A stretch of 64,000 bases of DNA, taken from Streptomyces griseoluteus (GTDB taxonomy: Bacteria > Actinomycetota > Actinomycetes > Streptomycetales > Streptomycetaceae). The notes beneath the pieces were generated by a model that saw only the letters and a list, made by a program, of their open reading frames with translations, did not search any database and was not told the origin of the DNA. Location: contig JOBE01000020.1 of the NCBI GenBank assembly GCA_000717735.1, forward strand, positions 1 to 64,000. The letters run 5' to 3'. A program made the position numbers and the translations under genes. Shown here piece by piece: positions 1 through 64,000 of this stretch. Position 1 is the stretch's first letter. Every line of letters starts with the position of its first letter.

Positions 1-132
1 TGGTGCGTGTGATCGCAAGGCGGAGGAGGGAGTCGACGCGGAGCGTTGGGGACCGACGACAACGCGGCGAGCGCGCGTGCCGGGCCCCGCGAGCCCGGCC
101 TGATCCAAAAGACAGGCCCTAGGCTGACCGGC

Positions 133-978
133 ATGGCGAACCACGGCGCGTACGCGGACATCGGTGTGATCGGCGGCTCCGGCTTCTACTCGTTCCTGGA
201 GGACGTCACGGAGGTGTCCGTCGACACCCCGTACGGCAGCCCCAGCGACTCCCTCTTCCTCGGCGAGATCGCGGGCCGGCAGATCGCCTTCCTCCCCCGG
301 CACGGCCGGAGCCACAGCGTCCCGCCGCACCGCATCAACTACCGCGCCAACCTCTGGGCCCTGCGCTCCGTGGGCGTACGGCAGATCCTCGGGCCCTGCG
401 CCGTCGGCGGGCTCCGCGAGGAGTACGGGCCGGGCACGCTCGTCGTCCCCGACCAGCTCGTCGACCGTACGAAGGCCCGGGCGCAGACCTACTTCGACGG
501 GGAGCGGCGGGCGGACGGGGTCGTGCCCCGCGTCGTCCACGTGACCTTCGCCGACCCCTACTGCCCGGACGGGCGGCGGGTCGCGGTGAAGGCCGCCCGG
601 GGGCGGGGCTGGGAGCCGGTCGACGGCGGCACGATGGTCGTGGTCGAGGGGCCCCGCTTCTCCACCCGGGCGGAGTCCCGCTGGCACGCGGCGGCCGGCT
701 GGTCGGTCGTCGGCATGACCGGGCACCCCGAGGCCGTCCTCGCCCGCGAGCTGGGCCTCTGCTACACCTCGCTCGCGCTCGTCACCGACCTGGACGCGGG
801 CGCCGAGACCGGCGAGGGCGTCTCGCACACGGAGGTGCTGCGGGTGTTCGGCGAGAACGTGGGACGGCTGCGGGAGGTGCTGTTCGACGCGGTGGGCGCG
901 CTGCCGGCGTCCGCTGACCGGGACTGCCTGTGCACGCACGCGCACGACGGCTGGGACCTGGGGATCGAGCTGCCGTAA
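133..978 (+). CDS. mtnP: S-methyl-5'-thioadenosine phosphorylase
   Basis: A 281-aa cytosolic nucleoside phosphorylase of the MTAP/PNP family. It splits 5'-methylthioadenosine with phosphate to adenine and methylthioribose 1-phosphate in methionine salvage. Family marks are visible: IGGSGFY near the N-terminus (phosphate loop), FLPRHGRSHSVPPHRINYRAN, EGPRFSTRAE and GMTGHPEAVLAREL. The ATG at 133 puts the first conserved strand ten residues in; a longer TTG frame from 46 would add a low-complexity extension without family support. A short leader follows a TAGGCT hexamer (about 120), so the transcript may be nearly leaderless. An imperfect hairpin follows the stop. It could act on other 6-oxo or 6-amino purine nucleosides, but the length and motifs favour MTAP. 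Confidence 0.93.
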   Translation: MANHGAYADIGVIGGSGFYSFLEDVTEVSVDTPYGSPSDSLFLGEIAGRQIAFLPRHGRSHSVPPHRINYRANLWALRSVGVRQILGPCAVGGLREEYGPGTLVVPDQLVDRTKARAQTYFDGERRADGVVPRVVHVTFADPYCPDGRRVAVKAARGRGWEPVDGGTMVVVEGPRFSTRAESRWHAAAGWSVVGMTGHPEAVLARELGLCYTSLALVTDLDAGAETGEGVSHTEVLRVFGENVGRLREVLFDAVGALPASADRDCLCTHAHDGWDLGIELP

Positions 979-1002
979 ACCCCTCTGGAGGGTGAGGGGG
1001 TT
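978..1002 (+). terminator. Hairpin at the end of mtnP
   Basis: AACCCCTC and GAGGGGGTT pair around a short loop directly after the stop codon, with one bulged G. There is no T-run, as is usual for high-GC actinobacterial terminators. The assignment is inferred from position and pairing. Confidence 0.45.
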
Positions 1003-1124
1003 GTCCACAGCCGTCGGGCGATCCCCAGGCCGGAGCGGGGAGAGGGCGCGGCCGGGAGAGTGGGGGCGGATCCGCAGCGGATCCCGGACTCCTTCCCGAC
1101 CACCGACCAGGACGGCGGCACCCC

Positions 1125-1709
1125 GTGATGACGGCCCCTCTCTCCCCCCTTTCCTCCCACTCCTCCTCCCCCACCTCCCTCTTCTCCTCCTTCGCCCCCG
1201 CCTCCCTTCCCGCCGCGTGCGTGGTGCCGGAGTTCGAGCCCCTTCGGGTACGAGGGAGCCGGCAGCGGCTCCGCAGGGCGCTGCGGCGGGGGCGGTGGGC
1301 GCCGGCGGTGCTGCTGGCCCTCGTGGCGGTCGCCCTCGCCGTCGTCTCCGGCGCCCCGCCGCCGGGCGCTCCGACCGGGGATCCGGCGACCGCAGCCGTC
1401 GCCGCTCGCGCGCGGCCGCCCGTCGCCGTCCGTCTCGTGTCCGCTCCGGTCCGGATCGCCGACGCCGCGACCGTACGGCTGCTGCGCCCGGGCGACCGGG
1501 TCGACGTGATCGCCGCGCCCAACTCGCCGCTCGGCGCGGCGGGTGAGGCCCGGGTGGTCGCGACGGGCGCCCGAGTGGCCGAAGTTCCGGACCCGGGTGA
1601 GACTCGTTCGGACGGAGGGGCGCTCGTCGTCCTGTCCGTGCCGCGGTCGACGGCGGCGGCCCTCGCGGGTGCCGGTGTCACGTCCCAACTGGCGGTGACG
1701 GTGTGCTGA
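1125..1709 (+). CDS. SAF-domain (RcpC/CpaB-like) membrane protein
   Basis: A 194-aa protein. It has a cytoplasmic arginine-rich N-terminus, one membrane segment (about residues 60-78, VLLALVAVALAVV) and an extracytoplasmic domain. That domain opens with VAVRLVSAPVRIADAATVRLL and continues with a PGDRVDVIAA stretch, as in the SAF and C-terminal parts of RcpC/CpaB Flp-pilus proteins. It lacks pilus neighbours and is shorter than CpaB, so a pilus role is not implied. The N-terminal 40 residues are Ser/Pro/Leu low complexity, and the true start may lie downstream of the GTG chosen here (ATG at 1128 is the next). It lies between mtnP and mscL on the same strand. Function unknown. Confidence 0.7.
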   Translation: MMTAPLSPLSSHSSSPTSLFSSFAPASLPAACVVPEFEPLRVRGSRQRLRRALRRGRWAPAVLLALVAVALAVVSGAPPPGAPTGDPATAAVAARARPPVAVRLVSAPVRIADAATVRLLRPGDRVDVIAAPNSPLGAAGEARVVATGARVAEVPDPGETRSDGGALVVLSVPRSTAAALAGAGVTSQLAVTVC

Positions 1710-1826
1710 TTCGCACTGACTCCCTGTCAAGTCACCAGTCTGTGTGTACGGATTGGACCTTTCTTCGCCGATCACGGCGTAATGGCTCCGCACACAGCAG
1801 CAGCACAAGCGACGAAAGGCACCTTG

Positions 1827-2354
1827 GTGGCCGAGAACAAGGAAAGTTTGCTGGCAGGCTTCAAGGCCTTCCTGATGCGTGGCAACGTGATCGACCTCGC
1901 CGTGGCGGTCGTGATCGGTGCCGCGTTCACCAACATCGTCAACTCGGTGGTCAAGGGCATCATCAACCCGTTCGTCGGTGCCTTCGGCACGAAGAACTTG
2001 GAGAGCTACGCGTCCTGTCTGAAGGACCCGTGCCGGGTGGTCGACGGCGAGATGCAGGGCATCCAGATCCAGTGGGGCCTGGTCCTCAGCGCGGTGCTGA
2101 GCTTCCTGATCACCGCAGCCGTCGTCTACTTCCTGATGGTCCTGCCGATGGCGAAGATCCTCGCGAAGCGCGCCGCGCAGGACAAGGCGAAGGAGAGCGT
2201 CGCGGAGACCATGGAGATCACCGAGCTGGAGGTTCTCAAGGAGATCCGCGACCACCTCGTCGCCCAGCGCGGCCCGCTCACGGGTGGGGGCGCCGGACCG
2301 AGCTCCAACGGTTCACGCTCCGGTACGGCCTCGGGGACGCACTCCACCTCCTGA
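1827..2354 (+). CDS. mscL: Large-conductance mechanosensitive channel MscL
   Basis: A 175-aa pentameric channel subunit that opens under membrane tension during osmotic downshock. TM1 holds the family signature (GNVIDLAVAVVIGAAF, about residues 14-29). A periplasmic loop with two cysteines (SCLKDPC) follows, then TM2 (about 85-110) and a charged cytoplasmic helix (ITELEVLKEIRDHL), which is the usual C-terminal bundle, ending in a Gly/Ser tail. The GTG at 1827 is preferred because GAAAGG sits 7 nt upstream and it begins AENKESLLAGFKAF, as MscL proteins normally do. An in-frame ATG at 1782 would add 15 residues without a ribosome site. The paired loop cysteines are unusual for MscL and might form a disulphide. 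Confidence 0.93.
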   Translation: MAENKESLLAGFKAFLMRGNVIDLAVAVVIGAAFTNIVNSVVKGIINPFVGAFGTKNLESYASCLKDPCRVVDGEMQGIQIQWGLVLSAVLSFLITAAVVYFLMVLPMAKILAKRAAQDKAKESVAETMEITELEVLKEIRDHLVAQRGPLTGGGAGPSSNGSRSGTASGTHSTS

Positions 2355-2373
2355 CCGGCAATACATGCCGGGA

Positions 2374-2589
2374 TCAGAGGTGGTGCGGCGGCTTCTCGTC
2401 GAGGAAGCGCGCGAGGTCGGCGGCACTGTCGCCGCCGGCCGGAGGCCGCTCTCCCCAGCCACGGTCCGTGTCGTCCGCGGACTGCTGGTCCAGCGGATCG
2501 TCGAAGACGAGTACCGGCTTCGTCTCGGTCGTGGGATGCGGACCGGGTCGCTTCGCGTCTCGCGGTCCGTGGGCGGGGGCGGTGCTCAT
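2374..2589 (-). CDS. Small conserved acidic/proline protein of unknown function
   Basis: A 71-aa hydrophilic protein with no membrane segment or signal peptide. The middle (TKPVLVFDDPLDQQSADDTDRGWGERP) and the C-terminal helix (SAADLARFLDEKPPHHL) look like a real, compositionally balanced peptide rather than a shadow frame. It sits alone between mscL and the oxidoreductase operon, convergent with mscL. I do not recognise a characterised family. Its DxxxRGWGxRP pattern recalls small conserved Streptomyces hypotheticals. Confidence 0.6.
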   Translation of the reverse strand: MSTAPAHGPRDAKRPGPHPTTETKPVLVFDDPLDQQSADDTDRGWGERPPAGGDSAADLARFLDEKPPHHL

Positions 2590-2646
2590 ATCTTCAGGGT
2601 ACGCCCGCTGCCCCGCCCCGCACCCCGCTGATCTGCGTATCTCTGC

Positions 2647-3171
2647 TCAACGGTCCTCGGGGTCGACGGCCCAGAGGCCGAGCACCACCAGGAACGACAG
2701 GACGAGGAAGCCCGCGCCCCACCAGGCGGTGCCGGTGTCGCCGGCCATCCACTCGTCCACCACGATCGTCAGCCCCCAGAGCTGGCCGATGACGACCGTG
2801 AGCGCCAGCGCGAGACGCGCGGACAGCTTCGAGGAGCGCTCCGGTTCCTGCTCCGTACCCGCTCCAGGGCCCGGGCCGGTGTGCCGGATGCGGGGATCGC
2901 CGTATCCGCTGGTGGCGCGGATCTGCGGGTACCGCTCGCGCACCGGCCGGTTCAGTCGCGGCTGGGCGCTGCCCGGGGTGTACGCGGGGGGCCGGGGGGC
3001 CTCGGGGGGCCGGGCGTGTTCCGGGGTCCTGGCGTACTCCGTGCCCGGCCTGGGGGGTTCCGGGGCCGGGGCCGGGTCGGGGGTCCTGGAGTGTTCCTCG
3101 GTCCGGGGCGGTTCCGGATTCCCGGCGGGTTCCGGGGCTTCCGGGTCGCGGGGGAAGGGGGGCTCGGTCAT
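2647..3171 (-). CDS. Proline-rich two-helix membrane protein, last gene of the oxidoreductase operon
   Basis: A 174-aa protein. The first ~110 residues are a proline/glutamate-rich, disordered cytoplasmic segment (repeated EPP, TPE and RPP). Two transmembrane helices follow near the C-terminus (about 118-136 and 146-166), which ends GLWAVDPEDR. The ATG at 3171 overlaps the stop of the Rieske gene by 4 nt (ATGA), so the two are translationally coupled. Position suggests an accessory or anchoring subunit of the complex. No cofactor-binding residues (Cys, or His pairs in helices) are visible, so electron transfer by this protein is unlikely. Confidence 0.75.
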   Translation of the reverse strand: MTEPPFPRDPEAPEPAGNPEPPRTEEHSRTPDPAPAPEPPRPGTEYARTPEHARPPEAPRPPAYTPGSAQPRLNRPVRERYPQIRATSGYGDPRIRHTGPGPGAGTEQEPERSSKLSARLALALTVVIGQLWGLTIVVDEWMAGDTGTAWWGAGFLVLSFLVVLGLWAVDPEDR

Positions 3172-3830
3172 GTCCGTGCACTCCTCTCCGCCGTCCTGCC
3201 TGCCGGGGCGCCCGCGCCGGGGCCGGGGCAGCCCAGGCGGTCGGCGAGGTCGGGACGGTCGTCGCCGAGCCGGCGGCAGAGCCCCTCGCGGGCGCTCTCG
3301 CCCGAGCGGGCGGTGCCGACCGCCCAGACGCCGCCGTCGGCCTCCTCCACCAGGAGCACCTTGGGCAGGCCGCGTGGCGGCGGGCCCGCGGTGACCTCTC
3401 CCGTACGGGCGTCGAAGACGCCTTCGTGGCAGAGGCAGTACAGCTCGCCCTCGCTGCCCCGCTCCTTGCGCCAGAGGACGGCGCAGGCGAGGTGGGTGCA
3501 GACGGCGGAGTAGCCGGCGAGGGTGCCGTCCTCCAGGCGGACGGCGACCGCGCGGTCCTCGCCGCCGGGGTAGCGGAAGGCGAGGGACTCGCCGGGCAGG
3601 ATCCGGTCGGCGATCTTCTTCGGCTCGGGTGCCCCGTCGCTGTCGCCGTGCCGGTGGAGGATGCCGGAGGCGACGGCGACGCCGCCGACGGCGAGACCGC
3701 CGGAGACGGTGGCGACGATCCGCAGGTAGTCGCGGCGGGTGGTGAGGGAGTCGGCGGCGATCCGGTCGTGCAGCGCTTCCCGGGCCGCGTCGGAGTGGGG
3801 GCCCGAGGCGGGTGGCTGGGGGTCGGTCAC
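3168..3830 (-). CDS. Tat-exported Rieske [2Fe-2S] protein
   Basis: A 220-aa Rieske protein. The N-terminus holds a twin-arginine signal-anchor (TTRRDYLRI followed by a ~20-residue Gly/Ala/Val helix, about residues 29-55), so the cluster domain should be translocated folded to the outer face of the membrane. The binding boxes are present as CTHLAC and YCLCHEG, giving the two Cys and two His ligands. A GTG start at 3830 follows the ferredoxin stop by 2 nt, and no ATG is available nearby. It differs from QcrA in having a single anchor. In this operon it may pass electrons between the membrane cytochrome and an external partner, though the catalytic subunit itself has no export signal. The partner is therefore an open question. 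Confidence 0.88.
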   Translation of the reverse strand: MTDPQPPASGPHSDAAREALHDRIAADSLTTRRDYLRIVATVSGGLAVGGVAVASGILHRHGDSDGAPEPKKIADRILPGESLAFRYPGGEDRAVAVRLEDGTLAGYSAVCTHLACAVLWRKERGSEGELYCLCHEGVFDARTGEVTAGPPPRGLPKVLLVEEADGGVWAVGTARSGESAREGLCRRLGDDRPDLADRLGCPGPGAGAPAGRTAERSART

Positions 3831-3832
3831 GC

Positions 3833-4432
3833 TCAACGGACGTCCTTTCCATTGATCTCGACGACGGGGAGGCCGCCGGGTACCGGCCACTGGACCTTGT
3901 CCGCGGGGACGACCATCGCGACACCGGTGGTGACGGTGGTGCTGCCGAAGGTGAAGGAGTCGGCGACCTGGACGCCGGGGCGTTCGGCCTGGAGCTCTTC
4001 GAGGGTTCCGTAGAAGAGGGCGCCGGTGGGGCAGACCGTGGCGCACATCGGGGCGAGGCCGTAGGCGGTGCGGTCGTAGCAGAGGTTGCACTTCATCTGG
4101 AGCTTCGCCTGGAGGTCGATCTTGGGGACGCCGAAGGGGCAGGCGTTGACGCAGTTGGCGCAGCCGATGCAGCGGGTGGTGTCGGCCTGCTGCACGACGC
4201 CGTCGGCGGTCACGAGGATCGCGTCGGCGGGGCAGACCTCGGCGCAGGGGGCGACGGGGTCCTCGCAGTGCATGCAGACGGTGGGGAAGGAGGCGACGGA
4301 GCGGCCTTCGTCGGGGTAGTCGAGGTGGATCATCGACTTGCCGCGGTGGGAGTCGCATTCGCGGCAGGCGGAGACGCAGGCCTGGCAGCCGATGCAGCGG
4401 CCCGGGTCGATGAAGATCGTGCGGCCCATCAT
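3833..4432 (-). CDS. Four-cluster [4Fe-4S] ferredoxin subunit (FdhB/HybA/PsrB type)
   Basis: A 199-aa electron-transfer subunit of molybdoenzyme complexes. Four cysteine groups are visible in order: CIGCQACVSAC, CMHCEDPVAPCAEVC, CIGCANCVNAC and CNLCYDR...CATVC, the standard DMSO-reductase-family beta-subunit arrangement. No signal peptide or C-terminal anchor is present, so it should sit in the cytoplasm with the catalytic subunit. Two ATGs in a row (4432, 4429) follow GGAG in the preceding gene's last codons. The gene starts 7 nt after the catalytic-subunit stop and ends 2 nt before the Rieske start. It carries electrons between the molybdenum subunit and the membrane subunits. Confidence 0.92.
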   Translation of the reverse strand: MMGRTIFIDPGRCIGCQACVSACRECDSHRGKSMIHLDYPDEGRSVASFPTVCMHCEDPVAPCAEVCPADAILVTADGVVQQADTTRCIGCANCVNACPFGVPKIDLQAKLQMKCNLCYDRTAYGLAPMCATVCPTGALFYGTLEELQAERPGVQVADSFTFGSTTVTTGVAMVVPADKVQWPVPGGLPVVEINGKDVR

Positions 4433-4439
4433 GTGCGGG

Positions 4440-6764
4440 TCAGCTCCTCTCCGAGGTGCCGCGGCCCTGGGGGGAGGTGGGGGGCAGCGGGTCGGTGCGG
4501 GAGACCTGGGTCTCCGGGTAGGCCTGTTGTCCGGGGGCGGTGGGCGGGGCGGGGACCTCGTCAATGTGCGGGGCGGCCTCGATGCGGGCGGCGCAGACCT
4601 TGTACTCGGGGATCTTGGAGCGGGGGTCGAGGGCGTCGATGGTGAGGGCGTTGGCCGCGGTGGGGACGGGCCAGTGGTACGGGACGAAGACGGTGTCGGG
4701 GCGGATGGCCTCGGTGACCAGGGCCGGGAAGACCTCGCTGCCGCGGCGGGTGACGACGCGGACGGGGTCGCCGTTGCGGAAGCCGTGGGAGGGGTGGACC
4801 TCGACCCAGGGGCGCGGGGTCTGTTCGACGAGGGCGCCGAGGCGGCGGGTCTGGTTGCCGGAGAGGAAGTGGGCGACGGTGCGGCCGGTCGTCAGCGAGA
4901 GGGGGTACTCCTCGCTGTACGGGTCCATCGGCGGGTGCCATTCGACGACCTGGAGGTGGATCGCGCCGTCGGGGTGGTAGGTGCGGCCGTCCTCGAAGAG
5001 GCGGGGGGTGCCGGGGTGGTCGGTGCTGGGGCACGGCCAGGCGATGCCGCCGGTCTCCTCCAGGCGTTCGTAGGTGATGCCGTAGTAGTCGTTGACGGTT
5101 CCGGCGGAGGCGACGCGGAGTTCCTCGAAGACGGAGCGGGAGTCGGGGAAGTCGAACTTGCCGCCCGCGCCGAGCCGCCGGGCGAGTTCGCAGATGACCC
5201 AGGTGTCGGTGCGTACGCCGGCCGGTGGTTCCTGGGCCTTGTTGTGCTTGACGACCCGGGCCTCGGCGTTGGCCATGACGCCTTCGTCCTCGGCCCACAC
5301 GGTGACGGGGAAGACCACGTGCGCGTTGGCGGCGGTCTCGGAGAGGAAGAAGTCGAACTGGGCGTGGAACTGGAGGGTGTCGTAGCCGTCCTTGACGGTG
5401 GCGTAGTGGGGCAGCGAGACGAAGGGGTTGTTGCAGATGCCGACGAGGCCGCGGATCTCCTTGCGCTGCATCTGCCAGACCATCTCCATCATGGAGGTGC
5501 CGGCGGGCGGGAGTTCGGACTCGTCGATGCCCCAGATCTCGCAGATCTGGCGGCGGTGCTCGGGGTTGGTGATGGAGCGGCCGCCGGGGAGGAGGTCGGA
5601 CTTCTGGCCGTGTTCGCGGCCGCCCTGGCCGTTGCCCTGGCCGGTGATGGTGCCGTAGCCGGCGCCGGGCCTGCCGATGTTTCCGGTGGCGGCGCACAGG
5701 TTGATGATGCTGAGGCAGTTCTCGACGCCCTGGGAGTGGTGCTCGACGCCGCGTGCGTGCCAGGCCATGGCTTTGCCGGCGCCCGCGAACATGCGGGCGA
5801 CCTGGACGATCTGTTCCGCGGGGACGCCGCAGATCCGGGCCGAACGGGCGGGCGGGTAGTCGGCGACGGTCTTCCTGACCTCCTCCCAGCCGGTGGCGTG
5901 GGCGGCGAGGTACGCCTCGTCGGTGAGGCCTTCGGCGACGACGACGTGGAGGACTGCGTTGAAGAAGGCGGAGTCGGTGCCGGGTTTGAGGGCGACGTGG
6001 ATGTCGGCGGTGCGCGCGATGGCGGTCTCGCGGGGGTCGACGACGATCAGGGTGGCGCCCCGGTCGCGGGCTCCCCACAGGTACTGGGTCATGACGGGGA
6101 AGCACTCGCCGACGTTGGAGCCGGCGATGAGGAGGCAGTCGGTGAGGAGGATGTCGGAGAACGGGTTTCCGGCGCGGTCGATGCCGAAGGCGAGCTTGTT
6201 GGCGCCGGCGGCGGAGACCATGCAGAGGCGTCCGTTGTAGTCGACGTGCCGGGTCTTGAGGGCGACCCTGGCGAACTTGCCGACGAGGTAGGTCTTCTCG
6301 GAGTAGAGGCTCGCGCCGCCGAGGAGGCCGAAGGCGTCGTTGCCGTACTCGTCCTGGATGCGGCGGATCTCGGCGACGGTGTGGTCGAGGGCCTCGTCCC
6401 AGCTGACCTCGCGGAACTCCTCGTCGCGGTTACGGCGCATGAGAGGGGCGGTGAGCCGGTCGGGGTGGTTGACCTGCTGGTAGGCGTTGATGCCCTTGGG
6501 GCAGAGCCGCATCCGGTTGATGTCGTGGTTGCGGGGTTCGACGCCGAAGACCTTGCCGCCGCGGTCGACCCGCAGGTACATGCCGCACTGGACGCCACAG
6601 AAGCAGCAGTGGGTGGGGACGAGGGTCTCGCCGTTCTGGTCGGCGTGCCAGCGGTCGGCGGGGATGCCGCCGGCGTCGCGGAAGTTGCGGGTGCCGGGCG
6701 GGGCGAGGGAGGGGTCGAGCGGCACCGGCTGCCCGGGAGTGGTCGCGGGGTCGGTCGCCGTCAT
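4440..6764 (-). CDS. Molybdopterin oxidoreductase catalytic subunit (NasA/NapA-like)
   Basis: A 774-aa cytoplasmic molybdo-bis(MGD) enzyme. The N-terminal [4Fe-4S] site is CCFCGVQC plus a downstream LCPKGINAY cysteine. The residues around NGRLCMVSAAGANKLAFG match the NasA/NapA position of the molybdenum-ligating cysteine, not the selenocysteine/cysteine context of formate dehydrogenase H. The C-terminal molydop-binding domain is present (LTTGRTVAHFLSGNQTRR; VEVHPSHGFRNGDPVRVV). No Tat signal is seen. Its start overlaps the cytochrome gene's stop by 1 nt (TAATG). Nitrate reduction is the closest family activity. The beta-subunit and Rieske neighbours are not those of assimilatory nitrate reductases, so the substrate is uncertain (nitrate, formate or another oxyanion). 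Confidence 0.88.
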   Translation of the reverse strand: MTATDPATTPGQPVPLDPSLAPPGTRNFRDAGGIPADRWHADQNGETLVPTHCCFCGVQCGMYLRVDRGGKVFGVEPRNHDINRMRLCPKGINAYQQVNHPDRLTAPLMRRNRDEEFREVSWDEALDHTVAEIRRIQDEYGNDAFGLLGGASLYSEKTYLVGKFARVALKTRHVDYNGRLCMVSAAGANKLAFGIDRAGNPFSDILLTDCLLIAGSNVGECFPVMTQYLWGARDRGATLIVVDPRETAIARTADIHVALKPGTDSAFFNAVLHVVVAEGLTDEAYLAAHATGWEEVRKTVADYPPARSARICGVPAEQIVQVARMFAGAGKAMAWHARGVEHHSQGVENCLSIINLCAATGNIGRPGAGYGTITGQGNGQGGREHGQKSDLLPGGRSITNPEHRRQICEIWGIDESELPPAGTSMMEMVWQMQRKEIRGLVGICNNPFVSLPHYATVKDGYDTLQFHAQFDFFLSETAANAHVVFPVTVWAEDEGVMANAEARVVKHNKAQEPPAGVRTDTWVICELARRLGAGGKFDFPDSRSVFEELRVASAGTVNDYYGITYERLEETGGIAWPCPSTDHPGTPRLFEDGRTYHPDGAIHLQVVEWHPPMDPYSEEYPLSLTTGRTVAHFLSGNQTRRLGALVEQTPRPWVEVHPSHGFRNGDPVRVVTRRGSEVFPALVTEAIRPDTVFVPYHWPVPTAANALTIDALDPRSKIPEYKVCAARIEAAPHIDEVPAPPTAPGQQAYPETQVSRTDPLPPTSPQGRGTSERS

Positions 6765-7921
6765 TAGAAGCCCTTCTTCACATGGTCGAGGTAGGCGTTG
6801 CCGCGGAGGACCCGCTTGCAGCGGGGGCAGTACTCGGCCCACTCGTCGAAGCCGAGGTCGAGGTCCCGCATGGTGCCCCGGAGGTTCTCGACGTACGGGG
6901 CGGTGTCGATGGGCTCGTGGCAGCGGCGGCAGGCGAGCGCCTCCCCGTCCTTGCGGCGGGAGGTGTACTTGAAGAGCTGCATGCCGACGGCGGCGGGCCG
7001 CTGCACGATGTGGAAGAACTTCCCGAAGGGGATGTAGATGAGGGTGAAGACGACGGACACCATGTGGAGGATCGCGAGGAACTCGTAGCCGCCGCCGTGC
7101 AGGAAGATCGACGAGAAGGTGAGCAGGAGCCCGGTCACGGAGACGACGACGAGGGCGATCAGCGGCACCAGGTCGTAGGCGAAGCGCTGGCCGGTGACGG
7201 CCCCGCGGTCCCTCATGCGGCGCCAGAGGAAGTAGGCGGCGCCGGCGATGACGAGGACGGCCGCGATGTCGAGGCCGTGGAACATGAGCCAGCCGAGGAC
7301 GCTGAGGGCGTCGAACTCGATGATCTTGAAGCCCCAGATCCGCATCTCGTAGCCGGGGCCCGAGCCGGTGGAGGAGGTGAAGGTGAACCATCCCCAGGTG
7401 AGCGGGAAGGTGATCGCGGCGGCGAGCAGACAGCCCCAGAAGACGAGCTGGTGGGCGGCCCAGCGGGCGTGGGAGCGGGCGCCGAGGAACTTCTGGAAGC
7501 CGAGGTAGGTGGCGGTCATCTTCGGCAGGGCGGTGGGCGCCTTGCGGAAGTTCGCCGCGGAGAAGAAGGAACGCCGGCCCTGCTTGAAGAGGCGGCGGGC
7601 GCCGGGCGCGGAGATCCAGACGGTGTAGCGGTAGGCGACGCCGAAGGCGAGGAAGACGGTGGCGACGGCGTACGGGAGGAGGGCCGAGTCGAAGTCGCGG
7701 AGCAGGCGGCTGCCGAAGACGATCGCGAGGATCAGCAGGACCGAGACGGCGGTGCCGGCGAGGGTGGCGCGGCGGCGCACGGCGGCCGGCGTCCGCGGGG
7801 GGCTCTCGGCGGCCGGGGTTCCGGGGGCGGGACCCTGGGCGGGGCCGGGTGCGGGGGCCGGCTCGGCTGTCTTCGGTGGCTCGGTCACGCGGCCACGGTA
7901 AGGGTGCATATCCCGTTTCAC
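6764..7921 (-). CDS. NarI/DsrM-like membrane cytochrome b subunit with C-terminal zinc ribbon
   Basis: A 385-aa integral membrane protein and first gene of the oxidoreductase operon. It has a proline-rich cytoplasmic head (to about residue 50), then six or so hydrophobic helices. The last resembles the NarI/HdrE/DsrM quinone-site helix (HMVSVVFTLIYIPFGKFFHI). Histidines in several helices could ligate b hemes. The C-terminal ~60 residues carry CRRCHEP and CPRCKRV, a four-cysteine metal-binding module. It should exchange electrons between quinol and the ferredoxin subunit. The start is uncertain: GTG near 7921, ATG near 7909 and GTG near 7888 are all in frame and none has a clear ribosome site, so translation may be leaderless. 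Confidence 0.8.
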   Translation of the reverse strand: MKRDMHPYRGRVTEPPKTAEPAPAPGPAQGPAPGTPAAESPPRTPAAVRRRATLAGTAVSVLLILAIVFGSRLLRDFDSALLPYAVATVFLAFGVAYRYTVWISAPGARRLFKQGRRSFFSAANFRKAPTALPKMTATYLGFQKFLGARSHARWAAHQLVFWGCLLAAAITFPLTWGWFTFTSSTGSGPGYEMRIWGFKIIEFDALSVLGWLMFHGLDIAAVLVIAGAAYFLWRRMRDRGAVTGQRFAYDLVPLIALVVVSVTGLLLTFSSIFLHGGGYEFLAILHMVSVVFTLIYIPFGKFFHIVQRPAAVGMQLFKYTSRRKDGEALACRRCHEPIDTAPYVENLRGTMRDLDLGFDEWAEYCPRCKRVLRGNAYLDHVKKGF

Positions 7922-8054
7922 CCTGTTTTGCGGAGTGACGGGGTGAGGGCGTCGCTCAGACGGCGTTCAGGCCGTGTGCGCGGAAGACGTCCCGTCAGCG
8001 GCGGGCCGCGTGGCACGTGAGCGGAAGGGCCGGCCGCTCTGGTCTGCTTGGTGC

Positions 8055-9254
8055 ATGACACAACCGTTCCAGCCGCTCACCGCACGCTCCCGCGAGGAGT
8101 CCCACCGGGCCGCCACACCACTTGAGCTCTTCTTCGACCTGCGTTTCGTGGTCGCGGTCGCCCAGGCGGGCGCGCAGCTCGTGCACGCCGTCGCCGAGAA
8201 CCACACCGGCGAGGGGATCATCAACTACGCGATGATCTTCTTCGCCATCTGGTGGGCCTGGATGAACTTCTCCTGGTTCGCCTCCGCTTACGACAATGAC
8301 GACGTTCTCTACCGGGTCGTCACGTTCGTCCAGATCGCCGGTGTCCTGATCCTCGCCGCGGGCGTCTCCCTGGCCTTCGAGGAGCACGACTTCCTCGTCG
8401 TCTACCTCGGCTACGTCGTCATGCGGCTCGCGCTCGCCACGCAGTGGCTGCGCGCCGCCCACCACGCCACCGACCCCGCCGAGCGGGCGATGTGCCGGCG
8501 GTACGCGGGCGGGGTCGTCGCCGTGCAGATCGGCTGGCTCGCGCTGCTCCTCGCGCCGGAGGGGGCCCGCCCCTGGGTCTTCCTCGTCATGGCGCTGGCC
8601 GAGATGGCCGTCCCCCTGTACGCGGAGAAGAAGAAGCCCAGCAGCTGGCACCCGCACCACATCGCCGAGCGGTACGGCCTGTTCACCATCATCGTGCTCG
8701 GCGAGACCGTCGCCGCCGCGACCGTCGCCGTGAAGTCCGGCGTCACCGAGCACGACGCCCTCGGCGAGCTGCTGCCGATCGCCGCGGGCGGTCTGCTGCT
8801 CGTCTTCGCCGCCTGGTGGATCTACTTCGTCGTCCCCGCGCACGACCGGCTGACCTCCAGCCGCCAGGGCTTCCTGTGGGGCTACGGCCACTACGTGATC
8901 TTCGCGTCGGCCGCCGCCGTGGGCGCGGGCCTGGAGATCGCCGTGGAGCAGGCCGTGGGCAAGGCGCACATCTCCACGCTCGCCGCCTCGGCGTCGGTGA
9001 CGATCCCGTCGGCGATCTTCCTGCTCTCCGTATGGCTGCTCCACGCGCGCTACTTCAAGGTGGGCCTGGCGCAGCAACTCGTCCTGCCGGTCTCGGCGCT
9101 CCTGATCCTGCTGTGCTCGTTCGCGGGCCACTGGGCGGTCCTGTGCGCCGGCCTGGTCGCGGCGGCCACGGTCGCGGTCGGGGTGACCCTCACGTCCCGG
9201 AACCCGTCGACGCGGGCGGGAGCGGGGGCGGCCGGGACCGGCGGGACCGGCTGA
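8055..9254 (+). CDS. LtrA family membrane protein (low temperature requirement A)
   Basis: A 399-aa polytopic membrane protein with about ten to eleven helices. The N-terminal block TPLELFFDLRFVVAVAQ and the internal ERYGLFTIIVLGETV are LtrA-family signatures. LtrA was named from a Listeria cold-growth mutant; the biochemical function is unknown. The ATG at 8055 places the ELFFDL motif at residue 23, as expected. It is transcribed divergently from the oxidoreductase operon across about 130 bp. The tail after residue 385 is Ala/Gly-rich. Confidence 0.9.
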   Translation: MTQPFQPLTARSREESHRAATPLELFFDLRFVVAVAQAGAQLVHAVAENHTGEGIINYAMIFFAIWWAWMNFSWFASAYDNDDVLYRVVTFVQIAGVLILAAGVSLAFEEHDFLVVYLGYVVMRLALATQWLRAAHHATDPAERAMCRRYAGGVVAVQIGWLALLLAPEGARPWVFLVMALAEMAVPLYAEKKKPSSWHPHHIAERYGLFTIIVLGETVAAATVAVKSGVTEHDALGELLPIAAGGLLLVFAAWWIYFVVPAHDRLTSSRQGFLWGYGHYVIFASAAAVGAGLEIAVEQAVGKAHISTLAASASVTIPSAIFLLSVWLLHARYFKVGLAQQLVLPVSALLILLCSFAGHWAVLCAGLVAAATVAVGVTLTSRNPSTRAGAGAAGTGGTG

Positions 9255-9307
9255 ACTCCCGGCCCGCGCAGGAGCCCCCGGCCCGGTCGCCGTGGTAGGC
9301 AGGGGGC

Positions 9308-10378
9308 ATGACACAGCCCGAGGGGACGGACGGACGGGACTCGATCACCGATGTCGGCGGGCTGCGCGTGGGGCACGCGCGCGTGCCCGGGGGCGGGGCG
9401 CTCAGCGGGACCACCGTGGTGCTGGGCCCTGAGGGCGGGGTCGTCGCCGCCGTGGACGTACGGGGAGGGGGGCCCGGTACGCGGGAGACGGACGCGCTCG
9501 ACCCGAGGAACGTGGTCCAGCGGATCGACGCGGTCGTGCTCACCGGCGGCAGCGCGTACGGCCTGGACGCCGCCGCCGGGGTGATGGCCTGGCTGGAGGA
9601 GCGGCACCGGGGTGTGCGCGTGGGGCCCGATCCGTCCCACGTGGTGCCGGTGGTGCCCGCCGCGTGCGTCTTCGACCTGGGCAGGGGCGGCGACTTCTCG
9701 GCCCGGCCGGACGCGGCGACGGGCCGGGCGGCGGTGGAGGCGGCCGACGCGAGCGGCGACCACGCGCGCGTGGAGACCGGCGCGGTCGGCGCGGGGACGG
9801 GGGCCGTGGTCGGCGGCCTCAGGGGCGGGGTGGGCACGGCGAGCACGGTGCTCGACTCGGGGATCACCGTCGGCGCGCTGGTGGTGGTGAACGCGGTGGG
9901 CTCCGCCGTCGACCCGGCCATGGGCGCGCTGTACGGGAGTTACTTCGCCGACGGCGGCCCGCCCTCCTTCCCCGCGCCCGCGGTGCGCGAGGCGGCGGCG
10001 CGGCGGCTCGCGGAGGCGCGCGCATCGGCCGCCCCTCCCCCGCTGAACACCACGCTCGCCGTCGTCGCGACGGACGCGGTCCTGACCCGCGCCCAGGCGC
10101 AGAAGGTCGCGGGCACGGCACACGACGGCATCGCGCGGGCCCTGCGCCCGGTGCACCTGATGAACGACGGGGACACCGTCTTCGCCCTCGCCACCGGGGT
10201 GCGGGAGCTGCCGGAGGCACCCGGTCCGCTCGCCCTGAACGAGATCCTGGCGGCGGGCGCCGACCTGGTGACCCGGGCGATCGTGCGGGCGGTGCTCGCG
10301 GCGCCCGGAGGCCTTCGCGGGCCGGGCGGCGACTTCCCCTCGTACCGGGAGCTGTACGGATCGGAGCCGGGCCCGTAG
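9308..10378 (+). CDS. P1 family peptidase (DmpA / L-aminopeptidase-D-esterase type)
   Basis: A 356-aa N-terminal-nucleophile hydrolase. It begins SITDVGGLRVGHA, the typical family opening. It contains GTTVVL, LTGGSAYGLDAAAGVM and the processing site region GGVGTAST, where DmpA-type enzymes cleave themselves to expose a Ser/Thr nucleophile. MNDGDTVFALATG near the C-terminus also matches the family. Members hydrolyse N-terminal amino acids from peptides, amides or esters. No signal peptide is present, so it is cytoplasmic. It stands alone 53 nt after the LtrA gene. Confidence 0.9.
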   Translation: MTQPEGTDGRDSITDVGGLRVGHARVPGGGALSGTTVVLGPEGGVVAAVDVRGGGPGTRETDALDPRNVVQRIDAVVLTGGSAYGLDAAAGVMAWLEERHRGVRVGPDPSHVVPVVPAACVFDLGRGGDFSARPDAATGRAAVEAADASGDHARVETGAVGAGTGAVVGGLRGGVGTASTVLDSGITVGALVVVNAVGSAVDPAMGALYGSYFADGGPPSFPAPAVREAAARRLAEARASAAPPPLNTTLAVVATDAVLTRAQAQKVAGTAHDGIARALRPVHLMNDGDTVFALATGVRELPEAPGPLALNEILAAGADLVTRAIVRAVLAAPGGLRGPGGDFPSYRELYGSEPGP

Positions 10379-10536
10379 GTGCCGTGGGCCCAAGGGAGTT
10401 GGGCGGAGGACGGCCCGGCGCGGCGGGAACTTCGCCCGGGCGTCCTTCGTTTTCCGGAACCCCGGACACGATGTCAGACCCAGGGACTACGTTAAGCAAG
10501 CACCAAGTGACATGCGGCGACGGCCTGGAGACCCTC

Positions 10537-11319
10537 TTGAACGATCCGCAGGATCCTCACGATCCGTACGAGACGACCGAGACGCACGTTGAGCGACTCC
10601 TCGGACGGGCGCTCAACTCCTTCGACCTGCCCGACTCCACCGTCGAGCGCCTCGGCACGGCGCTCGCCCACTCCAGCGCGCTGTACTCCTCGCACCACAG
10701 CGCGTCGCTGCACCGCTCCACCTACCGCCACACGTATCTGCTCGGCGACGGCAGCGCGCTCTCCCTCTGGGAGCTCACGCACAACGCCGGCCGGGGCGGC
10801 GCCGAGCAGCACGAGGTGTACGCCGAGGAGTCGGAGGCCCGGCTCGCCGCCTCCCGTCTTCCGATCGGACCGCTGCCGGGCTGGAGCGCGGAGCGCTCCG
10901 ACGGCCGCGCCCTCGACGAGGACGAGGACGACGACATGGCCCTGCTGAGTGCCCTCCTCGCCCGCCCGATACCCGCCCAGCCCCGGATGTACGTACCGGA
11001 CAACTCCGCCGACCACGCGCGCCGCGTCCTGCGGCGCGCGGAGAACGCGGACCGGCCGGGAGAGCGGACGGCCCGCCGGCTCAGACTGGCCTTCGCGCAC
11101 CACATCACGCAGGCCTTCGGACGTCACTGCCCGGTGGAGGGGGGCCGGGACGCCGGCTTCACGCTCTACGAGCACCAGTTCCTGCTGCTCGACGGAAGCG
11201 AGGTCAGCCTCTGGGAGGTCGAGCACACGTCGACGCCGGACGGCCGTCACATGTGCGAGGTGTACGAGTCCGAGAGCGCGGCCCGCGAGGCGATGGAGTC
11301 CCGCTCCCGGGTCCGCTGA
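10537..11319 (+). CDS. DUF6227-type protein, likely TTG start
   Basis: About 260 aa, soluble, no signal peptide. Two related halves are visible: residues around TYLLGDGSALSLWELTHN and FLLLDGSEVSLWEVEHT are clear internal repeats, each followed by an HEVY/CEVY box. An Asp/Glu tract lies between them. The content matches a Streptomyces family annotated DUF6227; function unknown. I prefer TTG at 10537 because GGAG lies 6 nt upstream and the protein then starts NDPQDPHDPYE. An ATG at 10471 in frame would add 22 residues without a ribosome site. Confidence 0.72.
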   Translation: MNDPQDPHDPYETTETHVERLLGRALNSFDLPDSTVERLGTALAHSSALYSSHHSASLHRSTYRHTYLLGDGSALSLWELTHNAGRGGAEQHEVYAEESEARLAASRLPIGPLPGWSAERSDGRALDEDEDDDMALLSALLARPIPAQPRMYVPDNSADHARRVLRRAENADRPGERTARRLRLAFAHHITQAFGRHCPVEGGRDAGFTLYEHQFLLLDGSEVSLWEVEHTSTPDGRHMCEVYESESAAREAMESRSRVR

Positions 11320-11356
11320 CGCCCCGCACGCGCGGGTCACGTGTGCTCGTCCGTTT

Positions 11357-11388
11357 CCCGTGCCGGTCCCAGGTCAGACCGGCACGGG
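11357..11388. terminator. Bidirectional terminator between convergent genes
   Basis: A perfect 12-bp stem CCCGTGCCGGTC / GACCGGCACGGG with an 8-nt loop. It lies between the converging DUF6227-type gene and the glycosyltransferase gene, and overlaps the stop codon of the latter. Confidence 0.65.
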
Positions 11389-12462
11389 GACGGCGGCCTC
11401 GGCGAGCCGGTCGGCCGCGAAGGCCCGGTTGGCGCGGGTCTGTTCGCGGTGGGCCGCGGGCAGGTCGGGCAGGGCGAGCAGCCGGTCGCAGGCGGCGAGG
11501 GAGGCCGCGTGGTCACCGACCCAGTACGCGGTGATCGAGTACTCGAAGAGCAGCCCCCACCGGTACACCCACGGCTGGGTGAAGAGCAGGTCCTCGGGCG
11601 GCTCACGGTCCAGGACCGCGCAGACGACGGCGTGTGCGGCCTGGTGGCGGTTCATCTTCCGAAGCCGGGCCGCCAGCTCGTAACAGGCCTCAAGGCGTCC
11701 CGGGCGTGACTCCCAGGCGCGCGAGAGGGCGTCCATCGCGGCGGGCCAGTCGCCGGACTCGGCGCGCAGGACGCCGGACTGGAGCAGCGAGTAGTAGACC
11801 TCCTCGCCCCAGCCGCCCATGGTCGCGCGCCGTTCGTAGAGGGCGACGGCCTCGTCGGTCCGGCCCATGTCACGCAGGGTCTGGGCGAGATAGAAGACCG
11901 TACGGGGGTTGCCGGGGTCCCGTTCCAGCTCGGCGCCCAGGAGCCGGGCGTCGCGCTCGAACTTGTCGTGGCGTGAGCCTCCGTCGGCGTAGTCCTCGAT
12001 GACGAGGGCGTCCAGGTTCTCCTGGACGTGGTCCCGGTCGGCCGTCAGGTACTCATGGGTGACCCCCTCGTACCGCCACGGCAGATCCCCCCTGACCAGG
12101 CGTTTGATCCGGTACTCCAGGGCGCCCTCGTGGCGGATCATGTACGCGTCGGCGGTGAGCGGGGGCAGTGGGCCCTCCTGCCGGAGGACGAGGTCGGCGT
12201 CGAGCAGCAGCAGGTGACGGGCGCGGCCACGGGCGTGCGCGATGTTCAGGCTCCGGTTGTGGCCGAAGTTCACCCACGGCTCCTCGCGCAGCTCGCCGGG
12301 GATGCCGGCGAGGGCGGTCCTGATCAGGTCCTGGGTCCCGTCGGTGGACCCGGTGTCCGAGATGACCCAGGTGTCCACGAGATCGCGGACGGAGGCGAGG
12401 CAGCGCTCGATGACGGCGGCCTCGTTCTTGACGATCATGCACAGGCAGATGGACGGCTGCAC
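11374..12462 (-). CDS. Family 2 glycosyltransferase with TPR-like C-terminus
   Basis: A 362-aa cytoplasmic protein. The N-terminal GT-A domain has ICLCMIVKNEAAVIERCL and DTWVISDTGSTDGTQDL, the SunS/WaaE-like nucleotide-binding start, then LLLLDADLVL, a DxD-like motif. The last ~170 residues contain tandem helical repeats (RTVFYLAQTLRDMGRTDEAVALYERRA; YSLLQSGVLRAESGDWPAAMDALSRA) resembling TPRs. The GTG at 12462 begins three residues before the first strand; a longer frame to 12621 would add low-complexity sequence. It stands alone and its acceptor is unknown. Confidence 0.82.
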   Translation of the reverse strand: MQPSICLCMIVKNEAAVIERCLASVRDLVDTWVISDTGSTDGTQDLIRTALAGIPGELREEPWVNFGHNRSLNIAHARGRARHLLLLDADLVLRQEGPLPPLTADAYMIRHEGALEYRIKRLVRGDLPWRYEGVTHEYLTADRDHVQENLDALVIEDYADGGSRHDKFERDARLLGAELERDPGNPRTVFYLAQTLRDMGRTDEAVALYERRATMGGWGEEVYYSLLQSGVLRAESGDWPAAMDALSRAWESRPGRLEACYELAARLRKMNRHQAAHAVVCAVLDREPPEDLLFTQPWVYRWGLLFEYSITAYWVGDHAASLAACDRLLALPDLPAAHREQTRANRAFAADRLAEAAVPVPV

Positions 12463-12741
12463 GGCAACACCACTTCCGGTGGGGGCGGGAGGAGCTGGCG
12501 GGTGCGCGACGCTACGTATGCCGGGCGGGGGCGCGGTGTCGGCGCGCCGACAGGCGGTCCGGAGTTCGCCTTCGCGTACGCGTCCATTGAGACAGTCGCG
12601 ATACGCCATGGCGTTATCCATGCCGCCAGGCCGTCAAGCATTCGCAGGTGCGATCCGATGTTCCGATGACGGGAGTGAGGATCCGCTCCCACTCGATCGC
12701 ACTCGCACCGGTCGCAGAGCCGGTGGAGGAAGGAGCATTGC

Positions 12742-13845
12742 ATGCGTCCTGATGCCAGGACCAGGTCCCCGCTCGGCCCGCTGCCCCGCCGTCGCGCATG
12801 GGTCGGCGGCGGTGCCATCGCCTCGGTCGCCCTCGTGCTCACCGGCTTCGCCTCGCCCGCGATGGCGGCCACGCGGGCGGAGTCTCCCGCGATGGGAGCC
12901 CCCGGTGTGGCGGTCGCAGGACCGTCGACCGGCGACCCCTGCGAGGCGCGGCCTCCGCACCACCCGGACGGCCCGCCGCAGCACCACCAGGACGGCCCGC
13001 CCCCGCACCACCAGGGCGGCCCGCCCCCGCGGGGCGGCGGCCTCGGGGAGTTCCTGGACCAGCAGGTCCAGCCCCTGGTGGAGGGCCACGGGGTCCGCGC
13101 CGCGCACGCGGCGGCACCGGCCGGAGGCGACGAGTGCAAGCCGGGACCGACAGGCCCGACGGGTCCGACCGGACCCACCGGCCCGACCGGACCTACCGGC
13201 GGCACGGGTGCGACCGGCGCTACTGGCCCCACCGGTCCCACGGGCCCGACGGGTCCCGGCGGCGGTGGCACGGGCCCGACGGGTGCGACGGGTGCGACCG
13301 GCCCCACCGGTCCCACGGGCCCGACGGGTCCCGGCGGCGGTGCCACGGGCGCGACGGGTGCCACGGGTGCCACGGGTGCCACGGGTGCCACGGGCCCCAC
13401 CGGTCCCACGGGTGCCACCGGGGCCACCGGCCCGGCCGGACCCTGCAATGACGTCGACGCCTATGAGCCGAACGCGAGCAACGAGGTCAAGGGCGTGGTC
13501 TCCAACGGGGTCACGTATGCCGGGATCAGGCAGAACAGGCCCACCGCAACCCCCTTCGTCTGGTACGACCTCACCGACGGAGACCCGAACAACAGCTATC
13601 CGGCCGACGCCTGCTCCGTAGCGGTCTCCTCGCAGGCCAACGACGTCTCGATCCAGGTGCTGACCACCGGCGGCGAGGTGTACGAGACCATGTGCACCGT
13701 GCAGAACGCCCCGGACGCGCTCGTGTGCAATGAAGTGTGGACGCCGCTCGTCAGCCCCTCGCCGGGCGACCTGAGGCGGCTGAAGGACAAGACCGGCAAG
13801 AGCGGCGACATGCCCCGCATCCCGGCGGCCGTGAAGAACAGCTGA
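12742..13845 (+). CDS. Secreted collagen-like protein
   Basis: A 367-aa protein. A strong AGGAAGGAG site precedes the ATG. The signal peptide has an arginine-rich n-region, a hydrophobic core (about 20-37) and an [11 protein letters not shown] cleavage site. A His/Pro-rich stretch follows (repeats of HHPDGPP and HHQDGPP, about 72-100). About residues 134-233 are roughly 33 Gly-X-Y triplets, mostly GPT and GAT, broken by GPGGGG interruptions. The C-terminal ~130 residues form a compact globular domain with four or five cysteines. Threonine-rich triplets suggest helix stabilisation without hydroxyproline, possibly with O-glycosylation. It probably forms trimeric surface filaments; binding partner unknown. 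Confidence 0.85.
13134..13443 (+). repeat. Collagen-type Gly-X-Y coding repeat
   Basis: The DNA is a near-tandem array of 9-nt units such as GGTCCGACC and GGTGCCACG encoding GPT and GAT triplets. Two longer copies (about 13216-13263 and 13297-13338) are almost identical, so the tract probably changes length by slippage or recombination. Confidence 0.85.
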
Positions 13846-13872
13846 CGGGCCGTATCGGTTCGGGACACGCCT

Positions 13873-13907
13873 GAGGGGCGGTGCGCTCGCGGTACGCACC
13901 GCCCCTC
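13873..13907. terminator. Bidirectional terminator between collagen-like gene and fruA
   Basis: A perfect 13-bp stem GAGGGGCGGTGCG / CGCACCGCCCCTC with a 9-nt loop lies between the converging stop codons of the collagen-like gene and fruA. Confidence 0.7.
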
Positions 13908-13939
13908 TTGCCGGGCCCCTCCTGTCCGGGGGCCGGGGG

Positions 13940-16066
13940 TCAGGCCGCCACGGTCACCTTGGTGCCGGCCTGGGTCTCGCGGTTCGCGGGCTCGCCCTCC
14001 GGGGTGGTCTTCCGCGCCCCCTTGAGGAGGATCACGAGACCGGCGCTCACCACCGTGCCCGCCGCGATCGCGAGCAGGTAGAGGAACGGGTTGCCGATCA
14101 GCGGGATCACGAACGCGCCGCCGTGGGGGGCGCGCAGGGTGCACTCGAAGGCCATCGAGAGGGCGCCGGTGACCGCGCCGCCCGCCATCGCCGCCGGGAT
14201 GACCCGCAGCGGGTCGGCCGCGGCGAAGGGGATCGCGCCCTCGGTGATGAACGAGGCCCCGAGGACCCAGGCCGCCTTGCCGTTCTCGCGTTCCGTCCTG
14301 GTGAAGAGCCTGCCCCGGACGGTCGTCGCGAGGGCCATCGCGAGCGGCGGGACCATGCCGGCGGCCATCACGGCGGCCATGACCTTGAGGGAACCCTCGT
14401 TGGGGGTGGCGAGGCCGCCGACGGCGAAGGCGTACGCGACCTTGTTGAGCGGGCCTCCGAGGTCGAAGCACATCATCAGGCCGAGGATCACGCCCAGGAT
14501 GATCGCGTTGGCGCCGGAGAGACCGGACAGCCAGTCGGTCAGCGCCTTCTGGAGGCTCGCGATCGGCTTGCCGATCACGAGGAACATCATGAAGCCGACG
14601 ACGACCGACGACAGCAGCGGGATCACGACCACGGGCATGATGCCCCGCAGCGCCGCGGGCACTCTCGCCTTCTGGATGGCGAGGACGGTGCCGCCCGCGA
14701 TCAGTCCGGCGGCGAGGCCGCCCAGGAACCCGGCGTTGACGGTGAGGGCGATCGAGCCGCCCACGAAGCCGGGGACGAGACCCGGCCGGTCGGCCATCCC
14801 GTACGAGATGTAGCCGGCGAGGACCGGGACGAGGAAGGCGAACGCCAGCCCGCCGATCTGGAACATCAGGGCGGCCCAGGAGTCGGCCTGGCCCCAGGCG
14901 AAGTGCTCGGCGACGGACGGCGCCTTGTCGATGTCGTAGCCGCCGATGGCGAAGCCGAGGGCGATGAGGAGACCGCCGGCGGCGACGAACGGGACCATGT
15001 AACTGACGCCGGACATGAGCCACTTGCGGAGTCTGGTGCCGTAGCCCTCGTCCGGCGTGCCCGCGTTCTCGACGGGGGTCCCGGGCGTGGCGGGGGCGGA
15101 GGCCTCGCCGCGTTCGGCCTTGCCGCGGACCTCGGCGATCAGTTCGGCGGGGCGGCTGATGCCCGCCTTGACTCCGACGTCGACGGTCGGCTTTCCGGCG
15201 AACCGTTCCTTCTCGCGTACGGGCACGTCGTGGGCGAAGATCACGCCGTCGGCGGCGGCGACGACGGCCGGGTCGAGCCGGGTGAAGCCGGCGGATCCCT
15301 GCGTCTCCACGACGAGTTCGACGCCGGCCGCCTGCCCGGCCTTCTCCAGGGACTCGGCGGCCATGTAGGTATGAGCGATACCGGTGGGGCAGGAGGTGAC
15401 GGCCACGATCCGGAACGGCTCTTCTCCCCCACCCCGCCCCTTCCCGGAACGGGGGGCTCCCCCCAGCCCCCCGGCGGCACCAGGCGCACCGGCGGCTTCG
15501 CCGCCAGGCGCCGGTGGCGCCTCGGCGACAGATGCCTCCTGGCCCACCGGCGCCCCACCGGCAGGCGTCTCCTCGACCTCTGGCGCCTCGGCGGCCGGCA
15601 GGACCTCGGGAGCCTGTTGCGGCTCCTGCTCGCCCGCGATCAGTGCCGCCGCGGCCGCCGGTGAGGTCGCCGATCGCAGGGCGTGGGTGAACTCCTCGTC
15701 CATCAGGTGGCGGGCCAGGGAGGAGAGGATCGTCAGGTGGGCGTCGTCCGCGCCCGCCGGGGCGGCGATCAGGAAGATCAGGTCCGCCGGGCCGTCCGGG
15801 GCGCCGAAGTCGACGCCGGCGGCCGAGCGGCCGAAGGCGAGGGTCGGCTCGGTGACATGGGCGCTGCGGCAGTGCGGGATGCCGATGCCGCCGTCGAGGC
15901 CGGTCGGCATCTGCGCCTCGCGTGCCGCGACGTCCGCGAGAAAGCCGTCCAGGTCGGTCACCCGGCCGAGGGCGACCATGCGCTCGGCGAGGAGGCGGGC
16001 CGCCGCTTCCTTGGTGTCGACGGACAGGTCGAGGTCGACCAGGTCCGCGGTGATCATCCTGCTCAT
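13940..16066 (-). CDS. fruA: Fructose PTS permease, EIIABC fusion
   Basis: A 708-aa PTS transporter that imports fructose as fructose 1-phosphate. EIIA (residues 1-150) has the phosphorylated histidine in GIGIPHCRS (His65). An Ala/Pro/Glu linker follows. EIIB begins near residue 220 with the phosphocysteine in TSCPTGIAHTY (Cys226). EIIC (about 350-690) is a membrane domain with GGLLIALGFAIGG, LGGPLNKVAYAF and FITEGAIPFAAADP. The start overlaps the fruK stop by 4 nt (ATGA), so translation is coupled. The fused EIIABC layout is normal for Streptomyces FruA. Confidence 0.95.
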   Translation of the reverse strand: MSRMITADLVDLDLSVDTKEAAARLLAERMVALGRVTDLDGFLADVAAREAQMPTGLDGGIGIPHCRSAHVTEPTLAFGRSAAGVDFGAPDGPADLIFLIAAPAGADDAHLTILSSLARHLMDEEFTHALRSATSPAAAAALIAGEQEPQQAPEVLPAAEAPEVEETPAGGAPVGQEASVAEAPPAPGGEAAGAPGAAGGLGGAPRSGKGRGGGEEPFRIVAVTSCPTGIAHTYMAAESLEKAGQAAGVELVVETQGSAGFTRLDPAVVAAADGVIFAHDVPVREKERFAGKPTVDVGVKAGISRPAELIAEVRGKAERGEASAPATPGTPVENAGTPDEGYGTRLRKWLMSGVSYMVPFVAAGGLLIALGFAIGGYDIDKAPSVAEHFAWGQADSWAALMFQIGGLAFAFLVPVLAGYISYGMADRPGLVPGFVGGSIALTVNAGFLGGLAAGLIAGGTVLAIQKARVPAALRGIMPVVVIPLLSSVVVGFMMFLVIGKPIASLQKALTDWLSGLSGANAIILGVILGLMMCFDLGGPLNKVAYAFAVGGLATPNEGSLKVMAAVMAAGMVPPLAMALATTVRGRLFTRTERENGKAAWVLGASFITEGAIPFAAADPLRVIPAAMAGGAVTGALSMAFECTLRAPHGGAFVIPLIGNPFLYLLAIAAGTVVSAGLVILLKGARKTTPEGEPANRETQAGTKVTVAA

Positions 16067-17016
16067 CGCGGGCTCCCTTGCTCGCTGAGGGTGAGGTCCA
16101 GGGGGACGTCGGAGGTCACCGTGACCGCCGACGGGTTCAGGTCGCCCGGCGTGGGCATCTCGCTGCCGGGCAGCTGGACGGCGGCGGCGCCGTGGGCGAC
16201 GGCCGCGGCCAGGGCCTCGGGGCCCTCGCCGCCGGTCGCGAGGAAGCCGGCGAGGGAGGCGTCGCCCGCGCCGACGTCGGAGCGGATCACGGCGACGGGC
16301 GCGTGGCCGTACCAGGTGCCGGCCGCCGAGACGAGGAGCTGGCCGTCCGCGCCGAGGCTGGCGAGGACGGCGCCCGCGCCGAGTCCGCGCAGCTCCTCCG
16401 CGGCCTTGACCGCGTCGCCGACGGTGAGGAGGGGGCGGCCGACGGCCTCCGCCAGTTCGTCGGCGTTGGGCTTGACGACGTCCGGGCGGGCGGCGAGGGC
16501 CGCGAGCAGGGACGGCCCGGAGGTGTCGAGGGCGATCCGGGCCCCGGCGCCGTGGGCGCGGGTGACGAGCCGGGCGTACCACTCGGGTGCGAGGCCGCGC
16601 GGGAGGCTGCCGCAGCAGGCGATCCAGTCGGCGGCGGTGGAGTACGCGCCGACGGTTGCGAGGATCGTCTCCGACTCCTCGTCCGTCAGCTCCGGGCCGG
16701 GCGCGTTGACCTTCGTCAGGGTCCCGTCCGGTTCGGCGAGCGCGATGTTGGAGCGGGTCTGTCCGGCGACCGGGACCGGGGCGACCTCGATGCCCTGGCC
16801 GGCGAGCAGCTGGGCGACGAGCGCGCCCGGGGCTCCGCCGAGGGGCACGACGGCGACGGTGCGGTGTCCGGCGGCGGCGACGGCCCGGGAGACGTTGACG
16901 CCCTTGCCGCCGGGGTCGACGCGTTCGGCGCCGGCGCGCAGCACCTCGCCGCGTTCCAGGGCCGGGACCTCGTACGTCCGGTCCAGGGAGGGGTTGGGGG
17001 TGACCGTGAGGATCAT
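16063..17016 (-). CDS. fruK: 1-phosphofructokinase
   Basis: A 317-aa PfkB-family kinase that converts fructose 1-phosphate to fructose 1,6-bisphosphate. It starts MILTVTPNPSLDRTYEV, the usual opening. It carries PGGKGVNVSRA, the sugar-binding signature, and SDVGAGDASLAGFL, the ATP/anion hole with the catalytic Asp. It overlaps both fruR and fruA by 4 nt, forming a fully coupled operon. Tagatose-6-phosphate kinase is the nearest alternative, but the fruA and fruR neighbours decide for FruK. Confidence 0.95.
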   Translation of the reverse strand: MILTVTPNPSLDRTYEVPALERGEVLRAGAERVDPGGKGVNVSRAVAAAGHRTVAVVPLGGAPGALVAQLLAGQGIEVAPVPVAGQTRSNIALAEPDGTLTKVNAPGPELTDEESETILATVGAYSTAADWIACCGSLPRGLAPEWYARLVTRAHGAGARIALDTSGPSLLAALAARPDVVKPNADELAEAVGRPLLTVGDAVKAAEELRGLGAGAVLASLGADGQLLVSAAGTWYGHAPVAVIRSDVGAGDASLAGFLATGGEGPEALAAAVAHGAAAVQLPGSEMPTPGDLNPSAVTVTSDVPLDLTLSEQGSPR

Positions 17017-17774
17017 GCGCGGACGACTTCCGTTCCCGCCGCCTCGATGGCGGCGGCGTCCTCGGGGCTGAGGCCGCTGTCGGTGATGAGCAGGTCGACG
17101 TGGGTCAGGTCGCCGAAGCGGGCGAAGTGCTCCTGGCCGTGCTTGGCGGAGTCGGCGAGGAGGACGACCCGGCGGGCGGCGGCGATCACGGCCCGCTTGA
17201 CGGCCGCCTCCGCGAGGTCGGGGGTGGTGAGTCCGTGCTCGGGCGAGAAGCCGTTGGCGCCGAGGAAGGCGACGTCGGCGCGGATCTCCCCGTACGCCCG
17301 CAGGGCCCAGGCGTCGACGGCGGCGCGGGTGCGGTGCCGTACGCGTCCGCCGACGAGGTGGAGGTCGATGCCGGGGTGGTCGGCGAGCCGGGCGGCGGCC
17401 GGGAGGGCGTGGGTGACGACGGTCAGCGCGCGGTCGAGGGGGAACTCGGCGGCGAGGCGGGCGACGGTCGAGCCGGCGTCGAGGACGACGCTGCCCTCCT
17501 CGGGCAGTTCGGCGAGGGCGGCCCGGGCGATGCGGTCCTTCTCGTCGGCGGCGGTGGACTCGCGTTCGGCGAGGTCGGGCTCGAAGTCGAGCGAGCCGGC
17601 GGGGATGGCGCCGCCGTGCACCCGGCGCACGAGCCCGGCCCGGTCGAGGGCCTTGAGGTCGCGCCGTACGGTCTCGGCGGTGACCTGGAACTCCTCGGCG
17701 AGGGAGAGGACGTCGACGCGTCCGCCCTCGCGGGCGAGCCGCAGAATCTGTTGCTGACGCTCGGGTGCGTACAT
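17013..17774 (-). CDS. fruR: DeoR-family repressor of the fructose operon
   Basis: A 253-aa regulator. The N-terminal winged helix-turn-helix (VDVLSLAEEFQVTAETVRRDL, then VRRVHGGA) is typical of the DeoR family. The C-terminal DeoRC sugar-phosphate sensor contains VLDAGSTVARLA, LVGGRVRHRT and LLADSAKHG. It is first in the fru operon and probably binds its own promoter, releasing when fructose 1-phosphate is present. Near-identical inverted sequence copies lie over its start and 66 bp upstream. Confidence 0.9.
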   Translation of the reverse strand: MYAPERQQQILRLAREGGRVDVLSLAEEFQVTAETVRRDLKALDRAGLVRRVHGGAIPAGSLDFEPDLAERESTAADEKDRIARAALAELPEEGSVVLDAGSTVARLAAEFPLDRALTVVTHALPAAARLADHPGIDLHLVGGRVRHRTRAAVDAWALRAYGEIRADVAFLGANGFSPEHGLTTPDLAEAAVKRAVIAAARRVVLLADSAKHGQEHFARFGDLTHVDLLITDSGLSPEDAAAIEAAGTEVVRA

Positions 17775-17779
17775 GGTTT

Positions 17780-17880
17780 ACGTCCGTTCGATGCCCGAAC
17801 CTGTGGTTTCAGCGTCAGACTACGCCCGGGTTTCCGCAAAGTAAACGGATCCGGGCATTCATACGGGCACGAACGGACAT
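17780..17880. promoter_or_regulatory. Candidate FruR operator pair
   Basis: ACGTCCGTTCGATGCCCG at 17780-17797 recurs in inverted form at 17864-17880 as CGGGCACGAACGGACAT. The first copy overlaps the region just before the fruR start and the second lies 66 bp upstream. GTAAACGGATCCGGGCA between them is related. Spaced half-sites suit looping by a DeoR-family tetramer. This is inference from repetition only. Confidence 0.4.
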
Positions 17881-17903
17881 CAGTTCTGGACGGGTACGCC
17901 GAA

Positions 17904-17941
17904 GGGCCTCGACCCCGGGACGATTCCCGGGGCCGAGGCCC
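17904..17941 (-). terminator. Terminator after the DHA2 exporter gene
   Basis: A 17-bp stem (17904-17920 with 17925-17941, one mismatch, CGAT loop) begins 13 nt after the exporter stop on the minus strand, upstream of the fru promoter region. It should end exporter transcription before fruR. Confidence 0.75.
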
Positions 17942-17953
17942 TCCGAGGGGCAC

Positions 17954-19489
17954 TCAGCGCGTCAGGGCCGGCTCCTTCTCGACCACCACCGCGTCGGCGT
18001 CGGCGTCGCCGCCGCCCTCCAGGTGCTGCTTCGGCTTCGCCGGCAGGGCGAACATCACCAGGAAGATCACCGCGAGCACGCCCGCCGCCCAGCCCAGCGA
18101 GTTCTGGAAGGCGTTCGTGAACGCCGCGCCCACCTCGGCCGGAGCCTTGGCGAGCCGCTCGTCGTCGATCGACCCGAAGAAGACGACCGACACCAGGCCG
18201 AGGCCGAGCGCGTTGCCCATCTGGCCTGTCGTGTTGATCAGGCCCGAGGCCGAACCCGCGTGCTCCTGCGGCACCTCCGAGAGCACCGCGTCCGTCAGCG
18301 GCGCCACGATCAGACCCATGCCCAGGCCCATGACCACCAGCGGCGGGATCATCTGCCAGGACTCGATCCCGGTTCCGTACCGGCCCGCCTCGAAGAGGTA
18401 GAGCAGGACGCCCGCGATCATCGTCAGGGCACCCGCCTGGAGCACCTTCCGGCCGAAGCGCGGCACCAGCTTCTGCACCGAGAGTCCGGCGGCCACCGAC
18501 ACCGCGATCGAGAACGGGACGCCGGTCAGACCCGCCCGCAGCGCGCTCCAACCGAGCCCGATCTGCATGTACAGGGTCCACACCAGGAAGAAGATGCCGA
18601 GCACCACACCGAAGGTCAGCTGAACCGCGATGCCCGCCGCGAAGCTCTTCACCCGGAACAGCGACAGCTCGACGAGCGGCGAGCCGTCCTTCTTCGTCTT
18701 GTACTTCTCGTACGCGACGAGGGCGCCGAAGACGAGCACGCTGCCGGCCATCATCAGGTGGCCCCACAGCGGCCAGTCCAGCTCACGGCCGCGCGTCAGC
18801 GGGTAGATCAGCATCAGCAGCGCGGCCGTCACCAGGAGCACGCCGACCATGTCCAGGCGCAGCGCCTTCGGCGCCTTCGACTCGGTGATGAACTTCCGGC
18901 CCAGGAGCAGGCCCGCGATGCCGACCGGCAGGTTGATCAGGAAGATCGGCCGCCACTCCAGGCCCGCGATGTTCCACTGCGTGAGCAGCGCGCCGAGCAG
19001 CGGGCCCGAGACCGCGCCCAGACCGATGATCGCGCCGAACATCCCGAAGACCTTGCCGCGCTCGTGCGCCGGGAAGGTGACGTGGATGATCGAGAGGACC
19101 TGCGGCACCATCATCGCGGCCGCCGCGCCCTGCAGGAGGCGGGAGGCGACCAGCATCTCCGGGCTCGCCGCGAAGCCGCAGAGCGCGGAGGCGAGGGTGA
19201 AGCCGGCCGTGCCGAGGAGGAAGAGCCGCTTGCGGCCGTAGATGTCACCGAGCCGGCCGCCGGTGATCAGGCCCGCCGCGAAGGCGAGCGCGTACCCGGC
19301 GGTGATCCACTGGATGGCCCCGAAGGAGGCGCCGAGGTCCCGCTCGATGCTGGGAATCGCGATGTTGACGATCGTCGCGTCGACCAGGTCCATGAAGGCG
19401 GCGGTCATGACGATGGCGAGGGCGATCCATCGCCTCTTGTCGCTCGTGTCCTGGGGGGCCGCATCCGTGACGGCTTCGTGTGAACTCAT
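17954..19489 (-). CDS. DHA2-family drug:H+ antiporter (EmrB/QacA type, 14 TM)
   Basis: A 511-aa MFS exporter with 14 predicted helices. Motif A is seen as GRLGDIYGRKRLFLLG and motif C of antiporters as GAIIGLGAVSGPLLGAL; motif D1 near the N-terminus is ATIVNIAIPSIERDLG. The ATG at 19489 is chosen over an upstream extension that would run through the divergent operator. It is divergent from a WYL regulator and the two share an inverted repeat. Substrate unknown; export of a toxic or antibiotic-like compound is inferred from the family and the regulator pairing. Confidence 0.9.
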   Translation of the reverse strand: MSSHEAVTDAAPQDTSDKRRWIALAIVMTAAFMDLVDATIVNIAIPSIERDLGASFGAIQWITAGYALAFAAGLITGGRLGDIYGRKRLFLLGTAGFTLASALCGFAASPEMLVASRLLQGAAAAMMVPQVLSIIHVTFPAHERGKVFGMFGAIIGLGAVSGPLLGALLTQWNIAGLEWRPIFLINLPVGIAGLLLGRKFITESKAPKALRLDMVGVLLVTAALLMLIYPLTRGRELDWPLWGHLMMAGSVLVFGALVAYEKYKTKKDGSPLVELSLFRVKSFAAGIAVQLTFGVVLGIFFLVWTLYMQIGLGWSALRAGLTGVPFSIAVSVAAGLSVQKLVPRFGRKVLQAGALTMIAGVLLYLFEAGRYGTGIESWQMIPPLVVMGLGMGLIVAPLTDAVLSEVPQEHAGSASGLINTTGQMGNALGLGLVSVVFFGSIDDERLAKAPAEVGAAFTNAFQNSLGWAAGVLAVIFLVMFALPAKPKQHLEGGGDADADAVVVEKEPALTR

Positions 19490-19506
19490 ACGAAGAAGAT
19501 AGAAGT

Positions 19507-19533
19507 CATCTAGGCCAGTATGTGTCCTAGATG
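19507..19533. promoter_or_regulatory. Inverted-repeat operator between exporter and WYL regulator
   Basis: CATCTAGG (19507-19514) and CCTAGATG (19526-19533) are perfect inverted arms separated by 11 nt in the short divergent region. A single protein dimer here could control both genes. The right arm contains the ATG at 19531, which argues that the regulator's real start is the ATG at 19552. Confidence 0.6.
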
Positions 19534-19551
19534 AGCCGCATCCTGGAAGAC

Positions 19552-20517
19552 ATGACGGACACCCCGGCACGACTCCTGAATCTGCTCTCGCTCCTCCAGA
19601 CGCCGCGCGAGTGGCCCGGAAGCGAGCTCGCCGAACGGCTCTCGGTCTCCCCGCGCACCATCAGGCGGGACATCGACCGGCTCCGTGACCTCGGCTACCC
19701 CGTCGAGGCGAGCCTCGGCGCCGTCGGCGGCTACCGGCTCGTCGCCGGTACGGCCATGCCGCCGCTCCTCCTCGACGACGAGGAGGCCGTCGCCATCGCG
19801 GTCGGCCTGCGGGCCGGGGCGGGGCACGCCATCGAGGGCGTCGACGAGGCGTCCGTACGGGCCCTGGCCAAGCTGGAACAGGTGCTGCCCGCGCGACTCA
19901 GGCACCGGGTCTCCACCCTCCAGAACGCCACGATCCCGCTCACCCGGGGCGACGGGGCGACGGTCGCCCCCGCCACGCTCACCGCCCTCGCGGGCGCGGT
20001 CACGGGCCGGGAGAAACTGCGCTTCGGCTACCGCGCGGGCGACGGCGCCGAGACGAAACGCCTGGTCGAGCCGTACCGCCTGGTCTCCACCGGGCACCGG
20101 TGGTACCTCGTGGCGTACGACCTGGACCGCGCGGACTGGCGTACGTTCCGGGTGGACCGGGTGAGCGATCCGCTCGCCACCGGCGCCCGCTTCACCCCGC
20201 GTGAGCTTCCGGCGGGCGACGCGGCCCAGCTCCTGGTGCGCTCCATGTCCCGCACCCAGTCCGAACTCGACCTGGACGTCTCTTTCGAGGCCCCGGCCGA
20301 CTTCGTCACCGCCCGCCTCCCCTCCCACCTGGTCCCCACCGAGACGGGCCCGGCCAGCTGCCGCCTGCGCGCCCGCGCGACGGACTCCGTCGAGTGGCTG
20401 GCCCTCCGCCTGGCCCTGGTGGACGCACCCTTCACGATCCACGGCCCCGAGCCGCTGCTCCTGTACGTACGCGACCTGTCGGGAAGGCTGGCGACGGCAA
20501 CGGCGACGAACGGCTGA
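19552..20517 (+). CDS. WYL-domain helix-turn-helix transcriptional regulator
   Basis: A 321-aa regulator. The N-terminal HTH_11 winged helix (WPGSELAERLSVSPRTIRRDIDRL) is followed by GYPVEASLGAVGGYRL and a WYL domain (about 140-220) in which the WYL triad appears as WYLVAYDLDRADWRTFRVDR. A C-terminal WCX extension follows. The ATG at 19552 has GGAAG 4-5 nt upstream; the ATG at 19531 lies inside the operator. WYL proteins bind small ligands or nucleic acids. This one is divergent from a DHA2 exporter and probably controls it in response to the exported compound. Confidence 0.88.
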   Translation: MTDTPARLLNLLSLLQTPREWPGSELAERLSVSPRTIRRDIDRLRDLGYPVEASLGAVGGYRLVAGTAMPPLLLDDEEAVAIAVGLRAGAGHAIEGVDEASVRALAKLEQVLPARLRHRVSTLQNATIPLTRGDGATVAPATLTALAGAVTGREKLRFGYRAGDGAETKRLVEPYRLVSTGHRWYLVAYDLDRADWRTFRVDRVSDPLATGARFTPRELPAGDAAQLLVRSMSRTQSELDLDVSFEAPADFVTARLPSHLVPTETGPASCRLRARATDSVEWLALRLALVDAPFTIHGPEPLLLYVRDLSGRLATATATNG

Positions 20518-20534
20518 CGGGCGCACCTGTGTCC

Positions 20535-20573
20535 CGAAGGGGCCTCGGGGACGGTGTCCCCCGGGCCCCTTCG
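20535..20573 (+). terminator. Terminator of the WYL regulator gene
   Basis: An 18-bp stem with two mismatches (CGAAGGGGCC... paired with ...GGCCCCTTCG, 3-nt loop) lies 17 nt after the WYL stop. Confidence 0.65.
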
Positions 20574-20590
20574 CGTGGCTGCCGGCCGCT

Positions 20591-20630
20591 CTAGGGCCTG
20601 TCCGGCGGATCAGGGCCGGACAGGTCCTAG
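20591..20630 (-). terminator. Terminator of hrdD
   Basis: CTAGGGCCTGTCCGGC and GCCGGACAGGTCCTAG form a 16-bp stem with one mismatch and an 8-nt loop. The outer arm overlaps the hrdD stop codon on the minus strand. Confidence 0.65.
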
Positions 20631-21652
20631 GCCGCCGCGTCGAAGCCCGTGTCGCGGGCCATCTTCTTGAGTTCGAGGAGCGCGTGCTTCTCGATCTGGC
20701 GGATCCGCTCCCGGGTGAGGCCGTGCTCCTTGCCGACCTCGGTCAGCGTCCGCTCGCGCCCGTCCTCGATCCCGTACCGCATGCGGATGATCGACGCGGT
20801 GCGGTGGTCGAGCTTGGCGATGAGGTCGTCGAGCTCCTCGCTGCGCAGCAGCGTGAGCACCGACTGCTCCGGCGAGATCGCCGACGTGTCCTCGAGGAGG
20901 TCGCCGAACTGGGTCTCGCCCTGGTCGTCCACCGACATGTTCAGCGAGACCGGGTCACGCGCCCAGTCCAGGACGTCGACGACCCGCTCGGGCGTCGTGT
21001 CCAGCTCGGCGGCGATCTCCGCGGGCTCGGGCTCGCGCCCGTTCTCCCGGTTGAACTCCCGCTGCACCCGCCGGATCCGGCCCAGCTCCTCCACCAGGTG
21101 GACGGGCAGCCTGATCGTGCGGGACTGGTCCGCGATGGACCGGGTGATGGCCTGGCGGATCCACCACGTGGCGTACGTGGAGAACTTGAAGCCCTTCGCG
21201 TAGTCGAACTTCTCGACCGCGCGCACCAGGCCCGCGTTCCCTTCCTGGATCAGGTCGAGCAGCGGCAGCCCGCTGCGCGGATAGCGCCGGGCCACGGCCA
21301 CCACGAGCCGCAGGTTGGACTTGATGAAGAGGTCCTTGGCACGCTCGCCCTCGGCGACCAGCGCTTCGAGCTCCTCACGGGACGCGCCGCCCGCCTCGCT
21401 CGACCCCGCCGCGGCAGCGGCTGATGTCACAGCGGAGTCGAGTATCTGCTGGGCGTACACGCCCGCCTCGATCGTCTGGGAGAGCTCGACCTCCTTGGCG
21501 GCGTCGAGCAGGGGCGTGCGCGCGATCTCGTCGAGGTACATGCCGACCAGGTCGCGGTCGGCGATCTCCCCGCCCACGGCGCGAACGCTGCTCGCCCGTG
21601 CGGCCCCGCTCTTGGCGGAGGTCTGACGACGGGCGACGGCACGGGTTGCCAT
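20627..21652 (-). CDS. hrdD: Group 2 RNA polymerase sigma factor HrdD
   Basis: A 341-aa sigma-70-family factor. It lacks the long N-terminal region of HrdB. It has region 1.2 (DLVGMYLDEIARTPLLDAAKEVELSQ), region 2 (DLIQEGNAGLVRAVEKFDYAKGFKFSTYATWWIRQAI), region 3 and region 4.2 (RTLTEVGKEHGLTRERIRQIEKHALLELKK). From memory the sequence and length match Streptomyces HrdD, including the C-terminal ARDTGFDAAA. Compared with the S. coelicolor protein as I recall it, a short Ala/Ser insertion lies around residues 70-85. GGGAG sits 5 nt before the ATG at 21652. HrdD is non-essential in S. coelicolor and partly redundant with other Hrd factors. A SigR-type promoter precedes it. Confidence 0.93.
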   Translation of the reverse strand: MATRAVARRQTSAKSGAARASSVRAVGGEIADRDLVGMYLDEIARTPLLDAAKEVELSQTIEAGVYAQQILDSAVTSAAAAAGSSEAGGASREELEALVAEGERAKDLFIKSNLRLVVAVARRYPRSGLPLLDLIQEGNAGLVRAVEKFDYAKGFKFSTYATWWIRQAITRSIADQSRTIRLPVHLVEELGRIRRVQREFNRENGREPEPAEIAAELDTTPERVVDVLDWARDPVSLNMSVDDQGETQFGDLLEDTSAISPEQSVLTLLRSEELDDLIAKLDHRTASIIRMRYGIEDGRERTLTEVGKEHGLTRERIRQIEKHALLELKKMARDTGFDAAA

Positions 21653-21712
21653 GCGTGCTCCCTTGCTGAGTAGGTCGCGACACCCTTCCGGGTGCCCTGC
21701 ATCCGACGGAAA

Positions 21713-21740
21713 CAACGACTGGAATCAGGACAGAATTCCC
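21713..21740 (-). promoter_or_regulatory. SigR-type promoter of hrdD
   Basis: On the minus strand GGGAAT (21740-21735) is followed after exactly 18 nt by GTTG (21716-21713), matching the SigR consensus GGGAAT-N18-GTT. It lies about 60 nt above the hrdD ATG. Control of hrdD by thiol-stress sigma SigR (and by SigE) is established in S. coelicolor. Confidence 0.75.
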
Positions 21741-22036
21741 ACGCGGCACATGGATTTTCGCGATCATGCAGTATCCTGCGCGGCCGCCGACCCCGCAGGC
21801 ATGACTCCGTAACCCACGGAGGTGCAGGTCAGACCGGGCCCGGAGGGTGATCCGGCGCCGCCCGCGGGGCCTCCGACCACACCGTCGGTGAGACCGCGAT
21901 CACATGCGGCGCCGTCCTTTCAGACGCCCGGATGCCGTATGGGGTTGCCCCCGGGGAGGGCGGATCCTCATCGGCCTCTGGGCCTAGGTCGCCGGACCGT
22001 TACGCCGCACCCCCGCCCCGCCCTAGCGTCCTCGGC
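21741..22036. other. Intergenic region between hrdD and the questin-oxidase-like gene
   Basis: Together with the SigR site this makes about 385 nt without a gene between two divergent units. Apart from the hrdD promoter I see no ORF with convincing composition, no strong hairpin and no recognisable riboswitch. Confidence 0.4.
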
Positions 22037-23050
22037 ATGAGCGACGCCACCGGCACCCTCGACGAAGCCCTCGAACGCCTCCACACCACCGGCCCCGAGC
22101 GCGACGGCCGGCTCAGCAACCACGCACCGATGGCCGTGGAAGCCCTGGTGCGCCACGGCCAGGCCCCGGTCGTGCACCGCTGGCTCGACCACTACGCCGA
22201 CAAGCTGGAGGAGCCGCCGCCCCCGTCCCGCCCCGTCACGGCGGACGACTGGCGCGAGGCCCTCGGCGACCCCGCCCGGACCACCGACTGGACCCGCCAC
22301 TTCGGGCGCGAGCTCGACGCGCACCCCTGGCGGGAGGTGCTGGCCGCCTGGTGGCCCCGGCTGCTGCCCGGGATCGCGGGCGGGGCGACGCATCCGGTGA
22401 TCCGTACCGGTCACGCCGTACGGACCCTCCTGGCCTCCGAAGGCCAGGAGTCGGCCCCGCGCCGCGCCGAGCTGGCGCACGCGCTCGGCTACTGGGCGGC
22501 CCGCCACCAGGCGCTGCCCGCGCTCACTCCTCTCGCCGGGGCGCCGACGGCGGCCGCCGCGCTCGACGCCGTACCGCCGGTGCCTGAACAGGCCGGCGGG
22601 ATCCGGGCACGGCTCGATCAGCTGACGGCGTTCCCGCGGTGGGGCGAGGCCCCGGACCCGGACACGGCGAAGGCACGGCTCGCCGAGCTGGTCACGGCGG
22701 CGACGCACCGCTACGCGACGCACGGCCACGGCGAGCCGATCATGCTGGTGCACGCGGCGACCGCGCCGAACGCCGTCCTGCGCACCCTGCCCGCGCTCCC
22801 GCGCGAGCTGTGGGCGCCGAGCCTGGCGGCGGCCTGGGCGGCGGCGGCCGCGGTGACCGCCGCGTACACCCCCGGGGAGGCGGCACCGGTTCCGTCCACG
22901 TCGCTCACCGCCCAGGAGGTCTTCGAGCGGGCGGCGGCGCACGGCGACGACCACACGATCAAGTTCACCGACACGGCGCTCGACGTGGCCGATCCGCTCG
23001 CGCTCGCCGCCGCCGTCCGCTCGATCGAGCTGAACCCGCCGCTCCTCTGA
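22037..23050 (+). CDS. Questin oxidase-like protein (DUF4243)
   Basis: A 337-aa soluble alpha-helical protein. The N-terminal segment LDEALERLHTTGPERDGRLSNHAPMAVEALVRHGQ and HPWREVLAAWWPRLLPGIAGGATHPVIRTGHAVR match the questin oxidase-like (DUF4243) family. Founding fungal members perform Baeyer-Villiger-type ring opening of anthraquinones; bacterial members are uncharacterised. Conserved His and Trp residues in the first half are visible, but no flavin or NAD fold is apparent. It converges with the LigB-type dioxygenase gene 5 nt away. Whether it acts on an aromatic polyketide here is unknown. Confidence 0.82.
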   Translation: MSDATGTLDEALERLHTTGPERDGRLSNHAPMAVEALVRHGQAPVVHRWLDHYADKLEEPPPPSRPVTADDWREALGDPARTTDWTRHFGRELDAHPWREVLAAWWPRLLPGIAGGATHPVIRTGHAVRTLLASEGQESAPRRAELAHALGYWAARHQALPALTPLAGAPTAAAALDAVPPVPEQAGGIRARLDQLTAFPRWGEAPDPDTAKARLAELVTAATHRYATHGHGEPIMLVHAATAPNAVLRTLPALPRELWAPSLAAAWAAAAAVTAAYTPGEAAPVPSTSLTAQEVFERAAAHGDDHTIKFTDTALDVADPLALAAAVRSIELNPPLL

Positions 23051-23055
23051 CGGAC

Positions 23056-23844
23056 TCAGCCGAACTGCACGGACCGCTTCGCGAGCCCCATCCAGAACCC
23101 GTCGATCACCGACCGCTCCGCGTCGAGGTCGCCGGCCGCGTCCGCGGCGCCCATGGTGACGAAGAGGGGGGCGAAGTGCTCCGTACGCGGGTGGGCGAGG
23201 CGGCCCGCGGGCGACTTGTGCGCGAAGTCGAGGAGGGCGTCGACGTCGTGGGCGGCGAGGGCCTCGTGCCCCCAGGCGTCGAACTCGGCGGACCAGCCCG
23301 GCACACCGCCGCCGGTGTGGCGGAGGGCGGCGAGGTTGTGGGTGAAGAAGCCGCTGCCCACGATGAGGACGCCCTCGTCGCGGAGGGGGGCCAGCCTGCG
23401 CCCGATGTCCATGAGCCGGCGCGGGTCCAGGGTGGGCATGGAGATCTGGAGTACGGGGATGTCGGCGCCGGGGAACATCTCGACGAGCGGCACGTAGGCG
23501 CCGTGGTCGAGGCCCCGGTCGGGGATGTCCTGCACGGGGGTGCCCGGCGCGCGGAGCAGCTTGCGGACGGACTCGGCGAGCGCGGGGGCGCCGGGGGCCG
23601 CGTACCGGACGCGGTAGTAGTGCTCGGGGAAGCCCCAGAAGTCGTAGACGAGGGGGACGGTCCCGGTGGCGCCGAGGGCGAGCGGGGCCTCCTCCCAGTG
23701 GGCGGAGACGATGAGGATCGCCGTGGGGCGCGGGAGGTCGGCGGACCAGGCGGCGAGTTCGCCGGGCCAGACGGGGTCGTCGGCGAGCGGCGGGGCGCCG
23801 TGGGAGAGGTAGAGGGCGGGCATCCGTTCGAGCGTGGCGTCCAT
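23056..23844 (-). CDS. LigB-type extradiol dioxygenase (DODA-like)
   Basis: A 262-aa class III ring-cleaving dioxygenase related to plant and E. coli 4,5-DOPA dioxygenase (YgiD). ALYLSHGAPPL gives the first metal histidine, VSAHWEE the second, and GLDHGAYVPL plus GSGFFTHNL complete the active site. It likely opens a catechol with Fe or Zn. The ATG at 23844 is followed by the usual MPALYLSHG opening; an upstream extension would run through the operator. It is divergent from a MarR regulator that probably controls it. Confidence 0.9.
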   Translation of the reverse strand: MDATLERMPALYLSHGAPPLADDPVWPGELAAWSADLPRPTAILIVSAHWEEAPLALGATGTVPLVYDFWGFPEHYYRVRYAAPGAPALAESVRKLLRAPGTPVQDIPDRGLDHGAYVPLVEMFPGADIPVLQISMPTLDPRRLMDIGRRLAPLRDEGVLIVGSGFFTHNLAALRHTGGGVPGWSAEFDAWGHEALAAHDVDALLDFAHKSPAGRLAHPRTEHFAPLFVTMGAADAAGDLDAERSVIDGFWMGLAKRSVQFG

Positions 23845-23872
23845 GGTGGCGACCTCCGGCAACCTCGTAGTC

Positions 23873-23929
23873 CTTGAAACTTCAAGCTCTACGTGCAGAG
23901 TAAACGTACATAGTTCAACTTTCAAGAAC
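23873..23929. promoter_or_regulatory. TTGAA-type operators for the MarR regulator
   Basis: CTTGAA-AC-TTCAAG at 23873-23886 is a perfect inverted repeat. A second cluster at 23913-23929 (GTTCAACTTTCAAGAAC) repeats the TTGAA half-site. Both lie between the divergent dioxygenase and marR genes in locally AT-rich DNA, the expected place for MarR autoregulation. Confidence 0.55.
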
Positions 23930-23939
23930 GAGTCGTACG

Positions 23940-24458
23940 ATGGGACCCATGGGAGACATGACCGACCCGGCCACCGGACCGCGCTGGCTCACCGACGAGG
24001 AACAGGGCACCTGGCGCGCCTATCTGCACGCCACCACGCTCCTGGAGGATCACCTCGACCGCCAGTTGCAGCGCGACGCCGGGATGCCGCACATCTACTA
24101 CGGACTGCTCGTCCAGCTCTCCCAGGCGCCCCGCCGCCGCCTCCGGATGACGGAGCTGGCCAAGGGCGCCAAGATCACCCGCTCCCGGCTCTCCCACGCC
24201 GTCGCCCGTCTGGAGAAGAACGGCTGGGTGCGGCGCGAGAACTGCCCCTCCGACAAGCGCGGCCAGTTCGCCCTCCTCACGGACGAGGGCCTCGAAGTGC
24301 TGCGCAGGACCGCGCCCGGCCATGTGGCGGCCGTACGCCAGGCGATGTTCGACCGCCTCTCCCCCGGCCAGCTGACCCAGCTCGGCGAGATCATGCGCGT
24401 GATGGCCGAGGGCCTCGAACCGGCCGGCCCGGACGCGGACCTGCCCTGGCTCCGCTGA
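23940..24458 (+). CDS. MarR-family transcriptional regulator
   Basis: About 172 aa. The winged helix is visible as LRMTELAKGAKITRSRLSHAVARLEKNGWVRRENCPSDKRGQFALLTDEG, the standard MarR DNA-binding core with the DxR wing. N- and C-terminal helices make the dimer interface. ATGs at 23940, 23949 and 23958 are all possible; none has a clean ribosome site and the transcript may be leaderless. It is divergent from the LigB-type dioxygenase and convergent with the next exporter. Ligand probably a phenolic compound (inference). Confidence 0.88.
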   Translation: MGPMGDMTDPATGPRWLTDEEQGTWRAYLHATTLLEDHLDRQLQRDAGMPHIYYGLLVQLSQAPRRRLRMTELAKGAKITRSRLSHAVARLEKNGWVRRENCPSDKRGQFALLTDEGLEVLRRTAPGHVAAVRQAMFDRLSPGQLTQLGEIMRVMAEGLEPAGPDADLPWLR

Positions 24459-24507
24459 GCACACGGCTCGCGGAACCAGGGCAGGAAGCGCCGGAGGTGG
24501 TACGGGA

Positions 24508-26037
24508 TCAGTGGACGATGACGGGCACCTTCAGCTCGTCGTCGGCTCCCTCGCCGGACCCGGCGACGGCCCCCATGTCCGGCTTGCCGGTGTTGATGAG
24601 CGCGAAGGCGATCGCGGCCGAGACGACCAGGATGCCGACGGCCCACCAGATGGCCGCGGTGTAGCCCTCGACCATGCCCTGGAGCTGGAGCAGCTTCTGC
24701 GCGGCCGGGGTGGTCGCGCCCGCAGCGTTGTCGACCAGGTAGGCGGTGGTCGCCGAGGCGGCGATCGTGTTCAGGAGGGCCGTACCGATGGCGCCGCCGA
24801 CCTGCTGCGAGGTGTTGACCATCGCGGAGGCCACACCGGCGTCCCTCGGGTCCACGCCGAGCGTCGCGAGCGACATGGCCGGCATGAACGCCGTACCCAT
24901 GCCCAGGCCGAGCAGCAGCTGCGCGGGCAGGATCAGACCGGCGTACGAGGTGTCGATCTCCAGCTGGGTGAGGAGCAGCATGCCGAGGCCGGCGGTCAGG
25001 AAGCCGGGGGCCATGAGCAGCCGCGGCGGGACCCGGGTCATCAGCCGCGTACCGATCTGGGTCGAGCCGACGATCATGCCCACGATCATGGGCAGGAACG
25101 CGAAGCCCGTCATGACCGGCGAGTAGCCCTTCACGACCTGCAGGTAGTAGGTCAGGAAGAGGAAGAGGCCGAACATCGAGATGACCGCGAGACCCAGCGA
25201 CAGGTACACGCCGCCGCGGTTGCGGTCGGTCAGGACGCGCAGCGGCAGCAGCGGGGACTTGACCCGCGCCTCGGTGGCCACGAACCCGATGAGCAGCAGC
25301 GCGGAGCCGACGAACAGGCTGATCGTGCCGGCGTCGCTCCAGCCCTCGGACTCGGCACGGGTGAAGCCGTACACGAGCGAGACCAGCCCCAGGGTGGACA
25401 GGATCACGCCGGGGATGTCGAGCGTCGAGCGGTTGCGGCCGCCCGCCGGCTCACGGACGACGAGGTACGCGCCGACGGCGGCGACCACGGCGAACGGGAT
25501 GTTGACGAAGAAGGTCCAGCGCCAGTTCAGGTACTCGGTGAGGAAGCCGCCGAGGATCAGGCCCACGGCGCCGCCACCACCGGCGATGGCACCGTAGATG
25601 CCGAAGGCCTTGGCGCGCTCCTTGGCGTCGGTGAAGGTCACGGCGAGCAGCGAGAGCGCGGCGGGCGCGAGGAGCGCGCCGAAGGCGCCCTGGAGCGCGC
25701 GGGCACCGAGCATCATGGCCTCGCCGGTCGCGGCCCCGCCGAGGGCGGAGGCGGCGGCGAAGCCGATCAGGCCGACGACGAAGGTGCGCTTGCGGCCCCA
25801 CAGGTCGGCGATGCGTCCGCCGAAGAGGAGCAGACCGCCGAAGGCGAGGGCGTAGGCGGTGATGACCCACTGCCGGTTGCCGTCCGATATCCCGAGGTCC
25901 TGCTGGGCGGAGGGCAGCGCGATGTTCACGATCGTCGCGTCGAGCACGACCATCAGCTGGGCGAGGGCGATGAAGACGAGCGCTTTCCAGCGCCCCGGGT
26001 CGGCGTGGGTCACGGTGTGGTCGGGGACTTTCGGCAT
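24508..26037 (-). CDS. DHA2-family drug:H+ antiporter (14 TM)
   Basis: A 509-aa MFS exporter. LDATIVNIALPSAQQDLG (motif D1), GRIADLWGRKRTFVVG (motif A) and GAIAGGGGAVGLILGG (motif C) are clear, with 14 hydrophobic segments. It follows a TetR gene on the same strand by 78 nt and is probably repressed by it. The ATG at 26037 has GAGG about 11 nt upstream, while the GTG at 26049 would have none. It is a different subfamily from the exporter at 18 kb (the two are only distantly similar), so it is not a recent duplicate. Confidence 0.9.
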   Translation of the reverse strand: MPKVPDHTVTHADPGRWKALVFIALAQLMVVLDATIVNIALPSAQQDLGISDGNRQWVITAYALAFGGLLLFGGRIADLWGRKRTFVVGLIGFAAASALGGAATGEAMMLGARALQGAFGALLAPAALSLLAVTFTDAKERAKAFGIYGAIAGGGGAVGLILGGFLTEYLNWRWTFFVNIPFAVVAAVGAYLVVREPAGGRNRSTLDIPGVILSTLGLVSLVYGFTRAESEGWSDAGTISLFVGSALLLIGFVATEARVKSPLLPLRVLTDRNRGGVYLSLGLAVISMFGLFLFLTYYLQVVKGYSPVMTGFAFLPMIVGMIVGSTQIGTRLMTRVPPRLLMAPGFLTAGLGMLLLTQLEIDTSYAGLILPAQLLLGLGMGTAFMPAMSLATLGVDPRDAGVASAMVNTSQQVGGAIGTALLNTIAASATTAYLVDNAAGATTPAAQKLLQLQGMVEGYTAAIWWAVGILVVSAAIAFALINTGKPDMGAVAGSGEGADDELKVPVIVH

Positions 26038-26077
26038 GGGGGTAGCCACCTCTTGGCGCGTACTGGCTGAAAAAGGA

Positions 26078-26094
26078 CGTAAAGGGTTACGTAA
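26078..26094 (-). promoter_or_regulatory. Candidate TetR operator before the exporter gene
   Basis: CGTAAAGGGTTACG (26078-26091) is an inverted repeat with CGTAA/TTACG arms, overlapping the perfect palindrome TTACGTAA (26087-26094). It sits between tetR and the exporter in otherwise GC-rich DNA. Binding by the adjacent TetR protein is inference. Confidence 0.5.
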
Positions 26095-26115
26095 AGAAAT
26101 GCGGGGCGCTGGCGT

Positions 26116-26781
26116 TCACGACGGGCAGGAGTCGCGCCTCAGGTCCTCCAGGGTCACGGCCGTCCCGGGCAGTTCGGAGCGCGCGGGCGCTTCGAGGCCG
26201 TCGAGGAACAGCTGCAGATGGCGGTGGACGAACTGGTCGAAGTGGGCGCCGGAGACCGTTCCCGGCAGCGGGCGGGTCAGCTGGGACACGGCGACCATCA
26301 GATCCCCGACACCGACGTCGAGGCGGAGCCGGCCGGCCCGCTGGGCGCGGCCGACGAGCGCCTGGACGACCTCCTCCAGGCGGTCGCGCTCGGCGATCAG
26401 GTCGGGGTGGTCCTTGTCGAAGGCACCGTCGAGCATCGGGCACAGGGCGCCGATGCGCTCCTCGACGGCGGCGTGGGTGAAGCGCCGGAGGGCGGCGAAG
26501 GTGTCGTCCTCCTCCTCCGCGGCCCGTTCGGCGACCTCGGTGACGCGGGCCATGATCGAGAGGACGACCTCGCGGACGAGGTCGGGGCGCTCGGGGAAGT
26601 TCCGGTAGAGGGTGGCGTTCCCGACGCCGGCCCGGCGCGCGACCTCGTCGTACGGCACCTGGGGGCCGAACTCGACGAACATCTCGCGGGCCGCCGTCAC
26701 GATCCGCTCGCGGTTGCGCAGGGCGTCGGCCCGCGGGCGGGGTACGCGACGGGCGGGTGCGGTGTCGGCACGGGTGGTCAC
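26116..26781 (-). CDS. TetR-family repressor
   Basis: A 221-aa regulator. The N-terminal HTH is NRERIVTAAREMFVEFGPQVPYDEVARRAGVGNATLYRNFPERPDLV, typical TetR, followed by a helical ligand domain including LDGAFDKDHPDLIAERDRLEEVVQALVGRAQ, as in SACE_7040-type members. A GTG start at 26781 follows GGAGG with 7-nt spacing. It lies directly upstream of the DHA2 exporter and likely represses it. Confidence 0.9.
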   Translation of the reverse strand: MTTRADTAPARRVPRPRADALRNRERIVTAAREMFVEFGPQVPYDEVARRAGVGNATLYRNFPERPDLVREVVLSIMARVTEVAERAAEEEDDTFAALRRFTHAAVEERIGALCPMLDGAFDKDHPDLIAERDRLEEVVQALVGRAQRAGRLRLDVGVGDLMVAVSQLTRPLPGTVSGAHFDQFVHRHLQLFLDGLEAPARSELPGTAVTLEDLRRDSCPS

Positions 26782-27051
26782 GCCACGACCTCCTCGGTGG
26801 TCTCGGGTTCGGGATCCGGGGAGCGACTCCCCACTTCGTTCGACACAGTCCTAAACGGGGGCCGAGTCCCCGGTTATTTCCCGCCCTCTTGTGGCCTGGG
26901 TCACAGCCGTCGGCCCCTGCTGGGGATCCCACGATCGGGCCACCCGGCGCGCGCGTCCGAACCGCTCGTCACAGGCTGATCGCACAGCACGGCCCCCCGG
27001 GACCGGAACGGGGCCGTGCCGCCGACCTGCCCCCACCGGAGAGGCGCCCGT

Positions 27052-28323
27052 ATGCAGCACCCCCGCCGACGGATACGCAGATCCGTCGCCCTGGCCGCGA
27101 CCACGGCACTCTCCCTCACGCTGCTCGCCTCCGCGAGCAGCACCCTCCCCGGGCCCGCCCCCGCCTCGGCCGGCCCCGTGGCCACCGCGCCCGGCGGCGC
27201 GCAGCTCGGCCCGTGCCGCATCGCCACCACGATGGGCGTGCAGATGTCGGAGGGGCTGCCCACGGCCCCCGGGTACGTGCGCTCCACCGGCCGGGTCAAG
27301 GCCCTCAACCTGATGATCGACTTCCCGGACGCCCCTGGGGACGGCACGGCCATGGGCCGCTTCCGCGAGTTCTTCCCGCAGACCGCCGACTGGTTCCGCA
27401 CCAGCTCGTACGGGCGGCTGCGCTACGAGGCCGAGGCCCCCGTGCCCGACTGGCTGCGGATGCCGAAGGCGTTCTCCGCGTACGGGATAGAGCGCGGCTC
27501 ACCGTACGAGCCCGGCTACCGCTCCCTCGTCGAGGACATCGTGAAGACGGCCGACCCGAAGGTGGACTTCAGCGCCTACGACCTGGTCAACGTCCTGGTC
27601 ACACCGAACGCCGGGCCCTCCGCCCTCGACACCGTCCTGTCCGTGACCTTCTCCGGCAACGACGACGCCCCCTACGCCGACGGCGTGCCGCTCGCCAACA
27701 CGTCCTTCGTCTACAGCCGCCAGGACGACGGCTCCGGCAGCTTCGCGGAGACCGGCTACCGGGTGCTGCCGCACGAGAACGGGCACGTCTTCGGCCTGCC
27801 CGACCTGTACACCTCCGACGGCGGCGGCACCGTCGGGCACTGGGACATCATGTCCGAGGACTGGGGCGCCAACAACGACCTCCTCGGCTGGCACAAGTGG
27901 AAGCTCGGCTGGCTCGACAACGACCAGGTCGGCTGCGCGTCCGACCCCGGCACCGGCGACTGGACGCTCACCCCGCTGCCGATACCCGGCGGCCCGAAGC
28001 TCGCCTTCGTCCCGCTGTCCGACACCTCCGGGTACGCCGTCGAGGTCCGCAGCAAGGGCGGCAACGACGAGGCGGTCTGCGAGCAGGGCGTCCTGGTCTA
28101 CCGGGTGGAGTCCGACGTGGACACAGGACACGGCCCGGTGACCGTCTCGGACAGCGAGCGCGCGAGCGGCGGCTGCACGCGCCGGGCCAACGTCCACGCG
28201 GAACTGTCGGACGCTCCCTACCGCCCGGGCGAGACGTTCACGGACCGCGCCAACGGCATCAAGATCCATGTGCTCGACGAGGACGCGAACGGCACCTACC
28301 GGGTCCGGATCACCCGCCCGTGA
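27052..28323 (+). CDS. Secreted M6-family metalloprotease
   Basis: A 423-aa protein. GGAGAGG precedes the ATG by 7 nt. The signal peptide has an RRRIRR n-region and an alanine-rich core with an ASA-type cleavage site near residue 40. The zinc site is HENGH (residues 241-245) within VLPHENGHVFGLPDLY, followed by HWDIMSEDWG, the M6 (immune inhibitor A-like) arrangement. It is shorter than InhA and lacks the C-terminal VEG/MAM-type domains. Two cysteine pairs are near the C-terminus. It is probably an extracellular protease. Its 3' end overlaps the convergent ligase gene by 14 nt. Confidence 0.88.
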   Translation: MQHPRRRIRRSVALAATTALSLTLLASASSTLPGPAPASAGPVATAPGGAQLGPCRIATTMGVQMSEGLPTAPGYVRSTGRVKALNLMIDFPDAPGDGTAMGRFREFFPQTADWFRTSSYGRLRYEAEAPVPDWLRMPKAFSAYGIERGSPYEPGYRSLVEDIVKTADPKVDFSAYDLVNVLVTPNAGPSALDTVLSVTFSGNDDAPYADGVPLANTSFVYSRQDDGSGSFAETGYRVLPHENGHVFGLPDLYTSDGGGTVGHWDIMSEDWGANNDLLGWHKWKLGWLDNDQVGCASDPGTGDWTLTPLPIPGGPKLAFVPLSDTSGYAVEVRSKGGNDEAVCEQGVLVYRVESDVDTGHGPVTVSDSERASGGCTRRANVHAELSDAPYRPGETFTDRANGIKIHVLDEDANGTYRVRITRP

Positions 28324-29959
28324 GTCCCTCCCTGAGCTCCCGCTTGAGGATCTTCCCCGTGGGGTTCCGGGGCAGCTCCTCCTCCCGTACGACGACCCGG
28401 GCGGGCACCTTGAAGGCGGCGAGGCGGCTGCCCACGTGGGTGCGGAGCGCCTCGGTGTCGGGGCCGGCTCCCGGGCGCAGCCGTACGACGGCCACGACCT
28501 CCTCCCCCAGGAGGGGATGCGGCACGCCGAGGACGGCGGCGTCGACGACGTCCGGGTGCTCGTGCAGAACGGCCTCGACCTCGACGCAGTACACGTTCTC
28601 GCCGCCGCGGATCACCATGTCGGTGAGCCGGTCGACGACGCTCACCCGCCCGTCGGCGTCGACGCGGGCGAGGTCCCCGGTCCTGAACCAGCCGTCGTCG
28701 GTGAAGGCGGCGCGGGTGGCGGCCTCGTTCCCCCAGTACCCGCGGATCAGCGCCTGCCCGCGCAGCCACAGCTCCCCGACGCCCTCTGCGTCGGGCCGGT
28801 CGATGCGCACCTCGGTGGTGGGCGAGGGACGCCCGACGCTCCCCGGGTGGGCGCGGTACTCGGCGCCGACGTTCGAGAGGACCCCGCCGCAGGTCTCGGT
28901 GAGCCCGTAGCCGTTGCGGGGCTCGATCCGCTTCCCGTACCCCTCGGTGATCCCGGCGACGATCCCGGGCGGGGCGGCGGCGCCACCGGTACTGAGGAGG
29001 GTGAGGCTCTCCAGCGGGTCACCGGCGCTACGGGCGGCTTCGAGGAGCTGGAGCGCGGTGGTGGGCACACCGGCGTAGTGCGTGACGCCGTGCTTCCGGA
29101 TCAGCTCAAGGGCGAGCGGGGCGTCCCACTTCCGCATCATCACCAGCGTCCCGCCGGCGGCCATCACCCCGTAGAAGGAGGTGAAGGCGGCGACGTGGAA
29201 GAAGGGGAACGTGGTCAGCGAGACGGGCGCGGGCCCGGCCCCGGGCACGTCCCCCCGGGCGAGGGCAGCGGCGGCGGCGAAGTACCGGGGGTTCATGGCG
29301 GCCCCGACCTGCGCGAGATGCGTGGCGACGGCGCCCTTGGGACGGCCGGTGGTGCCGGAGGTGTAGATGATGGTGGCGTCGTGCTCGGGGAGGACGTCGA
29401 GGAGGGGCGGCCCGAGAAACGGATCGGTGTCGGGTACGTAAGGGCGGAACCCTTCCTCGCCCTCCCCCTGGAAGACGATCCCGGGCACGCCACGCTCGGC
29501 GGCCCAGGCCCGCACCCGCCCGACCCGCTCCCCGTCCACGAGCAGCACGCCCGGCGCGCAGTCGTCGAGCGCGTACGTGAACTCGTCCTCGGTCCACCAG
29601 GCGTTGAGGGGCACGGCGACGAGCCCGGCGAGCTGGGCGGCCCAGAAGGCGATCTGCCACTCGGGCAGGTTCCGCATGGCGACGACGGCCCGGTCGCCGG
29701 GCCGCAGCCCGTATTCCCCGGTGAACCGCCGGGCGAGCCCGCAGGCGGCGTCGAAGAACTCCCGGTAGGTCATCGCCCCGCCCTCGGACACGAGGAACAC
29801 CCGGTCGCCGTAGGCCCAGGTCACCTCGACGAACTCCCGCAGGGTCCGCGGCCCGCCGACGTACACCCCACCCTCGACGGCGAAGGGCGCCCCGCCGGCC
29901 GTCAGCCGCTCGACTCCACCGGACACCACCACGAGGACCCCCTGAACACTCGGCCGCAC
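28310..29959 (-). CDS. AMP-forming acyl-CoA synthetase/ligase
   Basis: About 549 aa, ANL superfamily. Core motifs: ATIIYTSGTTGRPKGAV (phosphate loop), GYGLTETCGG, GWFRTGDLARVDADGR and the catalytic lysine in PRNPTGKILKREL. It activates a carboxylic acid as acyl-AMP and transfers it to CoA. A medium/long-chain fatty or aromatic acid is likely but the pocket cannot be read. The start is uncertain: the GTG at 29959 has no ribosome site, and in-frame GTGs about ten codons in follow a GGGGG tract and are good alternatives. It stands alone. Confidence 0.85.
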   Translation of the reverse strand: MRPSVQGVLVVVSGGVERLTAGGAPFAVEGGVYVGGPRTLREFVEVTWAYGDRVFLVSEGGAMTYREFFDAACGLARRFTGEYGLRPGDRAVVAMRNLPEWQIAFWAAQLAGLVAVPLNAWWTEDEFTYALDDCAPGVLLVDGERVGRVRAWAAERGVPGIVFQGEGEEGFRPYVPDTDPFLGPPLLDVLPEHDATIIYTSGTTGRPKGAVATHLAQVGAAMNPRYFAAAAALARGDVPGAGPAPVSLTTFPFFHVAAFTSFYGVMAAGGTLVMMRKWDAPLALELIRKHGVTHYAGVPTTALQLLEAARSAGDPLESLTLLSTGGAAAPPGIVAGITEGYGKRIEPRNGYGLTETCGGVLSNVGAEYRAHPGSVGRPSPTTEVRIDRPDAEGVGELWLRGQALIRGYWGNEAATRAAFTDDGWFRTGDLARVDADGRVSVVDRLTDMVIRGGENVYCVEVEAVLHEHPDVVDAAVLGVPHPLLGEEVVAVVRLRPGAGPDTEALRTHVGSRLAAFKVPARVVVREEELPRNPTGKILKRELREGLTGG

Positions 29960-30045
29960 AGCGCCGCGACGCTATGCGCCTCCCTCTGCCAGGTCAACTC
30001 CCACCGGACCACCGGGGCCGCGTCGCGGTGCGGCGGTGCGGCGGG

Positions 30046-30765
30046 TCAGGGGAGTTCGGTGAAGGTCTCCACGGCGCCGGTCTTGCCCGTGACGACGATG
30101 ATGTCGCCCTCTTCGACGACCGTGTCCGCGGTCGCGTACGTGAAGTCCTCGCCCGGGCGCTTGATGCCGACGACGGTGACGCCGTATTCGCTGCGCACCC
30201 TGGACCGGCCCAGGGGCTGTCCGGTGGCGACCCTGGGGGCGACCGTCTTGACGAGGGCGTAGTCGTCGTCGAACTGGATGAAGTCGAGCATGCGGCCGGT
30301 GACGAGGTGGGCGACGCGTTCGCCCATCTCGTGCTCGGGCAGCACGACGTGCGGCACCCCGAGGCGTTCGAGGATCTTGCCGTGCTGGCGGCTGATGGCC
30401 TTGGCCCAGATGTTGGGCACGCCCGCTTCGAGCAGGTTGGAGCTGACGAGGATGCTCGACTCGATGTCGCTGCCGATGCCGACGACGGCGCTCGGGAACT
30501 CGTGGACGCCGAGCTGGTGCAGGACGTCGGGGTCGGTGGAGTCCGCGACGACGGCGTGGGTGAGGCCGTCGCTGTACTTCTGGACCAGGCGGGCGTCGGT
30601 GTCGATGCCCAGGACGTCCCAGCCCCGGCGCATCAGCTCGTTGGCCAGCGAGCTGCCGAAGCGTCCGAGGCCGATGACGGCGACGCGCTGGTCCGCGGCC
30701 GGCCGGCGCTGTTCGCCGAGCCGCTTGCCGTGCCGCTTGCGCAGGTGGTGGAGGTAGTCAGCCAA
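30046..30765 (-). CDS. ktrA: Potassium uptake regulatory subunit KtrA/TrkA (RCK protein)
   Basis: A 239-aa cytoplasmic ring-forming protein. The Rossmann RCK_N domain has VIGLGRFGSSLANEL with an acidic residue at the end of the second strand (VLGIDTD). RCK_C follows after residue 160 (VRSEYGVTVVGIKRPGEDFTYATADTVVEEGDIIVVTG). It gates the KtrB channel in response to ATP/ADP, and in many bacteria c-di-AMP binds RCK_C. Its start overlaps the ktrB stop by 8 nt. Confidence 0.92.
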   Translation of the reverse strand: MADYLHHLRKRHGKRLGEQRRPAADQRVAVIGLGRFGSSLANELMRRGWDVLGIDTDARLVQKYSDGLTHAVVADSTDPDVLHQLGVHEFPSAVVGIGSDIESSILVSSNLLEAGVPNIWAKAISRQHGKILERLGVPHVVLPEHEMGERVAHLVTGRMLDFIQFDDDYALVKTVAPRVATGQPLGRSRVRSEYGVTVVGIKRPGEDFTYATADTVVEEGDIIVVTGKTGAVETFTELP

Positions 30766-32131
30766 TGACGGGTCGCTCCTCGGGCAGTTCGTACCGTCGC
30801 GTGCGCTCGCGCAGGGCCAGCGCGGAGACCAGGGTGATGGGGCCGATGCGTCCGATGAACATCAGGACGACGAGGATGAGCTGCCCGACCGCGGGCAGCT
30901 CCGCCGTGAGGCCGGTGGACAGGCCGACGGTCGCGAAGGCGGACACGGCCTCGAACAGGACGGCCTCGAAGGGCGCCTTGCTCAGCGAGAGCAGCGCGAG
31001 CGTGGCGGCCATGACGAGACCCACGCCGAGGAGCGCCACCGTCAGAGCCTGGCGCAGGACGTGCGGGGCGAGGCGGCGGCCGAGGACGACGGAGTTCGGC
31101 TCGCCGCGCACCTCGGCGAGGATAGCGGCGGCCAGGACGGCGAAGGTGGTGACCTTGATGCCGCCCGCGGTGCCCGCGCTGCCGCCGCCGATGAACATCA
31201 GCATGCACGTCATCAGGAGGGTCGAGGCCTGCATGGCGCCGATGTCGAGGGAGTTGAAGCCGGCGGTGCGGCTCACTGCGGAGTGGAAGAAGCTGTTGAG
31301 GAGCTTGGTCCCCACGTCGAACGGGCCGAGCGTGTTCGGGTTGGTCCACTCCATGAGGCCCGTCAGCACCGTGCCGACCAGCAGCAGCAGCACGCTGGTG
31401 ATGACCGTGAGCTTGGTGTGCAGGGTCCAGTTCTTCCGGCCGGTGGTCCGCGCCCGGTTGCGGTGGCGCAGCATCTCCAGGAGGACCGGGAAGCCGATGC
31501 CGCCGAGGATGACGGCGAGGGCGATCGGCAGGGTGACCCACGGGTCCTGGGCGTAGCGGGTGAGGTTGTCCGCGTGGGGGCCGAAGCCGGCGTTGTTGAA
31601 CGCGGACACGGCGTGGAAGTAGCCGAGGTAGACCGCCTCGCCGATGCCGTCGCCGTACGCGAAGCGGAACCTCAGCGCCAGGAAGGCGCCCACGGCCAGT
31701 TCGACCATCAGCGTGGTGCCGGCGACGCCGAGCAGGACGCGGCGTACGTCCCCGATGCCCAGGCTCTTCGTCTCGGCCTGCGCCGTCAGCTGCATCCGCA
31801 GCCGCAGCCGGCCCGAGACCAGCAGGGCGAGGAGGGAGGCCATCGCCATGATGCCGAAGCCGCCGACCTGGATGAGCGCCAGGATGACGCCCTCGCCGAA
31901 GCCGCTCCAGTACGTCCCCGTGTCCACGACCGCGAGGCCCGTCACGCAGACGGCGGAGGTCGAGGTGAACAGCGCGGTCAGGACACCGGTGCCGCCGCCG
32001 TCCTCGGCCGCGGCCGGCAGCGCCAGGAGGACCGTGCCGACCGCCACGGCGGTCGCGAAGGCGAGGACGACGGTACGGGCGGGATGCGCGGTGAAGAACG
32101 AGCGCGCCCGGAGCGGCGCGACGGTGACCAC
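30758..32131 (-). CDS. ktrB: Potassium transporter membrane subunit KtrB/TrkH
   Basis: About 457 aa, with four repeated M1-P-M2 units. The selectivity-loop regions read TSTSAVCVTGLAVVDTG, HAVSAFNNAGF, HSAVSRTAGFNSLD and EAVSAFATVGLS; each contains the glycine of the filter. It also has the flexible gate loop (GGGSAGTAGG). GTG at 32131 is chosen because AAAGGAG lies 11 nt upstream; GTG at 32167 is in frame but has no usable site. It forms an operon with ktrA. Confidence 0.9.
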   Translation of the reverse strand: MVTVAPLRARSFFTAHPARTVVLAFATAVAVGTVLLALPAAAEDGGGTGVLTALFTSTSAVCVTGLAVVDTGTYWSGFGEGVILALIQVGGFGIMAMASLLALLVSGRLRLRMQLTAQAETKSLGIGDVRRVLLGVAGTTLMVELAVGAFLALRFRFAYGDGIGEAVYLGYFHAVSAFNNAGFGPHADNLTRYAQDPWVTLPIALAVILGGIGFPVLLEMLRHRNRARTTGRKNWTLHTKLTVITSVLLLLVGTVLTGLMEWTNPNTLGPFDVGTKLLNSFFHSAVSRTAGFNSLDIGAMQASTLLMTCMLMFIGGGSAGTAGGIKVTTFAVLAAAILAEVRGEPNSVVLGRRLAPHVLRQALTVALLGVGLVMAATLALLSLSKAPFEAVLFEAVSAFATVGLSTGLTAELPAVGQLILVVLMFIGRIGPITLVSALALRERTRRYELPEERPVIG

Positions 32132-32325
32132 GGTTCCGACGGCTCCTTTCCGGAGAACGGCCGTCACCCTACCCGCGCCCGCGGCGCCGACACGGGAGGC
32201 CGCGTGCGATGCGGGGCCGTGCCGTCGCCGGGTCCGCCGACGCACCGGGCCCGGCGCGGCCGCCCGTGCCGACCGGCGACGGCGCCATCGAGATCACCGA
32301 CCAGCGGGCACCTCGCCGGGCCGGA

Positions 32326-32609
32326 TCAGCGAGCACCGTGGACGCGGTCCGTGACGGCTTCCACGGTGATGCCGTTGCGTTCGAGCAGATGGCGCTGTCC
32401 GCCGTGGCCCGCCGCGAAGGTGTCGGCCACGGCCACCCTCGACACCCGGCAGGCCAGTCCCCGTTCGGCGACGGTCTCGGCGACGGCTCGGCGACGGCGG
32501 AGCCGAGGCCGCCGGCCGCCCAGTGCTCCTCGACGGTGACGATGTGGTGGGTGGTGCGGGCCTCGGCGTACACCGCCTCGGTGTCCAGGGGCTTGACGGT
32601 GTTCCCGAC
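32326..32609 (-). pseudogene. Transketolase C-terminal domain remnant with frameshift
   Basis: Two minus-strand frames carry consecutive pieces of a transketolase C-terminal domain. The first reads TVKPLDTEAVYAEARTTHHIVTVEEHWAAGGLGSAVAE. The second, one frame away, reads AVAETVAERGLACRVSRVAVADTF and runs to a stop at 32326. The shift falls near 32466-32490 within imperfect GTCGCCGAG tandem repeats, consistent with slippage. The pyrophosphate and pyrimidine domains are missing, so this cannot be active. The nearest intact relatives are transketolase C-terminal subunits and PDH E1-beta. Confidence 0.7.
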
Positions 32610-32880
32610 TCGAGTCGGGCTCGCGGCCACCCACGGAAAGGGTGGTCAGAGAGCTCGCCCTCGATGCCCGGATCGGATGACCTCCTGGACGGGGGGACAA
32701 GGGCGGGCGTAGGTGCGGCCTCGGATCTGCTCCCGGACGCAGTCATGTCGCCGGTGTGGGGCTGCGTCGGTCTGGGGAGGCGGCTGGGAGAAGATCGTCT
32801 CCCGGATTTCTCCCAGCGCGGCTGCTCGCGCCCCGGCCGCCTTCTGTGGTCGAACCGTTGCCGATGCATCGCCACCGGCG
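32610..32880. other. Gene-free stretch between transketolase remnant and TetR gene
   Basis: No ORF with sensible protein composition is seen on either strand here. With 32168-32325 on the other side of the remnant, it forms about 700 nt of probably decaying DNA between ktrB and the tetR gene. Confidence 0.4.
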
Positions 32881-33585
32881 TCAGCAGGCGTTCCCCGGCG
32901 AGGAGTCTGTCGAGGCGCCGGGTGCCCTCGGCGGATCGGCTGACTCTCTCGCGTACTGGCGGCACTCGCCGGTGAAGACGGCGGCGAGTTCGGTCTCGAG
33001 CAGGGGCGCCACGAACGGGACCACGGCCGCTTCGGCGGCGCCCTCGGGCTCGCGGTAGACCTGGAGCGCGAGGCCCTCCATCACGGCGGCGAGGCGGACG
33101 GCCGCCGCCGACGGATCCATGCCCTCGTCGACCTCGCCGCACTCCTTGCCGTTGTGGACGGCGCGGGCGATGTCCTCGCGCAGCTTACGGGCGGCCTCGG
33201 TGTCGACGGCCGCGAGGGCGGGGGCGTCGAGGGCTCGGCCGGCGAACGCGCGGGTGACGCGGTATTCGGCGCGGCGGGCCTCGTCCAGGGGGATGTACTC
33301 GGTCATCACCTCCGCCATGACCCGTGCGATGGGCCGCTCGTGCTCGACCCCGTCCCTGATCCGCTCGTCGACGCGCGCGCGGATGCGGGCCGAGACCTCG
33401 CGGAAGGCGTGGAGCAGCATCTCGTCCTTGGTGCGGAAGTAGTGCTGGACGAGCCCGACGGACATGCCTGCGGTGGCGGCCGTGCGGGCGACGGTGACGG
33501 CGTCGAGCCCGTGTGCGGTGATCAACTGGCTGACGGCGTCGGCGATCTGACGGCGGCGTTCTTCGTGGTCGGCGGTTCGCGGCAC
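32881..33585 (-). CDS. TetR-family repressor with twin operators
   Basis: A 234-aa regulator. The HTH is RRRQIADAVSQLITAHGLDAVTVARTAATAGMSVGLVQHYFRTKDEMLLHAF, a BetI/AcrR-like TetR type (YF variant HYF). The C-terminal ligand domain ends with a polar tail. The GTG start at 33585 is only 6 nt from the first operator and has no ribosome site, so it may be translated from a leaderless transcript. It is divergent from a membrane serine hydrolase. Two identical operator palindromes fill the 79-nt gap, so it very likely represses both. Confidence 0.9.
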   Translation of the reverse strand: MPRTADHEERRRQIADAVSQLITAHGLDAVTVARTAATAGMSVGLVQHYFRTKDEMLLHAFREVSARIRARVDERIRDGVEHERPIARVMAEVMTEYIPLDEARRAEYRVTRAFAGRALDAPALAAVDTEAARKLREDIARAVHNGKECGEVDEGMDPSAAAVRLAAVMEGLALQVYREPEGAAEAAVVPFVAPLLETELAAVFTGECRQYARESADPPRAPGASTDSSPGNAC

Positions 33586-33590
33586 TTGAT

Positions 33591-33632
33591 AACCGTACCA
33601 GCGTACGGTTATAACCGTATTCCCATACGGTT
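33591..33632. promoter_or_regulatory. Tandem TetR operators
   Basis: Two copies of AACCGTA-N6-TACGGTT lie at 33591-33610 and 33613-33632. All 14 arm bases are the same in both copies, and the centres are 22 bp (about two helical turns) apart. They sit between the divergent tetR and serine hydrolase genes. Confidence 0.8.
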
Positions 33633-33664
33633 ATCCACCGCGCTCCACGGAAGGACGACGCCCC

Positions 33665-35194
33665 ATGCTCAACCCGCTCCGCCGCGCCGCCGCAGCGGCG
33701 ACAGCCCTCCTGCTCGGTCTGCTTCCCTTAGGTCGTGCGGCGGCCGCGGCCGACTCGCCCATCCCCGCGGACCGCCTGGCGGCCGTGGACGCCTACGTGC
33801 GCGACCGCATGGAGGCCACCCGTACGCCCGGGCTCTCCTACGCCGTCGTCGGACCCGACGGGCCGATCCACGCACGCGCCAGGGGAACGGACGGACATGG
33901 CGAACCGGTCACGATCGAAACCCCCTTCCTTTGGGGCTCGGTCGCCAAACCGATCGCCGCGAGTGCCGTGATGACCCTCGTGCAGGACGGGCGCCTCCGG
34001 CTCGACGACGCGGTCGTCGACCACGTGCCCGACTTCCGTTTCGGCGGCTCCGGTCACGCTTCTCGCGTCACCGTCCGCCACCTGCTCCAGCAGACCGCCG
34101 GGCTGCCCGAGTCGGCCACCTTCGAAGTCGCCGACTGTGTCGACGCCGACTGCCCGGGAGCGGTGGAGCGCGTCGCCGAGCTGGACGACGTACATCCGCT
34201 CGGGCCGCCCGGCACCACGTATGCGTACAGCAGCGCCAACTACCTCGTGGTGGCCGCTGTCGTCGAGTCCGTGACCGGTCGCCCCTTCGCCGACCACCTT
34301 CGGGACAGCGTCCTGCGCCCGGCCGGCATGGACGGGGCGATCGCCGACCGTGCGTCCGCACGCGAGCGAAACCTTCCGCCCGGGCACCAGCTCCTCTGGG
34401 GCCTACCGTCCGCGATCGCCGACGGCGTGGACGACGACGGCGCCGCCTACGGCTACACGGGCGGTGATCTGAACGACCTCGCCGCGTTCGCCTCCTTCCA
34501 GCTCCGGTCGGGGAGGACCGGCAACAGCAACGGCACGACGGTCCTGACGCCCGAGTCCGTCCGCCTGATGCGAGATTCCGGCCGACTCCACCCGTCCGGC
34601 GCCGCGACCGGATACGGACTCGGCTGGCGCGTCGGGGGCCTAGAGGCTCCCCTCGACAGCGCGATCTGGCACACCGGTGCCACCCCTGGCTACTCCGCGA
34701 TGCTCTTCCTCCTGCCGAAGCAGAACATCGCCCTCGTCCTCCAGCAGAACCTCCATGGCCTCCTCCACGACGGTGCCGTCATGGAGGTCGGCTTCGGCGC
34801 CGCACTCATCCTCGCCGGAGGCACCGCCCCCACCGACCCACCCTCCGCCGTGACGTACCACGCCACCGTCTGGGGCCTCACCGCCCTGGCCCTCGCCCTC
34901 CTCGCGGGCACCTTCCACTCCGCCCGCCTGCTCCGCCGGCGGCCCGTGCCCCGCCGCATCGCCCCCACCATCCTGTGGTGCCTGGCCGGCGCCCTGCCCT
35001 GGATCGTCATGGTGGCCGCCCTCGCCCTCATCGGCCCCAGGGCGCTGTGGGCCTGGACACCCGACGCCTTCATCGCCCTGTGCACGGCGGCCGCCGCCGG
35101 GACCGCCACCATCGCCCTGCGGCTCACCACCGCGTACGTCGGCAGAGGCATCGCCCGGCGCCCGGCTTCCCCGGGGCGAGTCCGCCGTGCCTGA
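33665..35194 (+). CDS. Membrane-anchored serine hydrolase (beta-lactamase / class C PBP fold)
   Basis: A 509-aa protein. It has a signal peptide (core about 10-25, ALLLGLLPLGRAAAAA). The extracytoplasmic domain has the SxxK nucleophile in WGSVAKPI (about residue 98), the YxN box in YAYSSANY and an HTGATPGY third-box equivalent, as in EstB/AmpH-type class C proteins. The last ~110 residues form three or four transmembrane helices. GGAAGGAC precedes the ATG. Family members include D,D-peptidases, esterases and beta-lactamases; the membrane tail argues for a wall- or lipid-linked substrate. It is divergent from, and likely repressed by, the adjacent TetR protein. Confidence 0.88.
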   Translation: MLNPLRRAAAAATALLLGLLPLGRAAAAADSPIPADRLAAVDAYVRDRMEATRTPGLSYAVVGPDGPIHARARGTDGHGEPVTIETPFLWGSVAKPIAASAVMTLVQDGRLRLDDAVVDHVPDFRFGGSGHASRVTVRHLLQQTAGLPESATFEVADCVDADCPGAVERVAELDDVHPLGPPGTTYAYSSANYLVVAAVVESVTGRPFADHLRDSVLRPAGMDGAIADRASARERNLPPGHQLLWGLPSAIADGVDDDGAAYGYTGGDLNDLAAFASFQLRSGRTGNSNGTTVLTPESVRLMRDSGRLHPSGAATGYGLGWRVGGLEAPLDSAIWHTGATPGYSAMLFLLPKQNIALVLQQNLHGLLHDGAVMEVGFGAALILAGGTAPTDPPSAVTYHATVWGLTALALALLAGTFHSARLLRRRPVPRRIAPTILWCLAGALPWIVMVAALALIGPRALWAWTPDAFIALCTAAAAGTATIALRLTTAYVGRGIARRPASPGRVRRA

Positions 35195-35259
35195 GGGGTG
35201 AGGGTCGCGCGACCGTACGGGAAGCGGGCAGATGCGTCGCAGATATGCGGCTCGTCGGC

Positions 35260-35370
35260 TCAGGAGCGCACGTTCCCCGAGGCCGGGCCCGGCGAGGCGT
35301 CGGGGCGTTCGTCGCCCTGAGAGGCCAGGTTCTTGAGGGGGCGGCTGTCGGCGACCTGATAGGTGGCCCT
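35260..35370 (-). pseudogene. TatA C-terminal remnant
   Basis: A 36-residue minus-strand stretch ending at the stop at 35260 (opening RATYQVADSRPL, later ERPDASPGPASGN) matches the end of the intact TatA at 45282-45548 (opening QATYQVTESRPL, later QRPDASPGPIAGN), 19 of 36 identical by my count. The transmembrane helix and amphipathic helix are absent upstream. It is therefore a decayed, truncated copy on the opposite strand about 10 kb away. Confidence 0.6.
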
Positions 35371-35462
35371 GCTGCTCAGCAGGGCCGTCGGACCGCCCGC
35401 CTCCGCCGCGAGGAAGCCTGCGGGCGGCCCGTCTGGCTCGGCCGGCCTCACGATGCGGAGGT

Positions 35463-36482
35463 TCAGACCGTCTGCGGCCCCATGAGCCGGACGAGGAGGT
35501 CGTCGAGGCTGACCAGGCCGGTGAGCGTCCCTTGCTCGTCGCGTACGACGGCGAGCGAGGAGCGGCGTCGGCGCAGTTGCTCGACGGCCTCGGAGACCGT
35601 GGTGCCGGTGGCCAGCTCGGGTACGGGACGGGCGAGGTCGCGGGCGGTGAGGGTCCGGCCTCGGGTGCGGGCGACCAGGGCGTCGCGGGCGTGGACGGAG
35701 CCGAGGATGCGGTCGCCGTCGCGGACCAGGAGGCGCGAGCGGTCGGCGTCGGAGGCTCGGGCCAGGAGCATGTCCAGGTCGGCGTCGGCCGGGATCGTGA
35801 CGATGTCCGCGGCCGGGGTCTGGAACTCCGCCACCGGGGTCTGGGGCTCGGTCAGGGAGCGGGTGATCAGCTGAGAGTCGGCCTTGTTGATCAGGCCGAG
35901 CCGCTCGGACTCCTCGACGAGGTGGGTGAGCTGTTCGCGGTTGTGGACGGCGGCCAGTTCGTCGCGGGGCTGGACGCGGCACATCCGTACGAGCGCGTTG
36001 CTGACCTTGTTGAGGATCCAGAGCAGCGGGCGCACGGTCTTGACCACGGCCCGGAAGGGCGGCGTGAGCAGCATCGCGGAGCGTTCGGGGTGGGCGATGG
36101 CCCAGGACTTGGGGGCCATCTCACCGAGGACCATGTGGAGGAAGACCACGATGATCATGGCGACGGCGAACGCGATGCCGTAGCTGACGGCCGTGGGCAG
36201 CCCCAGCTTCACGAGCAGGGGGTCGAGCTCGTGGGAGATCGCGGGCTTGGAGATCGCGCCGAGGCCGAGGGTGCACAGGGTGATGCCGAGCTGGGCGCCC
36301 GCGAGCATCAGCGACAGCTCGCGCATGCCGGCGAGCGCGGCCTTGGCGCCGCGCTGCCCGTCGGCGACCGCCTTCTCGATGCGGTGCCGCTTGGCGGCGA
36401 CGAGCGCGAACTCGGCGGCGACGAAGAAGCCGCTGCCGATCAGCAGCAGGACGGTGACGAAGAGCGCCATGGGGAAGCTCAT
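35463..36482 (-). CDS. CNNM/CorC-type membrane protein with CBS pair (copy D)
   Basis: A 339-aa DUF21-CBS protein. The DUF21/CNNM membrane domain (about 1-190; VTVLLLIGSGFFVAAEFALVAAKRHRIEKA, GEMAPKSWAIAHPER) is followed by two CBS motifs (about 215-339; SLAVVRDEQGTLTGLVSLDDLLVRLMG). Relatives are Mg2+/Co2+ efflux proteins such as CorC, CNNM and MpfA. It lacks the C-terminal CorC_HlyC domain found in its 441-aa partner. The start overlaps that partner's stop by 4 nt (ATGA), suggesting a stoichiometric pair. Confidence 0.88.
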   Translation of the reverse strand: MSFPMALFVTVLLLIGSGFFVAAEFALVAAKRHRIEKAVADGQRGAKAALAGMRELSLMLAGAQLGITLCTLGLGAISKPAISHELDPLLVKLGLPTAVSYGIAFAVAMIIVVFLHMVLGEMAPKSWAIAHPERSAMLLTPPFRAVVKTVRPLLWILNKVSNALVRMCRVQPRDELAAVHNREQLTHLVEESERLGLINKADSQLITRSLTEPQTPVAEFQTPAADIVTIPADADLDMLLARASDADRSRLLVRDGDRILGSVHARDALVARTRGRTLTARDLARPVPELATGTTVSEAVEQLRRRRSSLAVVRDEQGTLTGLVSLDDLLVRLMGPQTV

Positions 36483-37804
36483 GCCTGGGCCTCCTCGGCG
36501 GCAGACGGGACGTGTTCGATGCGGACGCGTTCGGGGACGTGGCGGTCGAGGCTGAGGACCTCGATGTGGACGTCGTCGACGGTGAGGCGGTCCCCGATCG
36601 TGGGGAAGCGGCCGAGACGGTCGATGATGAGGCCGGCGACGGTGTCGTAGTCGTCCTCCTCGGGCAGCGTGATGCCGGTGGCGTCCTCGATCTCGTCGAG
36701 GCGACGGCCGGCGTCGACCTTCCAGCCGTCGCCGTCCGGTGCGGCCACGGTGACGACGGTGTCGCTCTCGTCGGCGATGTCGCCCACGAGCTCCTCGGCG
36801 ATGTCCTCGTACGTGACGATGCCGGCGACACCGCCGTGCTCGTCGAGGACGACGGCGAACTCGTCGTCGCGCTCCCGCATCTGCGCGACGGCCTGCGGCA
36901 GGGGCAGCGTGTCGGGCAGCAGGAGCGGTCGCCGGGCCGCCTCCCCCGCGGTGGTGATGTCGAAGGCGGTCGCGGGCAGGCGCATCAGCTCGTTCACGCC
37001 CAGGACACCGGCGACGTCGTCGGGGTGGTCGCCGAGAACCGGGTAGTTCGAGTGGCCGTACGTGGCGATCAGCTCCACGGCCTCGGTGAGGGTGGCGTCC
37101 TTGCGTACGAAGACGGCGTCCACGCGCGGCACCATCACCTCGTCCATGGTCCGCTCCGAGAACTCCAGCGCGTGGTCGAGCAGCTCGGCGGTGGCGGGCG
37201 GCAGCTCGCCCTGTTCGTGGGACTCACCGATCAGGTGGCTGAGCTCTTCGAGGGTGGCACCGTGGTGCAGCTCCTCGACCGGCTCGATGCCGACCTTGCG
37301 GAGCAGCTTGTTGGCCGCGCCGTCGAACACGCGGACGACCGGGCCGACGATCTTCAGGTAGACGAGGGTGGAGGAGGCGAGGGACTTGGCGAGCCGTTCG
37401 GGGACGGCGAGGGCCAGGTTCTTCGGCGCGAGCTCACCCAGGACCATCTGCAGGACCGTCGCCACCACGAAGGCGAGGACCACGGAGATCGCCGAGACGG
37501 CGCCGGTGGACAGGCCCGTCCCTTCCAGTGCGGGCTTCAGGAGCGCCGAGACGGACGGCTCCGCGAGGAATCCGACGACCAGACCGGTGACGGTGATGCC
37601 GAGCTGGGCGCCGGAGAGCATGAACGAGAGCCGTTCGAGGACCGTCAGCGCGCGGGCGGCCCGCTTGTCGCCCGCCTCGGCCTCGCGGGCGAGCGCGAGC
37701 CGGTCGGCGGCGACGTAGGCGAACTCCTGGGCGACGAAGTACCCGGTGCCGGCGGTCAGGACGAGGACGGCCAGCAGGCCGAGAGCGGCGTTCATCGACC
37801 GCAC
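36479..37804 (-). CDS. CNNM/CorC-type membrane protein with CBS pair and CorC_HlyC domain (copy C)
   Basis: A 441-aa protein. DUF21 membrane domain at the N-terminus (AVLVLTAGTGYFVAQEFAYVAADRLALAREAE; GELAPKNLALAVPERLAKSL), then CBS1 (DEVMVPRVDAVFVRKDATL), CBS2 (EFAVVLDEHGGVAGIVTYEDIAEELVGDI) and a CorC_HlyC domain ending ERVRIEHVPS. It likely takes part in divalent cation (Mg2+/Co2+) efflux; the CBS pair may bind ATP-Mg. Hemolysin naming in databases is historical. Coupled by 4-nt overlap to copy D. Confidence 0.9.
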   Translation of the reverse strand: MRSMNAALGLLAVLVLTAGTGYFVAQEFAYVAADRLALAREAEAGDKRAARALTVLERLSFMLSGAQLGITVTGLVVGFLAEPSVSALLKPALEGTGLSTGAVSAISVVLAFVVATVLQMVLGELAPKNLALAVPERLAKSLASSTLVYLKIVGPVVRVFDGAANKLLRKVGIEPVEELHHGATLEELSHLIGESHEQGELPPATAELLDHALEFSERTMDEVMVPRVDAVFVRKDATLTEAVELIATYGHSNYPVLGDHPDDVAGVLGVNELMRLPATAFDITTAGEAARRPLLLPDTLPLPQAVAQMRERDDEFAVVLDEHGGVAGIVTYEDIAEELVGDIADESDTVVTVAAPDGDGWKVDAGRRLDEIEDATGITLPEEDDYDTVAGLIIDRLGRFPTIGDRLTVDDVHIEVLSLDRHVPERVRIEHVPSAAEEAQA

Positions 37805-37934
37805 CCCTTGAGGGCGCGGGTGGACGTCGGTCTGGCGGACGCGGACAAGAAGTGGCTCCTTGCAGAAGGGACAGAGCGTTGGAAGGGAGTATCGGGGGTG
37901 AGGGGGCCGCCGGGACCGCAGGCGGAAGGCCGGG

Positions 37935-38954
37935 TCACACGGCGGCGGCCGGTCCGACCAGCTCGTCGAGGACGTCTTCCATGGTCACGTAGCCGAGGAC
38001 GGCCCCGCTCTCACCGGTGACGGCGGCAAGGTGGCTGTCGGCGGCCCGCAGCGCGGTGAGCGTGTCGTCGAGCGGGGTGTCGACGCGCACCCGGGTCACC
38101 GCGTGCAGCGCGGTCCGCGGAAAGGGCCTGTCCCGGTCGGTGACGCCGAGGGTGTCCTTGATGTGCAGGTAGCCGAGCACGGCTCCCGCCGGACCGGTGA
38201 CCGGGAAGCGCGAGTAGCCGGCCTCGGCCGCGGTCCGCTCCAGCCCGGCGGGGGTGATGCGGTGGTCGACGGTGATCATGCGGGCGGCGGGGACGAGGAT
38301 CTCCCCGACGGGGCGGGTGCCGAGTTCCAGGGCGTCGCGCAGCCGCTCCCCGTCGGCGGGGGAGAGCAGTCCGGCCTGGCTGGTGTCGTGGACCATCCGG
38401 GCGAGTTCGTCGTCGGTGAAGACGGACGCGACCTCGTCCTTCGGCTCGACGCGCAGCAGCCGCAGGAGCGCGTTGGCGAAGGCGTTGATGCCGAAGATGA
38501 CCGGCTTCAGGGCCCGGGTGAGGGCGACCAGCGGCGGGCCGAGGAGCAGCGCGGTCTTCACCGGAGCGGCGAGCGCGATGTTCTTCGGGACCATCTCGCC
38601 GATCAGCATGTGCGCGTACGTCGCCAGGGTGAGCGCGATGACGAACGCGATCGGGTGCACGAAGCCGTGCGGGACGTGCATCGCCTCGAAGACGGGCTCG
38701 AGCAGGTGGGCGATGGCCGGTTCGGCGACCGCGCCCAGAACGAGGGAGGAGACGGTGATGCCCAGCTGGGCCGTGGCCAGCAGCGCGGAGATGTGCTCCA
38801 GGCCCCACAGCGTCATCCGGGCCCGCCGGTCGCCTTCCCGGGCGAGGGGCTCGATCTGGCTGCGGCGGACCGAGATCAGGGAGAACTCGCCGCCGACGAA
38901 GAACGCGTTCGTCAGCAGGGTGAGGAAGCCGATGGTGAGCTGGACGGCGGTCAT
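37935..38954 (-). CDS. CNNM/CorC-type membrane protein with CBS pair (copy B)
   Basis: A 339-aa DUF21-CBS protein with the same architecture and length as copy D (TNAFFVGGEFSLISVRRSQIEPLA; GEMVPKNIALAAPVKTALLL; CBS region ending VLGYVTMEDVLDELVG). It pairs with copy A by a 4-nt ATGA overlap. About 130 nt separates it from the second pair; it contains no gene and may hold a promoter for pair C/D. Confidence 0.88.
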   Translation of the reverse strand: MTAVQLTIGFLTLLTNAFFVGGEFSLISVRRSQIEPLAREGDRRARMTLWGLEHISALLATAQLGITVSSLVLGAVAEPAIAHLLEPVFEAMHVPHGFVHPIAFVIALTLATYAHMLIGEMVPKNIALAAPVKTALLLGPPLVALTRALKPVIFGINAFANALLRLLRVEPKDEVASVFTDDELARMVHDTSQAGLLSPADGERLRDALELGTRPVGEILVPAARMITVDHRITPAGLERTAAEAGYSRFPVTGPAGAVLGYLHIKDTLGVTDRDRPFPRTALHAVTRVRVDTPLDDTLTALRAADSHLAAVTGESGAVLGYVTMEDVLDELVGPAAAV

Positions 38955-40288
38955 CGGGCCACTCCGGCGTGCTGGTGCCGCCCCTGGTGAGCGGGCTCGG
39001 TGAGGTGGACGCGGTCCGCCCGGTGGTGCTCGACGTCGAGGACGTCGAGCCGCCAGCCGTCGAGCAGGATGGCGTCACCCTGGGCCGGGATGCGGCCGAG
39101 GCGGGTGGCGATCAGACCGGCCACCGTCTCGTACGGGCCTTCCGGCGCGCGCAGCCCCATGCGGGCCAGCTCGTCGATCCGTACGCCTCCGTCGGCCTCC
39201 CAGGTGGCCCGGCCGTCCTCGGTGGGCGGCGCGGGCAGCAGGTCGGGGACCTCGACGGGGTCGTGCTCGTCGCGGACCTCGCCGACGACCTCCTCGACGA
39301 TGTCCTCCACCGTCGCCACGCCGGCCATGCCGCCGTACTCGTCGATCACGACGGCCATGGTGCGGGTCGCCCGCAGTCGCTCCAGGAGCCGGTCGGCGGG
39401 CAGCGTCTCGGGCACCAGGAGCGGCTCGGTCACCAGCTGGGTGATCGGGGTGGCCGCGCGGGCGGCCGGTTCCAGGGCGAGGACGTCACGGATGTGGACG
39501 GTGCCGATCACGTCGTCCAGAGCGACCCGGTAGACGGGGAAGCGGGACAGGCCGGTGGCGTACGTGAGGTTGGCGGCGTCGGCGGCCGTGGCCTGGGCCT
39601 CCAGGGCGCGGACGTCGACGCGCGGCGTCATGACGTTCTCCGCTGTCAGTTCACCCAGGTGGAGCGTACGGACGAACAACTCGACGGAGTCCGCCTCGAT
39701 GGCGCCCTCGGCGGCCGAGTGCCGTGCCAGGGAGGCCAGCTCGTCCGGGGTACGGACGGAGTGCAGCTCCTCGGCCGGCTCCAGACCGAAACGGCGCACG
39801 AACCGGTTGGCGGTGTTGTTGAGGTGCCGGATGAACGGACCGAAGGCGGCGGTGAAGCCCCGCTGGGGGCCGGCGACGACCTTGGCGACGGCCAGCGGGC
39901 GTGAGATCGCCCAGTTCTTCGGGACGAGCTCGCCGACGACCATGAGCACGACGGTGGAGATCGCCACACCGAGAACAGTGGCGACGGAGGACGCCGCACC
40001 GCCCAGGCCGATCGCCTCCAGCGGGCCGCGCAGCAGCGCCGCGAGGGACGGCTCCGCGAGCATGCCGATCACCAGCGAGGTGACGGTGATGCCGAGCTGG
40101 GCGCCGGAGAGCTGCACGGTCAGCCGTCGGACGGCACGCAGGGCGCTCTCGGCGCCGCGCTCCTCGGCCTCGGCGGCACGTTCCAGCTCGCCGCGCTCGA
40201 CGGTGGTCAGGGAGAACTCGGCGGCGACGAAGACGGCGCAGGCCAGGGTGAGTCCGAGGGCGAGGAGCAACAGGAGGACTTCGGTCAC
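38951..40288 (-). CDS. CNNM/CorC-type membrane protein with CBS pair and CorC_HlyC domain (copy A)
   Basis: A 445-aa protein of the same layout as copy C: DUF21 domain (LLLALGLTLACAVFVAAEFSLTTVERGELERAA; GELVPKNWAISRPLAVAKVV), CBS1 (ENVMTPRVDVRALEAQ), CBS2 (TMAVVIDEYGGMAGVATVEDIVEEVVGEV) and a CorC_HlyC domain. It is first of the four-gene minus-strand series. A degenerate TTACA/TGTAGA sequence lies about 130 nt above its start. Confidence 0.9.
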   Translation of the reverse strand: MTEVLLLLLALGLTLACAVFVAAEFSLTTVERGELERAAEAEERGAESALRAVRRLTVQLSGAQLGITVTSLVIGMLAEPSLAALLRGPLEAIGLGGAASSVATVLGVAISTVVLMVVGELVPKNWAISRPLAVAKVVAGPQRGFTAAFGPFIRHLNNTANRFVRRFGLEPAEELHSVRTPDELASLARHSAAEGAIEADSVELFVRTLHLGELTAENVMTPRVDVRALEAQATAADAANLTYATGLSRFPVYRVALDDVIGTVHIRDVLALEPAARAATPITQLVTEPLLVPETLPADRLLERLRATRTMAVVIDEYGGMAGVATVEDIVEEVVGEVRDEHDPVEVPDLLPAPPTEDGRATWEADGGVRIDELARMGLRAPEGPYETVAGLIATRLGRIPAQGDAILLDGWRLDVLDVEHHRADRVHLTEPAHQGRHQHAGVAR

Positions 40289-40698
40289 CGTGCCACCCCC
40301 GCTCGCTCACCGAAAGTCAGCAGGCGGTGTCCGGCACGGCCGGTACTCGGAGGCTCCATCGCGGGCCCGTGGCTCCTTCTCATGAACGACGTGGGGAGAG
40401 GGTCACGCCCCTCCCCGTACTTCTACACCCACTGTAAAGGACCCAGGTCTGGTGTCCACTGTTCACCCACTCACAGATTGCGTCCGACAGGGGTCGGCCT
40501 CCTGGATGCGTCCGGGCTGCACGATCGAGTTCCCGGCCGTGGCGTCCAGGGACGCAGGGAGACTGTTTCCGGACTCTTTCTCCACGAACCTGCCGACGCG
40601 CTGCCCCACTTCGCCGCGACACCCCTATGCTCTACAGCTGTGTAGAGCACGTGCGTGATGTGCGCACGCGCTTCGTCGACCCCTGGAGGGCTGCTTCC
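40289..40698. other. Divergent intergenic region between CorC-type genes and the 73-aa protein
   Basis: About 410 nt with no gene. It holds a degenerate inverted repeat at 40420-40439 (CTTCTACA and TGTAAAG halves, five-base spacer) facing the minus-strand genes, and the perfect 8-bp-arm operator at 40629-40648 facing the plus-strand gene. Nothing else stands out. Confidence 0.5.
40629..40648. promoter_or_regulatory. Ter-regulon operator, site 1
   Basis: GCTCTACA-GCTG-TGTAGAGC is a perfect inverted repeat with 8-bp arms, 50 nt before the 73-aa gene. The same TCTACA-N4-TGTAGA core recurs before terB and before terD. Confidence 0.75.
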
Positions 40699-40920
40699 GT
40701 GGCTTCGATCGACCTCGACAAGGTGCTGGACAAGGCGTGGGCGGACAAGGAACTGCCGGAGATCCTGGCCGCGCCGGTCGGGGCCCTCAAGGGCGTGTCC
40801 GACCGTGACGGCGAGCTTCTCCAGGAGGCGTTCGGCGTCAAGACGATCGCCGACCTCGCGGAGCTGAAGTACGTCCGCTGGGCGCAGACGCTCGCCGCGC
40901 TCCACACCGCGACGAAGTAA
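40699..40920 (+). CDS. 73-aa helix-hairpin-helix-like protein
   Basis: A small soluble protein. GTG start with GGAGGG 8 nt upstream. Residues 28-65 (PVGALKGVSDRDGELLQEAFGVKTIADLAELKYVRW) resemble a helix-hairpin-helix: a GVSDRD turn followed by FGVKTIADLA, as in DNA-binding or protein-protein HhH motifs. The N-terminal helix is charged (DLDKVLDKAWADKELPEIL). No characterised homologue is recognised. It carries a perfect copy of the operator shared with terB and terD and is followed by a strong terminator, so it is its own unit in that regulon. Confidence 0.8.
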   Translation: MASIDLDKVLDKAWADKELPEILAAPVGALKGVSDRDGELLQEAFGVKTIADLAELKYVRWAQTLAALHTATK

Positions 40921-40930
40921 CCCGCATACC

Positions 40931-40969
40931 GCCGTCGGCGCCCCACACCCCACCCGGGGCGCCGACGGC
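40931..40969 (+). terminator. Terminator after the 73-aa gene
   Basis: A perfect 14-bp stem GCCGTCGGCGCCCC / GGGGCGCCGACGGC with an 11-nt loop starts 10 nt after the stop. It separates this gene from spo0M, which starts only 39 nt later, so spo0M expression may depend on read-through or on a promoter inside the stem region. Confidence 0.75.
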
Positions 40970-41008
40970 ATCCGAACCACAGGCACGAATGAAGGAGTGA
41001 ACGCCACG

Positions 41009-42043
41009 ATGGTGTTCAAGAGGCTGCTCGGCTCGCTCGGGGTCGGCGGCCCGTCAGTGGACACAGTCCTCGACCCGGGCGCGGTGACGCCGGGCGGAAC
41101 GCTCAGCGGGCAGGTCCACCTCAAGGGCGGGAGCGCCGACTTCGCCGTCGAGCACATCACCTTGGAGCTCGTGGCCCACGTCGAGGCCGAACACGACGGC
41201 GGGGAGTCCGAGGGGGCGGTGGTCTTCCACCGGCAGGTGGTGGGCGGGAACTTCCGCCTCGCCGAAGGTGAACTGCGCAGCGTCCCGTTCTCCTTCCCCC
41301 TGCCGTGGGAGACGCCGATCACCGAGCTGTACGGCCAGGGCCTCGGCATCGCCCTCGGCGTACGGACCGAACTCGGCATCGCCGGCGGGAAGGACAAGGG
41401 CGACCTCGACCCGCTCGCCGTACGCCCCCTGCCGGTCCAGGAAGCGGTCCTCGAAGCCCTCGGCCAGCTCGGCTTCGGCTTCAAGTCGGCCGACCTCGAA
41501 CTCGGGCACATCCGGGGGACGGGCCAGCAGCTGCCCTTCTACCAGGAGATCGAGGTCGCCCCCTCGTCCCGGTACGCGCACCAGGTCAACGAGATCGAGG
41601 TGACCTTCCTCGCCGGCCCGGCCGGAATGGAGGTCGTCCTGGAGGCGGACAAGCGCGGCGGATTCCTCTCCGAGGGCCACGACACCGTCAACCGGTACAC
41701 GGTCAGCCATCACGGCGTCGACCAGGTCGACTGGAACGCCGAGGTCGAGTCCTGGATGCGGCAGCTCGTCGAGCACCGTGCCTCGTACGGTTCACCCTCC
41801 CCGTACGGGCCCCACGATGCCTACGGCCACGGGGCTCCGCACGCCGACAAGGACCACCACGGCCACCACGGTGACGGGCACGGCCACCGCTCCGGCCCGG
41901 GCATGGGCACCGTGGTCGCGGTGGGTGCGGCCGGGCTCGCCGTCGGTGTCGTCGGCGGCATGGTCGCGGCCGAAGCCGTCGACGAGATCGGCGACTTCTT
42001 CGAGGGCGACGAAGAGGAAGAGGAGGAAGGCGACGAGGGCTGA
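41009..42043 (+). CDS. Spo0M-like sporulation-control / arrestin-fold protein
   Basis: A 344-aa protein. The N-terminal ~240 residues match Spo0M (MVFKRLLGSLGVGGPSVDTVLDPGAVTPGGTLSGQVHLKGG; EGELRSVPFSFPLPWETPITELYGQ), an arrestin-like beta-sandwich fold. The C-terminal ~100 residues add a His/Gly/Asp-rich stretch (HHGHHGDGHGHRSG), a hydrophobic Gly/Ala/Val segment (VVAVGAAGLAVGVVGGMVA) and an acidic EEEEEEGDEG tail. That tail suggests metal binding and membrane association. GGAG lies 12 nt before the ATG. It sits inside the ter-type cluster. Confidence 0.88.
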   Translation: MVFKRLLGSLGVGGPSVDTVLDPGAVTPGGTLSGQVHLKGGSADFAVEHITLELVAHVEAEHDGGESEGAVVFHRQVVGGNFRLAEGELRSVPFSFPLPWETPITELYGQGLGIALGVRTELGIAGGKDKGDLDPLAVRPLPVQEAVLEALGQLGFGFKSADLELGHIRGTGQQLPFYQEIEVAPSSRYAHQVNEIEVTFLAGPAGMEVVLEADKRGGFLSEGHDTVNRYTVSHHGVDQVDWNAEVESWMRQLVEHRASYGSPSPYGPHDAYGHGAPHADKDHHGHHGDGHGHRSGPGMGTVVAVGAAGLAVGVVGGMVAAEAVDEIGDFFEGDEEEEEEGDEG

Positions 42044-42087
42044 CACCAGCAGCCTGCCGGGCGCCCGCCCGGCCGTCGCCCCCCCTG

Positions 42088-42116
42088 GGCCCGCGACCGC
42101 ACCCCGGTCGCGGGCC
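42088..42116 (+). terminator. Terminator of the spo0M-like gene
   Basis: A perfect 11-bp stem GGCCCGCGACC / GGTCGCGGGCC with a 7-nt loop, 44 nt after the stop codon. Confidence 0.7.
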
Positions 42117-42240
42117 TTCTCGCGCCCAGGGGCTGCGGGGCACCTCGACGGGCGACTCGCCAAGGAAGCCGCCTCCCTTGCGGCGAGGTTCCAGAAGCGT
42201 TGACTGGAACGGCACCGACCGCGCCACCAGCACCTGATAG

Positions 42241-42260
42241 CTTCTACATCAATGTAGAAG
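42241..42260. promoter_or_regulatory. Ter-regulon operator, site 2
   Basis: CTTCTACA-TCAA-TGTAGAAG, a perfect inverted repeat with 8-bp arms, 66 nt before terB. It shares the TCTACA-N4-TGTAGA core with sites 1 and 3. Confidence 0.75.
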
Positions 42261-42326
42261 ATGTGGGTGGTCCGGACCGTCCTCATCCGGACCGGACCAC
42301 CCCCGACATGCAACGGAGGTCCGAAG

Positions 42327-42782
42327 ATGGCCCTGTGGGACCGCTTCAAGGAGTCGGCATCGACGATGCAGACCCAGCTCATGGCGAAGAAGAACGACCT
42401 GAAGAGCGGCGCCTTCCGTGACGCCAGCATGGCGATGTGCGCGCTCGTCGCCGCCGCCGACGGCAGCATCGACCCGTCCGAGCGCCAGAAGGTCGCCCAG
42501 CTCATCATGAGCAACGACGTACTGCGGAACTTCCCGGGGGACGACCTCCAGCGCCGCTTCGACGCCAACTGCGACAAGCTGACCGCCGACTTCGACTTCG
42601 GCAAGGTCAGCGTCCTCCAGGAGGTCGCGAAGGCGAAGAAGAAGCCCGCCGAGGCCCGCGCCGTCATCCAGATCGGCATCATCATCGGCGGCGCCGACGG
42701 CGACTTCGACAAGGACGAGCAGGCGGTCGTACGAGAGGCGTGCTACGCCCTCGACCTCCCCCCGCACGAGTTCGACCTGTAG
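42327..42782 (+). CDS. terB: TerB-family tellurite/stress resistance protein
   Basis: A 151-aa protein of the length expected for TerB. MALWDRFKESASTMQTQLMAKKNDLKSGAFRDASMAMCALVAAADGSIDPSE is typical, with two acidic helix-loop boxes (AAADGSIDPSERQK and GGADGDFDKDEQAV) that form the metal-binding sites of the all-helical TerB fold. GGAGGT precedes the ATG. TerB interacts with TerC and TerD at the membrane in other bacteria; no terC is in this window. It carries its own copy of the shared operator. Confidence 0.93.
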   Translation: MALWDRFKESASTMQTQLMAKKNDLKSGAFRDASMAMCALVAAADGSIDPSERQKVAQLIMSNDVLRNFPGDDLQRRFDANCDKLTADFDFGKVSVLQEVAKAKKKPAEARAVIQIGIIIGGADGDFDKDEQAVVREACYALDLPPHEFDL

Positions 42783-43122
42783 TCCCCTTGCCGAGGGAGG
42801 GGTCCGTACCTTCGTCGCGGGTCCCTGCCTCCCCCTCCGGCCCGGTCCGTCAACTCCTCCACCCACACCTGGGACAACGGCTGTGGCCCGGTTCGGGGAG
42901 GGGAGAAGTCGTCGAGCGCAGGCAGTTCGTCATGGAAGTCCACCTGCGGATTCAACCACCGCAGACCGCGGCTCACCTCCGCTGCTCAGCGGACGTTCGT
43001 GAAGGTGCGTCCGGGCCGATCAGGCCGTTCGAAGTCGTCCGAGCATCATCCGCGTCGGCGTCATCCACTCGCCACCCCCACTTGACCAACCGCGTTCCCC
43101 CTCCACGAACATGCGGGTAGCG
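42783..43122. other. Intergenic region between terB and the M56 peptidase gene
   Basis: About 340 nt between converging genes. I see no convincing ORF, repeat or strong hairpin; short frames here have shadow-type composition. Confidence 0.4.
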
Positions 43123-44052
43123 CTAGAGCGGGGTCGCCGCCTTCAGGATCAGGAACAGCGTGACGGCCGAGTTCGCCGAGGACAGTGCGGAGACCGTGGT
43201 GCCGGCCGCGGCCCCCCACGCCGCCAGGCCGGCGCTGGTGAACAAGGACGGCCACAGGCGGGCGGCCGGAGCGGGGCCCAGCAGAGCGGCCACGCGGCGG
43301 GGTACGGGACCGGCCGAGGCGAATCCCGCGAGCGTCACCGCAGGTGCGCCACGAGAGATCAGCGCGGCCTTGCCGACAGCCCGTGCCACGATCCGGCGGC
43401 TGCCGATGCGGGTGGCCGCCTCCTCGTCCGCCCACCGCTCGGTGGTGTACGTGACCGCTGTGCGCAGGGGCCGCAGGAACGGGTTGGCACGCGCGGCAAG
43501 CTGCACGGTCAGCAGGAACCTGTGGTGGCGGGCGGTCAGGTGGACGCGCTCGTGGGCGAACAGCGCGCGCCGCTCCGGGCCGGTCAGGGTTGAGAGCATC
43601 GCGGTCGTGACCACGACTCGGTCCTTCCGGCCCGGCAGGGCGTAGGCGTACGGGTTCGCGTCGGGCAGCACCACGACCGATGTCGCGGGCAGGCCCTCCA
43701 GTGCGCGGCCGGCACGGCGACGTACGCGATGGTGCCGCCAGGCGGCCCTGGCGCAGGACACGAGAACGAGAACCAGGGTGGGGATGGCGGCCTTGCCCGC
43801 GATCTCGTCGTAGGGGACGGCCTCGCGGACCTCGGGGTCGGACCAGCCGTCCGGCAGCGGATTGCCGGGCAGTTGGGCGGTGCCGACCACCATCAGCAGG
43901 GCCAGGGACAGCGTGCTGCACACGGCGAGCACGCCGGAGACGCCGGTCAGCAGCCAGGTGGCCATCCGCGGATGCAAGTGGTGCTCGGCAAGGCGTGCGA
44001 CCGGCCACGCCGTCAAGGGCAGGACCAGTGGCAGGAAGACGAAGACCCCCAT
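43123..44052 (-). CDS. M56-family membrane metallopeptidase (BlaR1/MecR1-type)
   Basis: A 309-aa integral membrane zinc protease. Helices at the N-terminus (about 3-20, 33-58, 88-108) are followed by a cytoplasmic-side protease domain with HERVH (residues 167-171) in LFAHERVHLTARHH and a downstream ERWADEEAA that supplies the third ligand. A last helix lies near the C-terminus. It lacks the large extracellular penicillin-binding sensor of BlaR1, as is usual for actinobacterial M56 proteins. It starts 4 nt after the blaI-type stop. It presumably relieves repression by the adjacent BlaI-type protein; its signal is unknown. Confidence 0.88.
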   Translation of the reverse strand: MGVFVFLPLVLPLTAWPVARLAEHHLHPRMATWLLTGVSGVLAVCSTLSLALLMVVGTAQLPGNPLPDGWSDPEVREAVPYDEIAGKAAIPTLVLVLVSCARAAWRHHRVRRRAGRALEGLPATSVVVLPDANPYAYALPGRKDRVVVTTAMLSTLTGPERRALFAHERVHLTARHHRFLLTVQLAARANPFLRPLRTAVTYTTERWADEEAATRIGSRRIVARAVGKAALISRGAPAVTLAGFASAGPVPRRVAALLGPAPAARLWPSLFTSAGLAAWGAAAGTTVSALSSANSAVTLFLILKAATPL

Positions 44053-44056
44053 GCGG

Positions 44057-44461
44057 TCAGTCTTCCCCCTCCGCGGACTCATGAGCCAGCAGATCGCGCA
44101 GCAGACGCTCGTCATGAGGTGAGAGGCCCGTCACGAACCTGGCCAGCACCGTCTCCCGGTCCGCCTCGCCGTCCAGGACCTTCCGCATCCGCAGCGCCGC
44201 GAGGCCGGCCTCGTCCGCGACCGCCGTCCACTCGAACGACCGGCCCACCCGTTCCCTGCTCACAGCGCCCTTGGCGTGCAGGCGGGTCAGGATCGTGATG
44301 ACGGTCGTATAGGCGAGATCGCCGCCGAGACGCTCCTGTACCCATCCGGCCGTGCAGGCGTCCGGTGCCTGCCGCAGGGCAGCCAGCACCTGTGCTTCGA
44401 GCTCGCCCTGGCCCCGCCGTCGGGGAGGCGTGTCGTGGCCCTCCTGCTCGGCCTTCGTCAT
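44057..44461 (-). CDS. blaI: BlaI/MecI/CopY-family repressor
   Basis: A 134-aa winged-helix repressor. GELEAQVLAALRQAPDACTAGWVQERLGGDLAYTTVITILTRLHAKGAVSRERVGRSFEWTAV is the BlaI DNA-binding core, followed by a dimerisation helix region (FVTGLSPHDERLLRDLL). The ATG at 44461 has GGAGG 8 nt upstream; a longer frame to 44566 has no ribosome site. It pairs with the M56 peptidase downstream. BlaI proteins bind TACA/TGTA half-sites, and the divergent region to terD contains such a repeat. The true regulon could be local. Confidence 0.9.
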   Translation of the reverse strand: MTKAEQEGHDTPPRRRGQGELEAQVLAALRQAPDACTAGWVQERLGGDLAYTTVITILTRLHAKGAVSRERVGRSFEWTAVADEAGLAALRMRKVLDGEADRETVLARFVTGLSPHDERLLRDLLAHESAEGED

Positions 44462-44606
44462 TCCGCCGCCCTCCCGTCGACTCGTCCCGCCCGTGTGGGG
44501 CGGTTCATCGTACTGAGACGACACGCATCCGCCCGCTTCTGTTCGCTTGGAGTTGGCGGGCGACACCGTCGGGAAGCGGGGGTCCCGTTCTCCACCCTTC
44601 CCGCAT

Positions 44607-44626
44607 CTTCTACATCATTGTAGATT
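44607..44626. promoter_or_regulatory. Ter-regulon operator, site 3
   Basis: CTTCTACA-TCAT-TGTAGATT; the inner TCTACA/TGTAGA arms pair perfectly. It lies between the divergent blaI-type and terD genes, 40 nt before terD. Confidence 0.7.
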
Positions 44627-44665
44627 TACAGGCTCCGGCACGCTACGGCCAGAAAGGAAGACGAC

Positions 44666-45241
44666 ATGGGTGTGAGCCTCTCCAAGGGCGGCAACGTCTC
44701 GCTGAGCAAGGAGGCGCCGGGGCTGACCGCCGTCCTGGTCGGCCTGGGCTGGGACGTCCGTACGACCACCGGGAACGACTACGACCTCGACGCGAGCGCC
44801 CTGCTCCTGAACGACACGGGGAAGGTCGTCTCCGACCGGCACTTCGTCTTCTACAACAACCTCACCAGCCCGGACGGTTCGGTCGAGCACACCGGCGACA
44901 ACCTCACCGGCGAGGGCGACGGCGACGACGAGGCCATCAAGGTCGACCTGGCCGCCGTGCCCGCCGACATCACGAAGATCGCCTTCCCCGTCTCCATCCA
45001 CGACGCCGAGAACCGGGGCCAGGGCTTCGGCCAGGTCCGCAACGCCTTCATCCGCGTGGTCAACCAGGCCGGCGGTGCCGAACTCGCCCGCTACGACCTC
45101 TCCGAGGACGCCGCCACCGAGACCGCGATGATCTTCGGCGAGCTCTACCGCCACGGCGCCGAATGGAAGTTCCGGGCCGTGGGCCAGGGCTACGCCTCCG
45201 GCCTCGCCGGCATCGCGGCCGACTTCGGCGTCAACGTCTGA
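44666..45241 (+). CDS. terD: TerD-family calcium-binding stress protein
   Basis: A 191-aa TerD protein. [48 protein letters not shown] is the standard opening. The Ca2+-binding acidic loops are NDYDLDAS and [13 protein letters not shown], followed by [24 protein letters not shown] and [31 protein letters not shown] precedes the ATG. TerD members mediate tellurite resistance and, in Streptomyces, affect development and calcium responses. It carries the shared operator upstream and is followed closely by tatA. Confidence 0.95.
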
Positions 45242-45281
45242 GACACCGAGCGAGTCAGTCCCCTCCAGAGAACGGAACACC

Positions 45282-45548
45282 GTGTTCGGAATCAGCGAGA
45301 TAGCGATCATCCTGATCGTCGTCATTCTGCTTCTCGGCGCCAAGAAGCTGCCCGACCTCGCCCGCAGCGCGGGCAAGGCGGCCCGCATCCTCAAGAGCGA
45401 GACCAGAGCGATGAAGTCCGACGGCACCCCGGATCAGCAGGCGACCTACCAGGTCACCGAGAGCCGCCCACTCCAGGACCCGGACCAGCGGGACAACCAG
45501 CGCCCCGACGCCTCCCCCGGCCCCATCGCAGGGAACACGCTTCCCTGA
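45282..45548 (+). CDS. tatA: Twin-arginine translocase subunit TatA/E
   Basis: An 88-aa protein. GTG start. One N-terminal helix (ISEIAIILIVVILLLGAKKLPDLARSAGKAARILKSE) followed by the amphipathic helix gives the TatA signature, including the FG/KLP hinge. The polar tail is short. It lies 40 nt after terD with no terminator between, so it is likely co-transcribed under the TCTACA-type operator, unlike a housekeeping tatAC operon. A decayed copy of its C-terminus is at 35260-35370. It may be an auxiliary TatA induced under stress. Confidence 0.9.
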   Translation: MFGISEIAIILIVVILLLGAKKLPDLARSAGKAARILKSETRAMKSDGTPDQQATYQVTESRPLQDPDQRDNQRPDASPGPIAGNTLP

Positions 45549-45576
45549 AGCTGGGAACCCTCTGCGGTCCGATCGT

Positions 45577-46146
45577 TCAGGCGCAGTCGTACTGCTTGGC
45601 GAGGTTGTCGACGGCCTCGAGCACGACCGTACGGGAGAGCGCGATGAGGGCCGCGTCGTCCCAGTTCTCCGCCACGACGACGCCGGGTGCGACCTTGAGC
45701 GTGACGGTCACGTACTCGGCGTCCGTTCTCATCTCCTTGCGGCAGGCAGAAGGAAGCTGGACCTCGCTCTGGCGGGGGCCCACCCACCCGGAACGGCCGT
45801 CAGCGAAGCGGACGGCACCCTTCACGGGTTCGTTCAGGGCGTTGGCGGGACGGGCGTCGAGGGTGTACTGGAGCCGGTCCGCGGTGTCCCCTCCCGGGTC
45901 CCGGTTGACGAAGCAGATGGTGGAGAAGATCGGGTCGGCCCCGGCTCCTGTGTTCTTGTCCTCGTCGACGGCGACGCGGCCGCCCTTGCCGTCATTCAGC
46001 AGACCCGCCGTCTTCTCGCCGAGCATGCCGAGGCAGAGGTTCTGCGCGCGCAGGTCCTTCATCGGGCTCGGCCATAGTCGGACCGCGGCCACCACCGCGG
46101 CCGCGACCACGAGGACAGCCGGCAGGACCAGGTATTTCTTGTTCAT
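45577..46146 (-). CDS. Signal-anchored exported protein of unknown function
   Basis: A 189-aa protein with an N-terminal hydrophobic anchor (about 5-25, VLPAVLVVAAAVVAAV) and an extracytoplasmic domain. The domain includes LCLGMLGEKTAGLLNDGKGGRV, FSTICFVNRD, QLPSACRKEM and a C-terminal cysteine (four or five Cys, probably disulphides). Its start overlaps the upstream gene's stop by 1 nt (TGATG). It is last in a six-gene operon headed by the CPA1 antiporter. No family recognised. Confidence 0.78.
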   Translation of the reverse strand: MNKKYLVLPAVLVVAAAVVAAVRLWPSPMKDLRAQNLCLGMLGEKTAGLLNDGKGGRVAVDEDKNTGAGADPIFSTICFVNRDPGGDTADRLQYTLDARPANALNEPVKGAVRFADGRSGWVGPRQSEVQLPSACRKEMRTDAEYVTVTLKVAPGVVVAENWDDAALIALSRTVVLEAVDNLAKQYDCA

Positions 46147-46412
46147 CAGTACGACTCGCCCGCCTTCATGCCGATCTCCTTGATGCCATTCTGATAGGGC
46201 AGTTGCAGGGCTTCGCGTGACGGGGGCGGGCTCCAACTGGGCGAAGGGGACGGCGCGAACGGGCCGGCGTGGTTCTCCATGAGGAGGATCATGACGATGG
46301 CGAGGACGCTGCTGGCGACGATCAGGGCGAGCCCGAGCGGATTGTTGGCGTTGTAGACGTAGCGGTTGGTGCCCCACTTGCTCTTCTTGAAGACGGGCTC
46401 GTCGTCGTTCAT
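46146..46412 (-). CDS. Small single-pass membrane protein
   Basis: An 88-aa protein. A polar N-terminus (DDEPVFKKSKWGTNRYVYNANNPLG), one transmembrane helix (about 27-45, LALIVASSVLAIVMILLM) and a Pro/Ser-rich outer tail. It is coupled by 4-nt overlap to the gene before it and by 1-nt overlap to the one after. Function unknown; probably a partner of its operon neighbours. Confidence 0.75.
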   Translation of the reverse strand: MNDDEPVFKKSKWGTNRYVYNANNPLGLALIVASSVLAIVMILLMENHAGPFAPSPSPSWSPPPSREALQLPYQNGIKEIGMKAGESY

Positions 46413-47173
46413 CGCATCGGACTCCTTGTCGCGAGGGGGCGTGCGTGCCTGCCGTGGACACGGCCGAACTGCCGGCGGAGGTACCGGCGGACGAGCGGGA
46501 CCATGACACACCAGGCCACGATTTCGGCGACGGGCCCCCGTCCGGACAGGTCGCCGAGGACCAAGGCCGGCAGTGCGCACAGGGCGGAACCGAGAGCCCA
46601 CTTCGCGCGGACCACCAGAACGGCGGGGACGCCGTCCCCGACCCAGGTGCGGGCACGGACGAACGCGGAGCCTCCGGTGTGGAGGAGGAAGGCCCCGGCC
46701 GAGATCAGGGCGAGGGCGACGGCGGTGACGCACACCGCCTCGCCTTCCGGCGTGTCCGCTGTGTTCTGGACGGTTCCTTCCCGTGCCACGGAGACCGCGT
46801 AGTCGCGCCACAGGGTGACGGTGACCTCTTCACCTGGAGTGAGGTGTTCGAGGAGCGGGCCCGCACTGCCCATGTCGATCTCATCAGGCAGTCCGGGGGC
46901 CTTCAGCAGACGGAGGGTGAACTCCTCGTACTTCGGTTCGTCCCGGATGACGATCCCGGCCACGCGCGCCGGGCGAACGTGGAGACAGTCATCCGTCGGC
47001 TCCGGGCTGCTGTTGCTCGCGCAGGCCGTGGCCTGGAGAGAGAGGCGCTCGTCGGCTGCCGTCTCCGGTACGACCGCCAGGCCGGACGCCGCGACCAGAA
47101 GGACGGCGAGGCCCAGGAGCGCGGCGAGCGCTCCCCAGACCCTGTGCCGGATCGTCCGTCGCCGCAAGCTCAT
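46409..47173 (-). CDS. Multi-helix membrane protein with extracytoplasmic domain
   Basis: A 254-aa protein. TM1 about 12-35. An outer domain (about 40-145) contains two cysteines (CASNSSPEPTDDC) and ends with LTPGEEVTVTLWRDYAVSVA, which resembles the domain of DUF3592-like or OB-type exported proteins. Three further helices follow (about 146-165, 175-200, 205-225) and a basic tail. It overlaps neighbours by 4 nt on both sides. Not recognised as a named family. Confidence 0.75.
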   Translation of the reverse strand: MSLRRRTIRHRVWGALAALLGLAVLLVAASGLAVVPETAADERLSLQATACASNSSPEPTDDCLHVRPARVAGIVIRDEPKYEEFTLRLLKAPGLPDEIDMGSAGPLLEHLTPGEEVTVTLWRDYAVSVAREGTVQNTADTPEGEAVCVTAVALALISAGAFLLHTGGSAFVRARTWVGDGVPAVLVVRAKWALGSALCALPALVLGDLSGRGPVAEIVAWCVMVPLVRRYLRRQFGRVHGRHARPLATRSPMR

Positions 47174-47346
47174 GACGTGGTGGACCGGCGCTCGGCGAAC
47201 CAGGCGCAGGCGAAGCTGATCGTGGCGCTCCAGAAGAGCGGGGCGCCGAACTCCTTGCTCTCGGCGAGGGTGAAGACGGTGCCGATCGCGGCCTGGACGA
47301 GTCCGACGACGGCGAGGGTGGCGGCGGCGCGGCGGTTGGTGCTCAC
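47170..47346 (-). CDS. 58-aa two-helix membrane protein
   Basis: GTG start after a GGGGAC site. It reads STNRRAAATLAVVGLVQAAIG, then TVFTLAESKEFGAPLF and a second hydrophobic stretch (WSATISFACAWFAE). It is coupled to the following gene by a 4-nt overlap and lies 40 nt after the CBS-domain gene. Unknown function. Confidence 0.68.
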   Translation of the reverse strand: MSTNRRAAATLAVVGLVQAAIGTVFTLAESKEFGAPLFWSATISFACAWFAERRSTTS

Positions 47347-47386
47347 GGCTGTCCCCAGGGGTTGGTCGGTGCGGTCGGCGGACTGG

Positions 47387-47836
47387 TCAGAGGTAGTACT
47401 GGAGCAGGGTGGCCGCGTCGACGGTGCCGATGAGCTGCGGCCGATCGTCGTGGTAGTCGACGACCACGACGAGATGGCCGCCGGTCCGCTCCATGAGCGA
47501 GGCCATGTGGAGGGGTGAGGCATCGGGGCTCACGACGGCCGGTGCGGGCGGGCGCTTGGGCAGCACATCGGCGAGCCGGAGAGATGCCGCACGGGCCCGG
47601 ACGGCGTCATCGAGAGACGCCTCCGCCACTGCGGCAAGGAGCGGGTCCTCCCGTACGGGGTCGGGCAGGGCAGCTGCCAGGACGTCTGCCGCGGGAACGA
47701 CCGTCAGCGGATGACCGTCCTCGCTCACGACGACGAGAGCCGGGGACCGTTCACGGACCAGCAGTGCCGCGGCCTCCCTCAAGGTGACATGCGGGTGCAC
47801 GGCGGTGGAGGGCCAGGCAAGTTCACGTGCGCGCAT
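47387..47836 (-). CDS. CBS-domain pair protein
   Basis: A 149-aa cytoplasmic protein consisting of two CBS motifs (VHPHVTLREAAALLVRERSPALVVVSEDGHPLTVVPAADVL and SPLHMASLMERTGGHLVVVVDYHDDRPQLIGTVDAATLL). The linker between them is long and helical. CBS pairs bind adenine nucleotides. It overlaps the end of the CPA1 antiporter gene by 14 nt, so it is a likely nucleotide-sensing regulator of that antiporter (inference from coupling). Confidence 0.85.
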   Translation of the reverse strand: MRARELAWPSTAVHPHVTLREAAALLVRERSPALVVVSEDGHPLTVVPAADVLAAALPDPVREDPLLAAVAEASLDDAVRARAASLRLADVLPKRPPAPAVVSPDASPLHMASLMERTGGHLVVVVDYHDDRPQLIGTVDAATLLQYYL

Positions 47837-49073
47837 GGGGGAGGGCCTCGGTGGTCGTCGGCTCGGTGCAGGGTCGGGGCTGGGGCGTGGTGCCGGCCTC
47901 GACGAGGTCGTCGACGTGGAAGAGGCGGGCGATGGGGACGTCGGTGCTGCTGTGGGCGATGATCGAGAAGGCGATGCAGACCGCGATCAGCGTGTACGCC
48001 TCCTGCCCCTGTGGGATGCCGGCCTGGAGGACCAGCAGGCCGTAGACGACCGAGGCGAACCCCTTGGGCCCGAACCAGGCGGCAACCAGCTTCTCCCGGC
48101 GGTCGATCCGGGTGCCCCACAGCGACAGCAGCAGCGAGCCCGGCCTGATCAGCACGATCGCGAGGACCACGGCCGCGTATCCGCCCAGGGTGAGGTCTCC
48201 GAACAGCTGCGGGGTGAGGAGCGCTCCGAACACGAGCAGGGCGGCGAACTTGGCGAGTTCGGCCAGCGACTCCCCCAACGGCTCGAAGGCGTTCTTCGAC
48301 TCCGGGGATACGGCGGCGAGGACGGCACCCGCGGAGAAGGCCGCGAGGTAGGGGTTGGCGTGGGTGAGGTGGCAGGCGGCGTAGAGGATGATGCCGGTGG
48401 CCAGCGGAAGGAGCGGCTGGAGCTTGGGCTCCGCGCCGAGCAGCCGGAAGCGTACGAGCCCGTTGACGATCAGGGGCAGCAGCACGCCGAAGGCGAGGCC
48501 GAGACCGAGCTCCAGGGCGATGCTTCCGTACGACGCCTCGGCGCCGACCGCGGTCGGCCCGGCGGCGGCGATGAGGATCAGGACGACGGGCAGGGCGAGT
48601 CCGTCGTTGATGCCGCTCTCGACGTTGAGGAGCTCACGGAGGCGGGCGGGGACCTCCTTGCGGCCCACGATCGCGGAGGCGAACACCGGGTCCGTCGGTG
48701 CCAGGACCGCGCCGACGAGGAACGAGGTCGTCCAGTCCAGGCCGACGAGGTAGTGGGTGATCAGCGCCATGCCGACGCAGGCGAGCGGCATACCCAGACC
48801 CAACGCCCTTGCCGGGTTACGCCAGTTGGCGCGCAGCTTGGCGAAGGAGACGTGCATGCCGTCGGTGAACAGGACGGCGAACAGGGCGAGGTCGGCGGTG
48901 ACCGCCACGATCTCGCTCTCGGGCGAGATGTGGATCAGCCCGAGGAAGCCGTCGCTGACCAGTGCTCCGCCCACGAGGAAGAGGAGCGAGGTGGACAGGA
49001 CGGTGCGGGCGGCGAGCCCGGACAGCAGGACCGCGACGAGCAGCGCGGCTCCGAAGACGGCGACGAGCACCAT
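47823..49073 (-). CDS. CPA1-type Na+/H+ (or K+/H+) antiporter
   Basis: A 416-aa cation:proton antiporter with about 12-13 helices. The CPA1 core is GAVLAPTDPVFASAIVG (unwound helix 4, TDP) and ELLNVESGINDGLALPVVLIL, where the ND pair carries the transported ion, followed by WFGPKGFASVVYGLLVL. The cytoplasmic tail is short, unlike plant-type NhaP. The ATG at 49073 has GGGGGA upstream. Its leader shares an unusual conserved element with the nhaA leader at 52.6 kb. It heads a six-gene operon. Confidence 0.92.
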   Translation of the reverse strand: MVLVAVFGAALLVAVLLSGLAARTVLSTSLLFLVGGALVSDGFLGLIHISPESEIVAVTADLALFAVLFTDGMHVSFAKLRANWRNPARALGLGMPLACVGMALITHYLVGLDWTTSFLVGAVLAPTDPVFASAIVGRKEVPARLRELLNVESGINDGLALPVVLILIAAAGPTAVGAEASYGSIALELGLGLAFGVLLPLIVNGLVRFRLLGAEPKLQPLLPLATGIILYAACHLTHANPYLAAFSAGAVLAAVSPESKNAFEPLGESLAELAKFAALLVFGALLTPQLFGDLTLGGYAAVVLAIVLIRPGSLLLSLWGTRIDRREKLVAAWFGPKGFASVVYGLLVLQAGIPQGQEAYTLIAVCIAFSIIAHSSTDVPIARLFHVDDLVEAGTTPQPRPCTEPTTTEALPHART

Positions 49074-49097
49074 GGCGGATATCCCCCGATCGGCAGA

Positions 49098-49158
49098 AAA
49101 GACATGTGTCCCTTGTTCGCCGACCAGGCTTCCCGGCACTCCGTCACGGACCTTACAC
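49098..49158 (-). ncRNA. Candidate structured leader of the CPA1 antiporter gene
   Basis: On the minus strand the order is GTGTAA (49158-49153), a small hairpin TCCG-TGA-CGGA (49150-49140), a 22-nt core (49139-49118, GTGCCGGGAAGCCTGG then TCGGCG) with GCCG/CGGC pairing, and a stem AGGGACA/TGTCTTT (49113-49098). The core is 21/22 identical to one before nhaA. The coding start is 44 nt further on. Confidence 0.55.
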
Positions 49159-49349
49159 ATTCCATACGTGGCATTGACAGGTCCTTGACGCGCAGCCAAC
49201 CCCTTGTACTGGTTGCCGGGGCCCGGCAACCATGGTGGCGCCGATGGCCTTGGCTGACGGGCCGGCGGGCGCTCCGGCGCGTATCGTCCGCGGCACGTGC
49301 GCCGGGAAGTCCGGTCGGCAACTGCCGACGCCTGCCCTGGAGCTCTCTC

Positions 49350-49661
49350 ATGCCGCCGCCGATGTCACCGACCGAGCGTCTCCGCCGTGGCTCGCGCGCT
49401 GTGCTGCGCCGGTTCCGTCCCCGCCGGGAACTCCTCGTGCTCCGCCTCAAGGGCGACCTCGCCGCCGACACGGTGCAGGACACCGGTCGTGTCCTGCGCG
49501 CGGCTCTGCGCGAAGAGCCGAAGGTGCTTGAAGTGGACGTGTCCCGCGTGACGCATCTCAGTCCGGACGGCGCCCTCCCTCTGTTCCTCGCCGCCCGGGG
49601 AACCCGCGGCCAGGGAACCCGGTTCAGGGCCACCCACGCTTCAGGACAGGGCGGGCGATGA
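49350..49661 (+). CDS. STAS-domain protein (anti-sigma factor antagonist-like)
   Basis: A 103-aa protein. A basic N-terminus, then a STAS fold: ELLVLRLKGDLAADTVQDTGRVLRAALREEPKVLEVDVSRVTHLSPDGALPLFLAARGTRGQGTRFRATHAS. The serine in THLSPDG is at the position phosphorylated in SpoIIAA/RsbV-type antagonists. GGAG is 7 nt before the ATG. No kinase or sigma gene is adjacent. Probably a component of a partner-switching stress module encoded elsewhere. Confidence 0.75.
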   Translation: MPPPMSPTERLRRGSRAVLRRFRPRRELLVLRLKGDLAADTVQDTGRVLRAALREEPKVLEVDVSRVTHLSPDGALPLFLAARGTRGQGTRFRATHASGQGGR

Positions 49662-50122
49662 TGCGCCAGACGGGCCTGGGGCGCTACCTGTCGGGCGAGG
49701 AACGTCGGGTAGCCGAGTACGCGTGGGGCGCACGTGCGACACCGGACGGGACGGGATCTCTCACGTACTCCGGAAGCACTCCTCCTCGCCCTCGGGGCAA
49801 GCCGACCGGGCTGGGTGCGGCATTTCTGGGCATCCCCACGCCACCGGGTGACCCGGGCCGGTCTTGTGCACGCGGCGCATTTCCGGGGCAGGCCGGCGCG
49901 CGAACAGCTCAGAGTGACCGCTCGGCCCGGGGACGGCGTCGGCCGCCGAGGTCCTGGCCCCGCCCGGGCCCGGCGTGAACCTGCGTTCACGCACCGGCGT
50001 CGACCTTGATCGGCTGCTCGGCACTGTACGGGCCGCCCTCCAGGCGCTCACCGCGGCGCAAGTGTGAGGGAGCTCCCGGGCGCGCATGGCGCCGCGGGTC
50101 AGCTCCAGGGGATTCCGGCGGG
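49662..50122. other. Gene-poor region, possibly degraded coding sequence
   Basis: About 460 nt. Several plus-strand frames contain short protein-like pieces (for example GVDLDRLLGTVRAALQALTAAQV ending at 50067), but none is an intact gene with a ribosome site. This might be a frame-shifted remnant of a second regulatory protein following the STAS gene. I cannot assign it. Confidence 0.35.
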
Positions 50123-50731
50123 TCAGACGCGGGTGAGGGCGGCAGCTCCGAAGGAGACGTCGAACCGGTCGCACCAGATGCTGACGCTGGGGTACTTCGA
50201 CCAGTCGACGTCCGTGGGCAGGGGATAGTTCTGGTCGCCCTTGTTTCCCTTGAGCTTGGCGAGGCTGACGTACTGGCCGTCGTCGAAGACTCCCCACCCG
50301 GCCTTGCCCTCCTTGACCGGCGCGTCGCTCAACCAGACCCGCAGATCGGGGCCGTTGCTCGTGTCGAGTTCTTCCAGCCGAAGCGTGTGGGTGCCGTCGG
50401 CGAGACGGACCACCTTCACCGTGCCGGTGGTCTCGTGCTCATGGCTGATGAACGTGCCCTGCGCGATCGTGACCGGCCCGGCTGCCGGCGGGGTCACCGA
50501 AGCCGAAGGGCCCGGGTCCATGGTCGGTGTGCCGGCGGGTGGTGTCGTGGACGGCGCGGTCGCAGAGGGCAGCGCCTCATGGACCGTCTCGTCCACCCAC
50601 AGGGCCCACGGCTTGAACCATGCCAGCCCTGCCGCCACAGCCACTACGACGGCGGCCACCAGGCCCGCCCACGGCTTCCTGCTCCGGCCCCGCTCCACTG
50701 GCACTCTCCCGCTTCTTTTCGCCGTCACCAT
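50123..50731 (-). CDS. Signal-anchored DM13-domain protein
   Basis: About 202 aa. A membrane anchor (WAGLVAAVVVAVAAGLAWF, about 22-42), a Pro/Thr/Ala-rich linker (about 55-85), then a DM13 domain. The domain holds GTFISHEHETTGTVKVVRLADGTHTLRLEELDTSNGPDLRVWLSD and ends VSIWCDRFDVSFGAAAL, with its conserved cysteine. DM13 domains are proposed electron-transfer or redox modules at the cell surface. The ATG at 50731 is chosen; a TTG five codons upstream is also in frame. It stands alone. Confidence 0.85.
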   Translation of the reverse strand: MVTAKRSGRVPVERGRSRKPWAGLVAAVVVAVAAGLAWFKPWALWVDETVHEALPSATAPSTTPPAGTPTMDPGPSASVTPPAAGPVTIAQGTFISHEHETTGTVKVVRLADGTHTLRLEELDTSNGPDLRVWLSDAPVKEGKAGWGVFDDGQYVSLAKLKGNKGDQNYPLPTDVDWSKYPSVSIWCDRFDVSFGAAALTRV

Positions 50732-51019
50732 CTGACCGTCATCCAACGCTGCCTGCCGCCTACGCGGAAGAACCCGGCGGGTGACGAAAGTCTTACCCTC
50801 TCTGGGCCCGCTTCACATGCGGCGGAGTTTCGTCGTGACTCCCGGCACCCCGGTCAGGACCAGCTCCGTCGGGGCCGAGGAAGCCCCGCACAGGGACGGC
50901 CGTGCCTCGGCGCTCGCGACAAGGTTCCCGGCGCATCGGCCGTCCCGTGAGGCAGGCCGTGAGCGGCATCAGGTACGGCCCCCGTACGCGCCACGCTCCG
51001 CAGGACGTGCGACACGGGC

Positions 51020-51289
51020 TCAGCCCTCCTTGTGGCAGATGCGGGCCACGAGGAGAGCCGCAAGACCCGCCCAGGGCAAGTGCGCCGGGCCGGAGAGATG
51101 CCAGCACAAGGCGCCCAGCACCGCGGCCGTGATGAGGAGCACGAGAAGCGCTCGCCCGCTCCGGAGGAACACCCACTCCTGCCGGGTGCTTCCCGGCTGC
51201 TTCATCTCGTGCACGGCGGTGCGGATGACCAGAAGGGCGAGCACGACGGCCGCGCCGAGAAGCGCCGGGGCAATGCCCTGCTCGTTCAC
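51020..51289 (-). CDS. 89-aa two/three-helix membrane protein co-transcribed with nhaA
   Basis: GTG start that overlaps the nhaA stop by 4 nt (GTGA). Hydrophobic segments are ALLGAAVVLALLVI, SGRALLVLLITAAVLGALCW and HLPWAGLAALLVA. It ends RICHKEG. It is probably a small accessory subunit of NhaA or a DUF-type membrane protein; no recognised family. Confidence 0.7.
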   Translation of the reverse strand: MNEQGIAPALLGAAVVLALLVIRTAVHEMKQPGSTRQEWVFLRSGRALLVLLITAAVLGALCWHLSGPAHLPWAGLAALLVARICHKEG

Positions 51290-52587
51290 CCCGAGCCGCC
51301 GGGCCTCGCGCCGGACTGGTAGATGTCGGGGATGCCGTCGGCGTCGTCGTCGCGCTCTTCCTCTTCCCACAGTTGCTTGTAGATGCGGTTGCGGCGGCGC
51401 AGGAGGACGGCTGCGAGGGCGGCAGCGGTGAGGGAGCCGACCAGGACGGCGGCCTTGACGTGCTCGGCTTCGGGGCCCGTCGGGAAGGCGAGTTCGCCGA
51501 TGAGGAGGGCGACCGTGAAGCCGATCCCGGCCAGAGTGGCCAGGCCCAGGACGTCGGCCCAGGCGAGGTCGGAGTTGAGCTCGGCGCGGGTGAAGCGTGC
51601 GGCGAGGTAGGTGCCGAGGAAGATGCCGAGGATCTTGCCGACGACGAGCCCGATGACGACGCCGAGGGGTTCGGGGTCGGTGAAGACGTGGACGAGGGCG
51701 CCGCCCGAGACACCGACACCCGCGGCGAACAGCGCGAAGAGGGGGACCGCGACGCCCGCGGAGAAGGGGTGGACGATGTGGGAGACACGGGCAGCCGGGG
51801 ACCGTTCCTCGCCCTTGTCACGGGTGGTACGCAGGATGAGGCCCATGGCGACGCCGGCGACGGTGGCGTGGACGCCGGAGTTGTACATCAGCGCCCAGAC
51901 CGCGAGCCCCAGGGGCACGTACCACCACCAGCCGCGCACCCGGAAGCGCTGGAGCACGTAGAAGGCGGCGAGTCCGGCGACGGCTGCGCCGAGGGCCCAG
52001 AAGTTCAGGTCCGAGGTGAAGAAGACCGCGATGATGAGGATGGCGCCGAGGTCGTCGACGACGGCCAGGGTGAGCAGGAACGCGCGCAGCGCGGAAGGCA
52101 GGTGGGTGCTGAGGACGGCGAGGACCGCGAGCGCGAAGGCGATGTCCGTGGCCATCGGCACGGCCCAGCCCTCAAGGCTCCCGCCGCCGATGGTGACGGT
52201 GAGCACGTAGAGAGCGGCGGGGACGGCCATGCCGCAGACGGCGGCGACGACGGGCAGGGCGGCGGTGGCGGGGGTGCGCAGCTCGCCGACGACGAACTCG
52301 CGCTTCAGCTCGATGCCGGCCACCAGGAAGAAGACCGCGAGCAGGCCGTCGGCCGTCCAGTGGGCGACGGAGAGGTCCAGGCCGAGGGCGGGGATGCCGA
52401 AGTGGAAGTCGCGTATCGACTCGTACGCCGCGCTCCACGGACTGTTCGCCCACGCGAGCGCGACGACGGCGGCGGCGAGGAGGACGAGTCCTCCCACGGT
52501 TTCCGTGCGGAGGGCTTCAGTGATCGCCTGTCGTTCGGACCAGGGCAACAGGCCGAGGATCACCTTGCGCGGGCGTGGCTGTGTCAT
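51286..52587 (-). CDS. nhaA: Na+/H+ antiporter NhaA
   Basis: A 433-aa NhaA with 12 helices. VAGIELKREFVVGELRTPATAALPVVAAVCGMAVPAALY is typical. The ion-binding aspartates sit in AVVDDLGAILIIAVFF (helix V DD pair, as Asp163/Asp164 in E. coli), and ALPVFALFAAGV-like and GLVVGKILGIFLGTYL helices follow. GGAGG lies 9 nt before the ATG at 52587. A ~40-residue charged C-terminal tail (EEEERDDDADGIPDIYQSGA) is an addition to the E. coli form. It is coupled to a small membrane protein and shares its leader element with the CPA1 antiporter. Confidence 0.94.
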   Translation of the reverse strand: MTQPRPRKVILGLLPWSERQAITEALRTETVGGLVLLAAAVVALAWANSPWSAAYESIRDFHFGIPALGLDLSVAHWTADGLLAVFFLVAGIELKREFVVGELRTPATAALPVVAAVCGMAVPAALYVLTVTIGGGSLEGWAVPMATDIAFALAVLAVLSTHLPSALRAFLLTLAVVDDLGAILIIAVFFTSDLNFWALGAAVAGLAAFYVLQRFRVRGWWWYVPLGLAVWALMYNSGVHATVAGVAMGLILRTTRDKGEERSPAARVSHIVHPFSAGVAVPLFALFAAGVGVSGGALVHVFTDPEPLGVVIGLVVGKILGIFLGTYLAARFTRAELNSDLAWADVLGLATLAGIGFTVALLIGELAFPTGPEAEHVKAAVLVGSLTAAALAAVLLRRRNRIYKQLWEEEERDDDADGIPDIYQSGARPGGSG

Positions 52588-52619
52588 GGGGGAAGGCCTC
52601 CGGGGCGGTTCGGCGGAAT

Positions 52620-52691
52620 GGGCACACGGCCCCTCGACGCCGACCAGACTTCCCGGCACACCAGCGCGTCGCGTTGACGCGTTCTTTACAC
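52620..52691 (-). ncRNA. Candidate structured leader of nhaA
   Basis: Minus-strand order matches the leader at 49.1 kb: GTGTAA (52691-52686), a hairpin CGCGTC/GACGCG (52681-52665), the 22-nt core (52659-52638; GTGCCGGGAAGTCTGG then TCGGCG) and a stem GGGC/GCCC (52632-52620). The flanking stems differ in sequence from the other copy but keep pairing. The start codon is 50 nt further on. Confidence 0.55.
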
Positions 52692-52746
52692 CCTATCGAG
52701 TGCTCGTGGGGCTCGCCAGGGTGGCTCTCAGCAGCCGAGACGGAAT

Positions 52747-52794
52747 GAAGGGCCCTGCTCTCACCACGGCGCGAGGTGAGTGGCAGGGCCCTTC
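52747..52794 (-). terminator. Terminator of the AGCS symporter gene
   Basis: A 12-bp outer stem GAAGGGCCCTGC / GCAGGGCCCTTC enclosing an inner CTCACC/GGTGAG pair, just beyond the symporter stop on the minus strand and before the nhaA leader. Confidence 0.75.
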
Positions 52795-52817
52795 GGGAGC
52801 CGGGCCGCCGGGGGCGG

Positions 52818-54362
52818 TCAGACGGTGGTCTTCACCGGCTCCTGGTCGGTGTCCTCGTCGGAGTTCGTGTCGAGGCCCGCGTCGCGCTTCTTGACGAAGG
52901 TGAGGAAGGTGTTCAGCTCGCGCTTGACGACGGGGGCGAGGAGGTAGAGGCCGATGATGTTGATGACCGCGAGCATGAAGAGCACCGCGTCGGCCATGTC
53001 GATCAGCGTCTGCAGGGTGAGCAGGGAGCCCGCGACCGCGAAGACGGTGTAGAGGACCTTGAAGGTCAGCTCGCTGGCCCTGCTGCGGCCGAAGAGGTGG
53101 GTCCAGGCCTTCATGCAGTAGTAGCCCCAGGTCAGCACCGTGGAGATGGCGAACAGCATGACCGCGACGGTGAGGACGTACGGGAACCAGGGCATGACCG
53201 TGGCGAAGGCGTCGGAGGTGATGGTGACGCCGCCGATGGACTCGCCGCCGTTACGGAGCTCGACGTAGCTGGCGGGGTTGGCGATGACGATGGTCAGGGC
53301 GGTCATGGTGCAGATGACGACCGTGTCGATGAACGGCTCCAGCAGGGCGACCAGGCCCTCGCTCGCGGGGTGCTTGGTCTTCACCGCGGAGTGGGCGATC
53401 GGGGCGGAGCCGAGGCCGGCCTCGTTGGAGAACGCGGCCCGCTTGAATCCGATGATCAGCGCGCCCAGGACACCGCCGGCGACGCCTTCGGGGTTGAACG
53501 CGCCCTCGATGATCGTGGAGACCGCGGAAGGCACTGCGGAGGCGTTGACGGCGATGACGACGAGGCAGGCGGCGATGTAGATGCCGGCCATCGCGGGAAT
53601 CAGCTTGCTGGTCACGGAGGCGATGGAGCGGATGCCGCCGAGGAGCACGATGCCGACGAGGGCGGCGATCAGGATGCCGAAGAACAGGGCGCCGGCGGAG
53701 GAGCCCAGGGCACCGTCCTCGCCGCCGGTGACGGAGACGAGCTGCGCGTAGGACTGGTTGACCTGGAAGAGGTTGCCGCCGAAGAGGCCGAAGAACAGGA
53801 TCATGAAGGAGGCGAGGACGGCGAGGACCTTGCCGAGGGTCTTGCCGTTCTTGCCGAAGCGCTCGGCCAGGCCCTTGGGCAGGTAGTGCATGGGGCCGCC
53901 GGAGACGGTGCCGTCGGGATGCACCTCGCGGTACTTCACACCGAGGGTGACCTCGACGAACTTGGTGGCCATGCCGAGCAGGCCGCACAGGATCATCCAG
54001 AACGTGGCCCCGGGGCCACCGATGGAGACGGCGACGGCGACACCGGCGATGTTGCCGAGTCCGACCGTGCCGGAGACGGCGGCGGTCAGCGCCTGGAAGT
54101 GGTTGACCTCGCCGGCCGAGCCCTTCTCGTCGTACTTCCCGCGCACCACGTCCACGGCGAGCCGGAACTTTCGCAGCTGGACGAAACCGAACCAGCCGGT
54201 GAAGACCAGACCGGCGACGACGAGCCACGCCACGATCAGCGGAAGCTCCGTACCTCCGACGGGCACGGAGTAGAAGACGATCTCGCCGAGCCGGGTGGCT
54301 ATCGGCTCGAAGAAGCCACTGACCGCCTTGTCGACGGACTGGGTGAGGGAATCGAGAGACAC
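52818..54362 (-). CDS. Sodium:alanine/glycine symporter (AGCS family)
   Basis: A 514-aa transporter with about eleven helices, LeuT fold. VSGTVGLGNIAGVAVAVSIGGPGATFWM is the AGCS helix-1 signature that forms the Na+ and amino-acid sites. Others are KFVEVTLGVKYREV, SGGPMHYLPKG and NEAGLGSAPIAHSA. It imports alanine or glycine with Na+. GTG start with GAGG upstream. It lies behind the two Na+/H+ antiporters in an ion-homeostasis region. No glycine riboswitch is visible in its leader; a Crp-type site is. Confidence 0.93.
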   Translation of the reverse strand: MSLDSLTQSVDKAVSGFFEPIATRLGEIVFYSVPVGGTELPLIVAWLVVAGLVFTGWFGFVQLRKFRLAVDVVRGKYDEKGSAGEVNHFQALTAAVSGTVGLGNIAGVAVAVSIGGPGATFWMILCGLLGMATKFVEVTLGVKYREVHPDGTVSGGPMHYLPKGLAERFGKNGKTLGKVLAVLASFMILFFGLFGGNLFQVNQSYAQLVSVTGGEDGALGSSAGALFFGILIAALVGIVLLGGIRSIASVTSKLIPAMAGIYIAACLVVIAVNASAVPSAVSTIIEGAFNPEGVAGGVLGALIIGFKRAAFSNEAGLGSAPIAHSAVKTKHPASEGLVALLEPFIDTVVICTMTALTIVIANPASYVELRNGGESIGGVTITSDAFATVMPWFPYVLTVAVMLFAISTVLTWGYYCMKAWTHLFGRSRASELTFKVLYTVFAVAGSLLTLQTLIDMADAVLFMLAVINIIGLYLLAPVVKRELNTFLTFVKKRDAGLDTNSDEDTDQEPVKTTV

Positions 54363-54778
54363 GGTGGGGACCTCGGAAGCGCAGGACCGGCGCGCGGGAG
54401 GCGGCGCCGATGGGGGTGCGGTCTGTGAGCGAACGCCGTTGTCCGGTCGGCGAGCCGAGTGATCGTCATCCGTGGACTCGGAGCGTGATCACCTCGGTCG
54501 TGCTGCCGGTACGTGCCCGGCATCCCGCAGGACAGGCGAGGGGTGGTGCCACCTGCGGAGTTGCGCATTCCTACCACAGCAACCCGCCCCCATCACGTGA
54601 CGCACGTCACCTTACTCACGGTGATCTACGAAAAGCGCAGGAGTCGTGACGCGACCGTTATCCGGACAGACCTATCCGTTCACTGTGCACATATTTCCCC
54701 TGGTCAGGAGCTCGTGACGGAACGCTCCTGTCGCCCGGCAAGACTGTCGGCGACGGCAGGAGCTCGACCGGCCGTCCC
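54363..54778. other. Intergenic region above the AGCS symporter gene
   Basis: About 416 nt between the stomatin-like gene's stop and the symporter's start. Apart from the Crp-type sequence at 54597-54610 I see no gene, no glycine-riboswitch conserved blocks and no strong terminator. Confidence 0.45.
54597..54610. promoter_or_regulatory. Candidate Crp-binding site
   Basis: GTGACGCACGTCAC fits the Streptomyces Crp consensus GTG-N6-GNCAC and is itself an inverted repeat (GTGAC/GTCAC). It is about 235 nt above the symporter start. Function is inferred. Confidence 0.4.
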
Positions 54779-55837
54779 CTACCTGCCCTCTGGTGCCTGC
54801 GGCTCCTGACGGCCGGCGGTGAAGGGATACGTGTCGGTGTCGGCTTCGGCCGCGTCGGCGAGTGCCTCGGCAGCGGCCTCCGCCGCCTGCGCCGCGTCGT
54901 CGGCCGCCTGGGTGGCGGCCCTGTCCTCCGCGGACGTCTCCCGGACGGCCGGAGACGGGGGCAGCACCTCGTTGAAGGCGCGGGACACCCCTTGGAGCGC
55001 GGAGGTGACCTCGCTGGGGATCACCCAGAAGGTGCTGCCCGCGCCCTGGGCGAGCTGGGGCAGCATCTGCATGTACTGGTAGGCGAGGAGCTTGGGGTCG
55101 GGGTCGTTGCGGTGGACGGCCTGGAAGACCTCGTCGACGGCTCGGGACTGCCCCTCGGCCTTGAGGATCTCGGCGGTGCGGTTGCCCTCCGCCCGGAGCA
55201 CGGCGGCCTGTTTGTCCCCCTCGGCGGTGAGGATCTGCGACTGGCGCTGCCCCTCCGCCCCCAGGATCGCCGCCCGCTTGTCGCGCTCGGCGCGCATCTG
55301 CTTCTCCATGGCGTCCTTGATGGACTGCGGAGGGTCGATGGCCTTGATCTCCACGCGGTTGACCCTCAGCCCCCACTTGCCCGTCGCCTCGTCGAGCACG
55401 CCACGGAGCTGGTTGTTGATGGTGTCACGGGAGGTCAGGGTCTTCTCCAGGTCCATCGAACCCACGACGTTGCGCAAGGTGGTGACGGTGAGCTGTTCGA
55501 CGCCCTGCAGGAAGTCGGCGATCTCGTAGGCGGCCGCCCGCGGGTCGGTGACCTGGAAGTACAGCACGGTGTCGATCTCGACGACCAGGTTGTCCTCGGT
55601 GATGACCGGCTGCGGCCGGAACGAGACCACCTGTTCCCTCAGGTCGATCACCGGATAGACGCGGTCGACATAGGGGATGACGAGGTTGAGGCCCGGCCTC
55701 AGGGTGCGCCGGTAGCGGCCGAGGCGTTCGACGTTGCGGGCCCGCGCCTGCGGCACGATGCGTACCGCCCGCACCACGGTGAAGACCGCGAGGGCCGCGA
55801 GGATCAGACCGGCTATGAGCAGTCCCGGCACGTCCAT
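54779..55837 (-). CDS. SPFH/stomatin-like (paraslipin) protein
   Basis: A 352-aa protein. One N-terminal helix (about 4-24), then a Band 7/SPFH domain beginning VRIVPQARARNVERLGRYRRTLRPGLNLVIPYVDRV, with VVSFRPQPVITEDNLVVEIDTVLYFQVTDP and LRNVVGSMDLEKTLTSRDTIN. A helical Ala/Glu-rich segment follows (RAERDKRAAILGAEGQRQSQILTAEGDKQAAVLRAEGNRTAEIL), typical of oligomerising stomatins. The Ala/Glu/Asp-rich tail is disordered. It follows the NfeD gene by 3 nt, the usual SPFH-NfeD pairing. Confidence 0.93.
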   Translation of the reverse strand: MDVPGLLIAGLILAALAVFTVVRAVRIVPQARARNVERLGRYRRTLRPGLNLVIPYVDRVYPVIDLREQVVSFRPQPVITEDNLVVEIDTVLYFQVTDPRAAAYEIADFLQGVEQLTVTTLRNVVGSMDLEKTLTSRDTINNQLRGVLDEATGKWGLRVNRVEIKAIDPPQSIKDAMEKQMRAERDKRAAILGAEGQRQSQILTAEGDKQAAVLRAEGNRTAEILKAEGQSRAVDEVFQAVHRNDPDPKLLAYQYMQMLPQLAQGAGSTFWVIPSEVTSALQGVSRAFNEVLPPSPAVRETSAEDRAATQAADDAAQAAEAAAEALADAAEADTDTYPFTAGRQEPQAPEGR

Positions 55838-55840
55838 GAC

Positions 55841-56272
55841 TCACTCCCGGGGGTAGACGACGGCGGTGGCGCCATCGATTTCCATGACGTCGACGGTCGC
55901 CCCCGGAGGTATCACCAGCGTCTCGTCGTAGGCGCGGGCCGTCCACTCCTCACCACCGATGCGGACCCTGCCGCCCAGACCCGTCACCTCCGACACGACA
56001 CGGGCGGAGCGGCCCACCAGGGCATCCGTGCCGAACCGCTCGGCCTGCGGCCTGAGCAGATGGCGCGCTGCGACGGGGCGCACGAACAACAGGCTGGTGG
56101 CAGCCAGAGCGGTGAAGACCACGAGTTGCAAGGGCGGCGAGAGCCCGAGGGCGGCGGCTCCCGCCGTGACGGCCGCCGCGGCGCCGAGGATCCCGAGCGC
56201 GGCAGTGAGGGTGAAGATCTCCGCCACCGCCAGCACCCCTGCGGCGATCAACCAGACCAGCCATAGGTCCAT
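55841..56272 (-). CDS. NfeD-family membrane protein
   Basis: A 143-aa NfeD (short form, no ClpP-like protease domain). Two or three helices (about 3-25, 28-48, 52-72) are followed by an OB-fold domain (LVGRSARVVSEVTGLGGRVRIGGEEWTARAYDETLVIPPGATVDVMEIDGATAVVYP). NfeD proteins assist SPFH partners in membrane-microdomain formation or membrane-protein quality control. The start is chosen by the MDLWLVWLIAA opening. Confidence 0.9.
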   Translation of the reverse strand: MDLWLVWLIAAGVLAVAEIFTLTAALGILGAAAAVTAGAAALGLSPPLQLVVFTALAATSLLFVRPVAARHLLRPQAERFGTDALVGRSARVVSEVTGLGGRVRIGGEEWTARAYDETLVIPPGATVDVMEIDGATAVVYPRE

Positions 56273-56309
56273 GGCGCTCTCCCGGCAGGTGCGACTCCGC
56301 GAAGGACTG

Positions 56310-56333
56310 AAAAACGCACCTTTTGGCGTTTTT
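56310..56333 (-). terminator. Rho-independent terminator with U-run above nfeD
   Basis: AAAAACGC (56310-56317) pairs with GCGTTTTT (56326-56333). It is one of the few T-run terminators in the window and is symmetrical, so it could act on either strand. It lies between the zinc-ribbon gene and nfeD. Confidence 0.65.
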
Positions 56334-56356
56334 ACCCCTTTTTGCGGGGTGGCATG

Positions 56357-56410
56357 CTCGGGCAGGCTTGTCGGCCTGCCCGAGCGCGCTTGGAGCAGGC
56401 CGACAAGCCT
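56357..56410 (-). promoter_or_regulatory. Overlapping alternative hairpins after the zinc-ribbon gene
   Basis: Two mutually exclusive stems share a strand. An 11-bp stem uses 56357-56367 with 56374-56384, and a perfect 16-bp stem uses 56364-56379 with 56395-56410, which reaches the zinc-ribbon stop codon. The T-run hairpin at 56310-56333 follows on the minus strand. The layout resembles an attenuator. Confidence 0.5.
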
Positions 56411-56640
56411 CAGTGCTCCCGCTTCTGTCGGTACGTCCTGAGGTCGCGGTTGACGAAGAGGTGGACGTGGCCACACGACCAGCAGATCAATCCGGTGGCC
56501 GACTCGTTCGCCCACGCCATGTTGAAGAATTCCATTCCCGTGCTGTTCAGCTTCACCTCCCGCTCGCGGAACGTGTTGTTGCCGCACATCAGGCAGAGGA
56601 TCGGGCGCTCCCCGATCGCCGCGTGCAGGGGCCTGGCCAT
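56410..56640 (-). CDS. 76-aa zinc-ribbon protein
   Basis: A small soluble protein with two CxxC knuckles, CLMCGNNTF (about 16-24) and ICWSCGHVHLF (about 52-62), forming one zinc ribbon. The segment between (REREVKLNSTGMEFFNMAWANESA) is beta-rich. It resembles small bacterial zinc-ribbon proteins of unknown function. It follows the giant ATPase gene by 21 nt and is probably co-transcribed with it and the flotillin. Confidence 0.8.
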   Translation of the reverse strand: MARPLHAAIGERPILCLMCGNNTFREREVKLNSTGMEFFNMAWANESATGLICWSCGHVHLFVNRDLRTYRQKREH

Positions 56641-56661
56641 GTGGTTTCTCCTCTTCCTGTG

Positions 56662-59600
56662 TCAGTTCTGACGGTGTTCGGGAGCGGGTGCGTCAGCGCG
56701 GTGTATCGCGTGCCGCCCGGTGGGGCGCGCGAGGAGGTGGCGGGGGTCGGTCGCGCGGGTGATCGCCGTCTCGACAGCGGTGATGCGGTCGGCGAGCAGG
56801 CCGAGAGCGGCGACCGCCCGGGCGAGGGGGTCGTCTCCGGAACCGCCCATCGCCTGGGTGCGTGTATACGCGCCGGTCACCTCGGCCCACCGGGCGGCCT
56901 GTGCCGGGGTGAGGGTGCCGCGGAGTGCTGCGAGTTTGAGGAGGTTGGCCTCGGCTTCGGTGGTGAGGGTCTGGGCCTCGGCGGTGTAGTGGTCGTCGAC
57001 GACGGCGGCGAGTTCGGCGTCGTTCATGGCGGGTGAGATACGGGCCGTGATCTTGTTCATGGTGCGGTACGAGCCCTGGAGCCGGAACGGCGGTTCGGTG
57101 CGGGCCGCGTCGGCGGTGGCGGCGGAGGCGATGTACTCCTCGTTGACGGCGAGGACCGTCTCGCGGGCGGCGAGGAGGTGGCGGAGGACGGAGAGGACCC
57201 GGTCGAGTTCGGCCGGGGCGTAGGGGTGGGTGAGGCGGTCGCGGCGCGCTGCCGGGTCGTCGGCCGCCAGCCGGATCAGGAGCTCCAGGTCGGAGCGCTC
57301 GCGGCCGGCGAGCGGGGCGAGTACGGGGTGGGAGGTGAGGGCGTTCTCGACGAAGCTGAGGGCGAAGGCTTCCTCCTTGCCGGTGAGGACGTCGCCGAGG
57401 TTCCACACGTCGGCCCGGTTGGCGAGCATGTCGGGGACGCGGAAGGCCTGTCCCGACTCGGTGTACGGGTTTCCCGCCATGCAGACGGCGAAGCGCTTGC
57501 CGCGCAGGTCGTGCCCGTTCAGGGTCCGGGTGGCGTCGCAGAGCGGGATGAACTTCTGCAGGAACTCGGGCGAGCAGTGCTGTATGTCGTCGACGTACAG
57601 CAGGACGTTGTTGCCCGCCGCCAGGGCGAAGGCGATCTTCTCCAGTTCCCTGCGGGCAGTGGCATCGGGGGCCTCCGCGGGGTCGAGGGAGACCGTCCGC
57701 TGCCCGAGGGCAGGCCCGTCGACCTTGACCAGGAGCAGGCCGAGGCGGTCGGCGACGTACTCGATCAGCGTGGTCTTGCCGTAGCCGGGCGGGGAGAGGA
57801 GCAGCAGCAGGCCCTGGGAGTCGCTCCGCTTGGCGTCTCCGGCCGCGCCGAGCTGTTTGGCGAGGTTGTCGCCGATGAGGGGGAGGTAGACCTCGTCGAC
57901 GAGCCGGTTGCGGACGAAGGACGACATGACCCGGGGCCGGTACTCGTCAAGGCGGAGCCGGTCGCGCTCGGTGGCGACGAGCCGGGCCCTGCGCTCCTGG
58001 TACGCACGGAAGGCCGGCACGTCGGTGGCGGCGAAATCCCGCGTCCTGGCCAGGAACTCGTCGAGGCGCAGCTCCAGCGCGCGTCCCTCCACGCGGGGGT
58101 GGTTGCCCAGGAGTCCGGTGACCGTCTCCGTGGTGGGGGCGGCGATGTCGTAGCGGTCGAGGTCCGGGCAGAGCTCGACCGCGACGGCCTCGGCCAGCAC
58201 GCCTTCGTCGAGCCGTTCTCCGGACGCCGACGCGTAGGAGGTGAGCCATGCCTCGACGAGCTGGCGCCGCGCGCGCGGCTCCGTGAGGGAGGCGAGGGCG
58301 TCGTCGTAGGCGGAGGTGCCGACGGCGCGGCGGAACTTGTCGAGCAGGGTCCGTGCGGCGTCCGAGACGGCGAAGCCCGCCGGCGCGGTGGTGAGTTCCT
58401 CGATCAGGTACGTGGCGGCCGTCGGGTCGCCGATCTCCTCGGCCAGCTCGTTCCGCAGGCCGTCGAGGGCCGACTCCGCGCCGAACAGGTCACGGGCCCG
58501 TGCCAGGGCGTCGGCCCGGCAGGTCCACTGCTCGCGGGCGTCGGCGGTGGCGGCGTGGGCCCAGAAGAGCTGGGCGGTCGCTCGCGCAGGGGCCGGGTAC
58601 CTGAGCAGTCCGATCCGTTCGTGCAGACGGAGGACGGCCTCCAGGATCGCCGCCGTGTCGTGATCGTGGACGCCGCGCTCGTGCCCCTCGTCGTACGCGG
58701 CCTCGGCGGCACGTCGCGCGAGTGCGGACAGGTCCTCGCCCGCCAGGCTGCCGGGGCCGTGCTCGGCCAGGAGGCGTGCGGCCAAATATTCGGACCGGTA
58801 GACCTCCGGCGACTCGCAGGGCAGGGTCCGGTCCCAGAAGGGGCGGGTCTCGGCGAACGCCGGATCGGTGACCGGCACGCGGTAGTCGGTGCCGGTGAGG
58901 GCGAGGGCGAGGGTGTCCTCGTGCGGCACGAGGGTGACTTCAGGGGTCTGCCGGTTGACGGCGAAGCGGTGCCGGCCGAGCCGGATCGTGGCGCCGCCGT
59001 CGGAGAACAGGTCGGTACGGTCCCGCAGCGCCCGTCCGGCCTCCTGCCGGGCGGCGCCGAGTCGGCCCTCCAGTTCCTCCGCCCGTGCCTCGTCGCCGAG
59101 CTCCCTCAGCTCGGCGACGGTGCGCCGGACCTTGGCGACCATGGGGTCGGAGGCGAAGTACGTGTTCACCTCGTCCAGGTCGGCCAGGGTCGCGGCGCGC
59201 CGGGCGATCGCTTCCAGGACGCGGCCGGCCGATGCCGCGAGGCGCTCCGCGCGGCGGGCGCGGGTGTCCTGGAGGGACTGCCTGCGCGCGGTGAAGGCGT
59301 CGTACATCTCGGCCCGTTTGTCAGCGATCTCACCGAGGAAGCCGTCGTGCTCGGCGAACCGCGACTCCAGGTTCTCCAGCTGGAGGAGCAGCCGGCCGAG
59401 CTGGTCGTCGCAGCGGTCCGGGGTGTCCGCGGCGGCCAGGGCTCCCGTGACGGCCTGACCGAGCAGGGCGAACTCGGCGGCGAACTCCGCCCGGCCCTCC
59501 TGGTCGAGGAGTTCGGCGCGACGGGCGGCGAGGAGGGCCCGGACGCGGTTCAGCACGCCCAGGACGTCGGCGATCCGTTCCAGGACCGAGGTGCGGACGG

Positions 59601-61518
59601 TGGCGTCGCCGATGTCGAGGCCGGCGATGATCTCGCTGAGGGTCCGCAGGCCGGCGGTGTGCGTGTCGATCATGTCGGCGACCGGGCCCGTGCCCGCCAC
59701 GGTGGTGACGGCGCCGGCCTCCGTCGCGAGCCGCTCCGCCTCGGTGTGGTGGGCGGTGAAGGCGTCCTCGCGCTGGAGGAAGGTGACGGCCCGCTGGGCC
59801 GCCGAGGCGATGTCGGCCTCGACGTCCCCGGCGAGGGCGTCGATGCCTGCCGTGTCGGCGTACCGCATGTCCTTGAGGGTCACCAGGTGGCCCTGTGCCC
59901 GGCGGAGTTCGGTGATCCGGGAGATCCACTCCTCGGCGGTGGCGGGCGCCTCGCCCCGGACGCGCCGTACCAGCCGGCCGACCTGCTGGGCGGACTCGGC
60001 GAAGGCCTCCGCCGCCTGCCGGGTGAGCGTGGTCACGGTCTCGAACTCGTCGAGGACCTGCGCGGCGGTGGCCCGGAGTTCGGTCAGCGGGGTGCGCAGG
60101 TCGCCGGTCTCCGGGTCTCCCAGCCAGTGGTGGACGTCGCCCGCGCGCACGCAGGCGGCGACGAGTGCCTCGTAGACCTCGCCGGCGGGGGTCAGCTCGG
60201 TGGCCTGACGGGCGATCGACAGGCAGTCGGCGATGCCCCGGACGAGATCCGCGTTGCCGATGCGGGCCAGCGGACCGTCCACCGCAGGGGTCACGTGCGT
60301 GTCGGAGACGTACGGGGTCCGCCAGATCTGCACGGGGTGGACCCGGCCGGGCTCGCCGGGCTCGTCGCGCAGCACGACCATCGTCCCGTCGTCGAGCAGC
60401 GCGTATCCGCGGCAGGAGACGGGACGGGTGATCTCCTTCCGGATCAGGTTGTACGGGAGGAGGAGACCGCGACGCTCCGGCCGGGTGTGGAAGGCGAAGA
60501 GGATGTCCTCGCCGTTGGGCGAACGGATCAGCCGGTCGAAGACAAGTCCCGAAGTGTCGGTGTCGAAGGTCCTCACCGCACCGGAGGCCAGGCAGTAGCC
60601 ACCGGGGAACACGACCCCCTCGTCCCCGGGCAATCGCAGACACGCCTGAGCGAGTCCGTCGAGCCGGACCACGCTCCCGGTCAGAGCGTTGAAGACGAGG
60701 TGGCGGACGGCCTCCTCCTTGTACGGGCGAACGCGCACCAGGATCAGGGCGCCCACGACCGCGTACGCGACCTCGGCGTCGGCCAGCGCCTGGAGCGGCT
60801 CGTCGACCGGCTCGGCGTACACGCCCTCGGCCGTCTCGGCGTCGTTCTCCGTCTTGACCGTGAGCGTCCCGCCGACCGTGGAGACGAAGAGGCGGCCGTC
60901 GAGCGAGATGTGCGGGTGCCGCCCTTGGACGTGGTCGTCGCGGGTCGTCTCCACCCAGTCCACGTCGTGCGAGGGAGGGACGACGTGGTCGCGTTCTCCC
61001 CGGGCGTCGAGGAACCGCGTCTCGCCGGACGGCCCGATCGACCAGCGCAGGACGCGGATGTCGTCGGCCTTCTGCCCGGTCCGGAAGACGGCGAGGAGCC
61101 GGCCCTCCACGCGCCTCAGCCGGAGCAGGCGCGCGCCTCGAAAATACCGGTGCAGTGCCGAGAACTCCCGTACGAAGCCGGGGTCGTCGAGGAGTCCGGG
61201 CACCGAGTCCTCGGGCAGCGGATTCAGGTCGCGGTCGTGCAGCGTGAAGACGTCGGCGACCGACGGCTCGGCGCTCACCGCAGAGGCCGGGTGGCAGCCG
61301 AACAACAGGACGTCGTCCCCGACGGCGGCGATGTCCAGCAGTACCCCGGCGCCCTCGGTGCGGACGCTGTCGGTGCCGGTGAGAGACAGACCACCGGCAC
61401 CGAAGGCGGCGGTACGGGCGGTGTTGAGCGCCTCGGCACGCCTGGCCAGCTCGGCCGCCTGCGCCGAAAGACGGTCGCGCAGCACCGCGTACGTGTCCTG
61501 GTCGATTCCGGTGCTCAT
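56662..61518 (-). CDS. Giant AAA+ ATPase (DUF3686 / 'DNA repair ATPase' family)
   Basis: A 1618-aa cytoplasmic protein. About residues 30-450 look like beta-propeller or WD-like sheet repeats (HISLDGRLFVSTVGGTL; YALLDDGTMVVLRDE). About 480-900 are long coiled-coil helices. About 900-1200 are helical. An AAA+ domain has Walker A in SPPGYGKTTLIEY (about 1241-1253) and Walker B in NVLLYVDDIQHC (about 1305-1316), with CMAGNPYTESGQAF as the sensor region. AAGGAG precedes the ATG by 9 nt. Databases label such proteins DNA repair ATPase, but the constant neighbour is a YqiK-type flotillin, which argues for a membrane-remodelling or stress role. No nuclease or helicase motif is visible. Confidence 0.88.
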   Translation of the reverse strand: MSTGIDQDTYAVLRDRLSAQAAELARRAEALNTARTAAFGAGGLSLTGTDSVRTEGAGVLLDIAAVGDDVLLFGCHPASAVSAEPSVADVFTLHDRDLNPLPEDSVPGLLDDPGFVREFSALHRYFRGARLLRLRRVEGRLLAVFRTGQKADDIRVLRWSIGPSGETRFLDARGERDHVVPPSHDVDWVETTRDDHVQGRHPHISLDGRLFVSTVGGTLTVKTENDAETAEGVYAEPVDEPLQALADAEVAYAVVGALILVRVRPYKEEAVRHLVFNALTGSVVRLDGLAQACLRLPGDEGVVFPGGYCLASGAVRTFDTDTSGLVFDRLIRSPNGEDILFAFHTRPERRGLLLPYNLIRKEITRPVSCRGYALLDDGTMVVLRDEPGEPGRVHPVQIWRTPYVSDTHVTPAVDGPLARIGNADLVRGIADCLSIARQATELTPAGEVYEALVAACVRAGDVHHWLGDPETGDLRTPLTELRATAAQVLDEFETVTTLTRQAAEAFAESAQQVGRLVRRVRGEAPATAEEWISRITELRRAQGHLVTLKDMRYADTAGIDALAGDVEADIASAAQRAVTFLQREDAFTAHHTEAERLATEAGAVTTVAGTGPVADMIDTHTAGLRTLSEIIAGLDIGDATVRTSVLERIADVLGVLNRVRALLAARRAELLDQEGRAEFAAEFALLGQAVTGALAAADTPDRCDDQLGRLLLQLENLESRFAEHDGFLGEIADKRAEMYDAFTARRQSLQDTRARRAERLAASAGRVLEAIARRAATLADLDEVNTYFASDPMVAKVRRTVAELRELGDEARAEELEGRLGAARQEAGRALRDRTDLFSDGGATIRLGRHRFAVNRQTPEVTLVPHEDTLALALTGTDYRVPVTDPAFAETRPFWDRTLPCESPEVYRSEYLAARLLAEHGPGSLAGEDLSALARRAAEAAYDEGHERGVHDHDTAAILEAVLRLHERIGLLRYPAPARATAQLFWAHAATADAREQWTCRADALARARDLFGAESALDGLRNELAEEIGDPTAATYLIEELTTAPAGFAVSDAARTLLDKFRRAVGTSAYDDALASLTEPRARRQLVEAWLTSYASASGERLDEGVLAEAVAVELCPDLDRYDIAAPTTETVTGLLGNHPRVEGRALELRLDEFLARTRDFAATDVPAFRAYQERRARLVATERDRLRLDEYRPRVMSSFVRNRLVDEVYLPLIGDNLAKQLGAAGDAKRSDSQGLLLLLSPPGYGKTTLIEYVADRLGLLLVKVDGPALGQRTVSLDPAEAPDATARRELEKIAFALAAGNNVLLYVDDIQHCSPEFLQKFIPLCDATRTLNGHDLRGKRFAVCMAGNPYTESGQAFRVPDMLANRADVWNLGDVLTGKEEAFALSFVENALTSHPVLAPLAGRERSDLELLIRLAADDPAARRDRLTHPYAPAELDRVLSVLRHLLAARETVLAVNEEYIASAATADAARTEPPFRLQGSYRTMNKITARISPAMNDAELAAVVDDHYTAEAQTLTTEAEANLLKLAALRGTLTPAQAARWAEVTGAYTRTQAMGGSGDDPLARAVAALGLLADRITAVETAITRATDPRHLLARPTGRHAIHRADAPAPEHRQN

Positions 61519-61615
61519 GTCGATCCGCTCCTTGTCCCGTGATGGATGCGGGTCCGGCGCCGACAACCCCCGTATGCCGGCACCGGACCCGCTGTGACCG
61601 CTCCCCCCGGGGCGG

Positions 61616-63640
61616 TCAGTTCGTGGCCGCGCCGTTCAGCGCGGCGGTCTCGGCCGAAGTCGCGGCGGCCGGTCCGGGTACGTGCGCGTCGAGCACACCG
61701 GACTTCATGACCTTCGCGAGCAGTGCCGAGACGCTCAGGTTCTGGACGTCGCCCGTGGACAGCGAGCCGAGCACCTTGGTCAGGTCCTCGGTGAAGGAGC
61801 CCTCGCCGTTCAGCCACGGGCCGGCCAGCGTCTGCGCGGTCCGGGAGTGGTCCATGAAGCCGTCGACGGACTTCCCGAGCGCGATGGACTGCACCAGGCG
61901 GTCGAGGAAGACCGACTCCCCGCCGACGATGTTGATGTCGGCGTTCTCCAGGCCGGTGGCGAGGACGGTGGCCTGCGCCTCGGCGACCTGGCGCTGCACG
62001 TCGAGGCCGGCGAGCCGGATCTCCTTCTCCGCCTCCAGGCGCAGCCGGTACTCCTCATGGGTACGAGAGGCCTCGTCGAGCGCGGCCATCGCCGCCGCCT
62101 TCTCCGTCAGACCGGCCGCTTCGGCCTTGAGCTTCTCGCCGATCGCGGTCGCCTCGGCCAGCGCCTTCTCACGGTTGCCGACCGCCTCGGCACGCAGCCG
62201 TGCCTCGGTGGCCTCGGCCTCGGCGCGGCCGGTCTTCTCGATCGCGTCGGCTTCCTTCTCCCGGACCTGCACCGCTGCCAGCCCCTCGGCCGCCGCCTCG
62301 GCCTGTACGCCCTCGGCGAGGCGGATCTTGGCGCGGGCGTCCATGTCGGCGGCCTTGTTGCGGGCCTCCGCCAGGGTCAGCTCCTCGGCGGCCCGGTGCA
62401 CGGCGGCCTGCTCGGCCGCCTCGGCCGCCTTGATGTCCTTGACCAGCCTCTCCTGCGCCTCCGCCTCGGCCGCGATGACGACGGCCTGCCGGGTGCGCTC
62501 GGCCTCCTCGACCGTACGGAGCCGCTTGATGGACTCCTCCTGCTCGGCGACCGTACGGTCCACCGCGATCCGCTCGCGGATCACCTCGGCGATGTCACGG
62601 CGCTCCGACTCCACCTCCTTCTCGGCGGAGATGCGGGTCAGTTCGGTCTCCCGGTCACGGGCGATGACCTCCAGCAGGCGGTCCTTCTCGATCCGCTCGT
62701 TCTCGACGGCGATGACCCGCTCGCGGTTCTTCTGCGCGACGGCCACCTCGCGGGCCTGGTTCTCCCGCTGGATCCCGAGCTGCTCCTCCGTCTTCAGGAA
62801 CGCGCTCTGGGCCCGCAGCCGCTCCTCCTCCACCACCCGCGCCGTCTCGGCCTCCTCACGGGCCCGTACGGTGTCGATCTCGCGCTTCTGCTTGATCTCG
62901 GCGTCGGCCTGGCGCCGTTCCAGCTCCAGGATGGCCTCGCGGGCGTCGACGTTCTGCCGGGTGATCTCCTTCTGCTCGTGCTGACGGAACTCGTTCGTCC
63001 GGACGTTCTCGACGGCGGTCAGTTCGGTGATCTTGCGGATGCCCTGGGCGTCGAGGATGTTGCCGGGGTCGAGCTGGGACAGCGGCGTCTGCTCCAGGTA
63101 GTCGATGGCCGCGTCCTCCAGGCTGTAGCCGTTGAGGTCGATGCCGATGATCTCGATGATCCGGAACCGCAGCTCCTCGCGCTTGGTGTAGAGGTCGGTG
63201 AAGTCGAGCTGCTTGCCGACGGTCTTGAGCGCCTCGGAGAACTTGGCGTTGAACAGCTCCTGCAGCGTCTCCTTGTCGCTGGCCCGGGCGGTGCCGATGG
63301 CCTGCGCGACCTTGATGACGTCCTCGACGGTCTTGTTGACACGGACGAAGAACGAGATGCGGATGTCGGCGCGGATGTTGTCCCGGCAGATCAGGCCGTC
63401 GCGGCCCGTCCGGGAGATCTCGATGGTCTTCACCGAGATGTCCATGACCTCGGCCTTGTGCAGGACGGGCAGGACGACCTGGCCGGTGAAGGTGACGTCG
63501 ACCTTCCGCATCTTCGAGACGATCAGCGCCTTGCCCTGTTCCACCTTGCGGAACAGCCGGCTGACCACGAAGAGCAGCGTGAGAACGATGAGCAGGACAG
63601 CGGCGACGAGCACGCCGATGCCCACGGTGATGGCATCCAT
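61616..63640 (-). CDS. Flotillin-family (YqiK-type) SPFH protein
   Basis: A 674-aa protein. N-terminal membrane helix (about 6-28), SPFH/Band 7 domain (about 45-210; KALIVSKMRKVDVTFTGQVVLPVLHKAEVMDISVKTIEI), then a long coiled coil rich in Ala/Glu/Arg repeats (about 215-560; EIKQKREIDTVRAREEAETARVVEEERLRAQ) and a C-terminal flotillin domain (INIVGGESVFLDRLVQSIALGKSVDGFM). It forms oligomeric scaffolds on membranes. The giant ATPase gene follows after 97 nt on the same strand, so the two are probably co-regulated partners. Confidence 0.93.
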   Translation of the reverse strand: MDAITVGIGVLVAAVLLIVLTLLFVVSRLFRKVEQGKALIVSKMRKVDVTFTGQVVLPVLHKAEVMDISVKTIEISRTGRDGLICRDNIRADIRISFFVRVNKTVEDVIKVAQAIGTARASDKETLQELFNAKFSEALKTVGKQLDFTDLYTKREELRFRIIEIIGIDLNGYSLEDAAIDYLEQTPLSQLDPGNILDAQGIRKITELTAVENVRTNEFRQHEQKEITRQNVDAREAILELERRQADAEIKQKREIDTVRAREEAETARVVEEERLRAQSAFLKTEEQLGIQRENQAREVAVAQKNRERVIAVENERIEKDRLLEVIARDRETELTRISAEKEVESERRDIAEVIRERIAVDRTVAEQEESIKRLRTVEEAERTRQAVVIAAEAEAQERLVKDIKAAEAAEQAAVHRAAEELTLAEARNKAADMDARAKIRLAEGVQAEAAAEGLAAVQVREKEADAIEKTGRAEAEATEARLRAEAVGNREKALAEATAIGEKLKAEAAGLTEKAAAMAALDEASRTHEEYRLRLEAEKEIRLAGLDVQRQVAEAQATVLATGLENADINIVGGESVFLDRLVQSIALGKSVDGFMDHSRTAQTLAGPWLNGEGSFTEDLTKVLGSLSTGDVQNLSVSALLAKVMKSGVLDAHVPGPAAATSAETAALNGAATN

Positions 63641-63736
63641 GAGAAACCCCGTGTCGATGGAAGAAAGGGGAGCCGCACGTTCGGGCGGCGTTGTGGAAGG
63701 GCGAGCACCGGACGGCACGCACTCCCGGAGCGACGG

Positions 63737-64000
63737 CTACCTGCGTCGCCGTGTGCGCGCAGCGGCGCGGTGCTGCCCGAAGGCGGCGGCTCGGTCCCGT
63801 TCGGGCGGCCCCGCCAGACCGGCGGCGTCCTGCCGGGACGGCCCGGGTTCGTCGGGGAACAACTTCGCAAGCGGCCCCACGAGGCGTCGTGTCGACCACC
63901 ACGAGGTGACCGGAGCGAGCACCAGCAGGGCGAGCGAGAGCAGAGCGGGAAGGGGGCGGGGCGCATCGGAAAGGCCGAGGAGTACGGACCCGCTGACGCT
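63737..64000 (-). CDS. Membrane protein, 3' part only (runs off the window)
   Basis: The last ~87 residues of a minus-strand gene whose start is beyond 64000. A hydrophobic helix (LLSLALLVLAPVTSWW) is followed by a polar tail RRLVGPLAKLFPDEPGPSRQDAAGL and an Arg/Ala-rich end. Its position immediately before a YqiK-type flotillin, and the helix-then-P-D/E tail, recall YqiJ-type (DUF1449) partners, but the OB-fold end of YqiJ is missing here. Identity uncertain. Confidence 0.55.
   Translation of the reverse strand, partial: SVSGSVLLGLSDAPRPLPALLSLALLVLAPVTSWWSTRRLVGPLAKLFPDEPGPSRQDAAGLAGPPERDRAAAFGQHRAAARTRRRR

Follow-up and report, generated by a model that had tools for sequence, protein, structure and literature searches.

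The locus and its leader element

The window analysed here, a 64,000-nucleotide stretch of Streptomyces griseoluteus DNA, carries on its minus strand a cpa1-type cation/proton antiporter gene, with a CBS-domain ORF directly 3' of it, and the antiporter gene nhaA; a STAS-like ORF runs divergently (Table 1). An earlier note on this DNA had claimed that the two antiporter leaders share a 22-nt core. We found that this claim was borne out and the core correctly placed, at 49118-49139 and 52638-52659 on the minus strand, with 21 of 22 positions identical. Its consensus is GGNGn-GCCG-GGAAGnCUGGU-CGGC, and it lies 45 nt from the start codon of cpa1 and 51 nt from that of nhaA. With up to three mismatches allowed, three matches were found in the window against 0.01 expected by chance. 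The third, a degenerate copy at 49299-49320 on the plus strand, stands 30 nt before the STAS-like ORF and had escaped the earlier note. Two more copies lie outside the window in the same genome. CBS ORFs at other loci have a leader copy of their own.

Table 1. Positions of genes and of observed or predicted leader features in the window
Feature	Sequence	Position	Strand	Remark
cpa1 core	GGAGT-GCCG-GGAAGCCTGGT-CGGC-G	49118..49142	-	core model score 42.6 bits
cpa1 P1 arms		49134-49137 with 49119-49122	-	
cpa1 putative anti-core	TGCCGATCGGG	49085..49095	-	complementary to CCTGGTCGGC of the core
cpa1 Shine-Dalgarno-like	CGGGGGA	49082..49088	-	overlaps the anti-core
cpa1 -10-like	TAAGGT	49150..49155	-	7 nt ahead of the conserved GG
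cpa1 variable hairpin P2	AGGGAC/GTCTTT	49098..49113	-	3' of the core
nhaA core	GGTGT-GCCG-GGAAGTCTGGT-CGGC-G	52638..52662	-	core model score 48.5 bits
nhaA P1 arms		52654-52657 with 52639-52642	-	
nhaA putative anti-core region	CCGCCGAACC	52607..52616	-	predicted minimum-energy partner of the core 3' half
nhaA Shine-Dalgarno-like	CGGAGG	52597..52602	-	
nhaA -10-like	TAAAGA	52683..52688	-	
nhaA variable hairpin P2	GGGC/GCCC	52620..52633	-	3' of the core
nhaA 5' hairpin	CGCGTC/GACGCG	52665..52681	-	before the core; outside the general motif
STAS-leader core, degenerate	CGTGC-GCCG-GGAAGTCCGGT-CGGC-A	49296..49320	+	core model score 27.2 bits
STAS-leader -10-like	TATCGT	49282..49287	+	
cpa1-type cation/proton antiporter		47823..49073	-	PF00999
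CBS-domain ORF		47387..47836	-	directly 3' of cpa1
nhaA		51286..52587	-	PF06965
STAS-like ORF		49350..49661	+	PF13466, E 5e-5, 23.8 bits; below the Pfam cut-off of 29.2

A -10-like hexamer usually lies 7-8 nt 5' of the core motif. The pattern TANNNT ended at positions -15 to -11 in 84 of 127 sites, compared with 4-8 in shifted windows, and at 52 of the 61 named sites outside Streptomycetaceae it had the same position. In the nhaA leader of the window the box stands 20 nt before the conserved GG instead of 7 nt, indicating that the spacing between -10 and core is not rigid. A sigma-70 consensus scan of 48900-53000, which misses promoters with a weak -35, detected no promoter. The sequence GTGTAA had been proposed in the earlier note as part of the RNA, with the caution that it might belong to a -10 element. 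The caution agrees with the best reading: GTGTAA is better assigned to TAAGGT and TAAAGA, and since it resembles promoter sequence it was rejected as a component of the motif.

The second hairpin, after the core, is present in both leaders as proposed and follows a weak but general trend. The P2 region folded better than shuffled sequences by a mean of -0.96 kcal/mol (t -4.0, n=132), and by -0.84 (t -2.3) at the 61 named sites outside Streptomycetaceae; these and all other t values given here are inflated because the sequences are related. The hairpin proposed upstream of the core was rejected as a component of the motif, because seven upstream windows gave no general folding signal (two had t values of -2.6 and -2.5, the rest -0.8 to 0.7). 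In the cpa1 leader this hairpin would consume the motif's own conserved GG.

Distribution and downstream genes

The exact core was found in 119 of 121 genomes of the same genus, compared with 0 of 121 for the reversed pattern used as a control. It occurs in 196 of 296 genomes of the class, a count in which at least two rest on doubtful matches, and in 57 of 198 of the phylum. When nhaA loci were sampled phylum-wide independently of the motif, 15 of 30 carried the core (40.5-48.5 bits), the best other match among the 30 scoring 16.6 bits. One match lay outside Actinomycetota, on a contig binned as Chloroflexi. No match in phage records spanned at least 80% of the 33-nt query; among 51 matching plasmid records, 17 covered that much. 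Among the 30 plasmid matches listed, 24 had no annotated gene beneath them and 4 had one, and two records were unannotated.

An ORF was assigned at all 160 sites by a heuristic that leaves some starts or frames wrong. After removal of one site whose core lacks GGNG, 127 diverse sites were counted, with 71 ahead of the nhaA cluster, 12 ahead of the PF00999 cluster and 8 ahead of CBS ORFs; these cluster counts rest on blastp linkage, since Pfam was run on representatives only. Further targets include STAS and PP2C ORFs. Others (alpha/beta hydrolase, PPDK-like, drrA-like ABC ATPase) show no obvious tie to ions, which speaks against the ion-switch reading given below. At 76 of the 127 sites an antiporter homologue starts downstream and runs the same way as the core; at none does one lie on the other strand within 700 nt, which speaks for an RNA element.

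Covariation of the stem and predicted pairing with the anti-core

Although absent from the first search pattern, the GG and the G of GGNG are 99-100% conserved in 128 sites. Stem P1 (GCCG/CGGC) was probed with stem-free searches, each covering 296 genomes, in which GGNG and the loop were fixed and the usual base was barred at one stem position. They returned 57 distinct matches, of which 12 were fully complementary, compared with a mean of 2.27 and a maximum of 8 in 2000 shuffles. Of these 12, the 11 examined were double swaps to U-A, at pair 1-17 in three families, at 2-16 in two, and at 0-18 six times within one genus. The genes that follow the swapped stems are nhaA (4), a Mrp/complex-I-type antiporter subunit (1) and an ABC ATPase (6). 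Among 60 distinct rows, changes on both sides occurred in three of four stem pairs, which 1 of 500 shuffles reached, and in nine cells, which none of 500 did. Thus the stem covaries as an RNA reading would have it, with compensatory U-A swaps at three of the four pairs.

Positions -1 and +19 also covary (T-G 55, C-A 33 and T-A 13 of 127), and RNAalifold chose P1 plus G4.U14. Alignment A1 comprises 59 of the 127 sites. Alignment A2, made of distinct rows only and including two that break the stem, showed no variation at the fourth stem pair or at G4.U14; the constancy of its loop is partly by construction, since most rows came from loop-fixing searches. An alternative stem, CCGG/CUGG, could pair in 99.2% of cells and had no both-side change, and it was set aside.

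The core might instead act at the DNA level, as an operator that spans roughly +1 to +25, just 3' of the -10, and binds a transcription factor through the half-sites GCCG and CGGC. Its inverted-repeat character and the near-fixed -10-like spacing at 84 of 127 sites would suit this, but the compensatory swaps alter both arms and preserve only complementarity, the orientation to antiporter genes is single (76 sites against 0), the core is complementary to the Shine-Dalgarno region, and the nhaA box in the window lies 20 nt from the GG, not 7. We consider an operator quite improbable.

The nhaA anti-core match is interrupted: it can pair with the core for no more than 5 bp in a row, and that stretch falls at the Shine-Dalgarno sequence. 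Complementarity and folding were tested on those sites, 135 of the 160, whose start codon is 18-90 nt away. A 'non-Streptomyces' set of 85 sites was only partly cleaned, and the complementarity test was repeated on 50 named sites outside Streptomycetaceae. There, core segment 9..18 was complementary to the 40 nt before the start, with a mean dE of -1.53 (t -4.4), compared with -0.13 for the reversed segment at the same sites and +0.06 for 226 motif-free leaders. The other three core segments showed no excess complementarity to the pre-start sequence. Pairing of the 5' GGNG with downstream C runs was also considered and rejected, positions -5..3 showing no excess (dE +0.39). That the 3' half of the core finds its complement near the Shine-Dalgarno sequence suggests a translational switch.

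Core:anti-core pairing was present in 117 of 135 folds, compared with 83.9 expected with shuffled downstream sequence (41 against 28.2 in the 50-site subset), and only 68 of the 117 pairings end 4-14 nt before the start. P1 appeared in the predicted minimum-energy fold of 1 of 135 leaders. Forcing it cost 10.6 kcal/mol for cpa1, 11.4 for nhaA and 12.3 for the STAS leader, so a ligand, tertiary contacts or co-transcriptional folding would need to compensate. The core:anti-core helix might also regulate alone, as an RNA thermometer or a pH-dependent structure that needs no specific ligand: the helix forms in the minimum-energy folds predicted for the leaders of the window, and C-A, a pair that needs protonation, stands at -1/+19 in 33 of 127 sites. 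Yet such a zipper has no need of an invariant loop or of GGNG, and T-G (55) outnumbers C-A at -1/+19, making this explanation highly improbable.

A proposed ion switch and its relation to known RNAs

Together, phylum-wide conservation, compensatory changes, orientation, likely transcript-start position and gene associations lend good support to the earlier note's proposal of an actinobacterial cis-regulatory RNA at cation/antiporter genes. The core has the marks of a riboswitch in being a conserved structured 5' leader RNA with covariation, and on sequence evidence it is very probably a real cis-regulatory RNA. It could be an RNA hairpin for a conserved actinobacterial protein, such as an ion, salt-stress or envelope sensor, that controls translation or stability. 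Every RNA-level result (swaps, covariation, anti-core) would fit a protein target equally, and the broad targets, including CBS, STAS and PP2C ORFs, resemble a stress regulon. A near-invariant loop across a phylum, however, is seen more often where the RNA itself makes up the binding pocket, and here the 11-nt loop and GGNG are near-unchanged phylum-wide, so we regard a protein target as unlikely. We therefore read the core as a new cis-regulatory RNA of small size that is probably a Na+ or Li+ riboswitch.

In this proposed riboswitch, a small structured RNA would lie at or near the mRNA 5' end. Its 4-bp stem GCCG/CGGC would close the almost invariant 11-nt loop GGAAGnCUGGU, and at most sites a further contact (U.G, C.A or U-A) beneath P1 would lengthen the stem. 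The almost invariant GGNG, loop and stem would form a compact binding site. When the signal is absent, the 3' half of the core (CUGGUCGGC) would pair with the anti-core beside or overlapping the Shine-Dalgarno sequence, enclosing the P2 hairpin in the loop of this pairing, and translation would be low. Once present, the signal (Na+ or Li+ most likely, pH less so) would stabilise the P1 form, releasing the Shine-Dalgarno sequence so that the antiporter is made. We infer the ion as ligand, the ON direction and the folding order. Translational control by means of the anti-core is fairly probable, and the whole model, a small leader RNA acting as a translational ON switch for Na+/Li+, seems moderately probable. 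Direct sensing of a monovalent cation by the RNA is slightly favoured. Tentatively, the core may define a new Na+/Li+ riboswitch class through Actinomycetota, with a ~25-nt aptamer of a 4-bp stem and an 11-nt loop, often at the first nucleotides of the transcript, through which the phylum would control cation/proton antiport in general. An aptamer of ~25 nt would, to our knowledge, rank among the smallest.

If true, a large phylum with many antibiotic producers would rely on an undescribed RNA, a very small one suited to ion-selectivity tests, to control Na+/H+ antiport and the ion genes related to it. Poorly understood targets (CBS, STAS, DUF6653, DUF2254) could be placed in ion homeostasis, and an alkali-ion RNA sensor would exist outside Proteobacteria, where Li+ riboswitches are reported in the available text of PMC9646797.

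No Rfam 15 family reached its cut-off at the examined leaders. A known Rfam family was therefore rejected at its cut-off. At E<=10 the only matches were weak and far under cut-off. Near cpa1 these were SECIS_4 (E 0.078), which falls outside the core, and Guanidine-III (E 6.9). Six others lay near nhaA, two of them, mir-572 (E 9.5) and hya (E 5.3), overlapping the core. The earlier note had called for comparison with the known Na+ and nhaA motifs. RF03071 (Na+-I) and RF03057 (Li+-I, nhaA-I) each had 0 matches genome-wide, with positive controls in Lactococcus lactis and Caulobacter vibrioides, respectively. Of the 4227 Rfam families compared with the leaders, none that matched bore the name nhaA-II (Li+-II), a family that may be missing from this set.

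According to the available text of PMC9646797, Li+-I and Li+-II riboswitches (nhaA-I and nhaA-II motifs) are short leader RNAs commonly before nhaA through which Li+ activates expression, and the Na+-II variants are grouped under the nhaA-I motif. They resemble the core element in being short leader RNAs with nhaA downstream, but they are reported from Proteobacteria whereas the core is actinobacterial; the words Actinobacteria and Streptomyces are absent from that available text. Na+-I riboswitches (DUF1646 motif, RF03071 'Sodium') are described in the available parts of PMC9337991 and PMC9646797 as switches that turn on genes for Na+ transport, antiporters among them. Their aptamer is built of two stems, P1 and P2, and has conserved nucleotides in the P2 loop, whereas the core has a single 4-bp stem and an 11-nt loop.

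We found no description of the core element in the literature searched, apart from a possible overlap with the dauA motif. That motif (SRC-36-1) is described as a three-stem junction with 57 Streptomyces representatives and, like the core at STAS ORFs, a leader of a Streptomyces STAS gene, with the Shine-Dalgarno sequence inside the structure (PMC11109978, available text); the words antiporter and nhaA are absent from the same text. The dauA motif may overlap with the STAS-linked subset of core sites.

Copies of the leader in the window and its genome

The earlier note had described a shared 22-nt structured leader before a CPA1 antiporter gene (cpa1) and nhaA, and both leaders were borne out as described. 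When the 22-nt core was searched with up to three mismatches, three matches were found in the window against 0.01 expected; the third, absent from the earlier note, is on the plus strand and precedes a divergent STAS-like ORF. R1, a covariance model of the core and its 4 bp built from 59 diverse sequences, scored the copies before cpa1, nhaA and the STAS-like ORF at 42.6, 48.5 and 27.2 bits, respectively; elsewhere in the window no score exceeded 14.9. Two more exact copies lie outside the window in the same genome, on contigs C11 (L003) and C20 (L004). Downstream of L004 is a 128-aa ORF, and an ORF on the other strand resembles alpha/beta hydrolases, which are targets elsewhere. Two further genes lie upstream of nhaA, for a sodium:alanine symporter and an SPFH/Band_7 protein; the R1 scan of the window found no leader for either.

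Core copies and neighbouring features (C20, the window's own contig; C11, another contig)
Feature	Position	Strand	Remark
Exact core copy, L003	C11		Precedes second nhaA
Perfect core copy, L004	C20:66209	-	Just past window end; -10-like TAGGAT
Degenerate third core copy	49296-49320	+	<200 nt from cpa1 leader
STAS-like ORF	49350-49661	+	Divergent, downstream of degenerate third copy
Sodium:alanine symporter (PF01235)	52818-54362	-	Upstream of nhaA
SPFH/Band_7 protein	54779-55837	-	Upstream of nhaA

Conserved core, covarying stem and a promoter-like box

Numbered from the first base of GCCG as 0, the core consists of GGNG (-5 to -2) and a 4-bp stem, P1 (GCCG at 0-3 with CGGC at 15-18), around an 11-nt loop. 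The GG at -5 and -4 and the G at -2 were conserved in 99-100% of 128 diverse sites, although the 19-nt search pattern omitted them. We also ran stem-unbiased searches of 296 genomes each, in which GGNG and the loop were fixed and the usual base was forbidden at one stem position; three of the four stem positions were covered and gave 32, 35 and 40 hits, 57 of them distinct. The P1 arms were fully complementary in 12 of these 57, compared with a mean of 2.27 and a maximum of 8 in 2000 arm shuffles. In eleven of the 12, changes on both sides had put U-A in place of the usual pair: three families had GTCG/CGAC, two had GCTG/CAGC, and one genus supplied six cases of TCCG/CGGA. The U-A, -10-like box and gene tallies cover these eleven and leave aside the twelfth (G205).

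Covariation had been named beforehand as a test of the proposed RNA, and it was found: both-sided changes occurred in three of four P1 pairs among 60 distinct rows (1 of 500 shuffles) and occupied nine cells (0 of 500), with P1 broken in two rows. RNAalifold returned P1 plus G4.U14. An alternative stem, CCGG/CUGG, showed zero both-sided changes and was rejected. Positions -1 and +19, taken together at 127 sites, were T-G in 55, C-A in 33, T-A in 13, A-A in 7, T-C in 5 and other combinations in 14. Within the loop, position 9 varied freely and position 11 seldom; the constancy of the remaining positions is partly by construction of the rows, and the same constancy was seen in an nhaA set picked without reference to the motif. 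One match (L240) reads GCCGGGAAG and then directly CGGTCGGC, part of the loop being absent; it could represent a truncated form of the motif or a chance match.

Beyond the core, the predicted fold of the 22-nt segment at +19 was more stable than that of its shuffles by 0.96 kcal/mol (t -4.0, n=132), and by 0.84 (t -2.3) at 61 named sites outside Streptomycetaceae; segments from +23 onward showed no gain in the same test. The core thus tends to have a hairpin after it, one whose sequence varies.

A -10-like hexamer, TANNNT, ended at -15 to -11 in 84 of 127 sites (at -13 in 58 and -14 in 19), compared with 4-8 in upstream-shifted windows, and in 52 of 61 sites outside Streptomycetaceae. It stood at the usual distance in all 11 U-A-swapped copies. 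By the usual spacing between a -10 box and the start, transcription would begin at GGNG or about one base before it. The cpa1 (TAAGGT) and STAS (TATCGT) leaders have the box at the usual position; that of the window nhaA leader sits further upstream, and its extra 5' hairpin would be transcribed. Of the 127 sites, 76 had an antiporter homologue (tblastn) that starts downstream of the core in the same orientation; none had one on the opposite strand within 700 nt.

Distribution and target genes

The exact core was present in 119 of 121 same-genus genomes and its reversed pattern in none. Within the class, 296 genomes were scanned with R1 (E<=0.01), a covariance-model search of the kind proposed in the earlier note, and 196 were positive, at least two of which depend on doubtful weak matches. 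Across the phylum, 57 of 198 genomes matched a 24-nt pattern when up to one mismatch was tolerated (reversed control, 0). Among the matches listed in the named-genome scan were Agromyces, Arthrobacter, Amycolatopsis, Nocardia, Frankia, Micromonospora, Streptosporangium, Blastococcus, Streptomyces and other actinobacterial genera, together with one Solirubrobacterales and one Chloroflexi MAG. The Chloroflexi match, a perfect core on a contig binned to that group (L016, 7044-7062, plus strand), upstream of an amino-acid-permease-like ORF, may reflect transfer or mis-binning. Large plasmids of actinobacteria (Streptomyces, Rhodococcus, Pseudonocardia) carry the motif too, and in most of the records listed the matched stretch overlaps no annotated gene. 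Of 30 nhaA loci picked across the phylum regardless of the motif, a few ending at contig edges, 15 carried it (40.5-48.5 bits) and 15 did not, the best other match scoring 16.6 bits; the element is therefore mostly either near-unchanged or absent.

Gene clusters at 127 diverse sites, their families assigned from representatives, were led by nhaA (71), PF00999 exchangers (12) and CBS proteins (8), followed by ABC ATPases (4), APC-like permeases, PPDK-like proteins and alpha/beta hydrolases (3 each) and DUF6653 (2); the ten largest held 110 sites. Single cases included TrkH, TrkA_N, a Na/Ca exchanger, DUF2254 and PP2C. By Pfam, the 11 swapped copies preceded nhaA (4), Proton_antipo_M of the Mrp/complex-I kind (1) and ABC ATPases (6). 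The Proton_antipo_M gene (L269) would add a third antiporter type to the targets. The ABC ATPases follow the TCCG/CGGA leaders (L273-L278), and the one tested of these (L276) was nearest to drrA in NCBIfam. Two ABC ATPases compared with NCBIfam were nearest to drrA, below cut-off, and the window cpa1 was nearest to 'potassium/proton antiporter' models, also below their cut-offs. Among 20 further same-genus regions cpa1 recurred, and STAS ORFs with their own copy lie near cpa1 in three other regions of the genus, about 0.5 kb (L262, L265) or 4 kb (L260) away. Taken together, the targets point towards homeostasis of cations and protons, which leaves some of them unexplained.

A proposed switch and its relation to known leader RNAs

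Core segment 9..18 (yCUGGUCGGC) was complementary to the leader above chance (mean dE -1.86, t -7.1, n=135), and the other three segments showed no excess against the leader. When only the 40 nt leading up to the start were considered, the value at 50 named sites outside Streptomycetaceae was -1.53 (t -4.4); in that region the reversed segment gave -0.13 and 226 motif-free leaders +0.06. Runs of at least 6 bp occurred in 101 of 135 leaders. In 52 of them the partner, here called the anti-core, ends 7-14 nt upstream of the start, where it adjoins or covers the Shine-Dalgarno sequence (GCCGATCGGG|GGA for cpa1; CCGACCGGA|GG for the second nhaA). The window leaders pair in a similar way in their predicted minimum-energy folds, and forcing P1 costs 10.6 (cpa1), 11.4 (nhaA) and 12.3 kcal/mol (STAS). 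P1 and the core:anti-core helix share bases, and the RNA therefore looks bistable: translation would be off with the core paired to the anti-core and on with P1 held. Two results count against such a switch. At least five such pairs were present in 117 of 135 folds, yet 83.9 were expected with shuffled downstream sequence, and P1 appeared in only 1 of 135 predicted folds.

We consider it very probable that the motif is a real, phylum-wide, conserved leader RNA. The best single reading is a riboswitch for a monovalent cation, and the balance tips slightly towards direct sensing of such an ion; both the putative ligand and the proposed ON direction are suggested by analogy with Li+ and Na+ riboswitches (PMC9646797, PMC9337991). 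The earlier note had also pointed to nhaA-I and Na+-I, and neither RF03057 nor RF03071 matched in this genome, a control genome being positive for each. No Rfam 15 family reached its cut-off in the window; the leaders at E<=10 gave weak matches only, far under cut-off, and 18 further loci only Ms_IGR-5, twice, off the motif. No description of the motif was found in open-licence PubMed Central text, as far as it was accessible; 13 letters of the core as a text query there returned an unrelated match only, and the term nhaA was absent from PMC8632094, PMC3765725 and PMC7266159. We place the motif within the known kind of ion-linked leader RNAs; its architecture had no counterpart in the described families that were compared. 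A 2024 survey (PMC11109978) reports a 'dauA motif' of Streptomyces upstream of STAS genes, which, compared by description rather than by alignment, possibly overlaps the STAS-linked subset here.
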